A stretch of DNA of 64,000 bases from the NCBI RefSeq assembly GCF_012932565.1, contig NZ_JABBYJ010000002.1:186001-250000 (forward strand), given 5' to 3'. A program made the position numbers and the translations under genes. The notes beneath the pieces are model-generated. The model made no database searches. It worked only from the letters and a program-made list of their open reading frames with translations, and was not told where the DNA came from. Below are positions 1-64,000 of the stretch, piece after piece (position 1 is the stretch's first letter; every line of letters begins with the position of its first letter). Source of the DNA: Sneathiella limimaris (GTDB lineage Bacteria; Pseudomonadota; Alphaproteobacteria; Sneathiellales; Sneathiellaceae).

Positions 1-136
1 TGAACAGAACTTCCTCGCCTCTTGCCCGCAAATATCTCGCATACAGGTCTGATGGCAACATGGACCCGATCAGATTACCCAAATGCTTGACGCCATTGAT
101 ATATGGTAATGCTGATGTAATGAGGTGACGTGTCAT
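1..136 (-). CDS. metG: Methionyl-tRNA synthetase, N-terminal 45 residues (cut by window edge)
   Basis: Charges tRNA-Met in the cytoplasm. Reading the minus strand from an ATG at 136-134, the product begins [20 protein letters not shown] and continues in frame to the window edge with [13 protein letters not shown]. This is the conserved start of the class I synthetase catalytic domain, including the HIGH-type box seen here as HLGN. An AGGAAAG Shine-Dalgarno-like sequence lies about 5 bases upstream. Only the first part of the Rossmann fold is present because the gene runs off the left end. The identity comes from the motif and is firm; the rest of the gene cannot be judged. Confidence 0.9.
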
Positions 137-256
137 CAAACTTTCCTGCAAATTAAGACTAGAATTAAGGTCCCGCCCTTTTACAGGAATAGGTCAGACA
201 CTGCAAAAGGAAGTTTTATCTATTGGTGGGCTTGAGTTTTGTAACCCTTTCAAACA

Positions 257-290
257 TGAAAAAACGGCCGCTTAAGAAAACGGCCGTCTT
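257..290 (-). terminator. Rho-independent terminator of the VPLPA-CTERM gene
   Basis: Perfect 7-bp arms ACGGCCG (264-270) and CGGCCGT (281-287) are separated by a 10-base loop. On the minus strand the hairpin is followed by a run of T (A-run 259-264 on the plus strand). It sits just downstream of the gene ending at 317. Confidence 0.8.
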
Positions 291-316
291 TCAGAAATCT
301 TGTATTGATCGGGGAA

Positions 317-859
317 TTAAGCCGCCCGTTTTTTCCGCCATCCCATGAAGCCGATAAGCGCCATGCCAGCTGCATAAAGTGGCAAGGCTGCTGGAAGAGG
401 AACAGCTGAGATAGAGACGTCGTAAAGTGCCTGACGTCTGTTCGGGGACTCGATGCCGAATGTGTATGTTCCGGCAGCCAGGTTTGAATACAGAAGGTAG
501 TCAGACTGCGGTGTAGACAGCTCAACATCTGCTTGCCCAGTCATCTTGAACGTGTAGATCGCGTCTGCAGTGTTGTCCTTAACGAAGTTGTCAATCGTCA
601 AGTTGAACGCTTTATCCATTGTGAAGGTAAAGAAGTCAGAATAGCCGTTTCCAAGGAAGCCAAGAACCTGAAAGCCCTCTCCACCATTGTCGATCACATC
701 ATTTGCTGAAGGCTGGCCCAATTCAATTCCGGAAGGTCCACCGCGCGCTGTCTCAGTCAGAATATCACCAACTGGATAGTAGGTTGCGCTGTTCGCTGTG
801 CCGCTAAGGGCAAAAGCTGCAGTGACAGAAAGAATAATACCCGCAATCAACTTTTTCAT
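317..859 (-). CDS. Secreted VPLPA-CTERM sorting-domain protein
   Basis: An exported protein of about 180 residues. It starts with MKKLIAGIILSVTAAFALSG, a standard Sec signal peptide, followed by a beta-rich middle with the look of a pre-peptidase-C type extracellular domain. It ends with VPLPAALPL, a hydrophobic stretch and the basic tail WRKKRAA. That tripartite end is the VPLPA variant of the PEP-CTERM anchor, which is known to be recognised by exosortase/archaeosortase-like enzymes in bacteria that make exopolysaccharide. The ATG at 859 is chosen because GGAG lies 6 bases before it; an in-frame TTG 12 bases upstream lacks such a site. No exosortase gene is in this window. The function of the mature part is unknown. 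Confidence 0.8.
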   Translation of the reverse strand: MKKLIAGIILSVTAAFALSGTANSATYYPVGDILTETARGGPSGIELGQPSANDVIDNGGEGFQVLGFLGNGYSDFFTFTMDKAFNLTIDNFVKDNTADAIYTFKMTGQADVELSTPQSDYLLYSNLAAGTYTFGIESPNRRQALYDVSISAVPLPAALPLYAAGMALIGFMGWRKKRAA

Positions 860-1042
860 ATTCAACTCCAATTGTTACGCTACCCATTTACGCGCCGCAA
901 ACCGACAAGGCAGAAAGCTAAAATTCAGTTGTTCCTAACATAAAGATTTGCTCGCGCAAAGCATTTAGTTAAAATTTTATTAATTTTTTCAATCTGTTAA
1001 CCATAAAATTAATCAGACAGGAAAAATCCCTATTTCCTGGAA

Positions 1043-1978
1043 CTAAAAATCAGGCAAACTTCGCCTCACAGCCGAGGGTAAATCGGTATGTGGCTCCTGC
1101 CCCAGAAAAGCAACAAGCTTCGAGTTATCCAGCTTCAATGGCACCTCCCAGAGATATTTCATTTCCTTAATTTCTCGGAACAAAGGCACAAAGAATGAGA
1201 GCAAGCCGATTAAACGCCAAGGGGCCTTTTTAATCTTAAAGTCACGGCCAAGTTGTTTCTGAATTTCAGTTGCCATGGATTGACCCGGCTCAAGATAATG
1301 GCCACCGAAATTAAACACATCATGCCGTTGCAGATCATTCTCTTTATTGACCAATTCCAGAATGGTTTTCGCCAGGTCGGGTAAGTAAGCCCAAGCATGC
1401 CCTACCCCTTCAAATTCAGGAGAAGTTACCGCTTTTGATTTGGAGCCAGATGGGATCATGACCGTCTGAAACCAGGACGCCGGCGCAAATGAGCCAAAGA
1501 AATCCCCAGCCCGCACAATCAGCGTGGGACAAACGGCCCGCTGCACCAATTCTTCCATCTCACACCGCACCTGCCCTTTTTTCGATATCGGGTTTTGAGC
1601 GGTCTCTTCTGTAATGAGGCTGTTTGTTCTCGGATCATAGTTATAGACATTTCCTGGAAAGATAAGCCGCGCAGAATGGGCATGGGCAGCGGCAATACTG
1701 TTCTTCAACATAGGTAACGCCAACTCACGCCAGTTTCTGTATCTGGGTGGGTTCACCCCATGAAAAATATGTGAGCAATCGTTGGCAGCTTCGATCACAT
1801 CTTTTTCCACCAAGGCATCGCCCTTGATCCATTTTATCGGTGCCGCTGGATCAAACCGCTTTCTTGCTTCAGCTGGATTTCGGTGCAGGGCAACGATCTG
1901 CCATCCCTCTTCCAAAAACGCTTTGGCAACTTCACCGCCCAGACCACCCGAAATTCCAAGAACCAGTATTTGTTTCAT
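1043..1978 (-). CDS. NAD(P)-dependent epimerase/dehydratase family protein (atypical SDR)
   Basis: A 311-residue protein of the extended/atypical SDR superfamily. The N-terminus MKQILVLGISGGLGGEVA is a Rossmann nucleotide-binding loop (GxSGGLGG). Around residue 120 comes NVYNYDP, the place where the catalytic Tyr region of this family sits. Family members act on nucleotide sugars or other small carbonyl substrates, or serve as NAD(P) sensors; the substrate here is not inferable. The ATG at 1978 has GGAG 7 bases upstream. It is transcribed away from the LysR gene at 2071, the usual arrangement of a LysR regulator and its target, so it is probably controlled by that regulator. Confidence 0.75.
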   Translation of the reverse strand: MKQILVLGISGGLGGEVAKAFLEEGWQIVALHRNPAEARKRFDPAAPIKWIKGDALVEKDVIEAANDCSHIFHGVNPPRYRNWRELALPMLKNSIAAAHAHSARLIFPGNVYNYDPRTNSLITEETAQNPISKKGQVRCEMEELVQRAVCPTLIVRAGDFFGSFAPASWFQTVMIPSGSKSKAVTSPEFEGVGHAWAYLPDLAKTILELVNKENDLQRHDVFNFGGHYLEPGQSMATEIQKQLGRDFKIKKAPWRLIGLLSFFVPLFREIKEMKYLWEVPLKLDNSKLVAFLGQEPHTDLPSAVRRSLPDF

Positions 1979-2016
1979 TTCAAACTCCTTTCACTTGTTC
2001 TTGGATGAGATTACCT

Positions 2017-2026
2017 ATAAATTTAT
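2017..2026. promoter_or_regulatory. Small palindrome in the LysR/epimerase intergenic region
   Basis: ATAAATTTAT is a perfect 10-bp palindrome in the 92-bp gap between the divergent epimerase and LysR genes. Its place suits a LysR operator, but AT-rich palindromes of this size also occur by chance. Confidence 0.25.
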
Positions 2027-2070
2027 TTTTGAAAATTGCGCTTAGCTTAATAACTGATATAGAAAAATTT

Positions 2071-2964
2071 ATGACAGAGCCAGACTGGGAACTATTAAAA
2101 TCCTTCCTCCATGTCTATCGGGAGAAGAGCCTTTCTGCTGCTGCACGAGCCCTTGGAAAGACCCAGCCAACAATTGGACGGCATATTGAACTGCTGGAAG
2201 ATGCCCTCGCCACCAACCTTTTCACGCGCACCTCAACGGGTCTACTTCCCACAGAACAAGCCCATAAACTGTTGGATTATGTCAACACCATTGAAAACTC
2301 AGTGAAATCTCTGGTTCGATCTGTCGCGGAAACAACGACCGAAACCCCTTCCGGCATCGTTCGGCTAACAGCCAGCAAAGTAATTGGGGTAGAGGTCTTA
2401 CCGCCCCTCTTGAAGAAATTCCAAGACGAATACCCCTTGATTCAGATCGAGTTGGTCCTGACAAACAAGACAGAAAATCTGTTAAAGCGGGAATCTGACT
2501 TGGCAATCCGCATGACTAGACCCACGCAAGGGGATCTGATTGCCCACAAAATTGCGGACACTCCCATCGGTTTCTTTGCCTCTAAAGATTATGTGGAAAC
2601 CCATGGAACGCCCGAGGGGTTTGAAGATTTCAAAGATCATATCGGGATTGGGCCGGACAAGGCACCCCATATCACTGCTTTGTTAGCCAAGACCCCGTTC
2701 AAGTCTCAAACAGATCTCTTCAGCATTCGAACTGATGATGAAATTGCCCAGCATCAACTTATTCGCAATGGGGCCGGTATTGGTGGTATGCAGGTGGCTA
2801 TCGCTGAACGAGATCCAAATCTTGTCCACATCCTGAGCGATCAGTTTCATTTTCCCATGGAAGTCTGGATTGCCATGCATCACTCCCTCCGATCCAGCAA
2901 ACCGGTACATCTGCTCTTCAGCTTTTTGAAAACTGAACTGGGAGACTATTTCAAGGCTCCTTGA
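2071..2964 (+). CDS. LysR-family transcriptional regulator
   Basis: A DNA-binding regulator of 297 residues. The N-terminal winged helix-turn-helix is recognisable in ELLKSFLHVYREKSLSAAAR and the following TQPTIGRHIELLEDALATNL. The C-terminal two-thirds has the substrate-binding fold (SGIVRLTASKVIGVEVLPPL, about residues 90-290). The ATG at 2071 gives the normal LysR length; a longer open frame begins at 1840 but overlaps the divergent gene and adds unrelated sequence. It is divergent from the epimerase-like gene at 1043-1978, its likely target. The effector is unknown. Confidence 0.88.
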   Translation: MTEPDWELLKSFLHVYREKSLSAAARALGKTQPTIGRHIELLEDALATNLFTRTSTGLLPTEQAHKLLDYVNTIENSVKSLVRSVAETTTETPSGIVRLTASKVIGVEVLPPLLKKFQDEYPLIQIELVLTNKTENLLKRESDLAIRMTRPTQGDLIAHKIADTPIGFFASKDYVETHGTPEGFEDFKDHIGIGPDKAPHITALLAKTPFKSQTDLFSIRTDDEIAQHQLIRNGAGIGGMQVAIAERDPNLVHILSDQFHFPMEVWIAMHHSLRSSKPVHLLFSFLKTELGDYFKAP

Positions 2965-3042
2965 GTTCATTGCAAACAACCTCTCCGCCATTCGTCGATG
3001 CTGTGTTACTCTTAGAAAAAATGAATAGAGCTGGGAGGGTTC

Positions 3043-3828
3043 ATGGATCTTCAATTAAAAGGCAAATTTGCGATTATTACCGGGGCCTCCAAGGGCATTG
3101 GCAAGGGTGTCGCTGTGGCACTGGCCCAAGAAGGCTGTGACCTTTTACTCGTCTCTCGAACGGTAACCGATCTTGATCAATTGGCATCCGAATTAGCGGC
3201 TGAGTTTGCGGTCTCCGTCAAGACCATGGCGCTTGATCTCTCCAAATCAGGAGCTGCGGCAGAGCTCTTACAAAAAGCGGGAACGCCTGACATTTTGGTA
3301 AATAACGCCGGAGCCATTCCAGCAGGGGACCTTCAGGCGATCACCGAAGACCGCTGGCGGGAGGCATGGGATCTCAAAGTCTTTGGTTATATCAATCTTT
3401 GCCGAGCGTTTTATGCGGCTATGCAGGCTAAGAAATCCGGGGTTATCCTCAACGTGACCGGTCTTGCCGCAGATCGAACGGACGCTGACTATATTGCCGG
3501 AACAACTGGAAATGCAGGTCTCAATGCTTTTACCCGCGCTCTGGGTAGTCGCAGCCTGAAAGACGGCATTCGGGTTCTAGCGGTGAGCCCCGGTGCAGTC
3601 GCAACCGAGCGGCTCGTTAATCTGATGAAGACCCGGTCCCAGGCGCAATTTGGAACGGAAGATCGCTGGCAGGGGTTCCTGGCCAATCTGCCCCTCGCCC
3701 GTGCGGCTGAGGTCGCGGAAGTTGCCGATGTTGTCGCCTTCCTCGTATCCTCCAAGGCGTCATATGTCAGCGGAACAGTGATCACCGTTGATGGGGGCCA
3801 CGGATCCAATCACGGCAGTTTCACCTAA
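3043..3828 (+). CDS. Short-chain dehydrogenase/reductase lacking the YxxxK active site
   Basis: A classical-length (261 aa) SDR. Residues 13-20 (TGASKGIG) form the cofactor loop and NNAG at 87-90 is the usual structural motif; the C-terminus GTVITVDGGHGSN also fits. However, where classical SDRs have Ser...Tyr-x-x-x-Lys, this protein reads NVTG at 137-140 and DADYIAGTTGNAGLN at about 147-161, so Lys is absent after Tyr150. A divergent SDR subfamily with this YIAG...GNA pattern exists, so this is probably a real variant rather than damage. A GGGAGG site precedes the ATG. The cupin gene follows 25 bases downstream, suggesting one transcript. The reaction is unknown. Confidence 0.8.
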   Translation: MDLQLKGKFAIITGASKGIGKGVAVALAQEGCDLLLVSRTVTDLDQLASELAAEFAVSVKTMALDLSKSGAAAELLQKAGTPDILVNNAGAIPAGDLQAITEDRWREAWDLKVFGYINLCRAFYAAMQAKKSGVILNVTGLAADRTDADYIAGTTGNAGLNAFTRALGSRSLKDGIRVLAVSPGAVATERLVNLMKTRSQAQFGTEDRWQGFLANLPLARAAEVAEVADVVAFLVSSKASYVSGTVITVDGGHGSNHGSFT

Positions 3829-3853
3829 AACCAATAAAAAACGGGAGGAAAAC

Positions 3854-4249
3854 ATGACCAAATATGCCAATGGGTATACCAAGCACACCGCAAAAGACGC
3901 CGACTGGACATCTGGCCACCGCAGCTTTTTCGAATATCGGGATCTGGAGCTGGGCGATGCCACCAACGGCGAGTATTACGCACAAGTCATCCGCGCAACC
4001 GGCCCCTTAACCGAAGGCACCGGTCATCATGCCCATGATGTTCAATTTCAATGGGTTTACGTCACTGAAGGATGGGTCGAGTTTGATTTCAAGGATGTGG
4101 GCCGGATCCGGCTTGAAAAGGGTGATAGCCACTATATGCCCGAAGGCTGCCACCATGAATTGATGGCTTGCTCAGAAGATCTGGAAATGATCGAGATGTA
4201 CTCCCCCGGGAAAATCAGCGACGTCAAAATTCCCGACTGGCGAAAATGA
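3854..4249 (+). CDS. Cupin-domain protein
   Basis: A 131-residue single-domain cupin. The metal-binding signature is visible as GTGHHAHDVQFQWVYVTEG (motif 1, with His residues and a Gln/Glu position) and MPEGCHHELMA (motif 2, His). Cupins of this size are dioxygenases, isomerases or binding proteins. The start at 3854 is preceded by GGGAGGAAAAC; an open frame from 3788 overlaps the SDR end and is rejected. It is coupled to the SDR just upstream, so both may act on the same metabolite. Substrate and metal cannot be told from sequence. Confidence 0.75.
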   Translation: MTKYANGYTKHTAKDADWTSGHRSFFEYRDLELGDATNGEYYAQVIRATGPLTEGTGHHAHDVQFQWVYVTEGWVEFDFKDVGRIRLEKGDSHYMPEGCHHELMACSEDLEMIEMYSPGKISDVKIPDWRK

Positions 4250-4275
4250 CCGGGCACTCTATCCATAGGAAAAAC

Positions 4276-5178
4276 CTATGGATGATCGTTAATCGCGGCC
4301 TCAGCGATGGGGTCGCCGGCGATGCGGGAATGGAGCATGACACGAGGCTCGCTGAAGTCCCATTCGCAGGCCCGATGCATTAGGCAGCGATTATCCCAGA
4401 CCAAAACATCCCCCGCCGTCCAACGGTGCTGGTAAACGCGGCGATCATCACCAACCGCAAAACTATTCAGGCTATCAATCAAGGCCTTGGATCGCTCCTC
4501 CGACAGTCCCGGAATACCAAAGGCATGACGACCCACTGCAAGGGCTTTCCGGCCCGTCTCAGGATGCGCTTTGACAAGAGGCCGCAAAGGAACATTTTCC
4601 ACATTCATTCCATAGCCTAAATATTCGCTGTTCTCGGCCTTTGTCTCCTCCCCCAGCAGGCGCTGGCTATATTCAAGGGAATGATGGGCGGACAGTTCCT
4701 CAATTTCAGTGCGCACCTCCTCATCCAACGCATCATAGGCATCGCGCATATCTGAAAAGGCGGTATCCCCCTGCTGACTTGGAACCACTTGGGCACTGAA
4801 AACCGCACCCTTGGCCTGAACCGGCATATAGGTACTGTCCTGATGCCAATGCATATTACCCCGAATGATCTTCATCATATCATCATCGGGAGCATCCCGA
4901 AGGCTGCCATCTGGCTTCACATTACTGATATGAACGGCTTTCAACTCCTCAACCAGATCGCCAAAGCGCCTGGCGAAGGCCATCTGCTCAGATTTGGAGA
5001 GAAACTGCCCTGGAAAGATGAGCAAGCCATAGTCGAGCCAGGCGGAATACAGGGCCTCAAATCTGTTCTCTTCCAGTTCTTTCAGATTGATATCCCGAAT
5101 TATCGCCCCAAAGGTTTTATCCAAGGGCTCTATCTTAAAACCAGTGTCGGAATGCAGGGTTTCTCCCATTGTTTCCAT
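4276..5178 (-). CDS. TauD/TfdA-family Fe(II)/2-oxoglutarate dioxygenase
   Basis: A 300-residue non-haem iron dioxygenase that would oxidise a small substrate while decarboxylating 2-oxoglutarate. The iron triad is visible: HWHQDSTYMP gives the H-x-D pair near residues 113-115, and the distal His lies in CLMHRA near the C-terminus. The 2-oxoglutarate-binding Arg lies in EPRVMLHSRIAGD. The family includes taurine, 2,4-D, clavaminate and carnitine-pathway enzymes; nothing here fixes the substrate. AAGGAG lies 6 bases before the ATG at 5178. It is convergent with the cupin gene and followed on the other side by a 420-bp gap. Confidence 0.85.
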   Translation of the reverse strand: METMGETLHSDTGFKIEPLDKTFGAIIRDINLKELEENRFEALYSAWLDYGLLIFPGQFLSKSEQMAFARRFGDLVEELKAVHISNVKPDGSLRDAPDDDMMKIIRGNMHWHQDSTYMPVQAKGAVFSAQVVPSQQGDTAFSDMRDAYDALDEEVRTEIEELSAHHSLEYSQRLLGEETKAENSEYLGYGMNVENVPLRPLVKAHPETGRKALAVGRHAFGIPGLSEERSKALIDSLNSFAVGDDRRVYQHRWTAGDVLVWDNRCLMHRACEWDFSEPRVMLHSRIAGDPIAEAAINDHP

Positions 5179-5600
5179 TATTTTCTCCTTTTTATTTAGT
5201 TCTTTTTTATTTCATTCTAATTTATCAGATCCTCAACTCAACATAAACACTGCAATAGTCCTGTCATTTGACAATCAGGAGCGGAACGTTAGGATGGAGA
5301 TGAATTTCAGAGCACCTGGAATTCTTGTCGATATCTTTATCGGCACCTCAAAGGGCGGTCCTCAGCCATTCTGCTAGGTTTTCAATCCCCGCGCCCATTG
5401 TCGGTTAACTGACATAAGCTGCTGGATGATTGGATTTTTAATGACATCCAAATCCCGGGCGTTTTGCCGCTCAATCATGTGGACAACTATGTTCATCCTG
5501 TCCTTCCAGCAGTCGACTGAAGCTTGCTGGATAACTGGGCAGGTGAGCTTCTTTTACAACAGATGTCCATGACGATAAATCGGAGAAGAAAGTAGCATAA
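5179..5600. other. Non-coding gap between divergent dioxygenase and methyltransferase genes
   Basis: About 420 bases. Both flanking genes point outward, so promoters for both must lie here. I see no convincing gene; short open frames lack ribosome sites and family features. No clear long palindrome was found. Confidence 0.5.
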
Positions 5601-6620
5601 ATGTCTGTAAAAATTATAGAATCCGCCGAAGAAGTCTCAAGTATCGCCTTTGGCTTCATGGCCTCGAAAGCCATGTTCGCCGGTCTGCACCTGGATATCT
5701 TTACCCATTTGGCCTCGGGCCCAAAAACCACAGAAGAATTATCCGCACTTGTTGGTGTTCCAAACAACCGGATTGTCACCCTAATGACGGCCCTTAACGG
5801 AATTGGATTGGTTGACTGGGCTGATGATAAATACAGCAACTCCCCTGGGGCGGAAGCCTTTTTATCGAGTACATCCAAATATGATTTTGGGGACTATCTG
5901 CGCTACCAAATTGATCAGCAAATGTATCCGTTCCTTGGACAGCTGAATGAGGTCTTGGACGGGTCGCTGAGCTCTGACGCTGTAGATAGCTATCAGCACT
6001 GGATGTCAGATCCGGAACAGGCTGCCCTTTACAGCAACGCCCAGCACGCAGGCTCTCTGGGTCCGGGGTTAACCATCGCGCGCACCGTCGATCTATCAGG
6101 GGCAAAAACGCTGCTGGATGTGGGTGGCGGGACAGGCGCCATGACCATTCGCTTGTTGCAGGCCAATCCGGATCTCACCTCAACGATCATAGATTTTCCA
6201 AACGTCAGTGAGATCGGTTGGCAGTTCATCACCGATGCAGAAATGACCAATCGCGTTAGATATATCCCTTCCAACGCGCTGACGGTGGAATGGCCGACAG
6301 AACAGGACGCCATTTTAATGTCCTATCTGTTCAGCGGCATTCCAGGCCATGAGGTTCCGCGGCTCGTGCGCTACGCATTTGAGTGCTTGGCGCCCGGAGG
6401 AAAAATCATGGTGCATGACTTCATGGTTGAGGATGACCGGACCGGCCCTGTCATGGCGGCGCTCTGGCAATTACAGCACATGGCCTTCACCCCGGACGCT
6501 CACTCAGTAACGGCAGGCTGGCTAAAAGCGGAAATGGAAAAGGTCGGTTTTGTAGATGTTCAGGATGAGCAGACAATTCCTGGCATGACACATCTGGTCC
6601 ACGCAAAGAAACCTAACTAA
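5601..6620 (+). CDS. SAM-dependent O-methyltransferase (Methyltransf_2 type)
   Basis: A 339-residue class I methyltransferase with an N-terminal winged-helix dimerisation domain (about residues 10-95, FMASKAMFAGLHLDIFTHLA) and a C-terminal Rossmann domain. The SAM-binding glycine loop is LLDVGGGTGAMTIRLLQA and the acidic end of beta-2 is IIDFPNV. Relatives are small-molecule O-methyltransferases of the acetylserotonin/hydroxyindole type, common in natural-product and quinone pathways. The usual catalytic His region reads KIMVHDFMVEDD. It ends 23 bases before a strong hairpin terminator, so it is probably monocistronic. Substrate unknown. Confidence 0.82.
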   Translation: MSVKIIESAEEVSSIAFGFMASKAMFAGLHLDIFTHLASGPKTTEELSALVGVPNNRIVTLMTALNGIGLVDWADDKYSNSPGAEAFLSSTSKYDFGDYLRYQIDQQMYPFLGQLNEVLDGSLSSDAVDSYQHWMSDPEQAALYSNAQHAGSLGPGLTIARTVDLSGAKTLLDVGGGTGAMTIRLLQANPDLTSTIIDFPNVSEIGWQFITDAEMTNRVRYIPSNALTVEWPTEQDAILMSYLFSGIPGHEVPRLVRYAFECLAPGGKIMVHDFMVEDDRTGPVMAALWQLQHMAFTPDAHSVTAGWLKAEMEKVGFVDVQDEQTIPGMTHLVHAKKPN

Positions 6621-6642
6621 AGCGAAAGCTAACGAAACAAGA

Positions 6643-6675
6643 AAGGCTGGCAGTAGAAATTGCCAGCCTTTTCAT
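6643..6675 (+). terminator. Rho-independent terminator of the methyltransferase gene
   Basis: Perfect 10-bp arms AAGGCTGGCA (6643-6652) and TGCCAGCCTT (6661-6670) surround an 8-base loop, followed by TTCATTTTATT. Confidence 0.85.
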
Positions 6676-6710
6676 TTTATTACAGAATTTTCTTAAATTT
6701 TCATCTTAGC

Positions 6711-7307
6711 TTAATTAAGTTTTGATGACTTAATCATGAGAAGCCAGTCTTCACCATCACCGCTCCACTCCCCTTTAATCATGGGACGGGAGGCTCGCAC
6801 CTCAAACCCGGCCCGCTCATAAAGCCGCTGAGCATTTGGATTGGCGTCTGAACAGATAAGGCTGAGCGGCTTTCCGTCGGCAAGTTCTCTCGCCAGATCA
6901 AGAAATTCTGATCCGATGCCGAGCCCCTGATATGCATCATCCGTTGCGAGGACATTGATGTAATAGCTGTTCAACGCCTGATTTTCCAATTCAATAAGGG
7001 GGACAAAAACTGACGGAATAGTTTCATCAATTTCCTCTGGCTCCCCGCCAATTTCGTAACAGATCATTCCTGCGACAACCAGTCCGTCAAGTTCAGCAAC
7101 ATGGGCGTTGCGATAGGAAGAGCTTCCAGTTTCTCCACCCGTCCGTTGGCATCCAATTGCAAAAGGATCGGCTCCTTCGGACGCAACAGTTTGCCAAAAA
7201 TAATAAGCAAGGCCATGACTTGCCAAATGCACAAACCGGGCGAGGTCTGACGCATCCGCTGGACAGGCTTTGCGAAAGGAAAGCTCCTCTTTAGGCAACG
7301 CGGACAT
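6711..7307 (-). CDS. GNAT-family N-acetyltransferase
   Basis: A 198-residue acetyl-CoA-dependent acyltransferase. It begins MSALPKEELSFRKACPADAS, the usual beta-1/alpha-1 start, and carries the acetyl-CoA pyrophosphate loop as AYQGLGIGSEFLDLA (Q/RxxGxG/A) followed by NPNAQRLYERAGFE, the C-terminal signature. The ATG at 7307 lies inside the end of the homocysteine methyltransferase frame, a 17-base overlap, with AAGGGAAG upstream. A longer open frame to 7430 merely runs through the upstream gene. The overlap suggests translational coupling with the upstream gene. The substrate is unknown. Confidence 0.82.
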   Translation of the reverse strand: MSALPKEELSFRKACPADASDLARFVHLASHGLAYYFWQTVASEGADPFAIGCQRTGGETGSSSYRNAHVAELDGLVVAGMICYEIGGEPEEIDETIPSVFVPLIELENQALNSYYINVLATDDAYQGLGIGSEFLDLARELADGKPLSLICSDANPNAQRLYERAGFEVRASRPMIKGEWSGDGEDWLLMIKSSKLN

Positions 7308-8289
7308 CGCTCTTCCCTTCCAGCTGATCTTCATGATGGTGGGAATGAACGCAAGCCCCGCCAATAGCAGCCACATGACGATGATCGGTACCGCAGCATC
7401 CCCCAAGAACGCTGAGCCCCGGAAGGACATCCATCAATTCCCGGTATTGCCCCGCAAGCGCCACCGGATCCCCGTCATCCAACTCTTCAGCGTTATCCAG
7501 CTCTTCATGGCTCATACAAGATGCGTTGGCCCGAAGCCCCTTGATACGCCCTGCCCAAGCATTTTCACCGCCGAAAATCTGCTCAAAATGTGTTGGGTGG
7601 GCGCAGTTGATCATGTAGTAAGCAGGCCCGTTGCCTGTGGCTCGATCAACTTCCAAAATCGCATCCCCCAGCGACTGACCTGTTGGCAGGCGGCCATCCG
7701 TCTCAACCGTAAAGGCGACCACGACAGGCAACTCAGCCTTTTGAGCAGCCCGGACGAAACCAACAGCCTCAGGCACGTTGGTCAGTGTAATTGCAGAAAC
7801 CAGATCGACCCCGGCTTCCTTAAAGAAACCAACCTGTTCGCTATGGTAGGCTTCAGCCACAACCTCAGTCATGATCTCCCCCGGATCATAGCCATCACCG
7901 CGCGGGCCGAGATTGCCACTGATGACAACCGGCGTCTCAATTGTTTCATATTCTTCGCGAATTTCCTTTAGAAGTGCGACAGCATCCAAGTTGATCCGAC
8001 GGATAGACTGATCATTGTGACCAAGCTTCTCCATCCAGTCTCGGCTTGCGCGCCAGGTCGCTGTTTCCAGAACAATTCCGGTTTTCAGTTGAGCCGCAAT
8101 TTCTGTGTAGCTGCGGAAGTAGTTTTTCAGGATTTCCCGCTCCGCTTCTGTTTTCAGCATTTCGCACGCCGCAAACAGGGGCAAATCAATGCCTTCGTGA
8201 AATATCATTGTGGTCTCCAACCCCCCATCGGTCAGAAAAACCTTCCCCTCAAGTTGCGGTAAATCCGCCTTCATTTGACTGTGTTTCAT
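7291..8289 (-). CDS. Homocysteine S-methyltransferase family protein
   Basis: A 332-residue zinc-dependent methyltransferase of the MmuM/betaine-homocysteine type, a TIM barrel that moves a methyl group to homocysteine to make methionine. The zinc site is visible as a Cys in INCAHPTHF and the paired cysteines in VLGGCCGTDHRH near the C-terminus. The N-terminus LTDGGLETTMIFHEG matches the family. The ATG at 8289 is chosen because GGAG lies 6 bases before it; a TTG four codons upstream overlaps that site. The methyl donor cannot be told. It forms a probable two-gene unit with the overlapping GNAT gene and diverges from a TetR regulator. Confidence 0.85.
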   Translation of the reverse strand: MKHSQMKADLPQLEGKVFLTDGGLETTMIFHEGIDLPLFAACEMLKTEAEREILKNYFRSYTEIAAQLKTGIVLETATWRASRDWMEKLGHNDQSIRRINLDAVALLKEIREEYETIETPVVISGNLGPRGDGYDPGEIMTEVVAEAYHSEQVGFFKEAGVDLVSAITLTNVPEAVGFVRAAQKAELPVVVAFTVETDGRLPTGQSLGDAILEVDRATGNGPAYYMINCAHPTHFEQIFGGENAWAGRIKGLRANASCMSHEELDNAEELDDGDPVALAGQYRELMDVLPGLSVLGGCCGTDHRHVAAIGGACVHSHHHEDQLEGKSDVRVA

Positions 8290-8372
8290 TTCGTTCTCCA
8301 AGTATTAGTACCGTGTTCAAAAGAGACCCGAAATATTCAAAAACAGGCATGCAAAAACTAGAAGCTTTGTGG

Positions 8373-8476
8373 TATAGTCAGGTGAGGGATTTTTTTACTA
8401 TACATTTCAACGACTTGAAGCTTGCGCCGAGGATGGGGGGCGATCTAGCGATCAGAAAACTGTACCTGTGGTGCAG
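8373..8476. promoter_or_regulatory. Candidate TetR operator region
   Basis: Two inverted repeats lie in the gap between the divergent methyltransferase and TetR genes: GTATAGT/ACTATAC (8373-8379 and 8397-8403) and a 17-bp imperfect palindrome CTGTACCTGTGGTGCAG (8460-8476; 6 of 7 arm positions pair), 17 bases before the TetR ATG. The second is well placed for autorepression. No experimental consensus is known to me. Confidence 0.35.
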
Positions 8477-8493
8477 TAAATGCGGAGCGTCAA

Positions 8494-9111
8494 ATGGGAA
8501 AAGGGCAACAAACCCGCGAGCGGATCATGGATATCGCGGAATCATCAATCCTCATGAAAGGCTTTGGGGCCACGTCAATTGACGAGATCATCGCAGAAGC
8601 TGAAATCACTAAAAGTGGCTTCTTTTATCACTTCAGGGATAAAAACGAATTGGCAAGGGCCCTGCTGGATCGCTATGTGGATCGGGAGGATGAGCTGCTT
8701 GATGATCTTTTCAACCGGGCAGCAGAACTGCATGATGATCCGCTCCATGCCTTTCTGATCGGGCTCAAGATGCTCTCCGAAATGATGGGAGATTTGCCGA
8801 ACGGTCATCCGGGATGCCTGGTTGCAACCATCTGCTATAATGAACGATTGTATGATCATGACATTCGGGAGAAGAACCGGGTCTCTGTCCTAAGCTGGCG
8901 GAACCGCTTCAAGGATACCCTCACCGAAATCGCCGAGATCTACCCGCCCAATGAACCTGTGGACCTGGATGACCTGGCCGATATGGTCTCCACCATCGTC
9001 GAGGGAGGCATTGTGATGTCCAAGGCCCTGCAGGAGCCGGAAGTCCTCGCCAAACAAGTGCTGCTGCTTAGATCCTACGTCAAAATGCTGTTCCTGCCGC
9101 GCAGCCATTAG
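8494..9111 (+). CDS. TetR/AcrR-family transcriptional regulator
   Basis: A 205-residue repressor-type protein. The N-terminal helix-turn-helix is clear: RERIMDIAESSILMKGFGAT, then SIDEIIAEAEITKSGFFYHF and DKNELARALL, the classic TetR pattern. The C-terminal half is an all-helical ligand-binding and dimerisation domain (residues 60-200) similar to the TetR_C subgroup with GHPGCLVATICY. GGAGCGTCAA precedes the ATG. It diverges from the homocysteine methyltransferase operon and may regulate it and itself. The ligand is unknown. Confidence 0.9.
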   Translation: MGKGQQTRERIMDIAESSILMKGFGATSIDEIIAEAEITKSGFFYHFRDKNELARALLDRYVDREDELLDDLFNRAAELHDDPLHAFLIGLKMLSEMMGDLPNGHPGCLVATICYNERLYDHDIREKNRVSVLSWRNRFKDTLTEIAEIYPPNEPVDLDDLADMVSTIVEGGIVMSKALQEPEVLAKQVLLLRSYVKMLFLPRSH

Positions 9112-9279
9112 GGCAAATGTGACCTCGATATTGCGCGGGGTTCCTTTAGACGCGCTGATCAAGCCAAAACGCCATAAAGGAACATACACTTAGACTGACA
9201 GATGGCTTTATTCTTTATTAACTGGATCACGCTAATTTGGACGCAGTATTCATATAAAGATTAGCATCGGTTAAGTTTC

Positions 9280-10338
9280 ATGTTCTTGCCTAGAAAATTG
9301 CTTCCTATAATTCTGCTTTGCCAGGCTCTTCTATTCACTGCATGCGATCAGCAAGAACAAACGGTTCATTCCTGGAAACTGCAAAGCCACGCTTCAGCTG
9401 ACAGCATTGACTATCAGGAACTTGTGAAGATGGCCGATAATATCCGGCTAATGAGCAATGGACGCCTGGATATTACCCCATACCCCTCTGGTCAAATAAT
9501 TGGTGGCGCCAACATCTTCAACGCTGTCGGTGATCGAACCATAGAAATGGGAAATGGGTGGCCTAACTGGTGGTCTGGACAGCATCCTGCCTGGGCAGTC
9601 ATGAATGCCGGTCCTTTTGATTTCATGAACCTTGATGCGTCCATGATGTTCTTCTTGGCTGGTGAAGGAACGGCCCTTGCCAATCAACTCTCAGAACCCG
9701 CCGGCATTATCTGGCGACCCGCATGGTGGCCCGGGATGGAATTTGGACTGCTGTCCAAAGACCCAATCCGGAATTTACAAGATCTGCAAGAAAAGCGGGT
9801 TCGGATCGGCCCTGGCCTTCCCAGCGAAGTCCTGGCGGAAGCATCCGGCGCCTATACCATTCCCTTGGTTCCAAGTGAAATCCGCCCCGCCTTGGAAGCT
9901 GGCAACCTTGATGCTGTTGAGTGGACCACTACAGCTGGAGCCTGGAATTTGGGGTTACAGGATGTCAGTAATCACGCCATCGTTCCAGCCATCTGGCAGC
10001 CGTCGGTGCTCGCTGACTTTCTGATCAACAAAACGGCTTATGCTGAGTTATCCGAAGACCTAAAGGCAATTCTAGAGACTGCAATTAAGAGCTACACGTT
10101 GACAACCACCCTGAAAGCCAAGGACCAGGATATTGATGCCCTGCAGCGCTTTCGGAATAGCGACACCGTATTTACCCAATGGTCAAAAGACGATCTGGCA
10201 CGATTTAGGCAAGCGTCAGACCGCATCCTCGACCGGTATAAGGAGCGAGACGAATTTTCTCGCCAACTAATTGAGAAAAAACAGGCCTTCAAAGCCAGAT
10301 ACAACAAATACTACGAAGTTTTTGGCTCTTATGAGTAA
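9280..10338 (+). CDS. TRAP-type (DctP family) solute-binding lipoprotein without a transporter
   Basis: A 352-residue periplasmic binding protein. The signal peptide ends in a lipobox LLFTAC with Cys22, so it is probably lipid-anchored. The mature part has the DctP-family fold; the segment RVRIGPGLPSEVLAEASGA followed by PSEIRPALEAGNLDAVEWTT (about residues 170-210) matches the ligand-clamping region with its conserved Arg. No DctQ or DctM membrane subunits are nearby. Instead a hybrid histidine kinase begins 42 bases downstream in the same direction. The likely job is therefore ligand presentation to the sensor kinase rather than uptake. The ligand is unknown; the family binds carboxylates and related acids. 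Confidence 0.82.
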   Translation: MFLPRKLLPIILLCQALLFTACDQQEQTVHSWKLQSHASADSIDYQELVKMADNIRLMSNGRLDITPYPSGQIIGGANIFNAVGDRTIEMGNGWPNWWSGQHPAWAVMNAGPFDFMNLDASMMFFLAGEGTALANQLSEPAGIIWRPAWWPGMEFGLLSKDPIRNLQDLQEKRVRIGPGLPSEVLAEASGAYTIPLVPSEIRPALEAGNLDAVEWTTTAGAWNLGLQDVSNHAIVPAIWQPSVLADFLINKTAYAELSEDLKAILETAIKSYTLTTTLKAKDQDIDALQRFRNSDTVFTQWSKDDLARFRQASDRILDRYKERDEFSRQLIEKKQAFKARYNKYYEVFGSYE

Positions 10339-10380
10339 GCGTATTTCCAGTCACCGTGTTGAGGGCATGTTCGAAATCAT

Positions 10381-12507
10381 ATGAAGAATGATCTCACCGT
10401 TAAGCTTGTTATGTTACTGACCGTCATCACGATCACGGTGATGGCAGTCTTTATCGGCCTTCGGCTTTGGATGAACTGGTACGAGTACAATAAAGAGATC
10501 GACGCCAAATTCCTAACCGTTAGTTCGCGCATTGCCAATACGGTGAACCCGACAATCTGGGAGATCTACCAAAAATCGCATGACCGCAAATATTCCCGAG
10601 AAGTTGCTCACGCAATTCTGGATGCCGAATTGAAAGACCCTCATCTGGTAGGTATCAAAGTTTACGGCAATTTCGGCCATCTCTTTATGGGTAAGATTAA
10701 AAAGCCAGATGGAAGTACTGTTGATTTCAGTGACGAACTCTATCGGGAAATTTCACCATCAATCGACAGGCACCAGCTCTATCCGATCAAACTAGATCAG
10801 ATGACCATTGGTAATGTGGAGCTGTTCTTCACAGAAGCTCCCTTGCGAGGCAAACTGCTGGAGAGCTTCCTGATCGATCTGGCGCAAACATTTACGATCG
10901 GCCTGGCAACAGTCCTCTTCCTCTTTTATGCCCTGAGGAAATCACTGGTCAAACCTCTTGTTGACCTGCAAACCGCAAAACAGGCGGTGGACAGTATGTC
11001 AGATGGCGTTGCCATTCTGTCACCCGATGGACAGATCCTGGAAGTCAACAACTCTTTCATCAAGCAAACCGGGTATGGCATTGAAGATGTGCTTCATGAA
11101 AAGCTGTTCATGTTTGAGCGCAACTCAGAAGAAACGCCAGAACTTTCAGAAATCTGGGAGATCGTAGAGCTAAAAGGGGTTTGGACTGGAGAGGTTGAAA
11201 CAACGCGCAAAGATGGCTCCCACTACCCTGCAAAGCTGTCCTTTACCTCTGTGCGAAAGGAAAGTGGTGAGGTGGCGAATAGAGTTGTTGTCATCCATGA
11301 CAACACGAACGAACACAGACTGCAACATTCCCAAAGAATGGAGACAGTTGGGGCTCTGGCAGGCGGCATTGCCCATGATATTAATAACGTTCTTACCCCG
11401 ATAATGGGTTGGGCAGAGCTGCTCAGCGAAGATCTATCTGATAAAGAGACCACCCACCGCGGCTTGACCCATATCCTGAAGGGTACAGAACGCGCGAAAA
11501 GCATGATCGACCAGATCATGAACTTTTCACGGATGAATACAAGCTCTGAACCCTATCAAGTCGACCTGAAACAACTGATCCTGGACTCCATCGGCTTTAT
11601 CCGGGCGACCTTCCCCTCCTCCATCCAGATTGAAACCGAATTGTCGGACCAAGACCTTTTTGTTTATGGGGATCCCGGGAAAATTGAGCAGGTTCTGATT
11701 AATTTATATACCAACGCCATGCATGCCATGGAAGAGCGAGGTGTTCTTACAATCAAGGCAGAGCTGTTAGACTCAAAGCGTCCCGGCTCTTCGGCGGCAA
11801 AGATGGTCCACATTTCTGTCTCCGATACAGGCCATGGGATCCCTGCTGATGTCCTGGACAAAATATTCGAGCCTTATTTCACAACGAAAGGATCTGGCAA
11901 AGGCAACGGCTTTGGCCTGTCCACTTCGATAGGGATCATCAACAAACTGGAAGGTGAGCTTAAAGTCGACACCCAAGTCGGTGTTGGATCGACATTTCAT
12001 ATTTGGCTCCCTTCTATCACAGCAAATCCGACAACAGCAGAAGACATCAGGTTGGACAAGACTTCGGCCGCTGCAAGGTTGCCCGTTGCCAATGACGCCG
12101 GCCTTTTTCAGGGTTTGAGGGTCCTACTCGTCGACGATGAAATTGAAAACCTGAAGCTTGGGGAAAACATGCTTGGCCGCCTTGGTTGCCATACGGACAT
12201 GTTCAGTGATAGCCAGCAAGCTTTGACCACGTTCAAATCCAACCCGGAAAATTATGACCTCTTGATCACGGATCAAAGTATGCCCCAGTTGCAGGGACAT
12301 GAGCTCTGTTTGGCGGTTCGCGAGATCACTCCCGAATTACCAATTATCGTCATTACCGGGCAGGACTTGTCCACCATTCACGATAAATACGGAACACTGG
12401 ACCAGATAACCAGCCTTCGAAAACCCTTTCGAGCCCAGCAACTCAAAGCCGCCATAACAAAACTGCTTGGCACCTACGAAAGAGAAAAAGTCACGGCAAA
12501 CCGATAA
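10381..12507 (+). CDS. Membrane hybrid sensor histidine kinase (PAS-HisKA-HATPase-REC)
   Basis: A 708-residue inner-membrane sensor. TM1 is at residues 8-30, an extracytoplasmic domain follows, and TM2 is at about 161-185. Then come a PAS domain (about 200-320, DSMSDGVAILSPDGQILEVN), HisKA with phospho-acceptor His332 in AGGIAHDINNVLTPI, and HATPase_c (N box EQVLINLYTNAMHAM, G box DTGHGIP, GNGFGLSTS). The C-terminal receiver domain has Asp631 in LLITDQSMPQ and the acidic pair VDDE. The architecture belongs to the group with a nitrogen-regulator-like H box (HDINN). With no separate response regulator nearby, the output partner lies elsewhere. It probably works with the binding protein encoded just upstream. 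Confidence 0.9.
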   Translation: MKNDLTVKLVMLLTVITITVMAVFIGLRLWMNWYEYNKEIDAKFLTVSSRIANTVNPTIWEIYQKSHDRKYSREVAHAILDAELKDPHLVGIKVYGNFGHLFMGKIKKPDGSTVDFSDELYREISPSIDRHQLYPIKLDQMTIGNVELFFTEAPLRGKLLESFLIDLAQTFTIGLATVLFLFYALRKSLVKPLVDLQTAKQAVDSMSDGVAILSPDGQILEVNNSFIKQTGYGIEDVLHEKLFMFERNSEETPELSEIWEIVELKGVWTGEVETTRKDGSHYPAKLSFTSVRKESGEVANRVVVIHDNTNEHRLQHSQRMETVGALAGGIAHDINNVLTPIMGWAELLSEDLSDKETTHRGLTHILKGTERAKSMIDQIMNFSRMNTSSEPYQVDLKQLILDSIGFIRATFPSSIQIETELSDQDLFVYGDPGKIEQVLINLYTNAMHAMEERGVLTIKAELLDSKRPGSSAAKMVHISVSDTGHGIPADVLDKIFEPYFTTKGSGKGNGFGLSTSIGIINKLEGELKVDTQVGVGSTFHIWLPSITANPTTAEDIRLDKTSAAARLPVANDAGLFQGLRVLLVDDEIENLKLGENMLGRLGCHTDMFSDSQQALTTFKSNPENYDLLITDQSMPQLQGHELCLAVREITPELPIIVITGQDLSTIHDKYGTLDQITSLRKPFRAQQLKAAITKLLGTYEREKVTANR

Positions 12508-12578
12508 ATGCCTTGGGGGCAGCCTTACCTTGGCCTCCCTTAATTTCCAGATCAAAACCTCATGGATAGGTCGGAACA

Positions 12579-12662
12579 ATTAGTGAGACCCTCGCGACCA
12601 AAACCGGCCGCACCGTAAGCATTGCACCCATGATGGACTGGACGGCTTATAGAATTAAATAG
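12579..12662 (+). pseudogene. dusA: Relic 5' end of dusA (copy 1, ancestral border)
   Basis: In-frame translation gives TKTGRTVSIAPMMDWT and then leaves the family sequence and stops (AYRIK, TAG at 12660-12662). TVSIAPMMDWT is the conserved N-terminus of DusA. In the frame, ATT stands at 12579 where a start codon would be expected, so the start is probably lost. The core CCCATGATGGACTGGACGG (12627-12645) is shared with copies 2 and 3, while the bases before it differ from them. I read this as the original chromosomal 5' end left behind when an element inserted. Confidence 0.85.
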
Positions 12663-12687
12663 TTGTTTTAATTAACATTTATTTTTC

Positions 12688-12736
12688 TTGGTACTGATTT
12701 GGTACCGCACAAAATACTCTAAAGCAATTTGGTACC
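12688..12736 (+). repeat. Arm-type direct repeats at the left end of island A
   Basis: Three copies of (T)TTGGTAC(C): 12688-12694, 12698-12706 and 12728-12736. TGGTAC units are spaced 11 and 30 bases apart, and the first lies 44 bases from the end of the dusA core. The same spacings recur at the left end of island B (15276-15323), which argues for binding sites of one recombinase family. Confidence 0.65.
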
Positions 12737-13152
12737 ACTGCGAAAGGAAAAGGCAACCGATATCCCTGTCCGACCTGGAAATTCGCCCGAACGTTCTCGT
12801 TTAGCTGATTTCTGACAGCACCAACCACATCCAGTTTCTGCCTAATGATCAACAGGGCGGTGGCAAGAGTCGCCGCAAATGATATTTCGAAAAGCTCCTT
12901 GGGTATCGACAACACTAAACTTCAGAAAATACGAACGCAATGGTGATCGCTACCAGTCTGCGGCTCACTCTCACTAAATCGTACCGGCTTTCTGGGCATT
13001 ACAAAGCAAACTGTACGCCCCTTCTTGATACCAGTAAATATTTGCTACAAGTCTAACCAGGAGATCACAGTAACAAAGATAGTTCCCTACATGACGGCGG
13101 CGAAGAGGGTTTCTTGGATAACACCGAATTCGCAAAAATATTCCGATTGAAA
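12737..13152. other. Left part of island A without a clear gene
   Basis: About 415 bases. A minus-strand open frame (12679-12915) and several short plus-strand frames exist, but none shows a ribosome site, domain or family I recognise. A plus-strand stretch around 13076-13165 reads plausibly as protein but has no start. It may be gene debris. Confidence 0.4.
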
Positions 13153-14049
13153 CTAGAAAATATGTTGTTTGAAATCACCGAGAACCAAGGGGTCTGCACA
13201 AGGTCGAGTGAGCAAGTCCTCGGCAATGCAGGCGTCACTTCGAGCGCTGTCAACCTCGTCCGTCCATACCTTCATCGAGGTTAAACGGTAATCGCCGAAG
13301 GCAGTTATCATTGCCACATCTGCCGCATCCCGACCATGTACCATTAGTATACGGCCAACCCGCGGTATATTGTGGCGCGGATCAAAAACATACCATTTGT
13401 TGTCCAAAAATACTTCGGCCCAGGCACAAAAATCTCCCGCACCTTCCACCTTGGCACCGATATCACTCAGATACCCGCTGGCATACCGGGCGGGTAAATT
13501 CATCGCTCGGCAAAGCGCAATAAACAAATGCGCAAAATCTCGGCAGACGCCAGTTCCTTCGCGAAAGACATCCACGGCCGTTTTTGTCGGACGACCGAAC
13601 CGATATCCAAAGACAACATTATTGTGTACCCAGTTTGAAATTGCCTGCGCTCGCTCCCAACCTGGTGGCGTGTTACCAAATAGTTCCCACGCTTTCACAA
13701 TGAGTTCATCGCTTTCACAGTATCTACTGGCCGTCAGGTAATACAGTAACTCGCTCGGCAGATCCCTTATCTCGTGTTGGTGCGCATTCCAGTTGAAAGG
13801 GTCAGGTTCTCCACTATCTTCCATCACACAGTCCGACCACAGGATTGTCGAACCCGCCGGCGCTTCAATGCGGGCACAACGGTTTCCAAAAACATCTGAA
13901 TAGTTTTCAATTACCAATTCCGGCTCAACCCGTATACGGTCAGTACCGAAAACCGGCGGCCTGACGGAAGGGTGCGGATATAGAGCCAACAGCATCGGTG
14001 TCTGCACCGGGCATTCAATGGTCATTTCAAATCCAATACGGATGAGCAT
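13153..14049 (-). CDS. Transglutaminase-like protein
   Basis: A 298-residue member of the bacterial transglutaminase/papain-like superfamily, in the subfamily beginning LIRIGFEMTIECPVQTPMLL. The core (about residues 130-230) has the nucleophile Cys169 in EGTGVCRDFAHLFIALCRAM and the Asp in KWYVFDPRHNIPR (Asp223). At the position where classical transglutaminases have His there is Cys208 (GDFCAWAEVF); relatives in this subfamily vary there, so activity is uncertain. A Shine-Dalgarno-like GGAATTAAGG abuts the ATG. It is the only intact-looking gene in island A. Substrate unknown; relatives are proposed peptidases or amidases. Confidence 0.82.
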   Translation of the reverse strand: MLIRIGFEMTIECPVQTPMLLALYPHPSVRPPVFGTDRIRVEPELVIENYSDVFGNRCARIEAPAGSTILWSDCVMEDSGEPDPFNWNAHQHEIRDLPSELLYYLTASRYCESDELIVKAWELFGNTPPGWERAQAISNWVHNNVVFGYRFGRPTKTAVDVFREGTGVCRDFAHLFIALCRAMNLPARYASGYLSDIGAKVEGAGDFCAWAEVFLDNKWYVFDPRHNIPRVGRILMVHGRDAADVAMITAFGDYRLTSMKVWTDEVDSARSDACIAEDLLTRPCADPLVLGDFKQHIF

Positions 14050-14589
14050 CCTTAATTCCTTTTACTTTCAACGTGAAGACACAAACTTTACAGATCCCTG
14101 TGGCCAGCATGAGCCAAAAATCTGACAACTGGACCGTCTCATCCACAATCAAACGGGAGTTCAACTTGAGACCTGCCGCGCCCGTGCTAAGATGATTGAA
14201 CGAACGGTTCGGAGTCTCGAAGACGTTATCTATCGCCGCTTCGTGGGCCTTGATCTGAGGTCTGGGGATCACGTCGTGTCGAGCGAAACGATGCAACAGC
14301 AGCAACATAACCGACACGGTCTTGTCCGCTCCAATCTGAGTGATGACAGGATCATCGAAATTTTCCAAATGATATTCTTTCGTTGGCCAGTACCGGAACA
14401 CACTTTTTGCAAAAGTTGCCGGATGGCCTTCTTTGGGAAACCTGCACAGATCTACTGCCGTTTCACATATTGGCAAATCAGGCTTTCTGGCAAGATCAGT
14501 ATGACTTATCGCCAGAAACTTTGTCGTTATTGATATTTCTACCTTCTACGATCAAAGAGACAGGGTACACGTTCCCGCTAGAATAGCAA
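14050..14589. other. Middle of island A, no recognisable gene
   Basis: About 540 bases between the transglutaminase start and the PocR remnant. Open frames exist on both strands (for example 14027-14476 minus, 14192-14533 plus), but they overlap each other and carry no family motif I know. Probably degraded coding sequence. Confidence 0.4.
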
Positions 14590-14945
14590 TGAATATTATA
14601 AAAGCGGCCATTGGTCAGAAAACTGTCTGTTCCGACGTTGCGATCAAGAAGCCGGTTTTTACATCCGTAAAGGTTGTAGCTGTGCCCCTCTTCAACAGCA
14701 TTCGCTAAGGCTGTGTCGCTTTCTAGGCAATTGGCACATGTTTGTTATTTTTACGATGAAACTGAGTAAATGCATCCACCAATTGGTTGCAATCAGGACC
14801 GTCCCATCAAGATCCAAAAGTGCTGTTACCATGCCGGTCGCATCAGAATATTTTTTGAGAAGTTGCGACAACTGTTCAAGGTCAATGAGCTCAGAGATAG
14901 AAACTTCAGACCGTGTATCCTCAACACCGACAACACTTTTCGACG
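14590..14945 (-). pseudogene. Frameshifted PocR-type ligand-sensing domain remnant
   Basis: Reading the minus strand through two single-base frame changes (near 14770 and 14740) gives a continuous PocR-like domain. The pieces are SISELIDLEQLSQLLKKYSD, ATGMVTALLDLDGTVLIATNW, then DAFTQFHRKNN, then TCANCLESDTALANAVEEG and YNLYGCKN. The cysteine pattern C-x2-C...ESD and the FHR motif are typical of PocR sensory domains, usually found at the N-terminus of histidine kinases, diguanylate cyclases or AraC regulators. No output domain follows, and there are stops in every single frame. The reading is my own alignment from memory. Confidence 0.55.
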
Positions 14946-15180
14946 TATGCAGTACTCACTTGATACCAATTTCCCAAGTGGAATTCATGTTTGGAAAACC
15001 ATGTATTATGTTAGCAAAGTATACGCATGTTTAGTTAATGGATTTTTAATGTTAGACAACGCAAAAAAGAACCCGGTTGTCAGATCTCAATTAAATAGTT
15101 CTAAAAAATGAGGAAGATTTTTACTTTTGTTTTTTGCCCAAAAACTTATATCTAAAATGTTGTTTTCATACGAGGCTTAA

Positions 15181-15258
15181 GTGACCAAACTCGATCGAAA
15201 AATTTGTACGGCGCCCATGATGGACTGGACGGATTTCAGGTATAATAAATTGAAGTAA
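15181..15258 (+). pseudogene. dusA: Truncated dusA 5' end (copy 2, island A/B junction)
   Basis: GTG at 15181 starts [18 protein letters not shown], identical in protein to the start of intact dusA (18644), then diverges to FRYNKLK and stops at 15256-15258. Over the first 54 bases only three differ from copy 3 (all within codons 2-4). GAGGC precedes both starts, so the upstream leader is shared too. This is the replacement 5' end brought by island A, later cut off from the gene body by island B. Confidence 0.88.
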
Positions 15259-15275
15259 TTGTTATTTTTATTTTC

Positions 15276-15323
15276 TGGTACTGATTTGGTACCATATGAT
15301 TCTGCATCAGAAGTTTTGGTACT
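15276..15323 (+). repeat. Arm-type direct repeats at the left end of island B
   Basis: TGGTAC at 15276-15281, TTTGGTACC at 15285-15293 and TTTTGGTACT at 15314-15323. Spacings (11 and 30 bases) and the distance from the dusA core (44 bases) equal those at the left end of island A. Confidence 0.65.
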
Positions 15324-15398
15324 GACGAGCTCTCAGCTCCCAGTTCTTTACAACTAAACTATCAAAAAATCCTCCACCTTGATCGGAACTGGACATAA

Positions 15399-16238
15399 TT
15401 AATCTCCTATCAGCGATAATAACACTTGCTCTTCCAGAACGGGGATCATTCTAAATAAGACTTCCGACTTAATTTTATTTGCCCTATAAAACATCCAAAA
15501 GGAAGCAGAGGATTTTAACCCCCAAAAGCATTCTTCTTTAAGGTCATCACAAACCTCCCACCGCACTAAATTACTGTTTTCATAGTACAAAAAAAGTTTA
15601 ACGCTATCTTTAGCGTATGCTTTATTCACCTGATACGAAGTATCTCCCAATTCACCAATACTGTAGTTCACTGAATCTTGAATTACCTTCTGATAGAAAT
15701 CTCTTTCAGACTGGTCCGGGTTCCTGATCTCCAGAGACTTCAATTCGGAGAACATATACCGTAAGATATTCATCAGCATTGCCTCAAAGCGCTCAACACA
15801 GACTCCACGAGAACAAAAACTTGGCATAGACGAACTAACAACTTTGAGTAGAAGCAATTTATCACTCAAAATTCGGGAAGCATCTACAGCCTTGCTTGTG
15901 AAACTTTTAGTTGTCCCATGGCTTCCAAACGCGAGAGGAGATATCCATACCTCACCCAATGGGCCGTCCGCTTCATAGCGACCTGGGAACACCACAAAGC
16001 TCCGTTTAATTCTGAACATCACTCCATTTACTTTTGCATTTAGAAAACCCGGATCGACATCATCATATCCAGGACACCTCTGAAGCGGTTTATCCTCACC
16101 GCTGTACAAAGAAGAGAAATTTTCCAGATAACTTCGACGCTTATCCCCTTTTAAATCGCAATCAACAGCAATAGAAAAATTTGTAAAAAGAAAAAACCCA
16201 ATTACAGAGAGGCTCAACCTGAAAGCTAATTTGTTCAT
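15399..16238 (-). CDS. Secreted hypothetical protein
   Basis: 279 residues with an N-terminal Sec signal peptide (MNKLAFRLSLSVIGFFLFTN to about residue 24, cleavage near SIA-V). The mature part is mixed alpha/beta with several Cys (DCDLKGDK, CPGYDD, CSRGVCVERF, CDDLKEEC), consistent with a periplasmic disulfide-bonded protein. I recognise no family. The ATG is 1 base after the stop of the 46-residue frame, and GGAG lies 7 bases upstream, inside that frame's last codons, so translation is probably coupled. It is cargo of island B. Confidence 0.6.
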   Translation of the reverse strand: MNKLAFRLSLSVIGFFLFTNFSIAVDCDLKGDKRRSYLENFSSLYSGEDKPLQRCPGYDDVDPGFLNAKVNGVMFRIKRSFVVFPGRYEADGPLGEVWISPLAFGSHGTTKSFTSKAVDASRILSDKLLLLKVVSSSMPSFCSRGVCVERFEAMLMNILRYMFSELKSLEIRNPDQSERDFYQKVIQDSVNYSIGELGDTSYQVNKAYAKDSVKLFLYYENSNLVRWEVCDDLKEECFWGLKSSASFWMFYRANKIKSEVLFRMIPVLEEQVLLSLIGD

Positions 16239-16239
16239 C

Positions 16240-16312
16240 TCACCACTCCACGACGGCCATGCCCTTGCCGTTGGGACGGACTGCGGGTTTTGACTTTTTT
16301 CCTTTGAAGACT
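16240..16312 (-). repeat. Repeated gene-tail sequence, copy 1
   Basis: About 70 bases whose minus strand encodes VFKGKKSKPAVRPNGKG and MAVVEW followed by TGA, closely matching 17096-17172. Each copy is followed within a few bases by the start of a different, unrelated gene. Confidence 0.65.
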
Positions 16313-16380
16313 TTTTCTTTCAGTTCCTGCGCAGTTTTCGGTAAATGGCTAGCGACAGATCCCACAACTTTATCGAACAT
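16240..16380 (-). CDS. Small 46-residue protein ending in the repeated tail
   Basis: Begins MFDKVVGSVASHLPKTAQEL and ends KPAVRPNGKGMAVVEW. GGGTGG lies about 7 bases before the ATG. The last 20 or so codons match a frameshifted copy at 17096-17172, so the sequence may be the surviving C-terminal tail of a larger protein rather than a free-standing peptide. Its stop overlaps the ribosome site of the secreted protein gene that follows. No family recognised. A longer frame to 16428 exists but lacks a better start. Confidence 0.45.
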   Translation of the reverse strand: MFDKVVGSVASHLPKTAQELKEKVFKGKKSKPAVRPNGKGMAVVEW

Positions 16381-16519
16381 ATTTGTCCACCCGTATGAAT
16401 TCAGAGGAAAATGGGCCTGATACAGCATAATCTGCTGCAGATATCAATGGACGCAAGTACTCAGCAGGTAACGGCTTATAAAAAGAATATCTTCGTTGAG
16501 TTAAAAATCTAACTAAATA

Positions 16520-17092
16520 TTATTCATTCCCCCCGTCCGCTTTACCATACCTAAGAAAACAGCAGATCAGTACGACACTTGACACAACAAACAAAGAATA
16601 AAAAATAAAATAATACAAATATTTAAAATTATAAATCAAACCACTAACCCAAACATCAGCACCGAAAAGCACTAAATACAAAGAAAAAAGCAAAAAAGGA
16701 ATAATATTTGGAACATAGGAAAGAGATTTATCCTTAATATGCACTCCAATTTTTAAAAAAAGCATAGAAATTACATATAAAAATATGAAAAACACAACAA
16801 AAAGATAAGAAACAATGGCGAGCTTAAATATGGAGTTTTCAGCCAAGTCATTCACCTGTGAACTCTCGCTGAAAATGTAATTGTGTAAATTAAATAATAC
16901 TTCAGATGGCACAATAAAGAAAAAGAGATAATGAACGTAAACAAATTCAAACTCAGCCCCAAGCTGCGCATTACCTAATAAGTAAACATTGAACCAAATC
17001 GAAAAAAATAAAAAGTATACCAACTCATCTGATCTATTAACGTATAGGGAATACGCCATCGCCAATATTAAGAAAACTAGTACGTACTTCAC
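16520..17092 (-). CDS. AT-rich integral membrane protein of unknown function
   Basis: 190 residues, dominated by hydrophobic segments; about six membrane spans can be drawn (residues 2-17, 25-45, 52-70, 85-112, 125-150 and 155-182). Charged residues are few and the tail is GKADGGNE. The DNA is much richer in A+T than the neighbouring chromosome, which suggests recent transfer with the island. The start follows repeated-tail copy 2 directly. I recognise no family; an immunity-type membrane protein is one possibility but is not shown by the sequence. Confidence 0.6.
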   Translation of the reverse strand: MKYVLVFLILAMAYSLYVNRSDELVYFLFFSIWFNVYLLGNAQLGAEFEFVYVHYLFFFIVPSEVLFNLHNYIFSESSQVNDLAENSIFKLAIVSYLFVVFFIFLYVISMLFLKIGVHIKDKSLSYVPNIIPFLLFSLYLVLFGADVWVSGLIYNFKYLYYFIFYSLFVVSSVVLICCFLRYGKADGGNE

Positions 17093-17095
17093 TTC

Positions 17096-17172
17096 ACCTC
17101 ACCACTCCACGACCGCCATGCCCTATGCCATTAGGAGCTGGCTTGAGGATTTTAACTTTTTGGCCTTTCGAG
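17096..17172 (-). repeat. Repeated gene-tail sequence, copy 2 (frameshifted)
   Basis: Minus strand reads KGKVSKGQKVKILKPAPNGIG; one extra G in a GGG run then breaks the frame before MAVVEW and TGA. It matches the tail at 16240-16312 and lies between the Sel1 gene stop (17196) and the membrane protein start (17092). Confidence 0.6.
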
Positions 17173-17195
17173 ACTTTTCCCTTTTATACACTTTG

Positions 17196-18194
17196 CTAGC
17201 AACCCTTGTATTTGTTCTTTCGACACTGTTCGGCCATAGCTCGTGCCTGAGCTTTTTGATCGGCCGTCATGACCGGATCCAGAATTTTCAGAACCTTTCC
17301 TTTCTGTCCTTTCTGAACAGCCAGGATCGTCCACATGTAGGCCCGAAGATTATCGCGAGAAGTTCCTTTTGCCAGAAGATACATAAATCCCAGATTATAC
17401 TGCGCTTTCGCTAGGCCCTGTTCTGCGGACAGCTTCAGCCACTTGAACGCCTCACCAGGATCTTTTTCAAAGCCGAGACCTTCTGCATACCACACCGCGA
17501 GATAATACTGCCCGCTTGGATCACCATTAACTGCGGATTTCTTGAACCATTTACCAGCCTCCAACAGGTCTTCTGGGACCCCTTTGCCCCCCGAATACAT
17601 CCCTCCAAGATGATTGAAGGCATCAATATTATTCTGCTCGGCGGCCAGATGAAACCATTTCAGGGCCTCCTCAAAATTCTGGGGAACACCGACCCCGCCA
17701 ATCTCGTACAACTGACCCAGTCTCACCTGAGCCTCGGCCCGTCCTTGATCCGCCGCCAAACGGTACCACTTGATTGCTTCTTTGAGATCAGGCTTAAGGC
17801 CAATGTTATTATTAAACCAATTCGCAGGAGCTCCAGTGAGGTACAAGTTTCCCAAATTTAACTGCGAAGTCACGTCTCCTTGTTCAGCTGCAGACTTCCA
17901 CCACTTGATACCTTCGTTGTAATCAGCCTTTCCGCCCCTATGCATACCTGAAACGTATAAGCCGCCTAAATAACTTTGGGCTCGAACATCACCCTTTTCA
18001 GCAGCCTCAAGGAATTCCTTAAACGCCAATTGAAAATTGAAATTTTTATACGCCTTATACCCCTTCTCATAATCTGCTAGTGAGATGTCAGATGAAATCA
18101 TAAGGGATACCAAAACAAACCCAAACAAACTGATCTGTTTAACCTTCAACTCTGCAAGGCTGGCCAATTTCCGAATACTCAAACATACTCGCAT
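17196..18194 (-). CDS. Exported Sel1-repeat protein (island cargo)
   Basis: 332 residues with an N-terminal hydrophobic signal or anchor (LFGFVLVSLMISSDISLADY, cleavage after LA). About seven Sel1-like repeats follow, each of the form A...G-x-A-x-A-Q-x2-L-G-x2-Y-x-G, for example AEKGDVRAQSYLGGLYVSG and AEQGDVTSQLNLGNLYLTG. Sel1 repeats are alpha-alpha superhelices that mediate protein contacts, often in envelope stress or host interaction. GGAG lies 7 bases before the ATG at 18194. The C-terminus QCRKNKYKGC is typical of bacterial family members. It is the first gene of the island B minus-strand block. Confidence 0.85.
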   Translation of the reverse strand: MRVCLSIRKLASLAELKVKQISLFGFVLVSLMISSDISLADYEKGYKAYKNFNFQLAFKEFLEAAEKGDVRAQSYLGGLYVSGMHRGGKADYNEGIKWWKSAAEQGDVTSQLNLGNLYLTGAPANWFNNNIGLKPDLKEAIKWYRLAADQGRAEAQVRLGQLYEIGGVGVPQNFEEALKWFHLAAEQNNIDAFNHLGGMYSGGKGVPEDLLEAGKWFKKSAVNGDPSGQYYLAVWYAEGLGFEKDPGEAFKWLKLSAEQGLAKAQYNLGFMYLLAKGTSRDNLRAYMWTILAVQKGQKGKVLKILDPVMTADQKAQARAMAEQCRKNKYKGC

Positions 18195-18643
18195 TCAACA
18201 TCTCCAAGAGCACTGTTCGTATGTACAGGTTTTTATCTTTACGCTTTATCCTAAATAAAGCTTCTAAGCATCCGTCACACAAATGAATTCAAGCGCATTG
18301 CTCTCCATCAGTCTCATCACGCTCAAGTAACAATCTACATGCACTGAGGATAGATCACAGTAAATCACTCGTGATAGAATTTACTGCTTTATATAATATA
18401 TCTTAAAGTCAATTTCTATTAATTGTAGAAATTAAAATAAACATAGGAAGTTGATCAACAAAGTGATGGGTATTAGGGAAGGCTTTGAGAGATCATATTG
18501 ATCATCACTGCAGAATGGTTGGCTTTTAATCGATTTGTGTATTGTTACCCACCTGACATAGAGCACTGATCTAAATTCAATTTCCTTTTGGTTTTCTATT
18601 CAAAAAGTAATATCTAGCTGATAGTTATTTTTTTGAGGCTCTA
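18195..18643. other. Right end of island B and dusA leader
   Basis: About 450 AT-rich bases between the divergent Sel1 and dusA genes. No gene is seen. It must hold the promoter that now drives dusA, supplied by the island. The last dozen bases (GAGGCTCTAGTGAC) resemble the leader of copy 2 (GAGGCTTAAGTGAC). No TGGTAC arm repeats were found here. Confidence 0.5.
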
Positions 18644-19612
18644 GTGACTAAATTAGATCGAAAAATTTGTACGGCGCCCATGATGGACTGGACGGATAAG
18701 CATGACAGGTATTTCCTGCGGCTGATTTCCTCCAAGGCGTTGCTCTATACGGAAATGGTGACGACCGGCGCAATCCTGTTTGGGGATGAGGCGCGCCATC
18801 TGGATTTTGATCCAGCGGAGCAGCCGGTAGCCTTGCAACTGGGTGGCAGTGATCCTGAGGCCCTGGCCAAATGCGCGAAAATTGCTACCGGTTACGGCTA
18901 TCGGGAGATCAACCTGAATGTGGGTTGCCCGTCCGACCGGGTGCAGAACGGCAAGTTCGGTGCCTGCCTGATGGCAGAACCGGAACTGGTTGCCGATTGC
19001 GTCGCCGCCATGAAGGAAGCGACCCCCCTACCCGTCACCGTGAAAAACCGCATCGGCATCGATGATCTGGATAGTTACGATCATCTCGTAAAATTTACGG
19101 ACATTATCCGCGCCAAGGGATGCGAGACCTTTATCATTCATGCCCGCAAAGCCTGGCTCACCGGCTTGAGCCCTAAGGAAAACCGGACCATTCCGCCACT
19201 TGACTATCCGCGGGTCTATCAGCTGAAGAGAGACTTCCCGGATCTTGAGATTATCATAAACGGCGGCATCCAAACGCTGGAAGAGATAGATGAACATCTC
19301 ACCCATGTGGATGGTGTCATGATCGGGCGGGAAGCCTACCAGAACCCCTACTTTCTGGCGGCGATTGACCAGCGTTACTATGGGGTCTCAGACGAAGCGC
19401 CAGACCGCAAAGAAGTTGTCGAGCAGATCATTCCTTATATCGAGCAGGAAATGGCCAAAGGCGTTCCGCTTAAATCCATCAGCCGTCATATGCTGGGCCT
19501 GTTTCAGGGGCGCCCCGGCGCGAGAGCCTGGCGGCGGCATATCTCCGAAAATGCCCATCTGGATGGGGCTGAACCGTCTTTGTTGACGGAAGCTGCCTCC
19601 AAGGTTCGCTAA
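18644..19612 (+). CDS. dusA: tRNA-dihydrouridine synthase A (5' end supplied by an integrated element)
   Basis: Flavoenzyme that reduces specific uridines in the tRNA D-loop to dihydrouridine (DusA acts at U20/U20a). 322 residues, a TIM barrel with FMN. Family marks: [16 protein letters not shown] at the start, [20 protein letters not shown] with catalytic Cys95, [19 protein letters not shown], and IINGGI...[12 protein letters not shown] at the phosphate site. The start is GTG at 18644 with GAGG upstream. The first codons up to the core at 18677-18695 come from the element, as shown by the two upstream relic copies. A hairpin terminator follows. Confidence 0.95.
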
Positions 19613-19624
19613 AGAAGCAAAAAA

Positions 19625-19646
19625 CCCGCGAGATTTCTCTCGCGGG
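19625..19646. terminator. Bidirectional terminator between dusA and the DoxX gene
   Basis: Perfect 8-bp arms CCCGCGAG (19625-19632) and CTCGCGGG (19639-19646) with a 6-base loop. An A-run lies before and a T-rich run after, so it can serve both convergent genes. Confidence 0.85.
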
Positions 19647-19671
19647 CTTTCTAGTGTCTTAAGGTATGGGA

Positions 19672-20079
19672 TTATGCTGTTACAGCTTTGCGACTTTTCA
19701 GGGCAGCATCCACACTGTAAGCCGAAGCCCCTTTACCAACCAGCAGCAATAGACCACCAGTCACAGCAATATTCTTCATGAACATGATCATCTGCATCTG
19801 ATCATCTGGCTGCAGATGAAAAATGAAGGAAGCAATAAACGTGAAGCCGCCAAGTGCAAGAGCGATCAGCCGTGTCTGAAAGCCGACTAGCAACAAAAGA
19901 CCGCCGCCAAGTTCCAGAAGGATCACCAGCGGCAGCAGCATGCCTGGAACACCCATAGCCTCCATGTAGCCTTGCGTTCCCTCATAGCCGCCAATCTTGC
20001 TGTAGCCGGCTGGGATAAAAAGAATGGCAAGCAACGCGCGACCTGCCAGATCAATCAAAGGTTCAAATTTTTCAAACAT
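19672..20079 (-). CDS. DoxX-family membrane protein
   Basis: 135 residues with four membrane helices, starting MFEKFEPLIDLAGRALLAIL and containing FIPAGYSKIGGYEGTQGYM, the typical DoxX loop. Members are inner-membrane proteins linked to thiosulfate:quinone oxidoreductase-like or redox-stress complexes; the exact role varies. The ATG at 20079 gives the usual length and has GGTGA upstream; the frame is open to 20214 but that part would run into the divergent promoter. The LysR gene at 20182 diverges from it, with a clean palindrome between them. Confidence 0.82.
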   Translation of the reverse strand: MFEKFEPLIDLAGRALLAILFIPAGYSKIGGYEGTQGYMEAMGVPGMLLPLVILLELGGGLLLLVGFQTRLIALALGGFTFIASFIFHLQPDDQMQMIMFMKNIAVTGGLLLLVGKGASAYSVDAALKSRKAVTA

Positions 20080-20111
20080 GTCATTCACCATCCAAATTGA
20101 ATTCGATGCTC

Positions 20112-20125
20112 TGAATATATATTCA
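20112..20125. promoter_or_regulatory. Candidate LysR operator between the DoxX and LysR genes
   Basis: TGAATATATATTCA is a perfect 14-bp palindrome in the 102-bp divergent gap. Its size and T...A ends fit LysR-type boxes. Confidence 0.5.
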
Positions 20126-20181
20126 ATTTTTGGAAATAAAATTGCTATAAATTTACACTTTTGTTCTATAAAATAGACAAT

Positions 20182-21096
20182 ATGACGAAAGCACCCAAGA
20201 TATCGCTGACACAATGGACCCTTTTTAACGCGGTGATGGAAGAAGGTGGATATCTAAAAGCGGCCAAAAAGCTTAACCGCAGTCATTCATCCCTTCATCA
20301 TGCTGTCGCAAAACTGCAGGACCAATTGGGGGTCGAGCTTTTGAAGGTCGAAGGCAAACAGCCTGTTCTTACCGAAATTGGCGAAGTTGTCTTAAGACGC
20401 ACCAAGCAGCTGGTGCAAGAGGCCCAAGATATTGAAACCCTCGCCGCCCAACTGAATAAAGGTTGGGAGAGTGAAATTACATTGGCTGTGGAGAATATCT
20501 TTCCAAAATCAAGGCTCCACCCGATCTTGAAAGCCTTTAGCGGGGATAACCGGATTTCCCGCCTGCGCATTCTGGATGTTGTCCTGATGGGAGCTGCCGA
20601 GACAATTCAAAACCGCTCAGCGGATCTGGTGATTAGCCCAATTCTACCCAGTGGCTATGTGGGAACCCCACTTCTCAGTATTGAGCTTTTTCCTTTTGCC
20701 CACAAAGATCATCCTCTAAACACGCAAGACAACCCCGCAACCCAAAAGGAGCTAGCAGCGTCCTTACAGATTGTTATCAAGGACACGGCAAGTCAGGAGA
20801 CAGACAGTCGCTTTGGTTGGTTAAAGTCAGAGAAAAGATGGACAGTGTCGGATTTTTATCATGCGCGGGAAATTCTGAAGACAGGAGAAGGTTTTTGCTG
20901 GGCGCCTGCACATATTCTGGAGCCAGATGTCAGCAACGGCCTTTTGAAACCGATTGCGACTGCTGAGGAACTTTCCCGGATTGTCCCCCTCTATCTGGTG
21001 GAGCCAAAGGCTGAAACAGCAGGACCTGGCGTTCAATTACTCGCCAAGCTGATCAGGGAGAAAGCCGCGGAAAATGCGACTTCCCCCCATCATTGA
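20182..21096 (+). CDS. LysR-family transcriptional regulator
   Basis: 304 residues. The helix-turn-helix is seen in LTQWTLFNAVMEEGGYLKAA, SHSSLHHAVAKLQDQLG and the following strand VEGKQPVLTEIGEVVLRR, and then a LysR substrate-binding domain. The protein lacks the usual RTTR-like hallmark but the spacing is normal. The ATG at 20182 is preferred over an upstream in-frame TTG. It is divergent from the DoxX gene, the most likely target. Its stop directly abuts the stop of the convergent unknown gene at 21097. Confidence 0.85.
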   Translation: MTKAPKISLTQWTLFNAVMEEGGYLKAAKKLNRSHSSLHHAVAKLQDQLGVELLKVEGKQPVLTEIGEVVLRRTKQLVQEAQDIETLAAQLNKGWESEITLAVENIFPKSRLHPILKAFSGDNRISRLRILDVVLMGAAETIQNRSADLVISPILPSGYVGTPLLSIELFPFAHKDHPLNTQDNPATQKELAASLQIVIKDTASQETDSRFGWLKSEKRWTVSDFYHAREILKTGEGFCWAPAHILEPDVSNGLLKPIATAEELSRIVPLYLVEPKAETAGPGVQLLAKLIREKAAENATSPHH

Positions 21097-21864
21097 TCAG
21101 GTTCGCATATTGAAATGGTTATGCCCCTTCAAGGCATGATGAAGATGATGGCGATACCCATGTTCTTCTTCCCTTGAAAAGGCTTTCAATTGCTTGCGTG
21201 TATCTTTGAGGAACTCCAGAATTTCCCGAGTTTGATCAGCTAGTTCCTGGTTAAATCCAGGGAAGTTTTGAAGACCAGGTGCTGCCCGGCGGAAAATGCC
21301 GCGCTTGTGACCTTCAATAAGCTGAGTTTCGGAAAATTCTATTTTGCTGCCTGTTGTATTGATCACGACAGACCGACCGGGATCATAATCAACAGTTGTT
21401 GTGGAAACGTTGATTTCCAGCGCAAAACCGCTGAAAACTCCTGCACCACGTTGGTAACCACTTGTACTGTAACTCTCTTCAACTCGGGCGAGACGGATAT
21501 CGATGGATAAAGACGCTGCATCAACAGACGTATCCTCCACCAGGTCAGCCAGAGACTGAAGTGCTGTTCCCACTACCTCTGCCAGTTCCTCTCCTTTATA
21601 TCCAAAAGGTTCGAAGAAACCTTCAAGCTTTTCCTGAAGCTGAGACATCATATCGTCCGAGCTTTTCTCTCCTTCGGCAAAAGGCAGAGAAACAATCGGA
21701 TTTGAATGATCCTCAATCAGGACTGCATCAAAACTGAAGGAAGCTTCTTGGGCGAGGGAGGCAGATGTATGGGAAATCCCTTGATAGGGATTGCTATAGC
21801 GCGTTGCAGATGCGTACGAGCTATAGGAAGACGAGGCAGAAAACCCCGCAATCAAATCAGACAT
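21097..21864 (-). CDS. Hypothetical protein with Ser/Tyr-rich start
   Basis: 255 residues; no family recognised. The N-terminus MSDLIAGFSASSSYSSYASA is low-complexity, without a signal peptide. The middle has an acidic helical part (SSDDMMSQLQEKLEGFFEPF) and a beta-rich part with FALEINVSTTTVDYDPG. The C-terminus is His-rich (HGYRHHLHHALKGHNHF), which might bind metal. The ATG at 21864 follows AAAGGTAACAGTG. It lies tail to tail with the LysR gene and 127 bases from aroC. A flagellar or surface-associated role is a guess only. Confidence 0.6.
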   Translation of the reverse strand: MSDLIAGFSASSSYSSYASATRYSNPYQGISHTSASLAQEASFSFDAVLIEDHSNPIVSLPFAEGEKSSDDMMSQLQEKLEGFFEPFGYKGEELAEVVGTALQSLADLVEDTSVDAASLSIDIRLARVEESYSTSGYQRGAGVFSGFALEINVSTTTVDYDPGRSVVINTTGSKIEFSETQLIEGHKRGIFRRAAPGLQNFPGFNQELADQTREILEFLKDTRKQLKAFSREEEHGYRHHLHHALKGHNHFNMRT

Positions 21865-21991
21865 CACTGTTACCTTTCTCTTTTCAAGAGGTATTAGGCT
21901 TCGTTCTAAAGCCTGCGAGAAAGATAGCAGTAGAGCTCTTAACCGAGAGTTAATGAACCGTAAAATTCTGATGTGCTGAGACGGGCCCTGT

Positions 21992-23065
21992 TTAGCCCTG
22001 TTGACCGCGATGACGCAGGAGATGATCCGCCAATACGCAGGCCATCATGGCCTCCCCTACTGGAACGGCGCGGATCCCAACGCAAGGGTCATGCCGCCCC
22101 TTGGTCACGATCTCGGTTTCCTCCCCACTTTTGGTGATTGTCGAGCGGGGTTTGAGAATGGAGGAGGTTGGTTTAACGGCAAAGCGAACCACAATATCCT
22201 GCCCTGTGGAAATACCGCCAAGAATACCGCCTGCGTGATTGCTGGAAAAACGGGGTCCCTTTTCATTGCCGGCATGCATCTCATCAGCGTTTGTCTCCCC
22301 CGTCAGGGCCGCAGCAGAGAAACCTTCGCCAATTTCAACACCCTTAACCGCATTGATGGTCATCATGGCACCCGCAAGATCAGAATCCAGTTTTCCATAA
22401 ATAGGAGCGCCAAGGCCCGCCTGAACGCCAGAGGCTACAACCTCAATCACGGCGCCAACAGACGACCCGTCTTTGCGGATCCCATCCAGATAATCTGCCC
22501 ATAAATCAGCAGTCACCGGGTCCGGGCACCAGAAAGGGTTATTCTCAATCTCAGCTGCATCAAACCGGCTGCAATCAATTTTATGAGCCCCAATTTGTGT
22601 GAGATAGCCTTGAATTTTCACATCAGGCCCGAGCACTTTACGGGCGATCGCACCCGCCGCGACACGTGCTGCCGTCTCCCGTGCGCTGGAGCGGCCACCG
22701 CCGCGATAGTCCCGAATTCCGTATTTAGTCTGATAGGTGAAATCAGCATGTCCCGGGCGATATTTCTCAGCGATATCCCCATAGTCCTTGGAGCGCTGAT
22801 CCACATTTTCAATCATCAGGCTGATCGGTGTGCCAGTAGTTTTACCCTCAAACGTGCCGGAAAGGATCTTCACTTGATCCGGCTCCCGCCGCTGAGTTGT
22901 GTATTTGTTCTGACCAGGTTTACGGCGATCCATGAAATACTGGATCTCTTCTTCCGTAATCTCAACGAGGGACGGACAGCCATCAATCACACAGCCAAGT
23001 GCAGGGCCGTGACTCTCACCCCAGGTGGTAACCCGGAATAAATGACCAAAACTGTTATGAGACAT
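21992..23065 (-). CDS. aroC: Chorismate synthase
   Basis: Last step of the shikimate pathway: 5-enolpyruvylshikimate-3-phosphate to chorismate, using reduced FMN. 357 residues, the usual length. All family signatures are present: [20 protein letters not shown] at the start, [20 protein letters not shown] and [20 protein letters not shown] in the first half, and [18 protein letters not shown] near the end. The gene begins 18 bases after the fabI stop, so both are likely on one transcript. The dnaJ-fabI-aroC-pdxH neighbourhood is common in alphaproteobacteria. Confidence 0.97.
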
Positions 23066-23083
23066 GATGGCTACCGATCAGAA

Positions 23084-23905
23084 TTATTCGTTATTTGGTG
23101 TGGTCAGATCAGGTGCATCAACCCGCTTCATGCCAACAATATGATATCCTGCATCCACATGATGGGTTTCACCAGAAACACCTGCTCCCAGATCGCTCAA
23201 CAAGTAGACCGCAGATCCACCAACATCGTCGATTGTCACATTCCGTTTGAGGGGCGCGTTATGTTCATTCCATTTCAGGATATAGCGGAAATCGCCAATA
23301 CCAGACGCGGCTAGCGTCTTGATCGGGCCTGCGGAGATGCTGTTCACCCGAATACCCTGCGGCCCCATTTCATCCGCCAGATAGCGAACGGAAGCTTCCA
23401 GACCGGCTTTTGCAACACCCATCACATTGTAATGGGGAACAACGCGTTCTGCGCCATAATAGGTCAGCGTGATCATGCTGCCCCCGTCTTTCATCAACGG
23501 TGCAGCCCGTTTGGCGACCGCAATGAAGGAGAAGCAGGAAATATCCATGGTCATCAGGAAATTATCGCGAGTGGTGTCAGAGAAATTACCACGAAGCTGG
23601 TTCTTGTCAGAATAGCCAATCGCATGAACCAGAAAATCGATTTTGCCCCATTTCTTTTCTAAAGCGTCGAAGACAGCATCCATGGAAGCATCATCACTGA
23701 CATCACATTCCAGAACGGTATCATAACCTAAACTCTCCGCCAGAGGACCAACCCGTTTTTTCAGGGCCTCACCCTGGTAGGTAAAAGCAATCTCCGCGCC
23801 TTGCGCATGTAAAGCTTTTGCAATCCCCCAGGCCAGCGAATGATTATTGGCAACCCCCATAATCACCCCTTTTTTGCCACTCATCAGACCGCTTTGTCCT
23901 GTCAT
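23084..23905 (-). CDS. fabI: Enoyl-[acyl-carrier-protein] reductase (NADH)
   Basis: Reduces the trans-2-enoyl-ACP double bond in the last step of each fatty-acid elongation cycle. 273 residues. FabI marks: GVANNHSLAWGIAKALHAQGAE at the cofactor site, the Tyr-x6-Lys pair in HYNVMGVAKAGLE, and LAASGIGDF with the flexible substrate loop after it (NSISAGPIKT). The ATG at 23905 is followed by a short MTGQSGLMSGKKG lead. It sits between the J-domain gene and aroC on the minus strand. Confidence 0.96.
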   Translation of the reverse strand: MTGQSGLMSGKKGVIMGVANNHSLAWGIAKALHAQGAEIAFTYQGEALKKRVGPLAESLGYDTVLECDVSDDASMDAVFDALEKKWGKIDFLVHAIGYSDKNQLRGNFSDTTRDNFLMTMDISCFSFIAVAKRAAPLMKDGGSMITLTYYGAERVVPHYNVMGVAKAGLEASVRYLADEMGPQGIRVNSISAGPIKTLAASGIGDFRYILKWNEHNAPLKRNVTIDDVGGSAVYLLSDLGAGVSGETHHVDAGYHIVGMKRVDAPDLTTPNNE

Positions 23906-23998
23906 ACCTTAGCTCTCGTTTGCTGTTTTACAGTTGGTTACCTTGTTTTAGCCCGCCCCCGTAGGCCAGTCAAAAACAAATGCCCAAAAAATAATCGA

Positions 23999-24922
23999 CT
24001 ATTTGCGTCCGAATTTGGATCTCGCATCATATTGATGGTCCCGAGACCAGTTGGAAATGAAGGTTTCCAACTCTTCATCCGGTTTTTCTGGCAAGACAAC
24101 CTTTAGTTTGACCAATTGGTCCCCGCGATCGCTGCTGTCTTTCGCACCAATCCCCTTACCTTTTAACCGCAAGGTAGATCCAGTGTTCGAACCAGCTGGG
24201 ATTTTCAAATTCACAACACCTTCAACCGTTGGAACCTCTACCTTAGCGCCGAGCACGGCTTCTGGTAGGCTAATAGGGAGTTCCAATAGAATGTTTTTGC
24301 CATCTCGCTCAAACAATGCATCGCTTTTAACGGATACGTTGATCAGGATATCACCTGCGGGACCGCCAGAAATTCCCGGCTCTCCCTGCCCTTTCAAACG
24401 AATCTGCTTGCCATCTGTTATACCTGCAGGAATTTTGACATCGAGCGTTTTTCCGCCTTCACCCAAAGTCAGGCGACGCTTTCCACCAATCGCGGCTTCC
24501 TTGAACGTTACATCAATCGCAAAAGTTCTGTCCCGTCCTTTGGTGGCGCGACTGCGCTGACCACCACGGCGAAAATTCCCAAAGATTTCTGAAAAGAGAT
24601 CATCTGCACCGGCAAACCCACCAGAGGACTGATAATATTTTCCACCACCGCCAGCTCCTTGGGCACCCGCACCGCCGCCGAAGCCCTGAGCATAACGTTC
24701 CTGTCCATGCTCATCGATTTCACCGCGATCATAACGCCCGCGCAATTTTTCATCGCCAAGAATGTTATATGCCGCTGAGACCTCCTTAAACTGGTCTGCG
24801 ACCTTGTCATTACCTGGGTTTGCATCTGGATGCAGTTTCTTGGCCAGCTTTCGATAAGCTGACTTGATATCACTTTGAGAGGCGTCTCTTTTCACGCCCA
24901 AAGCTTTGTACAGATCTTTCAT
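23999..24922 (-). CDS. DnaJ-class co-chaperone without zinc finger (CbpA type)
   Basis: 307 residues. The J domain spans residues 1-70 with the HPD motif in KLAKKLHPDANPGND, which stimulates Hsp70 ATPase. A Gly-rich linker (FGGGAGAQGAGGGGKY) follows and then the two C-terminal substrate-binding beta domains (DVTFKEAAIGGKRRLTLGEG and KIPAGSNTGSTLRLKGKG). The CxxCxGxG zinc repeats of true DnaJ are absent, so it is a class II J protein. The gene lies just upstream of fabI. Main dnaJ is expected elsewhere with dnaK. Confidence 0.92.
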   Translation of the reverse strand: MKDLYKALGVKRDASQSDIKSAYRKLAKKLHPDANPGNDKVADQFKEVSAAYNILGDEKLRGRYDRGEIDEHGQERYAQGFGGGAGAQGAGGGGKYYQSSGGFAGADDLFSEIFGNFRRGGQRSRATKGRDRTFAIDVTFKEAAIGGKRRLTLGEGGKTLDVKIPAGITDGKQIRLKGQGEPGISGGPAGDILINVSVKSDALFERDGKNILLELPISLPEAVLGAKVEVPTVEGVVNLKIPAGSNTGSTLRLKGKGIGAKDSSDRGDQLVKLKVVLPEKPDEELETFISNWSRDHQYDARSKFGRK

Positions 24923-24979
24923 TTACGGTTATACCAATAGAAAACGAGAGACAATGTAGAATTCAATTGAAACAACTGC

Positions 24980-26695
24980 TCAATTTAACTGTTTCAATCG
25001 CTCTTTTTCAATAAAAGTAAGTGTTGTTTCCAACTGTTCAAGAGAAGTCGCTGCCAATTCAGAGCCATTTGACTTGGCTTTTTGCCACCAGTAATACGCT
25101 TTTACTCTATCTACCGGAACAGCATAGCCTTCATTGAACATGCGGCCAAGATTATACTGAGCCGTCACATTCCCTTGCTGAGCCAATGGCGCCCATATAT
25201 TCAAAGCTTGCTGATACTGCTCAACCTCAAACGAGAGCTGCGCCATTTCCAGCTTTTCATCAATGGTCAACCCATCTGCAGGAACAACCACCTCAACCGG
25301 TTTAGGCGCGGCAGCTTTAGGCCGCTCAATTGCGGGGGTCGGCGCAACAGCAACAGTGCTTGATGGCTCTGGCGTATCCTCTTGTGATTTATCCTCACCC
25401 TCCCCAAAAACAAGCGCTTTCAAGGATCCAAAGAAGCCTTTTGACTGACCGTCATCGGTATTTTCTGCGGTGCTTTGACTGTCCTCAGTTGGCTGCGTAA
25501 TCGGGGCCGTTGCAACAGGTGCGGAGGTTGTTTCAGCCGGGGCCGCTACAGTCGATTGCTCAGTCGCTGGTGCTGGTTTCAATTCTGGCTGAGGCAGCGA
25601 TTTCAGCTCTGCCTTCTCTGGGTTTTGCAAAGCAGTCGTATCAACGGTTTTCGGCTCTGGTAAAGCAGGTTTTTCAGACGTAGCTGCGGAGGCTTCAGAC
25701 ACAATCCGCTTTGGTTCTGAAACGACCTTCGCGGGAGGGCTTTCAGTCTGAACCTGTTTTTGAGGAGCAGCTGCAACAGATTTTTCCGGTGCAGGTGCAG
25801 GCGCTGGCTCTTGATTAAAGGCGGTTGGTGCGCCGGTTTGCTCCGACTTCAATGCCTTGTTATTCGCGCTACCTGCAAATGGGTCAAACTTGGGCTTTTC
25901 TGCCGTCTTTGTGACAGGAGCTGAAGCAGGAGCAGCAGTTGCTGTCACAGCTGGCGTACTCACAGCAGGCTTTCCAGCTTTTGGTTCGACTCCAACTGTT
26001 TCAGTTTTTTGGGTCTCGACCTTTGTTGATTTAGGCTCTTCTTTAGGAGCGGGTGCGGACTCGACTTTTTGCGGTGCGGGTGCGGATTTAACCTCAGCAG
26101 GCTTTTCTGTCGTGGTAACGACCTTTAGGTTTTCTTCCTCTTTTGCAACTTTCACATCAGGTTTGGTGGCAACAAGAAGAGAGAGTTTATCTAAGGCCTT
26201 TGGATGTCCGGCCTTAGCCGCCAGATTGTACCAGGCTAAGGCCTTACTGAGACTTTTCTCAACGCCTTTGCCATTTTCATACATTAAGCCCAGATTATAT
26301 TGAGATATGACATGTCCATTCCGGGCGGCTTTCGTGAACCATTTGGACGCTTCTACATAGTCCTGCGCCACCCCTTGCCCACGAAGATACATGGACGCGA
26401 CGTTTGCCTGAGCATTTGGGAAGTTTAGCGCGGATGCCCGCTTATACCAGTGCATCGCCCGCTCATAATTGACTTCCCGACCAAGCCCGAGGCGATAGAT
26501 ATGGCCAATATTGCGCATGGCGGCAGGATCATCTTTTTCAGCAAGAACCATCCATTCATTCAGCGCCGTGTCATAGTCGCCAGCCTCGTAGGCTTTGACG
26601 GCTTCTTCAAATCCCGCGTGAGAAAATGATGCTGTAGACAGCATAAGCGCCGCAATAACCGCAGCGCTTATGTTTATTTTTTTGAGTTTCGCCAT
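24980..26695 (-). CDS. Large exported Sel1-repeat protein with Pro/Ala-rich linker
   Basis: 571 residues. Signal peptide to about residue 27 (ALMLSTASFSHA). Four or so Sel1 repeats lie at about 35-165 (AMRNIGHIYRLGLGREVNYE, AQANVASMYLRGQGVAQDY). A 280-residue linker rich in Pro, Ala, Glu and Lys follows (about 175-455), and a C-terminal Sel1 pair (about 470-550, AQYNLGRMFNEGYAVPVDRV). The linker resembles a periplasm- or peptidoglycan-spanning stalk. AGGATAA precedes the ATG. It sits between the J-domain protein and the 17-kDa antigen-like lipoprotein. Function is unknown; Sel1 proteins usually scaffold envelope complexes. Confidence 0.85.
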   Translation of the reverse strand: MAKLKKINISAAVIAALMLSTASFSHAGFEEAVKAYEAGDYDTALNEWMVLAEKDDPAAMRNIGHIYRLGLGREVNYERAMHWYKRASALNFPNAQANVASMYLRGQGVAQDYVEASKWFTKAARNGHVISQYNLGLMYENGKGVEKSLSKALAWYNLAAKAGHPKALDKLSLLVATKPDVKVAKEEENLKVVTTTEKPAEVKSAPAPQKVESAPAPKEEPKSTKVETQKTETVGVEPKAGKPAVSTPAVTATAAPASAPVTKTAEKPKFDPFAGSANNKALKSEQTGAPTAFNQEPAPAPAPEKSVAAAPQKQVQTESPPAKVVSEPKRIVSEASAATSEKPALPEPKTVDTTALQNPEKAELKSLPQPELKPAPATEQSTVAAPAETTSAPVATAPITQPTEDSQSTAENTDDGQSKGFFGSLKALVFGEGEDKSQEDTPEPSSTVAVAPTPAIERPKAAAPKPVEVVVPADGLTIDEKLEMAQLSFEVEQYQQALNIWAPLAQQGNVTAQYNLGRMFNEGYAVPVDRVKAYYWWQKAKSNGSELAATSLEQLETTLTFIEKERLKQLN

Positions 26696-26775
26696 TTATC
26701 CTGTCGATATCTTGGAATTCCCTTCTCCCTTTTTATGGGAAAACCAATCAAAAATACAGAGCTAAGGCATATTTA

Positions 26776-27255
26776 TCAGGACATAATCTGCCAAGAACCA
26801 TCTTCCTGACGGCAAGCAGTTCCGTATCCTTCTTCCAAGCGGCCACCAATTTCAATGGTTTGACGGAATTCACGGCAATAACGCCCTTTTGTATCCTGGC
26901 CTTCCCGAACAGGCGTGATAGTGCCGTTGTTACCGCTTTGAGGATTGTCCCAGCGAATAGTCTCGCCCATTGGCGCTTGCGTTGCACGGCGCTCAGCCCG
27001 GTCGATTGCAGCCCGGTCAGCCTCATCAAGAGTTCTACCAACATCTTGACCAATCATGGCACCGATCAACGTACCCACCGCTACTGCGGCAAGCCGACCA
27101 GAGCCTTTACCAAAAGCCGAGCCCAACAAGGCGCCGCCAATACCGCCGATGATAGCACCACCGGTTTGCTTAGGTCCCCGGTCCTGGTTTGCACACCCAC
27201 CAAGAACCAACATCAAAGCCACGGATGCAGAGAGCAAAGTCTTCGTAAGCTTCAT
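26776..27255 (-). CDS. 17-kDa surface antigen-like lipoprotein (glycine zipper)
   Basis: 159 residues. The signal peptide ends in lipobox LVLGGC (Cys21). A glycine-zipper region follows, GGAIIGGIGGALLGSAFGKG and AVGTLIGAMIGQDVGRTLDE, then the soluble C-terminal domain with YCREFRQTIEIGGRLEEGYG and a second Cys in TACRQEDGSW. This is the RT0821/Lpp0805 surface-protein architecture seen in Rickettsia and many alphaproteobacteria. It probably sits at the inner face of the outer membrane. The second ATG (27255) is chosen because AAGGA lies 8 bases before it. Confidence 0.88.
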   Translation of the reverse strand: MKLTKTLLSASVALMLVLGGCANQDRGPKQTGGAIIGGIGGALLGSAFGKGSGRLAAVAVGTLIGAMIGQDVGRTLDEADRAAIDRAERRATQAPMGETIRWDNPQSGNNGTITPVREGQDTKGRYCREFRQTIEIGGRLEEGYGTACRQEDGSWQIMS

Positions 27256-27403
27256 AATTTTCATCCTTCTCTTGCGGGCACAAACCCAGAAACTTTTAAT
27301 ATGACCCTATTTTGAAAAAGATTAAGGCCGGAATAAGACAAAAGGTCGACAGATTGGTGGCGGCTAACTAGATTATGGTCAATATGAAGCAAAATTCAGG
27401 AAA

Positions 27404-28006
27404 ATGGCAGACCCCATGAGCCTCACACAACTTACTGATCTGATTGATCAATTCAAATCCTGGCTAGAAGAAGCGCATGCGAGCGAACCGAACGACGCTA
27501 ATGCAATGTCACTTGCGACGGTCAATGAGGCTGGTGAGCCTTCTCTGCGCATGGTTCTGCTTAAAGACGTGGATGAGAGAGGATTTGTCTTCTACACCAA
27601 TTTTGAAAGCCGCAAAGGAAGAGAGCTTCTCGGGAATCCAAACGCCGCCCTGTGTTTTCACTGGAAAAGCCTGCGCCGCGTTGTGCGCATCAACGGAAGT
27701 GTTGAACAAGTCAGCGACGAAGAAGCTGACGCCTATTTTAACAGTCGTCCGAGAGATAGCCGAATTGGTGCCTGGGCCAGTCAGCAGTCCCGCCCAATGG
27801 AAGGGCGTTTTACACTAGAGGCTGCTGTTGCCAAATATGCAGCAAAATATGCTGTTGGCCATATCCCGCGCCCACCCTACTGGTCTGGCTTTCGGGTGAT
27901 TCCAAACCGGATTGAATTTTGGCAGGACAAGCCTTTCCGCCTGCATGAGCGAAATGAATATACCAAAAAGGAAGCCGGGTGGCAGAAAGCAGTCCTTTTC
28001 CCATAA
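27404..28006 (+). CDS. pdxH: Pyridoxamine 5'-phosphate oxidase
   Basis: FMN enzyme that oxidises pyridoxine or pyridoxamine 5'-phosphate to the active cofactor PLP. 200 residues, typical. Family signatures: [40 protein letters not shown], and [14 protein letters not shown]; the C-terminal substrate-binding part reads [17 protein letters not shown] followed by RLHER. The ATG at 27404 has AGGAA just upstream. It is divergent from the antigen-like lipoprotein and followed 27 bases later by the cation transporter. Confidence 0.96.
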
Positions 28007-28033
28007 AAGTTGTCTTGCAAGACAGGTGTGACC

Positions 28034-28930
28034 ATGGCTGAAGAAAATGCTCAATCAGAAAAGCTTATGCGACGAGCAACCTATTTTGCCGTCTCGGCAG
28101 CCTCCTTCCTTATCTTAATCAAGGTCTGGGCGTATTTTCTCACAGGGTCGGTCTCGATCCTGTCAACAATGGTGGATTCCATTCTCGACCTAGGTGCTTC
28201 TGCCATAAATCTTTTGGCAGTTCGCCACGCCCTTGAGCCCGCGGATAAAGAACACCGGTTTGGTCATGGAAAAGCAGAGTCTCTCGCAGGACTTTTCCAG
28301 TCCGCGTTTATTATTGGCTCTGCTATCTTTTTGGCCTTTCATGCGATCGATCGAATTTTCAACCCTCAGCCGATCGGATCCAGCACAGCAGGGATTGTGG
28401 TCATGGTAATCTCAATTTTGGTCACCGTTGCTTTGGTTGCTTATCAAAAATCCGTGGTTCGGAGGACCCAATCTGTCGCCATTTCAGCCGATAGTCTTCA
28501 CTATTTCGGCGACGTTTTGGTGAACTTTAGTGTCATTGTTTCCTTGGTCCTGGCAACTTACTTTGATCTCTTGATCCTAGACGGTGTTTTTGCCATGGGT
28601 ATCGCCCTGTACATTTGTTTCAATGCCTGGTCGATCATTCGAGAATCTTTCAAGGATTTGATGGATCATGAACTTTCAGATGAAGACCGATCGCTGATTA
28701 CCCAGGCCGCTACCCGTCACCCGGAAGTCTGGGGCATTCATGAACTGAGAACACGTAGATCCGGCCAGCAGATTTTCATTCAATTGCATCTGGATTTGGA
28801 TCCGAACCAATCATTAGCTGATGCGCATCGCATTTCAGAAGAGGTCGATGAGGCTATTCTGGCTCTTTTTCCGACTGCGGAAACCCTTATTCATCAAGAT
28901 CCAGCCCCAACTTCTGTTCAACCAAAATGA
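28034..28930 (+). CDS. Cation diffusion facilitator (FieF-type divalent metal efflux)
   Basis: 298 residues; an inner-membrane metal/proton antiporter. Six membrane helices can be traced from residue 20 to about 200. The metal sites are visible: TMVDSILDLGA in TM2 (D-x3-D) and ADSLHYFGDVLVN in TM5 (D...H-x3-D). HRFGHGKAESLAGL is the conserved loop after TM2. The cytoplasmic C-terminal domain (about 205-295) contains HELRTRRSGQQIFIQLHLDLD. Substrates in the family are Zn, Fe, Mn or Cd. The ATG at 28034 follows AGGTGTGACC. Confidence 0.92.
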   Translation: MAEENAQSEKLMRRATYFAVSAASFLILIKVWAYFLTGSVSILSTMVDSILDLGASAINLLAVRHALEPADKEHRFGHGKAESLAGLFQSAFIIGSAIFLAFHAIDRIFNPQPIGSSTAGIVVMVISILVTVALVAYQKSVVRRTQSVAISADSLHYFGDVLVNFSVIVSLVLATYFDLLILDGVFAMGIALYICFNAWSIIRESFKDLMDHELSDEDRSLITQAATRHPEVWGIHELRTRRSGQQIFIQLHLDLDPNQSLADAHRISEEVDEAILALFPTAETLIHQDPAPTSVQPK

Positions 28931-28933
28931 TAT

Positions 28934-30523
28934 ATGTCCAATTCTCGCCCCCCCGAAAACGAATGGGCCCAGTTTCAGGCCATCCTTGAATTTCTGAAGT
29001 CATCACCTAAAGAATGGGATTTAGGATTACACCCACCTCAGTTTTGCCAGGTGGAAGAAACCCATGGAGCTGCCGTGATCCTTGGAAACAATGTGGCATT
29101 AAAGCTCAAGAAGCCGGTGAAATTTGACCATATGGATTACAGTGATCCAGCAAATCGATTTCAACTGCTAGAAAAAGAACTTCGCCTAAACAAAAAAATT
29201 TCACCATCCCTGTATTCGCATCTTACTCCTCTATCAAGAAGTGCAAAGGGCGAGCTTTCAATGGATGGCCGCGGGGAAATAATAGATCATGTCCTGGTTA
29301 TGAGCCGATTTGGCCCCAGCGATCGCCTCGATCATTATTCCCGAGAACATGGTTTATCAGCCGATCTGCTGGATCTTCTTACTGATGAGATCGTCAGCTT
29401 TCATCAAGGGGCAACTGTCATTTCTGATCCTGATGAACTTCCTGATTTTCACAAAGTAATCGATCAAAACTTCAACCAGCTGGATCAGTTTTGCCCTGAT
29501 CTTTTTGAAATGAATGATGTGCAGGGTTACCGGAAAAACCTGCATGAGATCTATGCCTCTCTTATGGAAATTGAGAATAAGCGATTAAAAGCAGGCTTTG
29601 TAAGATTTGGGCATGGCGACCTACATCTTCAAAATATTTGCTTACTGAATGGGCACCCCACTCTTTTTGATGCCATCGAGTATGAGGATGATTTTGCGAT
29701 TTCAGACCCGTTATATGATTTCAGCTTCTTGCTGATGGATCTGAAGGACAAAGGTTTCGACAAGGAAGCAAACTATATTCTGAACCGATATCTTCGGAAA
29801 TCTGGTTATTTTGAGAATGCAGCGGCACTTGAAAGCCTCAAAATGCTACCCTTCTTTATGAGTATGCGGGCAGGTATTCGCACCCATGTAGCTGCCAGCC
29901 GATCCATTCAAACGGAAGATCCAGACCTGAAAGCCAACTATCGCGCCCACGCCCAAACCCTGTTCGGTCAAAGCAAGACATATTTGCAACCTGAAGATCC
30001 TGCCGCCCTTGCTATTGGCGGCTATTCAGGAAGTGGTAAATCAACGACTGCAGCGAGCCTGGCACCAGAACTTGGCAATACAGTTGGCGCTATCCGGCTT
30101 CGGAGTGATGAAATCCGGCGCTTGCTGATTGGTTGGGATGATTATTCCCCTATGCCCCAATCCGCCTATACACCCGATATGTCCAAATCAGTCTATGATC
30201 GACTAATCACGCTCGCGATAGACGTTCTTAAGGCTGGTCAGCCTGTTATTCTTGACGCTGTATTGGACCGGGATGTCGACAGATCCCTCTTTCAGGCATC
30301 AATCAAGGAGGCTGGATTTCCCTTTACGGGGATATGGCTGGACGTCGATCAGACCATCATACGGCAGCGGATCGGGGGGCGCACGCGCGATGCTTCTGAT
30401 GCGACAGAGGAAATCCTTGAAAAACAACTCCACCAACAACCAGAAATAAAAACAGACTGGATCCGAATAAACGCGAACGGATCAACACCGGAAATCTGCG
30501 AAGATATTCTTTCAAAGCTCTAA
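28934..30523 (+). CDS. Fusion of aminoglycoside-phosphotransferase-like kinase and P-loop kinase
   Basis: 529 residues. The N-terminal part (1-340) is an APH/choline-kinase-like fold with Brenner motif RFGHGDLHLQNICL and metal-binding FDAIEYEDDF. The C-terminal part (350-529) is a P-loop NTPase with Walker A GGYSGSGKSTTAA, similar to small-molecule kinases of the AAA_33 group. This two-domain protein is widespread in proteobacteria but its substrate is not known; naming it an antibiotic resistance enzyme would be unjustified. It starts 3 bases after the transporter stop, so the two are co-transcribed. Confidence 0.85.
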   Translation: MSNSRPPENEWAQFQAILEFLKSSPKEWDLGLHPPQFCQVEETHGAAVILGNNVALKLKKPVKFDHMDYSDPANRFQLLEKELRLNKKISPSLYSHLTPLSRSAKGELSMDGRGEIIDHVLVMSRFGPSDRLDHYSREHGLSADLLDLLTDEIVSFHQGATVISDPDELPDFHKVIDQNFNQLDQFCPDLFEMNDVQGYRKNLHEIYASLMEIENKRLKAGFVRFGHGDLHLQNICLLNGHPTLFDAIEYEDDFAISDPLYDFSFLLMDLKDKGFDKEANYILNRYLRKSGYFENAAALESLKMLPFFMSMRAGIRTHVAASRSIQTEDPDLKANYRAHAQTLFGQSKTYLQPEDPAALAIGGYSGSGKSTTAASLAPELGNTVGAIRLRSDEIRRLLIGWDDYSPMPQSAYTPDMSKSVYDRLITLAIDVLKAGQPVILDAVLDRDVDRSLFQASIKEAGFPFTGIWLDVDQTIIRQRIGGRTRDASDATEEILEKQLHQQPEIKTDWIRINANGSTPEICEDILSKL

Positions 30524-30598
30524 CATACTGAAAACTGATAGAGTTCTGCCCTCACTTGCAGTATCATGGAGTTAGGTATCGCAATTTGAGAGGTGCAT

Positions 30599-31480
30599 AT
30601 GTCCATCAAATCTGTATTGGTTCCCTTAACTGGTTCCGACAAACCCTGCGACACGAATTCCCTGACATCAGCATTGAACATTGCAAAACATTTGAACTGC
30701 AATGTCGATGTTCTGCATGTTAAGCGAGATCCCAAGTCCGCAGCAGCGTTCGTTGGTGAGGGAATGACAACAGCCATGATCGAAAGCGTGATTGAAATGG
30801 CTGAGAAAGATATCGACCAACGATGTGAAACCGCTCGGAATTTGTTTAATACCATGTGTGCAGATCGGGGAATAGATGTTGAAGCACCAGGTGAGACAAC
30901 CCCTCATGCAGCCCCTTCAGCCCGCTTCGTCGAGAAAACTGGCAATCAGGAGGATTTCCTACCTGCCTATGGCCGCATGTTTGACCTGATCGTCGTTTGT
31001 AAAAAGTCTACCGTTGATAATTCTGAAAATGATTTGGTCATCAACGCAGCGATACTGGAGACAGGTCGGCCCGTCCTGGTTATTGATGAGCCTATCCCTG
31101 AGGAATTTGGTAAAAAGATCGCCGTGATCTGGAACGGATCTGTCGAATCTAGTCTGGCCATCACGCAATCTCTCTCTCTTTTACAAGCAGCAGAGAAAGT
31201 TTCCCTCATCACAGCTATTGATGATTTGAGCGAAGACATTAAGCCTGATGAAGCCATGCGATACTTGAAATTGCACGGCGTCAACGCTGAAAGCTGCGCC
31301 ATTCGGGGAACGACAGGAAAAAGCACAGCAGAAGCCCTGATGGACGCTGCAGGTAAGTTTGGTGCTGATTTTGTCGTGATGGGTGCATATACAAAGAGTC
31401 GCCTGAGACGGCTGTTTTTTGGTGCTGTTACTGGCGAAATGCTGGAGAACTGCAAACTGCCAATTTTATTGGTGCATTGA
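30599..31480 (+). CDS. Universal stress protein, tandem-domain
   Basis: 293 residues, two Usp-like halves. The first begins MSIKSVLVPLTGSDKPCDTN; the second, starting near residue 170 (KKIAVIWNGSVESSLAITQS), ends with the nucleotide-binding signature GAYTKSRLRRLFFGAVTGEM and LPILLVH. Proteins of this kind bind ATP or AMP and respond to starvation and redox stress. The ATG at 30599 is chosen because GAGAGGTGC lies just before it. It stands alone between the kinase fusion and hemA. Confidence 0.85.
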   Translation: MSIKSVLVPLTGSDKPCDTNSLTSALNIAKHLNCNVDVLHVKRDPKSAAAFVGEGMTTAMIESVIEMAEKDIDQRCETARNLFNTMCADRGIDVEAPGETTPHAAPSARFVEKTGNQEDFLPAYGRMFDLIVVCKKSTVDNSENDLVINAAILETGRPVLVIDEPIPEEFGKKIAVIWNGSVESSLAITQSLSLLQAAEKVSLITAIDDLSEDIKPDEAMRYLKLHGVNAESCAIRGTTGKSTAEALMDAAGKFGADFVVMGAYTKSRLRRLFFGAVTGEMLENCKLPILLVH

Positions 31481-31642
31481 TTATTCGGCTAAAGGGGTCT
31501 ATTTCTTAGCAAATTTGAGTTTCGATGCGACTTTTTGTCCCTTGCCAATAACATGTCTGATTGGCTATTCAACATTTAGTAATAATTTATCATTAATTAC
31601 TAATGAATAAGAAGTCTGCTGCTAGAGAAGGATGGGAATGGC

Positions 31643-32860
31643 ATGACAGTGAATTATGAGCGTGTGTTCGAACAGGCCATTCAGAACCTGAAATCAGAAA
31701 ACCGTTATCGCGTATTCACTGAACTTGGCCGTCAGGCCGGTGATTTCCCTCGGGCAACTCGCCATACGGAAAATGGAACGTCTGAAGTCATTATCTGGTG
31801 TTCAAATGATTATCTTGGCATGGGCCAAAACCCAAAGGTTATGGCTGCGATGAAAGAGGCGGTCGATATCTACGGCGCAGGCGCTGGTGGCACACGCAAT
31901 ATCTCTGGCAACACGCATATGATCTGTGAGTTGGAAAAAGAGTTGGCGGACCTTCACAATAAAGAAAGCGCACTCGTTTTCACTTCTGGGTTTGTTTCCA
32001 ACGATGCGACCATCAGCACGCTTGGCAAATTAATGCCAAATGCAGTCATTCTCTCCGACGCCCTCAACCATGCCTCAATGATCGATGGGGTTCGGCATTC
32101 AGGATGTGAGAAAGTAATCTTCAAACATAATGACCTTGCAGATTTGGAAGCGAAACTAAAAACCATCGCGCCAGACCGGCCAAAAGTCATTGCCTTTGAA
32201 TCTGTTTATTCCATGGATGGGGACATTTCCCCAATGAAGGAAATTTGCGATCTGGCCGATAAGTATAACGCCATGACGTATCTGGACGAAGTTCACGCCG
32301 TTGGTCTCTATGGTCCTTGCGGTGGCGGCATCGCCGAACGTGAAGGCCTGATGGACCGTATCACCATTATCGAAGGAACCCTTGGCAAGGCCTTTGGTAT
32401 TGTGGGCGGATTTATTACTTCCAGCCAAAATATCGTCGATGCGATCCGTTCTTACGCATCTGGTTTTATTTTCACCACCTCCCTGCCCCCGGTTATTGCA
32501 GCGGGTGCACTGGCCAGTGTTCGCCATTTGAAAACAAGCCAGGCAGAGCGGGAGGCTCATCAGGAACGTGCAGCAACACTTAAACGCCTCTTGATGGAAG
32601 CTGGATTGCCGGTGATGCAGACGCCAACCCATATTGTTCCTGTGATGGTTTATGATGCTGCACTATGCAAACAAGCAAGTGATATGCTGCTCGATGATTA
32701 CGGCATTTACATCCAACCGATTAATTTTCCAACTGTCCCTCGCGGAGAGGAACGTTTACGGATTACGCCATCCCCACTGCATGATGACCAGATGATGTCG
32801 GCACTTGTTCATGCACTCAAAGATGTCTGGAACCGGCTGGGATTGAGACAGGCCGCTTGA
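31643..32860 (+). CDS. hemA: 5-Aminolevulinate synthase
   Basis: PLP enzyme of the C4 (Shemin) pathway: glycine plus succinyl-CoA to 5-aminolevulinate, the first step of haem synthesis in alphaproteobacteria. 405 residues. Marks: [17 protein letters not shown] near the start, [32 protein letters not shown] with the PLP Asp, and [12 protein letters not shown] with the Schiff-base Lys (about residue 249). The ATG at 31643 is the family-normal start. It is monocistronic, with a hairpin terminator directly after. The gene is strong evidence for the class of the host. Confidence 0.97.
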
Positions 32861-32882
32861 AACGGCTCATAATTAAAAGAAA

Positions 32883-32907
32883 AAAAGCTGCAGAACCTGC
32901 AGCTTTT
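32883..32907. terminator. Bidirectional terminator between hemA and the crotonase gene
   Basis: Perfect arms AAAAGCTGCAG (32883-32893) and CTGCAGCTTTT (32897-32907) with a 3-base loop, extended by A and T runs on the two sides. Confidence 0.88.
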
Positions 32908-32920
32908 TTCATATCTGATC

Positions 32921-33718
32921 CTACTTACCTTTGAAGACCGGCTTTCGCTTTTCTCCAAAAGCAGTGATGCCTTCAACCCAATCATCCGTCATCGCACAGG
33001 CTGCGAAATTTTCTGCTTCCAACGCCAACTGCCTTTCCAGATCATTGACCATGCTTTCATGCATCATTTGCTTGGTTCGCCCTATGGCGACAGTTGGAGC
33101 ATTGGCCAATCGGTTAGCAAGCTTGTCCGTTTCTGCATCCAAATCCTGCTCTGGCACAACAAAATTTACCAACCCTAACCGATGAGCTTCGGCAGCATCA
33201 AAACGATCACCCAGCATGGCTATTTCCATCGCTTTCTTCAGACCGACAATACGCGGTAGCGAATAGGTACCAGACCCATCGGGTGTTGTTCCAATTCCTA
33301 TATAAGCAAGCGTGTAAAAGGATGTGTCAGCAGCAATCACCATGTCGCAAGCCATTGCAAGCGAGAGCCCGAAACCTGCAGCAGCGCCTCTCACACTAGC
33401 AATAATCGGCTTTTTCATCCGCCGCATGGTTATAATTGTCGGGGTAAGACCATGAATACGTTTTTCAAATGTTTTCGCCCGCTCTGTAGCTGGAAGTTTA
33501 GCGATCTCGCCAAAAGAAATGACATCCCCACCAGCCATAAAATGATCACCGGTGCCTGTCACAACAACACAGCGGATCGTATCATCAGTTTCAATATCCA
33601 CCATCGCTTCGAATAACTTTTCCCGCATTTCAATGGATAATGCATTGCGGCTTTTTGGGCGGTTCATGGTGATATAGGCAATAGCGCCCTTTTTCTCGAC
33701 AAGCAGATGGTCGGACAT
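32921..33718 (-). CDS. Enoyl-CoA hydratase/isomerase (crotonase) family protein
   Basis: 265 residues. The crotonase core has ITMNRPKSRNALS at the N-terminus, the oxyanion-hole segment SVRGAAAGFGLSLAMACDMV and IGIGTTPDGSGTYSLPRIVG. In true hydratases two Glu residues act in the last region. Here the first is not present and an Asp (TPDGSG) stands near the second, which points to isomerase (PaaG/ECI-like) or another crotonase activity. GGAG lies before the ATG. Neighbouring acyl-CoA genes suggest a role in fatty or aromatic acid breakdown. Confidence 0.85.
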   Translation of the reverse strand: MSDHLLVEKKGAIAYITMNRPKSRNALSIEMREKLFEAMVDIETDDTIRCVVVTGTGDHFMAGGDVISFGEIAKLPATERAKTFEKRIHGLTPTIITMRRMKKPIIASVRGAAAGFGLSLAMACDMVIAADTSFYTLAYIGIGTTPDGSGTYSLPRIVGLKKAMEIAMLGDRFDAAEAHRLGLVNFVVPEQDLDAETDKLANRLANAPTVAIGRTKQMMHESMVNDLERQLALEAENFAACAMTDDWVEGITAFGEKRKPVFKGK

Positions 33719-33760
33719 TGAGGTCTCCTTATTCTTAATTTTTGACCAATTATTTGCAGG

Positions 33761-34822
33761 TTATGCTACTGCAGTTTTGACATCCTGGGCAATCTGAAAA
33801 CGCCAAACCCCATCTTTACCAACTACGCGATCAAGCTCCCCTGTTCCGACGAGATAGTGGCAGTGGGCAAGCCCCTCTGCAACAGCCAGCCGCTGATCAT
33901 CTTCATTGAGCTCCCGCTCAAATAAAACAGGGAGCAACTCAAAAGCTGTTTTTGGGGAGCCGCAGGCATTTTTAAGCCGTGACAAACGTTCGGCGTGATG
34001 CTCTCGGTAATATATCAGTTGATTATGCAAGCCAATGAATACGTCATTGTGAGCTGGAAGAACCAACGTATCCTCAGGCAAAATTGAAAATCGGTTGATA
34101 CTTTTGAGGAATTTCTGAAGCGGATTTGCGAGAGGTTCTGCCACATAAACACCCACATGAGGCGTAATTCGTGGTAGCACCTGATCACCTGAAATCAAGA
34201 CCCCCTTGCTTTTGCAATAGAGACAGGCATGCTCCTGCGAATGTCCACGCCCCACCATAACCTGCCAATCATGGCCGCCAATGTTTAGGATCTGGTCATC
34301 TTCAATCCGCTCAAAACTGGCAGGTAATTCATAAACGGCATTTTTAAAAAAACTATGCCCACCCTTGCGAACAGCTTCCAGCATGGTTTCTGTAAAGCCA
34401 ACAGTTTTATTGAACTCGATGAGATGATCCGGTACGTCTCCACCGGATTCCAAAAATAACATCCGCCCGAAAGAAAACTCTCCAAGCGTCATCGTCAGCG
34501 TAATATCCCAACGCTCACAAACCCAACCAGCAAGGCCCATATGATCTGGATGAAAATGGGTGCAAATCAGGCGAGTGATCGGTTTACCCTTCAAATGCTT
34601 CTCAAACACTTCAGTCCAGAGACCTTTAATTTTGTTTGAGTTATAGCCGGAATCAATCATGGTCCAGCCATCATCATCCTCAATCAGATAGAGGTTGATG
34701 AAATCAAGTCCTTCAAAAGGGATCGGCATGCGGACCCAGTAAACACCGTCACAGACTTCTACAACTTCACCATCACCGGGACGTGTGCCGAGCGGATATG
34801 TAATTTCTTGTTTATTATTCAT
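33761..34822 (-). CDS. MBL-fold metallohydrolase
   Basis: 353 residues; a metallo-beta-lactamase-fold hydrolase of the glyoxalase-II-like kind. The two-metal site motif THFHPDHMG is clear near residue 100, and further ligands appear in GRGHSQEHACLY and LPAHNDVF. The long C-terminal helical domain (about 240-350) matches a group often found with acyl-CoA dehydrogenases, where a thioesterase or lactonase role is likely. The ATG at 34822 follows AGGAATAAAA; the open frame extends to 34921 without a better start. It is 99 bases downstream of the acyl-CoA dehydrogenase stop. Confidence 0.85.
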   Translation of the reverse strand: MNNKQEITYPLGTRPGDGEVVEVCDGVYWVRMPIPFEGLDFINLYLIEDDDGWTMIDSGYNSNKIKGLWTEVFEKHLKGKPITRLICTHFHPDHMGLAGWVCERWDITLTMTLGEFSFGRMLFLESGGDVPDHLIEFNKTVGFTETMLEAVRKGGHSFFKNAVYELPASFERIEDDQILNIGGHDWQVMVGRGHSQEHACLYCKSKGVLISGDQVLPRITPHVGVYVAEPLANPLQKFLKSINRFSILPEDTLVLPAHNDVFIGLHNQLIYYREHHAERLSRLKNACGSPKTAFELLPVLFERELNEDDQRLAVAEGLAHCHYLVGTGELDRVVGKDGVWRFQIAQDVKTAVA

Positions 34823-34921
34823 TTTTATTCCTGACACAAATGGATATGGCGGCAATAAAGCCGCCATACCGCTGTCTCGACATTTTAAACCGTTGGCCAA
34901 AAAGGTCAACAATAGCCCCAA

Positions 34922-36721
34922 TTAGGCAACGAGATCTTCTTCATCAATTGCAAACAGAAGATCCGCTCCTTCCGTTACAGGGCCCAAAAGTGCTGCTACT
35001 TGAGGCAGGATCTGCGTTGCGAAAAACTTGGCTGTTGTAATCTTAGCGTTCAGGAATTTCGTGTCACTGTCACCAGCGTTTAGTAATTCCTGTGCTTTCA
35101 GTGCCGATTTAGCCAGCAGATAACCGCCAACAGTTGTTGCAAACATTCTAAGATAAGGTGTTGCGCCTGCAGGAGCAGCATTTGGATCATTTGGTGCATT
35201 CCGATACATCCAATCCGTCGCCTCTTTCAACGCTGTTACGGCGACACCTAACTGGCGTGAAATAACTTTCAAATCGTCATTTTCACCGTTGAGGCTATGG
35301 GCCATTTCATCCATTTCAGCAAGCAAAGTCCGAACAGGCTCACCGCCTTGCATACCGAGTTTCCGGCCGACAAGATCCAGCGCCTGAATTCCATTCGTGC
35401 CTTCATAGATCGGCAGAATACGGGAATCCCGGTAATACTGCCCAACACCGGTTTCTTCGATGAAGCCCATACCGCCGTGAATTTGAACAGCTGTTGAAGA
35501 CAGCTCAACGCCCAGATCAGTACACCAAGCTTTTGAAAGCGGTGTCAGGAGTTCTGCGAGCCCCATGCTGGCTTTTCGAACTTCTTCATCTGGGTGATTG
35601 TGGCCTTTGTCCAGGGCTGCACCGTTCAAATAAATCAGGCACCGCATCGCTTCGATCTGAGAGCGCATGGTCATCAGCATCCGACGAACGTCTGCATGCT
35701 TTACGATCGGTGCGCTTTCGCCTTTTGGTGTGCCTTGTGCCCGGCCCTGCTTGCGATCGAGCGCATATTCGACAGATTGCTGATAAGCACGTTCTGCAAT
35801 GGCAAGACCTTGCAGCCCAACGTTGAGGCGGGCATTGTTCATCATGGTGAACATGCATGCCATACCATTATTTTCGCCGCCAATCAGATACCCAACACAG
35901 TTCCCGTTATCCCCATAAGACATGACGCAAGTCGGGCTGGCATGGATACCAATTTTTTCTTCAACGGATACACATTTCAGGTCATTCCGTTCACCTAGAC
36001 TTCCGTCCTCATTAACGAGAAACTTCGGCACGATAAAGAGGGAGATCCCCTTGGTGCCTGCAGGTGATCCTGGTGTCCTGGCCAACACAAGATGGATAAT
36101 GTTTTCCGTCATCTCATGCTCACCATAAGTGATGAAGATTTTCTGACCACTGATCCGCCAACTACCATCTTCCGCAGGTTCTGCTTTCGTGCGAAGCGCT
36201 CCAACGTCTGAACCAGCATGACTTTCTGTCAGGTTCATGGTTGCGGTCCACTCACCCGTGACGAGCTTCTCAAGATACTTGTCTTTCTGCTCATCCGTTC
36301 CGTGGGCGATCAAGGATTCGATCGCGCCTTGTGTCAACAAAGGACAGAGCGCAAATGCAAGATTGGAGGCATTCCACATTTCAACGGTCGCCAAAGCAAC
36401 GGCCTGTGGCATCCCGCCACCACCGTAAGCTTCTGGACCTGCGATACCATTCCAGCCACCTTCTGCAAACTGAGCATAGGCATCTGCCCATCCGTCCGGT
36501 GAAGTCACGACACCGTCCTTTACAGAAGTACCTGCCAGATCACCGGGTTTATTCAGTGGGGAGAGAACATTCCCTGCCAGCTTTGACGCTTCCTCCAACA
36601 CGGCGGCCACTACATCACTTTCTGCATGAGCAAATGTTTCCATCTTTGCCAGTTCATCTACGCCGATGACATGATTGAGAACAAAGCTCATATCTTTGAG
36701 TGGTGCGCTATATTCGCCCAT
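34922..36721 (-). CDS. Acyl-CoA dehydrogenase, long form (DmdC-like family)
   Basis: 599 residues, FAD enzyme introducing a 2,3-double bond into an acyl-CoA. The start MGEYSAPLKDMSFVLNHVIG and the extra C-terminal domain of about 130 residues place it in the roughly 600-residue group that includes 3-methylmercaptopropionyl-CoA dehydrogenase DmdC and many uncharacterised members. FAD and substrate motifs are present: MNLTESHAGSDVGALRT and QIHGGMGFIEETGVGQYYRD; the catalytic Glu probably lies in LPIYEGTNGIQALDL. Start at 36721 with GGAATTTGGAA upstream. Specificity for sulfur substrates cannot be shown; no other dmd gene is seen here. Confidence 0.9.
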   Translation of the reverse strand: MGEYSAPLKDMSFVLNHVIGVDELAKMETFAHAESDVVAAVLEEASKLAGNVLSPLNKPGDLAGTSVKDGVVTSPDGWADAYAQFAEGGWNGIAGPEAYGGGGMPQAVALATVEMWNASNLAFALCPLLTQGAIESLIAHGTDEQKDKYLEKLVTGEWTATMNLTESHAGSDVGALRTKAEPAEDGSWRISGQKIFITYGEHEMTENIIHLVLARTPGSPAGTKGISLFIVPKFLVNEDGSLGERNDLKCVSVEEKIGIHASPTCVMSYGDNGNCVGYLIGGENNGMACMFTMMNNARLNVGLQGLAIAERAYQQSVEYALDRKQGRAQGTPKGESAPIVKHADVRRMLMTMRSQIEAMRCLIYLNGAALDKGHNHPDEEVRKASMGLAELLTPLSKAWCTDLGVELSSTAVQIHGGMGFIEETGVGQYYRDSRILPIYEGTNGIQALDLVGRKLGMQGGEPVRTLLAEMDEMAHSLNGENDDLKVISRQLGVAVTALKEATDWMYRNAPNDPNAAPAGATPYLRMFATTVGGYLLAKSALKAQELLNAGDSDTKFLNAKITTAKFFATQILPQVAALLGPVTEGADLLFAIDEEDLVA

Positions 36722-36845
36722 TTCCAAATTCCTTTTCAAAATTTGCTTATCGATATGGGAGCTGTTATGCCATATTACAGCTTCCAAAAAAAAGTGATTT
36801 ATGCCCGCTTTTGGCTGATTTCTAGTTTGCTTTCCTAAGGTATGT

Positions 36846-37805
36846 ATGTCTGAAACGGATAACGTCAAAAAACCGTCCCCTGAGTCCATTCAGGAGGCTG
36901 CCGATCTCTTGAACGCCGGGCAGTTGGTATCCTTCTCAACTGAAACGGTTTACGGGCTAGGTGCAGATGCGACAAATGACGTAGCGGTTGCAAGTATCTT
37001 TGAAGCAAAAGGCCGACCGTCCTTCAATCCGCTTATCGTTCATGTTCCCTCTATTGATGCAGCGAAGGAACTGGTTGAGTTCTCCCCTCTGGCTTTAAAA
37101 ATAGCCAACATGTTTTGGCCAGGCCCGTTGACCATGGTGTTGCCAAGAAGGGACACCTGTCCGGTTTCTAAATTGGCGAGCGCGGGCCTACCAACCTTGG
37201 CGATCCGGGTTCCAGCCCATCCTACTGCCCACCAATTACTGACAGCGTGCAAATGTCCTGTGGCCGCCCCAAGCGCAAATCCATCTGGCCAGATTAGCCC
37301 AACAACCGCAGAACATGTCCGCGACGGTTTAGGTGACAAAGTGAGCCTGATCCTTGATGGTGGTCCTGCTGAGGTTGGAGTGGAGAGTACCGTGATAGCG
37401 GTAACCGATGAAAAGATTACCCTCCTCCGCCCAGGTGGAATCACGCGTGAGGATCTGGAAAAGGCAACCGGATCTGAAGTTGCGGTCGCCTCTAAAGATA
37501 GTGAGATTACAAGCCCCGGTATGCTTCTCAGCCATTATGCGCCTAGCTGCCCGGTTCGGCTTGAAGCCAAATCCAAAAATGAAGGTGAAGCCTTTCTAGG
37601 ATTTGGGCCCGGCAGCGAAGATTTTGAAACCCTTAACCTTAGCCCTAAGGGCGATTTGAAGGAAGCTACCGCAAACCTCTTTGCGATGTTCCATCAACTT
37701 GATAAAACGAATGCTAAAACAATTGCTGTCGCATCAGTTCCAAACGCGGGACTGGGTGTCGCAATCAATGATCGACTAAAGCGCGCGGCAGCACCAAGGG
37801 GATAG
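36846..37805 (+). CDS. tsaC: L-threonylcarbamoyladenylate synthase (Sua5/YrdC type)
   Basis: Makes threonylcarbamoyl-AMP from Thr, bicarbonate and ATP for the t6A37 modification of ANN-decoding tRNAs. 319 residues, so it is the long Sua5 form. The YrdC domain (1-200) shows STETVYGLGADATN, FEAKGRPSFNPLIVHV, and the KRNTN-like basic pocket; the C-terminal Sua5 domain (220-319) includes SPGMLLSHYAPSCPV. The start is ATG at 36846. It is divergent from the acyl-CoA dehydrogenase gene, with the FAD oxidoreductase directly after. Confidence 0.93.
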   Translation: MSETDNVKKPSPESIQEAADLLNAGQLVSFSTETVYGLGADATNDVAVASIFEAKGRPSFNPLIVHVPSIDAAKELVEFSPLALKIANMFWPGPLTMVLPRRDTCPVSKLASAGLPTLAIRVPAHPTAHQLLTACKCPVAAPSANPSGQISPTTAEHVRDGLGDKVSLILDGGPAEVGVESTVIAVTDEKITLLRPGGITREDLEKATGSEVAVASKDSEITSPGMLLSHYAPSCPVRLEAKSKNEGEAFLGFGPGSEDFETLNLSPKGDLKEATANLFAMFHQLDKTNAKTIAVASVPNAGLGVAINDRLKRAAAPRG

Positions 37806-37808
37806 AAA

Positions 37809-39218
37809 ATGACAATCATAAAAGAATTTCAGGATGTTGTTGGCGAAAAAGCCGTTCTGACTGACCCTGCGGATATGAAGGGTTATCTTGTCGAGTGGCG
37901 TGATAAGTATGAAGGGACAGCTCTTGCAATTCTCCTACCGCAAACAACGGAAGAAGTCGCTGAAATCGTCAAAATCTGCGCAAAACACAAAACTCCTATT
38001 GTCCCGCAAGGCGGCAACACAAGCCTTGTCGGCGGCGGTATTCCCTTTGATGGCGGCGATGAGGTCATCATATCTCTCAAACGCATGAACAAGATCCGTG
38101 AAGTTGATGTCGCAGGTAGCACCTTAACTGTCGATGCAGGGTGCATTCTGGCAGACCTGCAAAAAGCTGCCGAAGACGAAGACCATATGTTCCCCCTACG
38201 GATCGGCTCAGAAGGCACTTGTCAGATCGGTGGCAACATCTCGACAAACGCAGGTGGTGTTCAAGTTCTTCATTACGGGAATACACGGGACCAGATACTC
38301 GGCCTTGAGGTCGTTCTTCCGAACGGGGACATCTGGAATGGGCTGACCAGTTTACGAAAAGACAATACAGGCTATGACCTAAAGCAACTTTTCATTGGCG
38401 GCGAAGGAACCCTCGGCATTGTCACTGGTGCTGTCGTGAAAATGTATCCGCGTCCCAAGTACCAGCAAATCGCCATGGTGGCTGTCACAGATGTCCCCGC
38501 TGCGATCAAGTTGCTTGGTCTTGCCCGTGGCATGAGCGGCGATCAGGTGACTGCGTTGGAGCTGATCCCGCGGATTGCCATTGATCTTGTGGTCAAGAAT
38601 GTCCCTGATTTTCCAGATCCCATGCCCGCCCGCTATGGCTGGCAAGTACTGATTGAACTCTCCTCCAGCGCGACCAAAGATCTTAAAGGACTTATGGAAC
38701 AAATCTTGGAAAAAGGGTTTGAGGATGGGATCATTCTGGATGCAATTGTCCCTGAAAGCCTGACGCAGCAGAATAAGCTTTGGCAGCTGCGGGAGGAAAT
38801 CTCAGCTGCTCAGAAACCGGAAGGCGGGTCTATCAAGCATGACATTTCTGTGCCCATTGCAAAAATTCCAGAATTCATTGAAAAAGCGGACAAAGCCGTT
38901 GCTGCCATTGCACCTGGCTTTCGGCCTGTCACCTTTGGACACCTGGGGGACGGCAACCTGCATTATAATCCCCTGCAACCGGAGGGCATGGATAAAGACG
39001 CCTATCTTGGAATGTGGTCAGAAATCAGCCGCGCCGTTCACGACATCGCCAATGAGCTTCGCGGTAGCATCAGCGCGGAACACGGAATTGGACGCCTGAA
39101 AAAGAATGACCTACCGCTTTACAAATCAGCTGTAGAGCTCGACATCATGCGAAAAATCAAAGCTGTGTTTGACCCTGATGGCATCATGAACCCTGGCAAA
39201 GTCTTACCTGACCAATAA
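37809..39218 (+). CDS. FAD-linked oxidoreductase of the GlcD/D-2-hydroxyglutarate dehydrogenase type
   Basis: 469 residues. A vanillyl-alcohol-oxidase-type FAD domain (30-210) shows VPQGGNTSLVGGGIP, GCILADLQKAAED, and NISTNAGGVQVLHYGNTRDQ; the FAD-oxidase C domain (220-465) has TFGHLGDGNLHYN, ISAEHGIGRLKK and FDPDGIMNPGKVLP. Relatives oxidise D-lactate, glycolate or D-2-hydroxyglutarate and pass electrons to the chain or an electron-transfer flavoprotein. No GlcE/GlcF partners follow, so the single-subunit D-2HGDH or D-LDH type fits better. It begins 3 bases after tsaC. Confidence 0.9.
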   Translation: MTIIKEFQDVVGEKAVLTDPADMKGYLVEWRDKYEGTALAILLPQTTEEVAEIVKICAKHKTPIVPQGGNTSLVGGGIPFDGGDEVIISLKRMNKIREVDVAGSTLTVDAGCILADLQKAAEDEDHMFPLRIGSEGTCQIGGNISTNAGGVQVLHYGNTRDQILGLEVVLPNGDIWNGLTSLRKDNTGYDLKQLFIGGEGTLGIVTGAVVKMYPRPKYQQIAMVAVTDVPAAIKLLGLARGMSGDQVTALELIPRIAIDLVVKNVPDFPDPMPARYGWQVLIELSSSATKDLKGLMEQILEKGFEDGIILDAIVPESLTQQNKLWQLREEISAAQKPEGGSIKHDISVPIAKIPEFIEKADKAVAAIAPGFRPVTFGHLGDGNLHYNPLQPEGMDKDAYLGMWSEISRAVHDIANELRGSISAEHGIGRLKKNDLPLYKSAVELDIMRKIKAVFDPDGIMNPGKVLPDQ

Positions 39219-39230
39219 GTCCATCATCGA

Positions 39231-41006
39231 TCAATGCAGGCTCGTGAGATAGTCTTGTTTTGCGGCAAGGCCTGGTATCAAGCTGGGAGTAACAGCCTTG
39301 GAGAAATTAAAGCCCTGCGCCTCGTGGCATCCGGCTTCTTTCAGGAATTCCATTTGCTCCTGGCTTTCAACACCTTCGGCCAGAATTTTCATCCCCAGGT
39401 TATAGCCAAGTGAAATGATGGTCTTGGCAATCACGGCATCGCTTTGATTGGTTAGAATACCGTCGATGAAACTTTTATCAATTTTGATAACAGAGGCTGG
39501 CAAGTGACTGAGATAGCTCAGAGAAGAATAGCCGGTTCCAAAATCATCAATAGAGAGGCTGACACCCATATCCTTCAACAGGTTCATGTTGATCTTGGTT
39601 TGACCCCGATCTTCCATGATCACGCTTTCTGTCAGCTCGATATCCAGAAATCTCGGCTCCAAGCCGGTCTCTTCCAAAATACGGCGAACCAGATTGACGA
39701 AATCCTCGCTTTGAAATTCATTGAGCGAAATATTTACAGCAACTGGGAATTCGGGAACCCCTTCAGCCGTCCAGCGCATTCTCTGCAAGCAGGCTTCCCG
39801 GATAACCCACTCACTAATTGGGCCCAGTAACCCAGATGCCTCAGCAATTGGAATGAAGGTATCAGCCGGCACATATTCGCCTGCTTCAGTTTTCCAGCGG
39901 AGCAAAGCTTCAACGCCAACCATTTTGCCAGTTTCTAATGAAATCTGTGGCTGATAATTCAAAAAGAGCTGCTTCTTTGCCATTCCTTCGCGGAGCGCCT
40001 TGTTGAGGGTAATCCGCCCATGAATTTCCACCTCAATCTGGCGATCATAGAAGCAATAACTCTTACCACCTGTCTTTAATGCACTAGCGAGCGCAGTGGC
40101 CGAGTTCTTCCAAAGCTTGTCAGCTGTCATTCCCTCAATTGGAAAACGGGTCAATCCAACAGCGGGCGTCATGTGAGGCAAGCCAAACTCGTCCGGGAGT
40201 TTCTTATCGAAAATATTGTAAATCAGCTGTGGAAGTGCGAGGTAATCATCCTCATTTTCAATCTTCACACAAACACCAAAGCCGTTACCAGACGTCCGTG
40301 CTAAAGCAATCGCGTTGGGGAAAAGTTTCACCAATTCTTCGGCAGCACGGCAAATCATTTCATCGCCAATGGAATACCCGAGGGCAATATTTAACTCTCC
40401 AAGCATATCCAGCACAAAATGCAGGACAGCAAACTGCTGATCTGCGCCTCGCCGGTCAATCTGTTTTTGAACAAGCTTTTTAAAGCTGCCTCGGTTGCCC
40501 AAGATTGTCAGGGTATCCTGATAGGCACTCTCATCGACATCTTCCAGCAGCAAAACGGTTTCAAGGCCGTTGGTAATATTTACAGCCAGCTGACGGAGCA
40601 GTTTGAAATCTTTTCCATCCCAGCTCCGGGTAGATTTCAGTAAAATCGCGCCGAGCTTTTTATCCCCCTTAGAAAGACATAAAGCTGCAGTATTATCCGT
40701 AAAAATGACGGATTTATCCTCCAAAGCCTGTTTAAGAAGGGCGTACTGGTATTTAGGCAGGTCATTGGGCACCTTGCCTTGCTTTGCGGTAACTGTGATC
40801 CCTCCGGTATCCGGCGAGACGGCAAGGAAAGCGCAATAGTCCAACTCTGGATATAGTGCTGACAGTTCAGACAAAACTGTCTGATAATAACTGCCGGTAT
40901 GACGACATGCCTGCATTTGTGATAGTGCCCGTAACAGCTTCTCTGTCTTGGGGGCGGACCCTATAATTTTTCCTTCTAATGAAGGAAATTTTCTTACTGA
41001 TGACAT
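39231..41006 (-). CDS. EAL-domain c-di-GMP phosphodiesterase with degenerate GGDEF domain
   Basis: 591 residues, no membrane segment. The N-terminal 170 residues look like a GAF-type sensory domain. A GGDEF-fold domain (about 175-330) follows with TSGNGFG in place of the catalytic GGDEF, so cyclase activity is unlikely. The EAL domain (about 335-590) is intact: GVEALLRWKTE, NISLNEFQ, LTESVIM, IDDFGTGYSSL and IDKSFI. It should hydrolyse c-di-GMP and lower motility-to-biofilm signalling. Start at ATG 41006; a TTG 16 codons upstream is open but has no clear ribosome site. Convergent with the FAD oxidoreductase gene. Confidence 0.9.
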   Translation of the reverse strand: MSSVRKFPSLEGKIIGSAPKTEKLLRALSQMQACRHTGSYYQTVLSELSALYPELDYCAFLAVSPDTGGITVTAKQGKVPNDLPKYQYALLKQALEDKSVIFTDNTAALCLSKGDKKLGAILLKSTRSWDGKDFKLLRQLAVNITNGLETVLLLEDVDESAYQDTLTILGNRGSFKKLVQKQIDRRGADQQFAVLHFVLDMLGELNIALGYSIGDEMICRAAEELVKLFPNAIALARTSGNGFGVCVKIENEDDYLALPQLIYNIFDKKLPDEFGLPHMTPAVGLTRFPIEGMTADKLWKNSATALASALKTGGKSYCFYDRQIEVEIHGRITLNKALREGMAKKQLFLNYQPQISLETGKMVGVEALLRWKTEAGEYVPADTFIPIAEASGLLGPISEWVIREACLQRMRWTAEGVPEFPVAVNISLNEFQSEDFVNLVRRILEETGLEPRFLDIELTESVIMEDRGQTKINMNLLKDMGVSLSIDDFGTGYSSLSYLSHLPASVIKIDKSFIDGILTNQSDAVIAKTIISLGYNLGMKILAEGVESQEQMEFLKEAGCHEAQGFNFSKAVTPSLIPGLAAKQDYLTSLH

Positions 41007-41167
41007 TTCTTGTACCAACAATACAATACCGCAAATAACGCGACGAGAAGCCAATTCAACCCTTCGAACCGATTCGGCTTCTCTTTACCTTAGGCCTTAT
41101 TTTCTGTCACTCCAACAGTAAAATTGAATTTTAATAAAATTTTATCTGTCAAGCCCCAGACATCAGA

Positions 41168-41863
41168 TCATTTCGGCGCAGTTGCCTGTGCAGCAAGATA
41201 CTTGCGGGCTTCATCATCCCATTTTCCTGTTGGTTTTCCGAACTCGGATCCTACCTTATAGCCCCGCCTCAATGCAGGCCTCTCCTTCAAGGCGTCGTAC
41301 CACCGACGAACGTTTGGGAATTTACTCAAATCTATTTCCTGGCGCTTGTAAGTTATGACCCAAGGCCAGATGGCCATGTCGGCGATCGAATAACTCCCAC
41401 ACACAAAGTCTCGCCCCTCAAGTCGTCGATCAAGTACGCCAAAAAGACGCAAGGCCTCGTTCATATAGCGCTCCTGGGCGTAAGGAATTGTCTCCGGCGC
41501 ATAAAACTTGAAGTGACCGTTTTGACCCAACATTGGCCCAAGCCCGCCCATCTGCCACATCAACCATTCCATGACCTCTTTTCGGCCACGTATATCTGAA
41601 GGAAGAAACTTGCCTGTCTTTTCCGCCAGATAGACAAGAATAGCGCCAGTTTCAAAAACTGAGATCGGTTCACCGCCGTCCTCAGGATCATGATCAACAA
41701 TCGCAGGCATTCTATTGTTGGGACTAATCTTCAGGAACTCTTCCTTGAACTGGTCACCCCGACCGATATTGACTGGGATAACCTTGTAATCAAGGCCCAT
41801 TTCTTCGAGCGCTATTGATATTTTCCAGCCGTTTGGCGTTGGCCAATAATAAAGATCTATCAT
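41168..41863 (-). CDS. Glutathione S-transferase, YfcG/Nu-class-like
   Basis: 231 residues. The thioredoxin-fold N-terminus reads MIDLYYWPTPNGWKISIALE, with TPNGWK being the glutathione site of the YfcG/YghU group, and NNRMPAIVDHDPEDGG with cis-Pro; SVFETGAILVYLAEK binds the glutathione glutamyl part. The alpha-helical C-domain contains SIADMAIWPWV. Nu-class enzymes act as disulfide-bond oxidoreductases and peroxidases using two glutathiones. The ATG overlaps the stop of the upstream HCCA-isomerase-like gene by 4 bases (ATGA), so the two are translationally coupled. Confidence 0.9.
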   Translation of the reverse strand: MIDLYYWPTPNGWKISIALEEMGLDYKVIPVNIGRGDQFKEEFLKISPNNRMPAIVDHDPEDGGEPISVFETGAILVYLAEKTGKFLPSDIRGRKEVMEWLMWQMGGLGPMLGQNGHFKFYAPETIPYAQERYMNEALRLFGVLDRRLEGRDFVCGSYSIADMAIWPWVITYKRQEIDLSKFPNVRRWYDALKERPALRRGYKVGSEFGKPTGKWDDEARKYLAAQATAPK

Positions 41864-42471
41864 CCGCGCGATCCGTTCAATTTAGCCTCGATCAATTGCA
41901 ACCGATCATTCCCGAAATACATATCCGTGCGATCCAAATAAAGGGTAGGTGACCCAAACCCGCCACGATCGATGAGCTCTTGTGTTGTGTCTTTCAACTT
42001 GTCTTTATAGGTCTGGTCGTTGATCTTTTCAAAATAGGCTGTTTTATCCATTCCAACCGACGTCACGATATCTGAGAGGATCTCTTCCTGAGAAATATCT
42101 GCAAGATCCGTCCAATAGCGCTTAAACACTGCCCGCGCGTAAGGGACCAGACAATCTTCTTCGAGCGCGACGAAAGCACCTCGCATGGCTTTAACACTAT
42201 TTACAGGGAAGACGGGTGGCTGACCGATCTCGATACCGACTAATTCGGCCCAGTCCTTCATATCTTTGCGAGAGTATATCTGTTTCGCTGGAACAGGATT
42301 TTCCCGACTTGCGTAAACAGATGGATTAACTGCGTTAAACACACCGCCAACCAGGATGGGTTTGTAAATAACATCAAGATCCGTGTGCCGGGTTAGCAGA
42401 TCTTGTAAGCCTTCAAATCCCAAATATGTCCAGGGACTTGAACAATCGAAAAAAAACTCCAGCGTGGACAT
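41860..42471 (-). CDS. 2-Hydroxychromene-2-carboxylate isomerase/DsbA-like (kappa GST) protein
   Basis: 203 residues. It starts STLEFFFDCSSPWTYLGFEG, the kappa-class glutathione site with Ser as the catalytic residue (CSSPWTY), has PPVFPVNSVKAMRGAF in the middle and GGFGSPTLYLDRTDMYFGND at the end, the cis-Pro and substrate part. Named members isomerise hydroxychromene carboxylates in naphthalene breakdown, but many only share the fold. GGGAGG precedes the ATG. Coupled with the Nu-class GST, it probably handles electrophiles or a glutathione adduct. Confidence 0.87.
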   Translation of the reverse strand: MSTLEFFFDCSSPWTYLGFEGLQDLLTRHTDLDVIYKPILVGGVFNAVNPSVYASRENPVPAKQIYSRKDMKDWAELVGIEIGQPPVFPVNSVKAMRGAFVALEEDCLVPYARAVFKRYWTDLADISQEEILSDIVTSVGMDKTAYFEKINDQTYKDKLKDTTQELIDRGGFGSPTLYLDRTDMYFGNDRLQLIEAKLNGSRG

Positions 42472-42583
42472 AAGTAACCTCCCATTTTTCTTTTTTATCG
42501 GAACGCGCCCTTTTTTTATCAGGCTAGTTTAAAATCAAGCCCTTCGCAAACACTCCTTACCCCAATTGTGAACACATCACATT

Positions 42584-43717
42584 TTACTTTGAGGATTGCG
42601 GTGCAACCTTTATCACCTCGATACAGCTCGCCTGCCAGAGGTAGGGATCCAGTCTTTTTCGCAACGGAAATAATTGAGAGTTTTTCTGACTTTCTGGCTT
42701 AGCTAATACTTCAAACTCAACCTTTTGAAGGAACTGCTCGTAATCATTTGCATCTAGAGGTCGCTTCACTGGAAGTGACAAGTTAACCTCAACAGGTTCT
42801 GCCCCCATCTTCATGACCTTGCCTTTATAAAGGACGGTTCTATTCCTTCTAGCTGTGAGTTGAATATATCCACTACCCTCGCCAATGATCTGTAGCTTGA
42901 AATCGGCCGACATTGGACAGGCTCCCCGAAGATTACGAGGGCCGGAAAGGATCTCAACTTTTTCCAGTTTTAAAAACGATGATTTTGGAAAAATTGCACC
43001 GGTTTCACTTCCTTGAAGTGCCAGTGGCTTCGTTTTACGAATTTTAAGATTTGGATCAGCTTGGTAGCGAACAGGAACTGACAACTCCTTGATTAAAACT
43101 TTGCTGCTACGGCTGAGAGTTTTAATGCGTTTCGTCGTTTTATTTTGGTCGAATTCTGTGCAGATGACTTCCAATCGAAAGGGCAGTTGATATTGAAACA
43201 CCTGATCTTTCTGGAGATAGTTAAGGCGCGCCTTCTCACTCTTCGCTTTTTGAAGCAGCAAATCCTTAAACCTCTCCAGCAATTTCAGTTGATGCGGGGT
43301 TCCATCCAATAGGCTGCCAGCCACTTTCAGCTGAGTTTTTCCCTCAAAACTTGTCTTGCTAATGTCCTCACCTTGATAAACCTTTTGGCTCCAATAACTA
43401 TCGTTATACGAACCAAGCCCCAACAGAACCGAAGAGATATACCAACCCTTGATGGATATGTTGCTTTCAACGCGGTCGGGATTGCAGCCGCCCTTCGCCT
43501 CCAACTCAAGATTAATGCTGTCACTCTTGACCGAGAGTATCACTTTGTCCAACTGGTGTGACGGATCGCTATTATTGATGCGAAATGGCTCTACCTTGCC
43601 AACCTTCTCAAGCGACAAGGCCAGCACCTCAGTAGCTTTATCCACCTCCGCCCTCGAAGGGGTCAGCGCCAAAAAGGTCAGGAAACCAGCAAAAAATAAA
43701 AGAAAGACCTGTCTCAT
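42584..43717 (-). CDS. Secreted hypothetical protein
   Basis: 377 residues; no family recognised. Signal peptide MRQVFLLFFAGFLTFLALTP, cut near SRA-E. The mature part is rich in Lys, Leu and beta strands, with Cys at GGCNPDRVE, VICTEFDQN, RGACPMS and QASCIEV, suggesting disulfides in the periplasm or outside. A segment LQIIGEGSGYIQLTARRNRT near residue 280 looks like an Ig-like beta strand region. It has its own gap on both sides and is probably monocistronic. Its length and composition do not suggest an enzyme I know. Confidence 0.6.
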   Translation of the reverse strand: MRQVFLLFFAGFLTFLALTPSRAEVDKATEVLALSLEKVGKVEPFRINNSDPSHQLDKVILSVKSDSINLELEAKGGCNPDRVESNISIKGWYISSVLLGLGSYNDSYWSQKVYQGEDISKTSFEGKTQLKVAGSLLDGTPHQLKLLERFKDLLLQKAKSEKARLNYLQKDQVFQYQLPFRLEVICTEFDQNKTTKRIKTLSRSSKVLIKELSVPVRYQADPNLKIRKTKPLALQGSETGAIFPKSSFLKLEKVEILSGPRNLRGACPMSADFKLQIIGEGSGYIQLTARRNRTVLYKGKVMKMGAEPVEVNLSLPVKRPLDANDYEQFLQKVEFEVLAKPESQKNSQLFPLRKRLDPYLWQASCIEVIKVAPQSSK

Positions 43718-43788
43718 CGGTATATTTCACCAGATCGGGATTTTCCAGACAACAACTCTTTCCAAGGCACTCGACAAACAAAAGAAAC

Positions 43789-43809
43789 GGCGAGCCAATT
43801 TGGCCCGCC
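43789..43809 (-). terminator. Terminator of the acyl-CoA gene cluster
   Basis: Arms GGCGAGCC (43789-43796) and GGCCCGCC (43802-43809) pair with one mismatch. On the minus strand they are followed by GTTTCTTTTGTTT. It ends the CitE-like gene and the operon before it. Confidence 0.65.
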
Positions 43810-43839
43810 TGATATAGCACTTCAATTTACCCTCAGTCG

Positions 43840-44733
43840 TTAGCCACGATCTGCGATCTGCTTGGCAAGTTCTAGTGTATTTCTAGCCTGTTTAAGATGG
43901 GGCATATCCAGCATCTTCCCATCCAGCCCCACAGTTCCAAGCCCCGGGTTATCCTCGAATACCTGAACCACTTTCTGGGCATGTTCGATTTCCTCATCGG
44001 ATGGGGTGAATGCCCGATTTATCACTTCAGACTGCGCAGGATGGATTGCGGCTTTGCCAATAAATCCGCTTTGGCGATCGCGAAGACATTCAGCCTCCAG
44101 TCCTTCCAGGTCCCTAAAATCCACATAGACCACGCCGACAGGTTGGGCATCAACGGCACGAGCCGTCGCCAGGCACATGGATTTTGCATAGAGAAACACA
44201 TCATCATATCCACCTGTTGCCGGGTTCCGGTTGGAACTGGCTCCAAGGGCTGCGGACAAATCCTCCCCGCCCCAGGTGAGTGCAGAAAGCCTGGGCGTGA
44301 CATTTTCCAAATAGGTAGGAAAAGTCAGGAGCGACTCAGCGGTTTCCGTTGCCACTGAGAGGATCTTGGTTTGACCTTCTGGCACGCCTTCACGAATTTC
44401 CAGGATCCGGATATAATCCGCTAACCGGTTGATATCGGCGGCCGTTTTAACCTTAGGAATGACGATCCCATCGGGCGCTCCCCCCATAATCGCAGCGAGA
44501 TCCGGTAGCGATAGGTCGCTGTCCAACGGATTGATCCGAACCCAGAGCTGTTGCCGACTTCTATCGGGATTTGCCTTCAAGAATGCCAGCGTCAGTTCCC
44601 TGGCTATGTCTTGCCGATCGTCAGAGACAGAGTCTTCCAGGTCCAAAATCAAGGCATCCGCAGCATTTTCGCGTCCTTTCGCCATTTTCTTTTCACTGTC
44701 ACCGGGAACGAACAGCCAAGAGCGAATAATCAT
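43840..44733 (-). CDS. HpcH/HpaI-family CoA ester lyase (CitE-like)
   Basis: 297 residues, a TIM-barrel Mg-dependent C-C lyase. IRSWLFVPGDSEKKMAKGRE at the start carries the phosphate/CoA Arg, ALILDLEDSV a metal Glu, and ALTWGGEDLSAALGAS the second acidic metal site; RQSGFIGKAAIHPAQ matches CitE-like lyases. Members cleave malyl-CoA, citramalyl-CoA or citryl-CoA, or act as thioesterases; the exact substrate is open. Its ATG overlaps the MaoC stop by 4 bases. The pairing of MaoC hydratase and CitE-like lyase suggests hydration of an enoyl-CoA followed by cleavage of the hydroxyacyl-CoA. Confidence 0.9.
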   Translation of the reverse strand: MIIRSWLFVPGDSEKKMAKGRENAADALILDLEDSVSDDRQDIARELTLAFLKANPDRSRQQLWVRINPLDSDLSLPDLAAIMGGAPDGIVIPKVKTAADINRLADYIRILEIREGVPEGQTKILSVATETAESLLTFPTYLENVTPRLSALTWGGEDLSAALGASSNRNPATGGYDDVFLYAKSMCLATARAVDAQPVGVVYVDFRDLEGLEAECLRDRQSGFIGKAAIHPAQSEVINRAFTPSDEEIEHAQKVVQVFEDNPGLGTVGLDGKMLDMPHLKQARNTLELAKQIADRG

Positions 44734-45182
44734 GCCGGCCTCTTCTTCATCAAACCTGTGCGGACCACGTAGCAGACCTCCTCATCCCGCTGATTATAGC
44801 CAATATGTTCAAATGTGACGATCCCTTCATTCGGGCGCGACTTGCTCTCCCTGACTTCCTTGATGCGGGTCATAGTTCGAATTGTATCACCATGAAAAAC
44901 CGGGTTCTTAAACCGGATATCTGTCATTCCAAGATTACCAAGGGTCGTACCAAGGGTGGTGTCGGCAACGGTCACGCCGATGACCAATCCCAATGTAAAA
45001 AGGCTATTGACGATACGCTGCCCATACATGGTGCCTTTTGAATATTCTTCATCCAAGTGCAACGGCTGAGGATTGTGGGTCATGGCACTGAACATGATAT
45101 TGTCCATCTCAGTGACAGTTCTTGTCAGGGCGTGATGAAACTCCATCCCGACTTCAAACTCCTCAAAATAAAGTCCAGACAT
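44730..45182 (-). CDS. MaoC-family (R)-specific hydratase
   Basis: 150 residues, a single hot-dog fold. The active-site D-x4-H motif is replaced in form by SAMTHNPQPLHLDEEYSKGT: the hydratase-2 motif with N/D...H, followed by FKNPVFHGDTIRT. Members hydrate enoyl-CoAs such as crotonyl-, mesaconyl- or itaconyl-CoA. AGGAG lies upstream of the ATG. It is coupled to the CitE-like lyase and lies 92 bases after the DUF35 gene in the same direction. Confidence 0.88.
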   Translation of the reverse strand: MSGLYFEEFEVGMEFHHALTRTVTEMDNIMFSAMTHNPQPLHLDEEYSKGTMYGQRIVNSLFTLGLVIGVTVADTTLGTTLGNLGMTDIRFKNPVFHGDTIRTMTRIKEVRESKSRPNEGIVTFEHIGYNQRDEEVCYVVRTGLMKKRPA

Positions 45183-45274
45183 CTTATTTGTCTCCTATTC
45201 ATTATGCCGCCCTGAAGCTGATCTCCAGTGACGGCATCTTAATTACATCATATTCCTAGATCGGATATTCAGAG

Positions 45275-45667
45275 TTATACTGGGCGAAACATCGGTAGTT
45301 TCTCGCCGCCTTCTGTATCCCGAAATGTCACTTCAACCTCTTTATCAACAGCGAGATCATCAAAATCGCAGTCCACTAGGTTGGTTAGCATACTCACCCC
45401 TTCATCAAGAGTGACATAAGCAATGGCATAAGGAATAGGTGCTCGCCGAACGACCGAATAGGAATAAATCCGTCCCTTCCCGCTTGCTTCATACCAGCTC
45501 GTGTTACTGCTCTGACAGTGTGGACAAATGATGCGCGGGAAAAAATGGGTTTCACCGCAGTCATCGCATTTTTTGAGGATCAGTTTTCCTTGCTTAGTCG
45601 CTTTCCAATATTCCTCATTTTCCATATTCATGCTGGGATCGGCATAAACTCTTTCTTCTCTACTCAT
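45275..45667 (-). CDS. DUF35 OB-fold/zinc-ribbon acyl-CoA-associated protein
   Basis: 130 residues. A rubredoxin-like zinc ribbon is clear: ILKKCDDCGETHFFPRIICP, with the second pair of cysteines in CPHCQSS. The OB-fold part follows (GRIYSYSVVRRAPIPYAIAY). Such proteins form complexes with SCP2-type thiolases and, in archaea and bacteria, help channel acyl-CoA intermediates, as in aldol lyases of steroid side-chain breakdown and HMG-CoA synthase complexes. Its ATG overlaps the thiolase stop, so the two are made together and probably bind each other. Confidence 0.9.
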   Translation of the reverse strand: MSREERVYADPSMNMENEEYWKATKQGKLILKKCDDCGETHFFPRIICPHCQSSNTSWYEASGKGRIYSYSVVRRAPIPYAIAYVTLDEGVSMLTNLVDCDFDDLAVDKEVEVTFRDTEGGEKLPMFRPV

Positions 45668-46836
45668 GCGTCATTCCTTCCCAAAATCAGTGTTGCACTT
45701 CCGTGGCGTTGAGAAATCTGACCGCCGGTTCCATGGGCCAGAGCAAGTTCACAGTTTGGTACTTGCACAGCCGGGTGAGCTTCCCCGCGAAGCTGACGAA
45801 CAGCCTCAATCACTTTTGTCATACCGCCGCGGTTACTTGGATGATTATTACAAAGACCGCCGCCGTCCGTATTGAAGGGAAGTTTTCCGACCCCAGAGAT
45901 AAGGTTCCCGTCAGATACAAATTTACCGCCTTGCCCTTTTTCACAGAACCCAAGATCCTCAATGGTTTCCAGAACCGTGATAGTAAAGCTGTCATAAATG
46001 GAGGCATAATCCATATCCGATGGCTTCAAGTTGGCTTCTGAGAAAGCGCTCGGCCCAGACTTCACTGCCCCTGTGTAGGTCAGATCAATTTTTCCACCAT
46101 TTAGATGTTTAACAGCTTCACCTTGTCCCAGGATCTTCACGTTCCGATCACCCAGGGTTTTTGCAATCTCAGGAGAAACAACCACCAGGGCGCCGCCGCC
46201 ATCACTGATCACACAACAATCCAATCGATGAAGGGGATCCGCAATCAGCGGTGAATTCACCACATCCTCGACGGTTACCACATCACGGAGCATCGCGTGC
46301 TCGTTATGCTGTGCATGGTGAGATGCTGCAACCTTGATCCAGGCTAGCTGTTCACTGGTCGTGCCAAATTCATACATGTGGCGCATGGCCGCCATGGCGT
46401 AGAGGTTCGTAACAGCAGGCCCATAAGAAAGTTCAAATCCCCGCTCAGGTGCATCATTCCCTGTATCCCTTGCGGGCAAGGAAGTCAGCCCTTCCGCCCG
46501 TGGCCGGCCTGCGAGGGTAATCAGTGCCACGTTACATTTGCCTTCAGCAATGGCACGCATGGCATGACCAACATGAACCAGATAGGAAGACCCACCGGTT
46601 TCTGTCGTATCAATATAGCTGAGATCCAATCCCAGATATTCCGCCATCACAAGGCCGCCCAGACCTGGCACCGTACTGTCACAAAAATATCCGTCCACGT
46701 CCTTCATGGTCAGGCCGGCATCTTTCAACGCGCCGATCGCCACCTCAGCATGAAGCTGCGTAAGTGTTTTATCTGTCGCCTTGCGGGTGGGATGTTCATA
46801 CACCCCCGCGATATAGGCTTTGCAAGATCTTGTCAT
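45664..46836 (-). CDS. SCP2-type thiolase-like protein
   Basis: 390 residues of the thiolase superfamily, lipid-transfer-protein subgroup. It begins MTRSCKAYIAGVYEHPTRKA; the nucleophile loop reads TETGGSSYLVHVGHAMRAIA, without the Cys used by classical thiolases, whereas the C-terminal ELALAHGTGGQISQRHGSAT keeps the conserved HGTGG. Cys-less members working with DUF35 partners are known as aldolases (for example in steroid side-chain degradation), so retro-aldol cleavage is a fair alternative to thiolysis. GAGGAG lies before the ATG. It is followed directly by DUF35. Confidence 0.85.
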   Translation of the reverse strand: MTRSCKAYIAGVYEHPTRKATDKTLTQLHAEVAIGALKDAGLTMKDVDGYFCDSTVPGLGGLVMAEYLGLDLSYIDTTETGGSSYLVHVGHAMRAIAEGKCNVALITLAGRPRAEGLTSLPARDTGNDAPERGFELSYGPAVTNLYAMAAMRHMYEFGTTSEQLAWIKVAASHHAQHNEHAMLRDVVTVEDVVNSPLIADPLHRLDCCVISDGGGALVVVSPEIAKTLGDRNVKILGQGEAVKHLNGGKIDLTYTGAVKSGPSAFSEANLKPSDMDYASIYDSFTITVLETIEDLGFCEKGQGGKFVSDGNLISGVGKLPFNTDGGGLCNNHPSNRGGMTKVIEAVRQLRGEAHPAVQVPNCELALAHGTGGQISQRHGSATLILGRNDA

Positions 46837-46880
46837 TTTACTCCTCTTGTTTTCTTGTTATTGGGAGGGGATTATTCTTC

Positions 46881-48047
46881 TCAGTAAGACTTTGGCAGAT
46901 CCAGCGCATTTTCCGCTAGATAGCTCAGCAATAATTGGGGGCTAATGGGCGCCAATCGGTGGATCAGACATTCCCGAAGATATCTCTCTACGTGGAACTC
47001 CTTGGCATATCCCATTCCCCCATGGGTCATGACCGCATTTGTACATGCCTTGAAAGCCGCTTCCGCTGCCAGATACTTAGCAGCATTGGCTTGCAGTCCA
47101 CATTCCTGCCCTTCGTCATACATTCGCGCAGCAGTGAAGGCCATCAGATTAGCCGCTTCCAGCTCTGCCCAACTTTCTGCGAGAGGATGTTGGATCGATT
47201 GGTTCTGACCAATAGGCCGCCCAAATACAACCCGTTCGCGCGCATATTTCGCTGCCTTGTCGAGCGCTGCACGACCAAGCCCCACCATCGAGGCAGAAAT
47301 CAGAATCCTTTCCGCATTCAGTCCATGCAGCAGGTATCGAAACCCTTTGCCTTCCTCACCGATTAAATGGTCTTTGGGAATTGGCAAGTCATCAATAAAC
47401 ATTTCATTGGAATCAACACATTTTCGGCCCATCTTTTCGATTGGCCGAATATCCACATAGTCCCTATTTAGGTCCGTATAAAAAAGGGATAAGCCATCAA
47501 TAGGCCGTTTGGTTTCTTCCTCTGGCTTGGTGCGGGCAATCAATAGCATCTTGTTGGCGCGAAGCGCTGTTGAGGTCCAGATCTTGTGGCCCTTAACAAT
47601 ATAATAGTCACCTGAAAGTGTTGCTTTCGTTTTTAGCCGTGTTGTATCCAATCCCGTATTCGGCTCAGTTACTGCGAAACACGCTACATCTTCCCGCTTA
47701 ATCACGGGGGGAAGCCATTTCTTCTTTTGCTCATCCGTGCCGAAAACAACGACGGGATTCAGTCCGAAAATTCCGATAATCAGGGCTGCAAAACCAGCGT
47801 TCGCAGCTCCTGACTCAGTAATAGCTTGGGCCATAACAGCGGCATCTGAAATCCCAAGGCCGCTGCCACCATATTCTTCAGGCATGGCTATGCCCATATA
47901 GCCCTCATCAACAATCGCCTGACAAAATTCCTCCGGAAATTTGCCATCAGTGTCACGGGCTAACCAATAATCGTCATCAAACTGCTGACAAATCCTGAGA
48001 ATACTCTCTCGAATTTGCTGTTGTTGCTCGTTTAAAACTATGCTCAT
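46881..48047 (-). CDS. Acyl-CoA dehydrogenase
   Basis: 388 residues, standard FAD acyl-CoA dehydrogenase. N-terminal helical domain 1-110 (IAMPEEYGGSGLGISDAAVM), middle beta domain with ACFAVTEPNTGLDTTRLKTK and HKIWTSTALRANKML, C-terminal helical domain with FGRPIGQNQSIQHPLAESWA and MTHGGMGYAKEFHVERYLRE. The region of the usual catalytic Glu reads LAPISPQLLLSYLAE, which lacks the standard Glu-Gly-x-x motif, so activity or base position may differ, as in heteromeric or branched-chain enzymes. AGGAG lies before the ATG. Part of the operon from the SDR to the CitE-like gene. Confidence 0.88.
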   Translation of the reverse strand: MSIVLNEQQQQIRESILRICQQFDDDYWLARDTDGKFPEEFCQAIVDEGYMGIAMPEEYGGSGLGISDAAVMAQAITESGAANAGFAALIIGIFGLNPVVVFGTDEQKKKWLPPVIKREDVACFAVTEPNTGLDTTRLKTKATLSGDYYIVKGHKIWTSTALRANKMLLIARTKPEEETKRPIDGLSLFYTDLNRDYVDIRPIEKMGRKCVDSNEMFIDDLPIPKDHLIGEEGKGFRYLLHGLNAERILISASMVGLGRAALDKAAKYARERVVFGRPIGQNQSIQHPLAESWAELEAANLMAFTAARMYDEGQECGLQANAAKYLAAEAAFKACTNAVMTHGGMGYAKEFHVERYLRECLIHRLAPISPQLLLSYLAENALDLPKSY

Positions 48048-48098
48048 CTCTTACTCCTGGCACGACTATCGATAAGGTCAATGTGGGGCACAGGAAGT

Positions 48099-48872
48099 CT
48101 AGACGCCGATGGTATACCCACCATTGACAGATAGATGTTGACCCGTGATGTAACTGGATGCCTGAGAAAGCAGGAAGCAAACCGGCTGGGATACTTCTTC
48201 CGGATTGGAGAAACGCTTCATCGGAATTTGCGCCATTACTCCATCACGGAATTTATCTGACCGAATGGTTTCCGTCATTTCTGTTTCCACAACGCCAAAA
48301 CAGATGGAGTTCACACGCACCTGCTTTGCCGCCCATTCGCGAGCCGCACTCATCGTCAGCCCCAGAACACCGGATTTTGCAGCACCGTAGTTAATCTGGC
48401 CGATCGTTCCGCGGCGACCAGCGTCTGAGGAAATATTGACGATGGAAGAAGGTGCTGTGTCACCAGATTCTGCCCGCTCATACATGTGCCGGCCAACGGC
48501 TTGCAGACAGTAAAAAACACCTGAAAGATTAACATCAATCACGTCCTGCCAAGTCTGGATCGGCATTTTAATCGCCATGGCAGCGCGCACAATACCAGCG
48601 TTATTCACCAACCCATGAACTGCCCCATTTGCCGCGACAGACTGATCAACCATCTTCTGAACAAATCCAGGTTCTGCAACCGAACCCACATGGATATCCG
48701 CATTCCCTGCACCTAAATCACTGGCCAAAGCCTCAAGCTTATCCGCCTGCATATCTACAAGAATTGCCTTACCGCCAAGCTCAACAATTAGTCTTGAAAC
48801 GGCCTCACCAATACCTTGGGCCGCACCGGTCACGATAATATTATGCCCATCCAGAGCCATGGGGTTATTCAT
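48099..48872 (-). CDS. Short-chain dehydrogenase (3-oxoacyl or hydroxyacyl type)
   Basis: 257 residues, classical SDR. The cofactor loop is VTGAAQGIGEAVSRL; VDMQADKL after beta-2 suggests NAD rather than NADP. NNAGIVRAA, SSDAGRRG and Tyr-x3-Lys in YGAAKSGVLG form the standard catalytic set; the end ITGQHLSVNGGYTIGV is typical. As first gene of the acyl-CoA cluster it probably oxidises a 3-hydroxyacyl-CoA or a related alcohol. GGAG lies 8 bases before the ATG at 48872. Confidence 0.9.
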   Translation of the reverse strand: MNNPMALDGHNIIVTGAAQGIGEAVSRLIVELGGKAILVDMQADKLEALASDLGAGNADIHVGSVAEPGFVQKMVDQSVAANGAVHGLVNNAGIVRAAMAIKMPIQTWQDVIDVNLSGVFYCLQAVGRHMYERAESGDTAPSSIVNISSDAGRRGTIGQINYGAAKSGVLGLTMSAAREWAAKQVRVNSICFGVVETEMTETIRSDKFRDGVMAQIPMKRFSNPEEVSQPVCFLLSQASSYITGQHLSVNGGYTIGV

Positions 48873-49022
48873 AGATTTAGCTCCCTATTATTTTCTTATT
48901 TTTATTATGGATGCTTCCCTATGTTTTTGATTTTGGTGGGAAACATTACCCAATACTAAAAAGGAACCCTTGGGTAAGGTCAATCATTTATTCATGCATG
49001 ATAGTTGAAATGAACAAAGAAA

Positions 49023-49050
49023 AAGGCCTGAAGGGTCACCTACAGGCCTT
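49023..49050 (-). terminator. Terminator of nrdB
   Basis: Perfect 8-bp arms AAGGCCTG (49023-49030) and CAGGCCTT (49043-49050). On the minus strand a T-rich run (TTTTTCTTTG) follows. It lies 30 bases after the nrdB stop. Confidence 0.85.
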
Positions 49051-49079
49051 AGAATTTTATGAACAGAGAGGCTTAGATC

Positions 49080-50036
49080 CTACCAAACTTCTTCCCAGGA
49101 TCCTTGCGTTGCCGCTTTAGAATATTCGGTCGCACGGTTTTCAAAGAAATTGGTGTGCTCTACTGCGTTCAGGATCGCATCCAGCCAAGGAAGCGGGTTT
49201 TTCTCGATATGGTAAATCGGCTCAAGCGACAATTGGGTTAGACGACGATCTGCAATATAGCGAATGTAGGATTTGATTTCATCCGCTGTCAGACCCTCGA
49301 TATCACCCTGACCGAAAGCCAGATCAATAAACGCATCCTCGTGGGAAACAATTTCCCGGCATGTTTTATAGAGCTCCTGAACAAAATCCTCAGTCCAGAT
49401 TTCTGGATTTTCCGACACAAAAGTCTTGAATAGCTTGATGATGGAATTGCAATGGAGGGTTTCATCGCGAACCGACCAGGTTACAATCTGCCCCATCCCT
49501 TTCATTTTTCCATGCCGCGGAAAATTCAACAAGATGGCAAAGCTGGCAAAAAGTTGCAGGCCTTCTGTAAAGGCACCAAATACAGCCAGAGTCTTGGCAA
49601 CCTCACGCAGATTATCCACGTTAAATTGCTGCATGTAATCGTACTTGTCCTTCATCTCCTTGTACTTGAGGAAGGCTGAGTACTCAGTCTCTGGCATGCC
49701 GATGGTATCAAGCAGATGGGAATAGGCCGCAATATGAACCGTTTCCATGTTGGAAAAAGCGGCCAGCATCATTTGCACCTCAGTCGGTTGGAACACCCGG
49801 GTGTAATGACGCATGTAGCAGTTATTCACCTCAATGTCGGATTGGGTGAAAAACCGGAAGATCTGGGTCAGCAGATGCCGTTCATCATCTGATAGCGTTT
49901 TATGCCAATCTTTCACATCATCGGCGAGCGGAACTTCTTCCGGCAACCAATGGATCTGTTGCTGCATCAACCAGGCGTCGTAGCACCAGGGATAGGAAAA
50001 CGGCTTATAGATCGGTTTTGCATCCAGCAAAGACAT
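49080..50036 (-). CDS. nrdB: Ribonucleotide reductase class Ia, small (radical) subunit
   Basis: 318 residues. Houses the diferric-tyrosyl radical that starts ribonucleotide reduction. All metal ligands and the radical Tyr can be placed by comparison with E. coli NrdB: Asp in FTQSDIEVNN, Glu and His in NMETVHIAAY with Tyr 7 residues after the Glu, Glu in FTEGLQLFASF, Glu and His in VRDETLHCNS. No ATP-cone is fused at the N-terminus. It lies 39 bases after nrdA on the same strand and ends at a hairpin terminator. Confidence 0.95.
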   Translation of the reverse strand: MSLLDAKPIYKPFSYPWCYDAWLMQQQIHWLPEEVPLADDVKDWHKTLSDDERHLLTQIFRFFTQSDIEVNNCYMRHYTRVFQPTEVQMMLAAFSNMETVHIAAYSHLLDTIGMPETEYSAFLKYKEMKDKYDYMQQFNVDNLREVAKTLAVFGAFTEGLQLFASFAILLNFPRHGKMKGMGQIVTWSVRDETLHCNSIIKLFKTFVSENPEIWTEDFVQELYKTCREIVSHEDAFIDLAFGQGDIEGLTADEIKSYIRYIADRRLTQLSLEPIYHIEKNPLPWLDAILNAVEHTNFFENRATEYSKAATQGSWEEVW

Positions 50037-50075
50037 GTCGGTATTAACTTCTAGTTTTATAGATTGATATTTGGG

Positions 50076-51956
50076 TTACTGGCAGGCCAAGCATTCTTCG
50101 TAGTCAACAGCTTCAGCCGTCTCCCCGACCACATCCAGTTTAGGCTTGGCCATTTTGCCATCTACAAGATCTTTCAGGCTATCCGGAATGCTTTCCTTTG
50201 TCGCAACGACTTCAGCCCGCTGAACAGACTTGGAACGGCAATAATAAAGGCTCTTCATGCCTTGCTTCCATGCCTGCCAATGGATTTGATGCAGATCCCG
50301 CTTGTGAACATTACCTGCCAAGAACACGTTCACAGATTGAGACTGGTCAATCATAGGCGTGCGATCTGCTGCAAGCTCAATGATCCACCGCTGGTCAAGT
50401 TCAAAAGCCGTCTTGAAAACATCTTTTTCCAGGTCATCAAGGAAATCAAGGTGCTGTACAGATCCTTCATTTACAGTGATGGAGGACCAAACATCTTCGT
50501 TATCCTGGTCTTTTTCCGCCAGCAAGCGCTTCAAATGTGGGTTTCGCACATTGAATGAGCCGGACAGGGTTTTGTGTGTATAGCTGTTGGCAGCCGCAGG
50601 CTCAATTCCAGGGCTTGCGCCACCGCAAATGATGGAAATGGAAGCTGTCGGGGCAATAGCTGTCTTATTCGAAAACCGCTCGTTGAAGCCATAATCGGCT
50701 GCATCAGGACACGCTCCCCGAAGATCCGCCAAGGACTTAGACGCCGCGTCAGCCTTTTCTTTAATATGGCTGAAAATACGGTTATTCCAGACTTTAGCCA
50801 TTACGCTTTCCATTGGAACCCGTTTGGCCTGCAGGAAGGAATGGAAACCCATCACGCCAAGACCAACGCTCCGCTCCCGCATGGCGGCATATCGCGCGCG
50901 TTCCATTTCATCTGGCGCCCGATCAATGAAGTCCTGAAGAACGTTATCAAGGAACAACATCACATCCTCAATAAAGCCTTCCTCTTTCTCCCATTTGTCG
51001 TAATTTTCAAGATTAAGAGACGACAGGCAGCAAACGGCGGTCCGGTCGACACCCAGATGATCCTTACCAGTGGGCAATGTAATCTCTGCACAAAGGTTTG
51101 AGGTTTTTACGCTGAGGCCCGCCAACTTGTGATGCTCTGGCACCAATGAGTTTACCCGGTCATTGAAAATGATATATGGCTCACCCGTTTCAACACGGGC
51201 AGTCAACAAACGGATCCACAGGCTACGGGCACTTACTTTACGGACAACGGATCCATCTTTAGGGCTGGTCAGCCCCCATTCTTCGTCATGTTCAACAGCC
51301 CGCATAAAATCATCTGAAACAAGAATACCGTGATGCAGATTTGGTGTTTTCCGGTTCGGATCACCACCTGTTGGGCGGCGGATCTCAATAAACTCTTCAA
51401 TCTCAGGGTGGCTAATTGGCAGATACACAGCAGCCGATCCCCGACGAAGGGACCCCTGACTAATCGCAAGTGTCAGACTGTCCATAACCCGAATAAACGG
51501 TACAACACCGGATGTTTTGCCAACTGCACCAACACCCTCGCCGATTGACCGCAAGTTACCCCAGTAACTTCCGATCCCACCCCCTTTGGAAGCGAGCCAA
51601 ACGTTTTCTGTCCAAAGGTCTACAATACTATGCAGACTGTCATCAGACTCGTTTAGGAAACAGGAAATCGGCAAGCCACGAGTACTTCCTCCATTACTGA
51701 GGACAGGTGTGGAAGGCATGAACCAAAGATTGCTGATGTAATCATAGATCCGCTGTGCATGCTCATCGCCTTCACCATAGGCACTGGCAACCCGGCCAAA
51801 CAGATCCTGAAAGCTTTCATCAGGCAGCAGGTAGCGGTCTTTCAAAACGGCCTTTCCAAAGTCTGTCAGCAGTTCATCCCGACTATGGTCAATATGAACC
51901 CTTGCGCCGTTTTTAACCTGCACAACATCCGTTAACATATCGACCGTATCCAACAT
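50076..51956 (-). CDS. nrdA: Ribonucleotide reductase class Ia, large (catalytic) subunit, no ATP-cone
   Basis: 626 residues. Reduces ribonucleoside diphosphates. Active-site cysteines are in GLPISCFLNES and KTSNLCAEITLP (with the Asn-Leu-Cys-Ala-Glu catalytic loop); the radical-path tyrosines are in MKSLYYCRS, and the C-terminal redox pair is EECLACQ. The N-terminus starts directly at the specificity/barrel part, so the roughly 90-residue ATP-cone that gives overall on/off control in E. coli NrdA is missing. CAGGGGGATGACGC precedes the ATG. Expression is probably set by NrdR through the boxes at 52068-52116. Confidence 0.95.
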   Translation of the reverse strand: MLDTVDMLTDVVQVKNGARVHIDHSRDELLTDFGKAVLKDRYLLPDESFQDLFGRVASAYGEGDEHAQRIYDYISNLWFMPSTPVLSNGGSTRGLPISCFLNESDDSLHSIVDLWTENVWLASKGGGIGSYWGNLRSIGEGVGAVGKTSGVVPFIRVMDSLTLAISQGSLRRGSAAVYLPISHPEIEEFIEIRRPTGGDPNRKTPNLHHGILVSDDFMRAVEHDEEWGLTSPKDGSVVRKVSARSLWIRLLTARVETGEPYIIFNDRVNSLVPEHHKLAGLSVKTSNLCAEITLPTGKDHLGVDRTAVCCLSSLNLENYDKWEKEEGFIEDVMLFLDNVLQDFIDRAPDEMERARYAAMRERSVGLGVMGFHSFLQAKRVPMESVMAKVWNNRIFSHIKEKADAASKSLADLRGACPDAADYGFNERFSNKTAIAPTASISIICGGASPGIEPAAANSYTHKTLSGSFNVRNPHLKRLLAEKDQDNEDVWSSITVNEGSVQHLDFLDDLEKDVFKTAFELDQRWIIELAADRTPMIDQSQSVNVFLAGNVHKRDLHQIHWQAWKQGMKSLYYCRSKSVQRAEVVATKESIPDSLKDLVDGKMAKPKLDVVGETAEAVDYEECLACQ

Positions 51957-52067
51957 GCGTCATCCCCCTGGGTTGCCTGACTTGAAACTGTAGTGAAATG
52001 AACTCGAAAAACGTTCGAAAGCGTCGACATATAGACGATTTTCGAAAATATGCTTTTCCCTACAAAA

Positions 52068-52116
52068 CCACTACATATTGTATGACTATCACGGGGCCGT
52101 CAACAAATTGTAGTGG
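52068..52116 (-). promoter_or_regulatory. Two NrdR-like boxes upstream of nrdA
   Basis: Box 1 CCACTACATATTGTAT (52068-52083) matches the NrdR consensus I know at about 12 of 16 positions. Box 2 CAACAAATTGTAGTGG (52101-52116) matches less well, but read on the other strand it shares CCACTACA with box 1. Their centres are about 31-33 bases apart, three helical turns, the usual spacing for NrdR pairs. They lie 110-160 bases upstream of the nrdA ATG. Confidence 0.7.
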
Positions 52117-52285
52117 AAAAATTACAAAAAAATGACTTGACGAGTGCGGAAAATCCCGTTCCAAAACCAACGCAAAAAATCATACAAATTGAGCCTTATA
52201 TTTGCACTGTTTTTCATCAAGTTAGAGCACATATTTAAGTAGTCACTTTTGATTTGATCAAGAAGTCGGCAACGATCCTGCCAAT

Positions 52286-52314
52286 AAAAAATGCGCCGAA
52301 ATCTCTCGGCGCAT
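52286..52314 (-). terminator. Terminator of the DUF465 gene
   Basis: Perfect 9-bp arms ATGCGCCGA (52291-52299) and TCGGCGCAT (52306-52314), followed on the minus strand by a T run (A-run 52286-52290 on plus). Confidence 0.85.
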
Positions 52315-52345
52315 TCTCGTAATCAATTAGGGATTTAATTTTTAT

Positions 52346-52510
52346 CTATGAGGACAACCTCTGTATTTTTTCTTTCAATCGGAGTTTTTCTTTTTTGAGC
52401 TCAGTAATATGCATGGGGTCAGCTGATGGATGTGTCATTTCAGATTGGATTTCCTCCTCAATTCTGTGATGCTTTTCCGTTAGCTGTGCGACATACTCAG
52501 TTGTGCTCAT
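52346..52510 (-). CDS. DUF465 small protein
   Basis: 54 residues, starting MSTTEYVAQLTEKHHRIEEE and containing HPSADPMHITELKKEKLRLK. The pattern of a short helix, a loop with HPS-x-D, and ELKKxKLxLKExI is the DUF465 (YdcH-like) signature, a small antiparallel coiled-coil protein common in alphaproteobacteria, of unknown role. GGAGAAAAAAT lies before the ATG. It is divergent from ubiX and has its own terminator. Confidence 0.88.
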   Translation of the reverse strand: MSTTEYVAQLTEKHHRIEEEIQSEMTHPSADPMHITELKKEKLRLKEKIQRLSS

Positions 52511-52638
52511 ATTTTTTCTCCTTTAATAGAAAAAGCTTCACTCCCTCATATAGGAATGAAACTCTATATTACAAAATTATGAAGCAAAAATCATTTGAAA
52601 GATTGCCTCTAATTCATTTTTCTGCCGAAAGAAGGTCT

Positions 52639-53211
52639 ATGGGAAAAAATAAACTAATCATCGGCATTACAGGAGCCTCTGGCGCAATCTACGGTATAAG
52701 GCTTTTAGAAGCCTGTAAAATGCTGGAAATTGAAACGCATCTCGTTATTAGCAAAGCGGCAGAGATTACAATTTCACACGAGACAGGTATGAGCTCTTCA
52801 GAGCTTCGTGCACTGGCAACTGAATCGTATAAGGCTGCAGATATTGGTGCAGCGATTGCATCAGGCTCTTTTCAAAACGCTGGCATGGTCATTGCCCCCT
52901 GCTCCATTCGTTCAATGTCGGAAATCGCTACGGGGACGACTAGCTCTCTGTTAACCAGAGCAGCAGATGTCGTTTTAAAAGAGCGGCGAAAGCTGATCTT
53001 AATGCTGCGGGAGACACCACTTCATTCAGGGCACCTGCGAAACCTGGCGACCTTGTCTGACTTAGGTGCCGTTATTGCGCCGCCTGTTCCAGCGTTTTAT
53101 ACAAACCCTAAAACAATCGACGACATCGTGAATCATTCTGTTGGTAGAGTTCTCGATTTATTACAGATTGAGAATGAGCTTTCAGTTCGCTGGTCGGGAC
53201 TAAAAGGCTAG
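52639..53211 (+). CDS. ubiX: UbiX-type flavin prenyltransferase
   Basis: 190 residues. Joins dimethylallyl phosphate to FMN, making the prenylated FMN cofactor for UbiD-type decarboxylases, needed in ubiquinone synthesis. Marks: LIIGITGASGAIYGIRLLEA (FMN loop), VIAPCSIRSMSEIATGTTSS, and LMLRETPLHSGHLRNLATLS, and the end VGRVLDLL. The ATG at 52639 (AGAAGGTCT upstream) gives the family length; a longer frame begins further upstream but crosses the divergent DUF465 gene. No ubiD is in the window. It is convergent with the TIGR02444 gene. Confidence 0.93.
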   Translation: MGKNKLIIGITGASGAIYGIRLLEACKMLEIETHLVISKAAEITISHETGMSSSELRALATESYKAADIGAAIASGSFQNAGMVIAPCSIRSMSEIATGTTSSLLTRAADVVLKERRKLILMLRETPLHSGHLRNLATLSDLGAVIAPPVPAFYTNPKTIDDIVNHSVGRVLDLLQIENELSVRWSGLKG

Positions 53212-53215
53212 AAAT

Positions 53216-53794
53216 TCAGAGGCGTTCGAAAATACCCGCAACCTCATCCTGGGAAACCTCAAACGCTGAGGCGAATAAGACTTGGAATGCTGGCCGCATG
53301 TGCTTCAAGCCATGATCCGGTTCTAGACCATGCGCAGCCAGTATGTTCTTTTCAGCCACAACGACCTGACACTGCAAGGACGCAACTTCAGTATCATCCC
53401 TTTCTGTTTCAGCCAAAATCAAGAAGAGGCTATGCAGCTCCGCCTTCTCAGCTTCTAACTCCAACTGCAAAAGCTGAGTTCTCAGCTCAGAGCAAACTGA
53501 ATGAGGGATAGAAGCCAGCTCACTTTCCTTCAAAAAAGTTCGAACCTTCCTAATCTCAGAAACGACTGGATATTGCCAATTATGAATAACCGATTTGATT
53601 CTTTTTAATTGCTCAACATTCCAGCCACCAGCAGATTGATTGGCTGACCAGCATGCGAACAACAAGACACAAACATCCAGCTCCAGTTGATCTTGCAGTT
53701 TAAGTACAGCCTCCTTGACACCTTCACTGTCATATAGGCGCAAGCAATATTGCCAAAACTCGTCAAAACCGGCTATTTCAGATGGCTCTTTCAT
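53216..53794 (-). CDS. TIGR02444/DUF2390 family protein
   Basis: 192 residues. The N-terminal part FDEFWQYCLRLYDSEGVKEA, LKLQDQLELDVCVLLFACWS and the Trp in IHNWQYPVVSEIRKVRTFLK match the TIGR02444 family of proteobacterial all-helical proteins, whose function is unknown. The C-terminal part is less conserved. The stop lies 4 bases from the end of convergent ubiX. A DUF465 gene begins on the opposite side. Confidence 0.85.
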   Translation of the reverse strand: MKEPSEIAGFDEFWQYCLRLYDSEGVKEAVLKLQDQLELDVCVLLFACWSANQSAGGWNVEQLKRIKSVIHNWQYPVVSEIRKVRTFLKESELASIPHSVCSELRTQLLQLELEAEKAELHSLFLILAETERDDTEVASLQCQVVVAEKNILAAHGLEPDHGLKHMRPAFQVLFASAFEVSQDEVAGIFERL

Positions 53795-53961
53795 GCAATA
53801 TCCGTGTCTTCTCCTGATTTCTTCTGGAAGTTATAGAAATCGTTTTCAGCGAAGAAAGCTAGTCCGACCTCCAAAAAAATGTTACAATTGCTTTGGCGTT
53901 TAATCTGAAAGAATGTACGGATAACGTCCATCCCCATACGGAATATCGGATTGGCAACAGA

Positions 53962-54171
53962 ATGACAGTGGTAGACGATCAGGAAGTGCTGAGACAACGT
54001 CTCGTCGAACTACAAGATGAACATCGTGATTTGGATTCAGCCATTGATGCCCTTGTGCAATCAGGCAACTTCAATAGTCTTCAACTGCAACGACTGAAAA
54101 AACGAAAGCTGATTTTAAAGGATCAGATCTTTGTAACGCAAAATGCGCTGCTGCCAGATATAATCGCCTAG
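53962..54171 (+). CDS. DUF465 small protein, second copy
   Basis: 69 residues: MTVVDDQEVLRQRLVELQDE, then HRDLDSAIDALVQSG and LQLQRLKKRKLILKDQI, ending LLPDIIA. The LKKRKLxLKDQI segment is the DUF465 signature; the tail LIPDIIA-like ending marks the subgroup often found beside purE-purK in alphaproteobacteria. The ATG at 53962 gives the family length; a longer open frame starts at 53893. It is convergent with the GGDEF gene. Confidence 0.85.
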   Translation: MTVVDDQEVLRQRLVELQDEHRDLDSAIDALVQSGNFNSLQLQRLKKRKLILKDQIFVTQNALLPDIIA

Positions 54172-54183
54172 AGAACGACCCAA

Positions 54184-54924
54184 TCAGCCACCTGATTTGG
54201 CTTCTCTCTTCTGCTTATACATCTTGCTATCAGCATCGGTCAGCACTTCTTCAGGATGAAGATGAGCTTCCACTGGCACAATTCCGTAGGCCAATCCTAC
54301 ATCCATCTTTTGACCTTCCCAAAAAATGGGATTTCTCTCCAGCTCTATCGGCAATCTCGTGGCCAGCGCCATTGCCTGCTCTGGACCGGCTTGAGACAGG
54401 ATCAAACCAAACTCGTCACCGCCAAGCCGACCAACAACATCAGATTCCCGAACACTTTTGACAAGTCTCGCTGCCATCTCACTTAGGACATAATCCCCAG
54501 CCTGGTGACCAAAATTGTCATTAATTCCTTTAAAGCCGTTCAAATCGATGTAAATCAAGCTGGCTTTTTCACCATAACGTTCAACCAGAGCCTGGGTTCT
54601 GGTCATTTCTCGAACAAAAGCACGTCGATTGTAGATGGGAAGCAATGGATCCTGGTCCGCTAACTTCTCGGCCTCTGCAAGCCGCTTATTAATACCTTCA
54701 ATCGATTTTCTAAGGTGATCGACTTCAGCCATCAAAGACATAATCGCGTCGCGGACTTTGGGGGTCAGTTCAGCTTCCGGAATTCCCATAATGGCGGTTG
54801 TGTCCTGAATATTTCGTGCAGGTGCAACACCACCATAAGCCGCCGCTGCTTGTGCAGAGGAAGTACCCGTGGCTTTTCTTGTCGGGGCGCTACTTGTTGG
54901 CCGCCCTGTAGACCCAATCTTCAT
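54184..54924 (-). CDS. GGDEF-domain diguanylate cyclase
   Basis: 246 residues, soluble. A low-complexity Ser/Thr/Ala-rich N-terminus (1-35), a short helical linker with coiled-coil character (60-95, KSIEGINKRLAEAEKLADQD) and a GGDEF domain (about 95-243). The active site RLGGDEFGLIL (GGDEF at 168-172) is intact, DPLLPIYNRRAF is the usual start, and RESD upstream of the active site is a product-inhibition I-site. It should make c-di-GMP. It lies between DUF465 and purE and may be an insertion in an otherwise conserved block. Confidence 0.92.
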   Translation of the reverse strand: MKIGSTGRPTSSAPTRKATGTSSAQAAAAYGGVAPARNIQDTTAIMGIPEAELTPKVRDAIMSLMAEVDHLRKSIEGINKRLAEAEKLADQDPLLPIYNRRAFVREMTRTQALVERYGEKASLIYIDLNGFKGINDNFGHQAGDYVLSEMAARLVKSVRESDVVGRLGGDEFGLILSQAGPEQAMALATRLPIELERNPIFWEGQKMDVGLAYGIVPVEAHLHPEEVLTDADSKMYKQKREAKSGG

Positions 54925-55041
54925 TAACTAATCCAGCTACAATAAAAATAACTAAACTCTATGTAAGTTGCCTCTCTTCTAAATGCAAAAATTGTATATA
55001 TCGTTAATAAATTCAGAACATTCTCTTTTGTGAGGCTTTCC

Positions 55042-55069
55042 TTGCCAAAATTTTCGCCCTGCCTATAAT
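55042..55069 (+). promoter_or_regulatory. Sigma-70-type promoter of purE-purK
   Basis: TTGCCA (55042-55047) and TATAAT (55064-55069) with a 16-base spacer, 51 bases before the purE ATG. Confidence 0.65.
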
Positions 55070-55120
55070 CCGGGCTTCATTCTGCAATGGGTAAATTCGT
55101 TAAATAATTGGACGGACAAG

Positions 55121-55621
55121 ATGACAGAAACTGGGGCACAAGTCGGAATTATCATGGGCAGCCAATCCGACTGGCCGATTATGAAACATGCCGCAGATAC
55201 ACTGGCTGAACTTGGCGTTGTTTTTGAGAAGAAAATAGTCTCCGCCCATCGCACACCTGATCGCCTTTTCGAATATGCTAAATCGGCTAAAAGTCGTGGC
55301 ATCAATGTTATCATTGCGGGCGCAGGCGGCGCAGCGCATTTGCCGGGCATGGCTGCATCCATGACCCCGCTCCCGGTTCTTGGTGTTCCCATTGAAAGCA
55401 AGGCCCTAAAAGGGATGGATAGCCTTTTGTCGATTGTTCAGATGCCAGGTGGCGTTCCTGTTGGGACACTTGCTATCGGCAAAGCAGGTGCCATTAACGC
55501 CGCCCTCTTTGCTGCACAGATTTTAGCGCTGACCAATCCTGAAACAGCAACTGCAATCGATAGCTGGCGCCAAAGGCAAACAGACGCCGTTGCGATTGAA
55601 CCTGTCGATCAGCCTGAATAA
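55121..55621 (+). CDS. purE: N5-carboxyaminoimidazole ribonucleotide mutase
   Basis: Converts N5-CAIR to CAIR in purine synthesis. 166 residues, class I PurE. Marks: [40 protein letters not shown] with the catalytic His, [20 protein letters not shown] and [20 protein letters not shown]. It is followed 9 bases later by purK, the partner enzyme, so the two form an operon from the promoter at 55042-55069. Confidence 0.96.
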
Positions 55622-55630
55622 GGAAAGCTC

Positions 55631-56719
55631 ATGACAACGATTGCACCTGGACACACCATTGGCATTCTGGGAGATGGTCAGCTTGGCCGGATGATGGCGC
55701 TCGCGGCAGCAGAACTTGGGTATAAAACCCATATATATGGACAGGACCCAGATGCACCTGCCGCACAAGTCTCGACTTATTCCACAGTTGCCGAGTACAC
55801 AGATACTGAAGCCTTGAAGAAATTTGCAACTGACGTAGACGTTGTAACCCTAGAGTTTGAGAACATCCCTTCCGAAACTCTGAAGGTTCTGGAAAAGATT
55901 GTTCCTGTCCGTCCCGGGCGTAAAGTTCTGGAAACCAGCCAGGACCGCTTTATTGAGAAAAGCTTCCTCAATAGTCTAGGCGTTCCAACGGCCCCTTTCG
56001 CCAATGTAGAAAATCTGACTGATCTCGGGAAAGCGATTGAGCGAATTGGTACTCCAGCTGTCTTGAAAACCCGTCGATTTGGATATGACGGCAAGGGGCA
56101 GTTTAAAATCACCAATGGCACCCAGATTGATGAAGCATGGGAAGCCGTCAATGGACATCCATCAATCCTGGAAGGCTTTGTCCCATTCGACCTGGAAATT
56201 TCAGTTATCGTGGCTCGTGATATTCAAGGCAATATTGAGACCTACGTCCCTGTCGAAAACCGCCACAAAAATCACATACTGGATATCACGCTGGCGCCCG
56301 CAGACATTATGAAGGTTGTTTCAAAGCATGCCACTGAACTTGCGGCCAAAATCGCTGACAACTTGGATCTTGTGGGTCTGATCGCTGTTGAAATGTTTGT
56401 AACCAATGAGGGTGATGTTCTGGTCAATGAACTTGCTCCTCGCCCGCATAATTCTGGCCACTGGACGATCGAAGCTTGTGTGACGAGCCAGTTCAAGCAA
56501 AGCATCCGGGCGGCAGCGGGTCTCCCTCTTGCCTCACCTGAACGCCACTCCAATGCCGTTATGCGGAACCTAATTGGTCATGATATCGATCACTGGCAGG
56601 AAATCCTGAATCATCCGGAAATGAGCCTGCATTTATATGGTAAGGCTGAAGCGAGAGAGGGCCGTAAAATGGGCCATGTCACACGCCTGTTTCCGCTAGA
56701 CACTAAGCCGAAAGCTTAA
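55631..56719 (+). CDS. purK: 5-(Carboxyamino)imidazole ribonucleotide synthase
   Basis: ATP-grasp enzyme that makes N5-CAIR from AIR, bicarbonate and ATP, the substrate of PurE. 362 residues. Marks: GILGDGQLGRMMALAAAELG, LEFENIPSETLKVL, KTRRFGYDGKGQFKI (ATP site), LEGFVPFDLEISVIVARD, and NELAPRPHNSGHWTIEAC (metal and phosphate site). AAGGAAAGCTC precedes the ATG. It is convergent with the halohydrin-dehalogenase-like gene; the stops are 11 bases apart. Confidence 0.96.
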   Translation: MTTIAPGHTIGILGDGQLGRMMALAAAELGYKTHIYGQDPDAPAAQVSTYSTVAEYTDTEALKKFATDVDVVTLEFENIPSETLKVLEKIVPVRPGRKVLETSQDRFIEKSFLNSLGVPTAPFANVENLTDLGKAIERIGTPAVLKTRRFGYDGKGQFKITNGTQIDEAWEAVNGHPSILEGFVPFDLEISVIVARDIQGNIETYVPVENRHKNHILDITLAPADIMKVVSKHATELAAKIADNLDLVGLIAVEMFVTNEGDVLVNELAPRPHNSGHWTIEACVTSQFKQSIRAAAGLPLASPERHSNAVMRNLIGHDIDHWQEILNHPEMSLHLYGKAEAREGRKMGHVTRLFPLDTKPKA

Positions 56720-56730
56720 AGTCCTGGGCT

Positions 56731-57462
56731 TCAAGCCCAGCCCCCTGCAAGATAGAGGACCTGACCAGTAATATAGTTTGACCGGTCAGACGCCAGAAAA
56801 GCTAGATAATCACCAGCCTCTTCCGGCTTACCAAGACGCCCAAGAGGGATCGGCTTTGTAATCTTCTTTAAGGTCTCTTCGTTTTCAATCAGCTCTTTTG
56901 GGAAATAGGTCGGGCTTTCAATAAAATTGGGCGCCAGTGCATTCACCTGAATTCCAGACTTGCCGAGTTCCTTGGCCAAGGTAACCGCTAATGCGTTCGC
57001 ACCACCGCGTGCGGCCACATACATCGAATAGTTTGGTATTCCGTGTTTAGGAGCAGCGGACGAAACAAAAATAATCTTACCGCTTCCTTGAGATTTCATA
57101 TGAGGAGTGACCTGTTTCGCGTAATCCATACCCCTGACAAGCAAGGCATCCAGCATTTTGCGAAACTCGTCCATATCAACGTCTTCGACAGCGGCTTTCA
57201 CTGCCGGGTAGGCATCATTGTTGATGAGCACATCCAACCACCCTGCTTTATCCAGAACCTCGGCGACAACCTGCGATGGCTCTTGCGCAGCAAGTGCGTG
57301 AACGCCCGGCACAAGTTTTTCAAAATCTGTGCGAGCCGAACTTTCAATAAATGAAGCGTCCTGCGCATAAACAGTCGCCCCATCTCGTAGCAAGGCTGAA
57401 ATTCCCGGTTTTCCAATAAAGTGTGTTGCGTCTGTGACCAGGATAATTTTATTTGTCAGCAT
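56731..57462 (-). CDS. Halohydrin dehalogenase-like SDR
   Basis: 243 residues. Although SDR-like, it has neither the glycine-rich cofactor loop nor Tyr-x3-Lys. Instead it carries both halohydrin dehalogenase signatures: T-x4-F-x-G at 10-17 (TDATHFIG) and S-x12-Y-x3-R (Ser135, Tyr148, Arg152 in YVAAR). These align with the Ser132-Tyr145-Arg149 triad of HheC. The C-terminus ITGQVLYLAGGWA also resembles HheC. Such enzymes reversibly turn vicinal halohydrins into epoxides and accept cyanide or azide; they bind no cofactor. AGGAAAG precedes the ATG. It lies downstream of coq9 on the same strand. The substrate is not known. Confidence 0.8.
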   Translation of the reverse strand: MLTNKIILVTDATHFIGKPGISALLRDGATVYAQDASFIESSARTDFEKLVPGVHALAAQEPSQVVAEVLDKAGWLDVLINNDAYPAVKAAVEDVDMDEFRKMLDALLVRGMDYAKQVTPHMKSQGSGKIIFVSSAAPKHGIPNYSMYVAARGGANALAVTLAKELGKSGIQVNALAPNFIESPTYFPKELIENEETLKKITKPIPLGRLGKPEEAGDYLAFLASDRSNYITGQVLYLAGGWA

Positions 57463-57516
57463 TATTCTTTCCTGATTATTCAGCCATTAGAGCTTTTTAT
57501 GAGATTTTATCGAGAA

Positions 57517-58170
57517 CTAGCGCGCTCCCAAATTTCGGAAAAACCGGGCTGGCGATGGAAAATCCGGGCCTTGTGGTTTTTTCGCAAAAAACGATTTTGC
57601 CTTGAACTTGCAGGTTTCAAACTGCATGACATTTTCAATACGCCGATCCAGAAATTCCCAGGTTTTATGATGATCTTCTGAGTGATCATCCAGCCAATAT
57701 AAAAGTGTAGAACCATAAACAGCCGATAAGGTGAGACGCTTGGTATAATAGCTAAAATCAGCAGACCGATCTCCCGTCGCATGCCACATTCGGCTGACTG
57801 TACCGTTTGTCAGTTTAAGGGCCAGAGCGGCATTTTGTGGCAAGGCAAGCAACGTCAGTGCATTTCGAATTGCTTCTTTATAGGGTGCATAAAGCTCAAG
57901 CCTAATACGAACTGCCAGCGTTATTCTTTCCCTGATTTTCATGTCCTGGACATTACGCCTGGCAAGCTCTTCTTCCATTTGATCATCAGCCCGCTCCACA
58001 AAATAGCAGATTAGATCAAGCGGCCCTTTTGGAAACAACTCATCAATAAAGAAAGGATCAATATTTAGGTCTTTAGCGGCATGGGAAATAGCTTTGCTTG
58101 ACCAGCCATCAAACATCACATGGTCCAGAACCGCATTCAGGATTGTGTCTTTGTCAGGTGTGACTGTCAT
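57517..58170 (-). CDS. COQ9-family ubiquinone biosynthesis protein
   Basis: 217 residues. All-helical with a TetR-like N-terminal fold (AISHAAKDLNIDPFFIDELF) and the COQ9 C-terminal signature LYWLDDHSEDHHKTWEFLDR followed by RIENVMQFE. COQ9 binds lipids and presents quinone intermediates to the COQ7 hydroxylase; bacterial members occur mainly in alphaproteobacteria. GGGAGTAAGG lies before the ATG. It is 25 bases after def and 54 bases before the halohydrin-dehalogenase-like gene on the same strand, so the three are probably one transcript. Confidence 0.9.
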   Translation of the reverse strand: MTVTPDKDTILNAVLDHVMFDGWSSKAISHAAKDLNIDPFFIDELFPKGPLDLICYFVERADDQMEEELARRNVQDMKIRERITLAVRIRLELYAPYKEAIRNALTLLALPQNAALALKLTNGTVSRMWHATGDRSADFSYYTKRLTLSAVYGSTLLYWLDDHSEDHHKTWEFLDRRIENVMQFETCKFKAKSFFAKKPQGPDFPSPARFFRNLGAR

Positions 58171-58195
58171 TTCCGTGCCTTACTCCCGTCGTGTG

Positions 58196-58789
58196 TTAAG
58201 CCAAGCTTTCCATATATTCGAGCATTTCTGACTGATAAACCAGTTGAGTCATATCCGTCATCCGCTCAGGGTATAGGATCCCATCCAAATGGTCTACTTC
58301 ATGCTGAACTACGCGAGCATGAAATCCCTCCACATCCCGATCGATCAGCTCTCCGTCCAGTGAGTAGCCTCGATAATTTATACGGGTATAACGGGGAACC
58401 AGACCACGCAACCCCGGAACCGAAAGACAACCCTCCCAGCCGATCGCCATGTCTTTAGTCAGAGGCGTGATCACAGGATTAATCAACACTGTTTGCGGAA
58501 CCCCGGCATCTTCAAGGCCATCCTCTTCAGCAATTCTGGCAGACGGCACTTCAAAGATCACGACTCTCTGGTCAACTCCAATTTGAGGCGCAGCCAAACC
58601 AACCCCTCCAGCTGCATCCATACTCAGCTTCATCACTTCAACCAAATCGCGAATCTCATCAGGAACAGGAATCTTCACCTCCTTCGCAAGCCCACGAAGC
58701 TTTGGATTTCCCATTTTCAGAATTGGTTTTGCTACAATTTCCACGTTTTCATACTCTCTAACAGGTGCAAATTTGCATTTTCTTTGCAT
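58196..58789 (-). CDS. def: Peptide deformylase
   Basis: Removes the formyl group from the N-terminal Met of new proteins. The three family motifs are present: AGGVGLAAPQIG, GWEGCLSVPG with the metal Cys, and VVQHEVDHLDG with the two metal His and catalytic Glu. The start is uncertain: ATG at 58789 (197 residues) is listed, but a GTG at 58744 with AGAGAG upstream would give 182 residues, closer to the usual length. It is divergent from rpsU, a conserved arrangement with ribosomal and quinone genes nearby. Confidence 0.92.
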   Translation of the reverse strand: MQRKCKFAPVREYENVEIVAKPILKMGNPKLRGLAKEVKIPVPDEIRDLVEVMKLSMDAAGGVGLAAPQIGVDQRVVIFEVPSARIAEEDGLEDAGVPQTVLINPVITPLTKDMAIGWEGCLSVPGLRGLVPRYTRINYRGYSLDGELIDRDVEGFHARVVQHEVDHLDGILYPERMTDMTQLVYQSEMLEYMESLA

Positions 58790-58903
58790 AGTTTGATAAA
58801 ATATAGCTGTTAACACTTCACAAGGGGAAGAGGTCGTGTTACTAACGCGCCACTTTGTGAACAGAATTAATCACATTTGACTTAGATAGGAGCACTGTTA
58901 GCT

Positions 58904-59104
58904 GTGCAGGTACATGTTCGCGACAACAATGTCGACCAAGCGCTTCGCGCCCTGAAAAAGAAAATGCAACGGGAAGGCATCTTCCGTGAGCTGAAACTCC
59001 GTGGTGCTTACGAGAAGCCATCTGAAAAACGCGCCCGCCAGAAAGCTGAAGCCGTTCGTCGCGCTCGCAAGCTGGCTCGTAAACGCGCTCAGCGGGAAGC
59101 TTAA
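58904..59104 (+). CDS. rpsU: 30S ribosomal protein S21
   Basis: 66 residues. Basic small-subunit protein that helps start translation. The sequence [20 protein letters not shown] and [20 protein letters not shown] is diagnostic, with the Arg/Lys/Ala-rich tail common in alphaproteobacteria. The start codon is GTG at 58904 with TAGGAG upstream. It is divergent from def and ends 47 bases before a very strong terminator. Confidence 0.97.
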
Positions 59105-59151
59105 GCTAAGCTTTTCTGCTAAGGCCTTACGGCCCTCCAGTAAAAAATGTC

Positions 59152-59184
59152 AAAGCCGCTCCGGTTCGCCGGAAAGCGGCTTTT
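59152..59184 (+). terminator. Rho-independent terminator of rpsU
   Basis: Long GC-rich hairpin: AGCCGCTCCGG (59154-59164), UUCG-type tetraloop (59165-59168) and CCGG..AGCGGCT (59169-59181), then TTTT. Confidence 0.92.
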
Positions 59185-59209
59185 GGTGTTTGCGCCCAAT
59201 TTTCTGCAG

Positions 59210-60079
59210 TCACGGTTTGCTTTGGACGTTAATCCAGTCAGATATCTGCTGCCATGCATAGTGACTATTTCTCAAATGCTCCATATGGCCAAGCTTTTGC
59301 GCACCTGCTTCTTCTGGAGTGATCGTGCGATGTTGTGTATGGCCAACTGGAAATAATCCAGCGAAGGCTTCCGTGGTATGCGGTGGTGCCAGCTTCAGGT
59401 CATCTGAAAATCCGATACAGAGCATTGGGGTCAGGCTCTTCGCCAAGACAGGTTCAAGTAATCGGCCATCTGTTCCATGTAACCGGTTTCGGATACCCCA
59501 ACCTGCCCAATCCTTTACTTGTGTTTTGGAAATCGGATTTCCCCAGCCAAGATGTTGCCCTGGAAGATACCCCAGCACCTTTGAAATCATGAGAAATGGA
59601 ACAAAGAGAAGAAGGGATTTTCGGCCAAGAACCCGCGCGCTCAAATTTGATGTGGTTAGGGTGATAACCCCATTTACCGCACCCTCATTTTCAGCACCAA
59701 ATATTTCACCCAGTATTCCACCTAAACTATGCCCCAAAATAAAAACGGGTGTATCCGGATATTGATCTTTCATCCAGCTAAGGGCAGCAGGAATATCTTT
59801 TTGCAGAAAATCATCAAAACCGTAATCAACGCCCCGCGTAGGCTTTGGCAAGCTTTGCCCATGCCCCCTGAGATCGAGTGCCAAAACGGCATGTCCCTGA
59901 CTTGAAAGATATTCAGCCATATAACGGGCGGGCCGGGCATGAGAGCCCATAGCCGGTAATACCAAAATCGTTGATCTTGGGGGAAGCTCTCCCTTCGCAC
60001 CAAAATGATACGTTTTAAGCTCCCATCCATCTGTGGTCTCTATAGAGACGACCTCCGCCTTTTCCAATGGATTAGACAT
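59210..60079 (-). CDS. Alpha/beta hydrolase (monoglyceride-lipase-like)
   Basis: 289 residues. The fold shows LVLPAMGSHARPARYMAEYL (oxyanion region), LALDLRGHGQSLPKPTRG, and the nucleophile elbow FILGHSLGGILGEI with Ser near residue 118. The acid and His lie toward the C-terminus (LCIGFSDDLKLAPPHTTEAF and GHMEHL). Similar proteins are esterases or lysophospholipases; an uncharacterised group has an integral hydrophobic segment like FVPFLMISKVLGYL here. GGGGGAACAAA precedes the ATG. It lies downstream of the XRE regulator on the same strand and might be its target. Confidence 0.85.
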   Translation of the reverse strand: MSNPLEKAEVVSIETTDGWELKTYHFGAKGELPPRSTILVLPAMGSHARPARYMAEYLSSQGHAVLALDLRGHGQSLPKPTRGVDYGFDDFLQKDIPAALSWMKDQYPDTPVFILGHSLGGILGEIFGAENEGAVNGVITLTTSNLSARVLGRKSLLLFVPFLMISKVLGYLPGQHLGWGNPISKTQVKDWAGWGIRNRLHGTDGRLLEPVLAKSLTPMLCIGFSDDLKLAPPHTTEAFAGLFPVGHTQHRTITPEEAGAQKLGHMEHLRNSHYAWQQISDWINVQSKP

Positions 60080-60127
60080 TTTGTTCCCCCCAGTTTTACA
60101 ATTATTTTTTTCTATTCCCCTTACCGA

Positions 60128-60967
60128 CTAAATGAGATCCTGGCCATTGCCGTTTGACAATGCTTTGGCGAAGCGGTCGGTCTGTTCATCAGAGGGAAAC
60201 ATACATTCAACCATAACTTCCTCTGCTGTCACATCCTGAGGTGTCCCGAAACTAGCCACTGTTGTTATCCAGGACAAGTTCAACCCATTCAACATAAACT
60301 CAATGGGAAGAACGGGAAGCGCGTCCTTAGTCGGATCTTCAACCTGAAAACTCTCAGGCACGCCAGGATAAGCCAAGACTTCCTTCAGAAGGATCGCCAG
60401 TCGATCATTTTCATCCTGCCCCCTTAATTGTCGATATGCCCTGTGGATCATGTGACCTGCACTTTGTTCCCAATCCTTGACGACATTTCGAAAACCGTCT
60501 GGATGTAAACTCATGCGCAAAATATTAGGTGGGCCATTCTGTCCACCGAGTTGCAATCCAAGGGCACTCACGAACTTAGCACCCGTATGATTAATCATCA
60601 GAATATCGAAACACCGGTTCATAACTAGGGCGGGATAAGGCTCCTGCTTATCAAGAATGAAACTAAGTGCCCGCTTGATCTGCTCCAACCCCTTTCCTTC
60701 CAAGGGCCGTTCCGTATAAGCCGACCGATAGCCCGCCTCATTGAGCAGACGATTACGATCTCTCAACGGCACCTCCATGGCAACAGCAAGTCTAAGAACC
60801 ATCTCTCGGCTAGGCTGAGACCTACCGGTCTCAATAAAACTAATATGACGGGCAGAACTATCCGCGGCCATTGCCAAATCCAATTGACTAAAGCCTTTTA
60901 CCTTTCGCCATTTCTTGAGCAGACTTCCAAAATCTGATGAGTTTTGTTTGTAGGCCACATTTGCCAT
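60128..60967 (-). CDS. XRE-family regulator with MmyB-like ligand domain
   Basis: 279 residues. The N-terminal helix-turn-helix (about 12-70) is SLLKKWRKVKGFSQLDLAMA and HISFIETGRSQPSREMVLRL. The C-terminal domain (about 105-270) with YPALVMNRCFDILMINHTGA and NILRMSLHPDGFRNVVKDWE is the MmyB-like domain, which in an actinobacterial homologue binds a fatty-acid-like ligand. The ATG at 60967 has CGGAG 8 bases upstream. The alpha/beta hydrolase begins 48 bases downstream, so it may be co-transcribed and regulated by a lipid signal (inference). Confidence 0.9.
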   Translation of the reverse strand: MANVAYKQNSSDFGSLLKKWRKVKGFSQLDLAMAADSSARHISFIETGRSQPSREMVLRLAVAMEVPLRDRNRLLNEAGYRSAYTERPLEGKGLEQIKRALSFILDKQEPYPALVMNRCFDILMINHTGAKFVSALGLQLGGQNGPPNILRMSLHPDGFRNVVKDWEQSAGHMIHRAYRQLRGQDENDRLAILLKEVLAYPGVPESFQVEDPTKDALPVLPIEFMLNGLNLSWITTVASFGTPQDVTAEEVMVECMFPSDEQTDRFAKALSNGNGQDLI

Positions 60968-61025
60968 GCTGGGTCTCCGGTTTGTGCGCTGAATCGAATA
61001 TAAGCACAAATTATGAGGAGAAAAA

Positions 61026-61964
61026 TTACTTCAGAGGTAATTGTGACAATGACCTCATCAAATTATCCCACCAATCGATCACATTTGGCAGATTGAGGCC
61101 TTTAATGAAATAATCGATCGTCGTCTGTCGAAAATAGGGATCCTTGTTGTTCCATTCTTCGTGATACTCAAGAAACTTTAAGAGCACATCTTTTGTCAGA
61201 GAGCGATCCACCTTTTTAATCACTTCCCGCCCAAAAGCATCATTGAAGCAGGCGACGTGGACTTTCTTGTACAGATTATGCTCTTTGATCCGGTAAGATA
61301 TAAACTCTCCGACCACTCCTAGCGTTCGTTTTTGGGAAGCTATTGTAGAGGGGTAACCGATGGTATAATCCCCACGCCCCTTTTCAAGCATATCGAGATT
61401 TATGAAATTATGATGGATACTATGTTCAACCAGATTAGGGTCCCCTAAATGTGGCTTAAGGTATTGATACAATACAGGATATCTGGATTGGCTAGCTGCT
61501 TTATTAAAATCCACTTTTACCAGTAATAATTTCAGGTTCCTTTGTTTGAGAAGCTCCTCAATAGAAAGCACTGTTCCTTGCGGGCCAAACCTTTGCTCAT
61601 ACTTCTTGTTAAAAATTAAAATATGAGGTGGCGTAAAAGTATAAGCTTTGGAATAAGCGAGCAGTTCAGGATAAAAACCGCCCCAAAGGTGAGCTGTGCA
61701 AGTTCCAGGAACACGGGCCTGCAGGCTCCATCTTGGTACATTTACAGCCAAAATACTGTGCTGATATTCAGGAAGCTGTTGAATAAAAAATTGCAGAAAT
61801 TTATCAGCATAACCCTGCCCCTGATACGGGCCACTTGAGACAAACTCTGGCGGGAGATCCCATATAAACCAAGTAATCCGCTTCTTCGCGGTATCGGCAC
61901 GACTTTCCTGATAAAGCCCCACCACCGACATCAACAGGATCAATATATATGCCAAAAATTTCAT
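61026..61964 (-). CDS. Periplasmic binding-fold protein, TIGR02285-like
   Basis: 312 residues. Signal peptide to about residue 23 (ILILLMSVVGLYQESRA-D). The mature part resembles family-3 extracellular solute-binding proteins and especially TIGR02285: ITWFIWDLPPEFVSSGPYQG and GYADKFLQFF, then CTAHLWGGFYPELLAYS and ISYRIKEHNLYKKVHVACF. Such proteins are not coupled to a permease in this window; relatives precede c-di-GMP or sensor genes in other genomes. A single gene between the XRE regulator and the small membrane protein. Confidence 0.75.
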   Translation of the reverse strand: MKFLAYILILLMSVVGLYQESRADTAKKRITWFIWDLPPEFVSSGPYQGQGYADKFLQFFIQQLPEYQHSILAVNVPRWSLQARVPGTCTAHLWGGFYPELLAYSKAYTFTPPHILIFNKKYEQRFGPQGTVLSIEELLKQRNLKLLLVKVDFNKAASQSRYPVLYQYLKPHLGDPNLVEHSIHHNFINLDMLEKGRGDYTIGYPSTIASQKRTLGVVGEFISYRIKEHNLYKKVHVACFNDAFGREVIKKVDRSLTKDVLLKFLEYHEEWNNKDPYFRQTTIDYFIKGLNLPNVIDWWDNLMRSLSQLPLK

Positions 61965-62106
61965 ACAAAAAAATTAGCACACTCCAATTGAAGTGACTAG
62001 AAAAGACGACTTTCGATCAATCTTACCTGCCGGGTAATTGCGTGCCTTACCTTAAAAGGCCCATGATCTCCTCATTCTGATAACCCAGGAGAAGGAGAAA
62101 TCGGAA

Positions 62107-62517
62107 ATGACATCTAACACTACTCACTTTTTAAAAAAGGCACTCCTCGCTGATGCGAGCTTTGCTTGCGCAAGTGGACTAATCTGCATCTTTGCAAGCA
62201 GCCCACTAACTACTTTAATGGGGCTAACGGAACCGCTTTACCTCACCATACTCGGAATTGTGCTTGTTCTGTATTCCTTTGATATCGCGATTGTGGCGCT
62301 AAAATTCACAACCAAAACAATCTTCACCAAAATCTATTTTGCAGCTGATATCGCCTGGATTATCGGATCAGCCATTCTTGCAATTGGCTTTGCTGAATTG
62401 TTTAGCACAGCGGGACTAGTCCTCATTGACCTTGCGGCCATTGCTGTCGCCGGATTTGCCTACAGCAAATATGTAGGTCTGAAAAAGCTGTCTACATCCA
62501 GCTTCCAGCATGCTTGA
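62107..62517 (+). CDS. Small four-helix membrane protein of unknown function
   Basis: 136 residues. Four membrane helices: about 15-37 (ADASFACASGLICIFASSP), 42-66 (LYLTILGIVLVLYSFDIAIV), 72-97 and 101-125 (VLIDLAAIAVAGFAYSKYVG). GGAGAAGGAG lies 10 bases before the ATG at 62107. No family I can name with confidence. It is flanked by the binding protein and the GST gene, both on the other strand, and is probably monocistronic. Confidence 0.65.
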   Translation: MTSNTTHFLKKALLADASFACASGLICIFASSPLTTLMGLTEPLYLTILGIVLVLYSFDIAIVALKFTTKTIFTKIYFAADIAWIIGSAILAIGFAELFSTAGLVLIDLAAIAVAGFAYSKYVGLKKLSTSSFQHA

Positions 62518-62560
62518 AGATAAAGCTACCCGCGAGCGTATATACCCGCGGGTAGTATTT

Positions 62561-63217
62561 TTAAGCAGGAATAAGAGTACTGATATAAGAGTTTTTGTTT
62601 TCCAGAAATTTTCGAAGTAACTGCGGATATTCTGGTGAAACGGCGGATTTCACGGATGAGCGATTTGCGACGACATTTCGCCAGTTGGAAACCCTGTTCG
62701 CACCCTCCATAAGATGAAAATCACCAATCTCTTCAAACACATCAAGATACCTAAAAATAGTCGCCCAGACGCCGTCAATAAGCTGAAAACTCCCCCCACC
62801 AAAAAAGGGCCCCTTGATCTGCTGATCGATCTGTAAGAACCGTTTATGAAGGGCGGTCCTTTTATCTTCAAAACTTTGTTGATCCGGTGCTGAATAAAAG
62901 CCACCTATGGCATTCAGTGTTGCTGAGCCAAATTCTATCCATGATTTATGTCGTGCCTTTTCAAGTGGATCCGATGGGTACAAGCTTTCAGGTGTAACCT
63001 CATCTAGATAATCGGCAATCACCTGACTTTCGAATAGCACTTGATCATCCACCAAAAGCAATGGAACCTTTCCAAGTGGAGACAATTTCAAAAACCATTG
63101 CGGTTTGTTTGAAAGGTCCACATATCGCCGGACAAAAGGTATTTTCTTCTCTTCAAGTACGATAGCTGCCCGTTGAACATAGGGGCAAAGTGAATGGCTA
63201 ATGAGTTCATATGTCAT
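62561..63217 (-). CDS. Glutathione S-transferase (omega/SspA-like)
   Basis: 218 residues. The thioredoxin-like N-terminus MTYELISHSLCPYVQRAAIV has Cys-Pro in place of the Ser/Tyr, as in omega and bacterial Cys-type transferases; LSPLGKVPLLLVDDQVLFES contains the cis-Pro and Glu-Ser glutathione site. The C-domain contains QLIDGVWATIFRYLDVFEEI. Members reduce disulfides or glutathionyl substrates. The ATG at 63217 gives the family length; an upstream extension would cover the operators. It is divergent from a MarR gene, which probably represses it. Confidence 0.88.
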   Translation of the reverse strand: MTYELISHSLCPYVQRAAIVLEEKKIPFVRRYVDLSNKPQWFLKLSPLGKVPLLLVDDQVLFESQVIADYLDEVTPESLYPSDPLEKARHKSWIEFGSATLNAIGGFYSAPDQQSFEDKRTALHKRFLQIDQQIKGPFFGGGSFQLIDGVWATIFRYLDVFEEIGDFHLMEGANRVSNWRNVVANRSSVKSAVSPEYPQLLRKFLENKNSYISTLIPA

Positions 63218-63234
63218 TTGGCTGCTCCATTTAT

Positions 63235-63293
63235 ATGCATTTGCATGTAAATATAGATTTCCAAATTGAATTTCAATGCATTTGCATGTAAAT
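63235..63293. promoter_or_regulatory. Duplicated MarR operator between GST and MarR genes
   Basis: The 18-mer ATGCATTTGCATGTAAAT occurs exactly at 63235-63252 and again at 63276-63293, 41 bases apart, which is close to four helical turns. It contains the near-palindrome ATTTGCATGTAAAT. The pair fills the 83-bp gap between the two start codons, so a bound MarR dimer would block both promoters. Confidence 0.75.
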
Positions 63294-63300
63294 TTCATTT

Positions 63301-63741
63301 ATGACGTCAACGAACCCTAAAATTGTCCAGGCTTGGACACACCTTATGCGAACGTCGCAGGTACTTCAGACCAAGATCGAAACCGCTCTGAAGGAGCAAG
63401 GGTTTCCGTCTTTGAACTGGTATGATGTTCTCTGGGAAGCAGAACAGGCTGACGACAAAGGTCTTCGCTTATTTGAACTGGAGCAACGCCTACTGCTAAA
63501 ACAGTATGGTGTTTCACGACTTGTCGAACGACTTGAAAATGCGGGCCTACTCAGTCGACAAAAAAGTGATGAAGATGGGCGCGGCTATAGAATCTTTATT
63601 ACGAAAGAAGGCAGAAACCTCCGTCGGCAAATGTGGTCTGTATATGGTACAGCACTGGACGCTGAACTGGGCGGATACTTGACTGATCAAGAAGCTGAAC
63701 AACTAAGCGGGCTTCTAGGAAAGCTATTGTCCAACAAATAA
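63301..63741 (+). CDS. MarR-family transcriptional regulator
   Basis: 146 residues. The winged helix-turn-helix lies at about 40-105: LNWYDVLWEAEQADDKGLRL, FELEQRLLLKQYGVSRLVER and LENAGLLSRQKSDEDGRGYR with the wing, flanked by dimerisation helices. The ATG at 63301 lies 8 bases after the second operator copy. MarR proteins with GST neighbours usually sense electrophiles or oxidants and derepress the transferase. Confidence 0.9.
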   Translation: MTSTNPKIVQAWTHLMRTSQVLQTKIETALKEQGFPSLNWYDVLWEAEQADDKGLRLFELEQRLLLKQYGVSRLVERLENAGLLSRQKSDEDGRGYRIFITKEGRNLRRQMWSVYGTALDAELGGYLTDQEAEQLSGLLGKLLSNK

Positions 63742-63810
63742 AGGCTAGTTATCCCTACACTCCTCCCTATTATATAAAATTAGATAAAACTAATGGGGGA
63801 GTTTTTTTTG

Positions 63811-64000
63811 ATGACCATTACACCGGATTTCATACTTCAAATCTGCTATTATGGCCTGATCGCTTTTGGCATCTTCTGCGCCGTAGTCGCAATCGCTTGT
63901 TGGGTGACCTTTCGGGGACATAATCTCAGTGGCGATAGTCTCTCAAACATCATTGCCCAGACAGAGATCCCTAAACTGGCCACAATTATTCTGATCATCG
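63811..64000 (+). CDS. N-terminal part of a membrane protein (cut by window edge)
   Basis: The ATG at 63811 is preceded by GGGGGAG at 8-9 bases. The frame is open to the window end: MTITPDFILQICYYGLIAFG, then IFCAVVAIACWVTFRG, and a second hydrophobic stretch KLATIILII at the edge. One membrane helix at about 8-32 and the start of another are seen. I do not recognise the family from 63 residues. Confidence 0.6.
   Translation, partial: MTITPDFILQICYYGLIAFGIFCAVVAIACWVTFRGHNLSGDSLSNIIAQTEIPKLATIILII

Follow-up and report, generated by a model that had tools for sequence, protein, structure and literature searches.

The 64-kb window (the whole stretch of Sneathiella limimaris DNA that was analysed) contains two tandem islands inserted in the 5' part of the tRNA-modifying gene dusA, and it appears fairly probable that they are non-autonomous cassettes of a cis-mobilizable-like kind, whose integration was carried out in trans by a dusA-specific tyrosine recombinase. 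Read from the sequence are three cores, arm offsets that are equal in the two left ends, an uninterrupted dusA frame, similar ends flanking different cargo in four genomes, and cassettes in which no integrase was detected.

The 19-bp core CCCATGATGGACTGGACGG is exact at 12627..12645 (left boundary of island A), 15214..15232 (right boundary of A and left boundary of B) and 18677..18695 (right boundary of B), all on the forward strand, and encodes PMMDWT within dusA codons 12-17. The window holds three core matches at up to three mismatches, compared to a mean of 0.01 in shuffled sequences (0 of 100 shuffles reached three), and a degenerate form of the core retrieved these three window sites only across the strain's own genome. 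The preliminary description had reported a threefold dusA N-terminal segment with this common core; the core is exact at all three sites and exceeds chance. Copies 2 (15181..15234, forward strand) and 3 are, as reported there, nearly identical: 51 of 54 positions agree, the three differences are all synonymous and the encoded peptide is the same. Copy 1 (12584..12645, forward strand; matching the start of dusA in G017 and G003 at 79-81% across 62-63 nt) does indeed differ upstream of the core and encodes another N-terminus: its translation is (GCG)TKTGRTVSIAPMMDWTA, with GCG (12594-12596, forward strand) in the place of the start codon, and its exon reads VSIAP, against ICTAP in copy 2 and in the present dusA. 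Since VSIAP, unlike ICTAP, fits the [IV]S[IV]AP motif found in dusA of 18/18 relatives (a set including the cassette carriers G011 and G008), copy 1 is, judged by its encoded residues, a displaced native-like dusA end with a start codon changed to GCG. The present dusA (18644..19612, forward strand; Pfam PF01207 Dus, 3.5e-92), with ICTAP in the N-terminal codons assigned to island B, is an open frame of 322 aa.

Island A measures 2,587 bp core to core (cargo and ends 12646..15213, the crossover point within the core being approximate; G+C 45.6%). Its left end lies at 12646..12755 (forward strand; 98.6 bits with the left-end model R2, of which it is a training sequence) and its right end, the 5' region of the dusA copy, at 15119..15213 (forward strand; sharing 80% identity with the DNA upstream of dusA across 117 nt including the core). 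The cargo consists of a transglutaminase-like protein of 298 aa (13153..14049, reverse strand; Pfam PF01841, 4e-23), with relatives at less than 60% identity in 250 plasmid records, followed by a stretch without recognisable gene (14050-15180). Island B measures 3,463 bp core to core (cargo and ends 15233..18676; G+C 40.0% versus 55.0% in dusA), with its left end at 15233..15339 (forward strand; 91.1 bits with R2, again a training sequence) and its right end, the present dusA 5' region, at 18581..18676 (forward strand; by similarity between 5' regions). It encodes, all on the reverse strand, a 279-aa protein (15399..16238) without Pfam, PHROG or PADLOC match at E<=0.001, which was present in 1/24 genus genomes, namely its own, and had no relatives in the plasmids searched; a 190-aa protein (16520..17092), likewise without match in these three collections; and a Sel1-repeat protein of 332 aa (17196..18194; Pfam PF08238, 5.8e-44). 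Neither PrtN nor transfer genes were matched among the window cargo proteins put to Pfam (the shortest ORFs left out), and Rfam gave no match across 12400-18800.

The left end past the core constitutes a second common module beyond what the preliminary description had noticed. The similarity between copies 1 and 2 does not end at the core but extends into island sequence (76% over 83 nt and 70% over 111 nt in two comparisons), and the octamer TTTGGTAC occurs at +71 and +101 downstream of cores 1 and 2, these positions in both islands accounting for four of its five copies in the window. TTGGTAC, a putative integrase arm site, is positioned at 12688, 12699 and 12729 in island A and at 15286 and 15316 in island B (all forward strand), the offsets from the core in B equalling those in A. 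The left ends of A, B and the middle cassette of G011 were identical at 42-49 of 70 ungapped positions, where the null gave about 26 (sd 3.2-3.5); 4-11 of 3000 null draws came at or above the observed identity because the null pool included true ends. With four left ends as its training set, model R1 retrieved five further ones in 24 genus genomes (E 4.7e-17, 3.8e-12, 1.2e-4, 1.9e-4 and 1.0e-3), and R2, trained on these nine, retrieved a tenth (E 2.3e-6). In total, ten left ends were present in 4/24 Sneathiella genomes; nine of the ten are R2 training sequences, five of which were first found by R1 on the basis of the other four.

Counted from one core to the next, there were eight complete cassettes of 1.6-8.3 kb with differing cargo: six of them at dusA, a seventh on a contig that lacks dusA and the eighth displaced. 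Among 11 junctions (55 pairs, 700 nt on each side; 30 pairs with a match), similarity was confined to -111..+197 of the core, one 15-mer excepted. The array is no isolated case: double arrays with related ends exist in other Sneathiella. In G011 and G008, too, the last core is followed by dusA (the G008 dusA matched in three pieces and may not be intact). G011 and G023 carry two cargo modules in opposite order: between them, G011 has a degenerate core and a left end, whereas the left end expected in G023 is weak (E 0.0069 within 17 kb and 0.1 when more sequence was searched; L128 gave a coding match by chance at E 0.0037). At the outer edge of the G023 array no relic was found, and the swapped order could stem from another rearrangement. 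The outermost left end of G011 is weakly similar to other left ends beyond the core. A profile of the core plus 12 upstream bases revealed no relics further out; it had also missed the degenerate middle copies later shown by R1 and inspection. Further weak R2 matches were G022:C1:3652881 (9.8e-4) and G023:C61:13336 (1.3e-3), and many weaker R1 and R2 matches were dusA's own core. Two candidates were discarded: a match near a 689-aa gene of G015 (E 0.008) was no better than the best reversed-sequence control (6.4e-4), and an R1 match in G006:C6 (E 2.5e-3) lay inside a coding gene.

Both islands lacked an integrase in Pfam and profile searches, and no tyrosine recombinase was found in the 64-kb window; the double integrase-less array at dusA, as originally described, was thus recovered. 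Seven cassette regions contained neither an integrase nor a fragment (best E 0.44; best E with the DAI query 0.93), and whole cassette loci gave no integrase at E<=0.1. Of the five positive-control genes, L098 and L100 had themselves been used for training; the untrained L097, L099 and L102 scored 1.9e-27 or better. The suggested dusA-specific recombinase elsewhere in the genome did not materialize with one dusA-integrase query at E<=0.001; in 9/24 genus genomes the query gave weak matches of 25-32% identity (one short piece 48%). A weak integrase-profile match (E 0.043) was located upstream of dusA in G015, and no arm-site cluster was seen at the 36 or more integrase loci scanned.

Alternatively, the islands might be decayed: each would once have been a full dusA island, the integrase of which was deleted after integration, the array would represent a graveyard and the left end the remnant of one autonomous family. 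This reading, which we hold possible but doubtful, is in line with the described origin of cis-mobilizable elements by decay (PMC5704250), with the degenerate state of some cores and one start codon, with the stretch of island A in which no gene was recognisable and with the position of the integrase next to dusA in the autonomous dusA islands described in PMC4482086. However, an integrase or a fragment of it was undetected in 8/8 complete cassettes, though some partial genes would be expected; the similarity between cassettes breaks off at comparable distances from the core, not at scattered deletion points, and homologous integrase-free modules differ in array position between G011 and G023.

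For the trans-integrated cassettes, the following mechanism is proposed: Each cassette would consist of an attachment module around unrelated cargo, which is split at integration into a left part of approximately 80-110 bp with the putative arm-type sites and a right part comprising the dusA 5' region and N-terminal exon. The recombinase supplied in trans would join the circular cassette to the core within dusA, which would be cut by the insertion, yet kept in frame by the replacement 5' end; as the new core would be the target for the next cassette, arrays would grow. The trans recombinase, the circular intermediates, the arm sites as binding sites and the array growth by repeated integration are the parts that we infer. 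Since the islands are without an enzyme of their own and relatives possess other cassettes with matching ends, the cassettes were probably moved by something supplied from outside. As to the history outlined in the preliminary description, the native-like copy 1 and a replacement 5' end in each island hold, whereas the order of insertion is unreadable: A-first and B-first insertion would lead to the same array. It is possible, though doubtful, that dusA of Sneathiella is an integron-like anchor on a coding gene for a family of recombinase-free cassettes with a compact shared attachment module, fixed arm-site offsets and a spare dusA start in each; a recombinase encoded at another place would gather these cassettes, change their order and pass them between species. 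Unlike an integron cassette array, the 64-kb window showed no tyrosine recombinase and hence no adjacent integron integrase.

The right-end block is not cassette-specific, because relatives without detected cassettes have it too, as their ordinary dusA 5' region. It is at most a putative promoter, since the promoter scan (13 sites versus 11.8 expected) gave none directly before copies 2 or 3. The ordinary nature of the right ends, together with the widely varying genes upstream of dusA in the genus, would also suit a swap of the upstream region by homologous recombination or transformation, with the conserved 5' region as anchor and without a site-specific enzyme; this is improbable, as it explains neither why the cassettes share a non-coding left end, on the cargo side and with fixed arm offsets, nor why the core is exact at each junction in the window array. 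Slippage or unequal crossing-over could have duplicated the dusA start in tandem, which would account for the same segment in direct repeats, but this is hardly credible given that the DNA between the repeats is wholly different save for its ends and that the N-terminus encoded by copy 1 is not that of copies 2/3.

The empty site predicted in the preliminary description, the upstream kinase directly before dusA, was not encountered in relatives; in G018, a distantly related kinase (32% identity) is located 204 bp upstream of dusA. In the better-matching relatives G017, G003, G015, G021 and G001, genes of window 4276-6620 lie close to dusA and nothing there corresponds to window 6620-12584; therefore, the kinase stretch may have arrived by an additional insertion.

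The islands share with the dusA islands and prophages carrying DAI integrases, as described by Farrugia et al. (2015, PMC4482086), the dusA 5' target with semi-conserved direct repeats and the island-supplied new 5' end: the conserved 5' attachment sequence is hit and dusA is kept in frame. They differ in the lack of a DAI tyrosine recombinase beside dusA and in their sizes of 2.6 and 3.5 kb; DAI islands are typically 30-60 kb (smallest 4,758 bp), a prtN/rdfN-like gene occurs in 60/94 of them, and tandem arrays are not mentioned in the main text of that paper. In the phage BcepMigl, listed there as a DAI homologue, ATGATGGACTGGACCG adjoins the integrase gene. All 94 DAI islands were found via their integrase, and integrase-less dusA elements were invisible to this catalogue because of that approach. 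Like the CIMEs presented in PMC5704250, the cassettes retain att sites, show no integration genes nor, among the window cargo proteins put to Pfam, transfer genes, and stand in tandem at one gene; unlike these decayed ICEs/IMEs, they displayed no ancestor trace in the search for integrase remnants, and their attachment modules are alike in four genomes. The Dehalococcoides ssrA islands (15 without and 16 with an integration module according to PMC3146451) likewise form an array at one essential gene with short direct repeats between, but involve a serine recombinase, an RNA-gene 3' end and integrase-bearing islands; in Sneathiella, no island with an integrase was found. SGI1 also forms tandem arrays of a site-specific genomic island, yet as an integrative mobilizable element and in copies of one island instead of different cassettes (PMC2297512). 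Thus, dusA islands and integrase-less tandem islands are already known; new is the recurrent integrase-free cassette family at dusA. If small integrase-free cassettes do build dusA arrays, part of the gene flow at this hotspot has so far escaped notice, for which the left-end model provides a means of detection, and the array would offer a testable case of a protein-coding gene outliving repeated insertion by a replacement exon in each insert.

At the level of the class, the core pattern matched in 89/385 genomes, with two matches on one contig in the window's genome only; this survey would miss most displaced copies, because the pattern ended in GA like dusA itself. Exact left-end patterns gave no match in genome_contigs and two in viral_contigs, which were rejected as chance since they lay within ORFs (one phage-like) without a nearby core. 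In viral_contigs, neither the core plus ATTTGGTAC nor the back-translated Sneathiella-type dusA start was found. With R2 and stricter filters, 2/289 genomes of the class were retrieved at E<=1e-5, both Sneathiella. The core plus ATTTGGTAC matched twice in genome_contigs: the match in a Polaribacter MAG contig was discarded as lying inside a coding frame, and the other is a Sneathiella MAG contig identical in sequence to G005:C39.

In the 3.66 Mb genome of Sneathiella limimaris (3 contigs; the window corresponds to C2:186001-250000), exact 19-bp cores start in the window at 12627, 15214 and 18677, and a degenerate core pattern searched in the whole genome gave no further site: the array of three dusA 5' ends with a shared core, as put forward in the preliminary description, is real. 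The near-identity of copies 2 and 3 was likewise borne out (3 of 54 positions differ, all synonymous). Copy 1 encodes the native-type residues VSIAP and has GCG at the place of the start codon; [IV]S[IV]AP was present in each of the 18 dusA starts read from relatives, whereas copy 2 and the present dusA (18644-19612) carry ICTAP. Since the relatives match copy 1 and not ICTAP, copy 1 is the old dusA end, and copies 2 and 3 arrived with islands A and B, the history suggested at the outset.

The similarity of copies 1 and 2 extends beyond the core into the islands. At this left end, i.e. the cargo-side DNA just downstream of the core, both islands carry TTTGGTAC at +71 and +101, counted from the core start (it recurs once elsewhere in the window), and TTGGTAC at +72 and +102, with a further TTGGTAC at +61 in A. 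The left ends of A, B and a middle junction of the genus genome G011 shared 42-49 of 70 positions without gaps, compared with about 26 for random A+T-rich stretches. According to their place and spacing, the repeated motifs are putative arm-type recombinase sites. In the phage BcepMigl (L091:2128-2535), TTTGCTAC / GTAGCAAA repeats flank a dusA-type core beside the integrase gene; judged by eye, they resemble the TTTGGTAC sites in form.

A sequence model built from four left ends (R1) revealed five additional ones among 24 genomes of the genus (E 4.7e-17 to 1.0e-3; a match at 2.5e-3 was false), and the model of all nine (R2) a tenth at E 2.3e-6. These ten left ends belong to four of the 24 genomes: that of the window (2), G011 (3), G008 (2) and G005 (3). 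Class-wide, under filters stricter than in the genus search, R2 matched two of 289 genomes at 1e-5, both of this genus. The finding is real and larger in extent than first noted. Counted core to core, eight cassettes are complete, with unlike cargo: islands A and B (2,587 and 3,463 bp; transglutaminase and Sel1 proteins), two in G011 (6,436 and 3,222 bp; TRAP transporter and AMP-binding proteins) plus a displaced one (6,878 bp; multicopper oxidase, DUF411, SCO1-like and DsbD-like proteins), two in G008 (1,602 and 2,137 bp; PrsW-like protein) and one in G005 (8,321 bp; MFS and FMN-dehydrogenase proteins). The outer G011 cassette has an intact starting core and a left end weakly similar to the others (E 1.2e-5, mostly core); the G005 contig contains no dusA, and the place of its cassette is therefore presumed. 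The dusA of G008 (L048:1991-2954) gave three overlapping match pieces, as a frameshift would produce, whether a mutation or an error of assembly. Island B contains a 32-nt repeat (94%; 16234-16265 and 17093-17124), whose units take in the end of a small ORF (16240-16428) and what looks like a broken second copy.

The conserved ends are compact: in pairwise comparison of 11 left junctions (700 nt either side, E<=0.01), 30 of 55 pairs matched, and all matches except one 15-mer lay inside -111 to +197 of the core. The right ends are similar to dusA 5' regions from about -100; because relatives without detected cassettes carry the same block, the latter is the ordinary dusA start region of the genus.

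Integrase-bearing islands in dusA are an established class; PMC4482086 reports an integrase in all 94 islands examined, the smallest being 4,758 bp, and PMC8409611 a Vibrio element whose new 5' end restores dusA. The preliminary description had regarded islands A and B as integrase-less, and indeed neither Pfam (tested window cargo proteins) nor a profile built from 31 tyrosine recombinases and run on seven cassette regions (best E 0.44) detected an integrase; a dusA-type phage integrase query found none in the seven regions either (best E 0.93). The profile recovered 5/5 positive-control genes, two of them also in its training set. Among 19 dusA loci, most scanned about 15-17 kb upstream and four 1-9 kb, the sole integrase-profile match was weak (E 0.043; G015, L040:15164-15370, about 1.6 kb upstream of dusA). 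The dusA-specific tyrosine recombinase that was to be sought elsewhere in the genome was not recovered: the dusA-type query had 0 matches there, as had PF13356; PF00589 had seven, all on contig C1. Weak matches to the query occurred in nine of the 24 genus genomes. The main rival explanation, that the cassettes are decayed, formerly complete dusA islands, is considered rather doubtful. We regard these small integrase-free cassettes at dusA as a family, and infer a trans-acting recombinase that would move them, circular forms and an arm-site function. Integrase-less tandem islands are described as cis-mobilizable elements in PMC5704250, and PMC3146451 describes tandem ssrA islands of Dehalococcoides, 15 without integration module; by title and abstract, literature on dusA with tandem or cis-mobilizable islands and on Sneathiella genomic islands described no integrase-free dusA array.

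Two modules upstream of dusA, TRAP/CoA-ligase/TetR (6.05 kb, 84%) and one of three genes (2.3 kb, 73%), are common to G011 and a further genome, G023, and stand in opposite order in the two. In the gap between them G011 has a clearly recognisable left end and a degenerate core, G023 a weak left-end match alone (E 0.0069; a chance coding match in L128 reached 0.0037); the outer edge of the G023 array showed no relic. The swap is consistent with independent cassettes, short of proof because of this weak match and the relic-free edge. In five relatives with the preceding genes, nothing next to dusA corresponds to window 6620-12584 (TetR, DctP-like and kinase genes); this stretch is possibly an earlier insertion, although its left edge yielded no core. 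The displaced G011 cassette (L124:9936-16959; G011:C1:131935-138958) lies far from dusA, bounded by two dusA-type left ends; since DDE_Tnp_IS240 transposases flank it on either side at some distance, it may have been carried there by a transposon.
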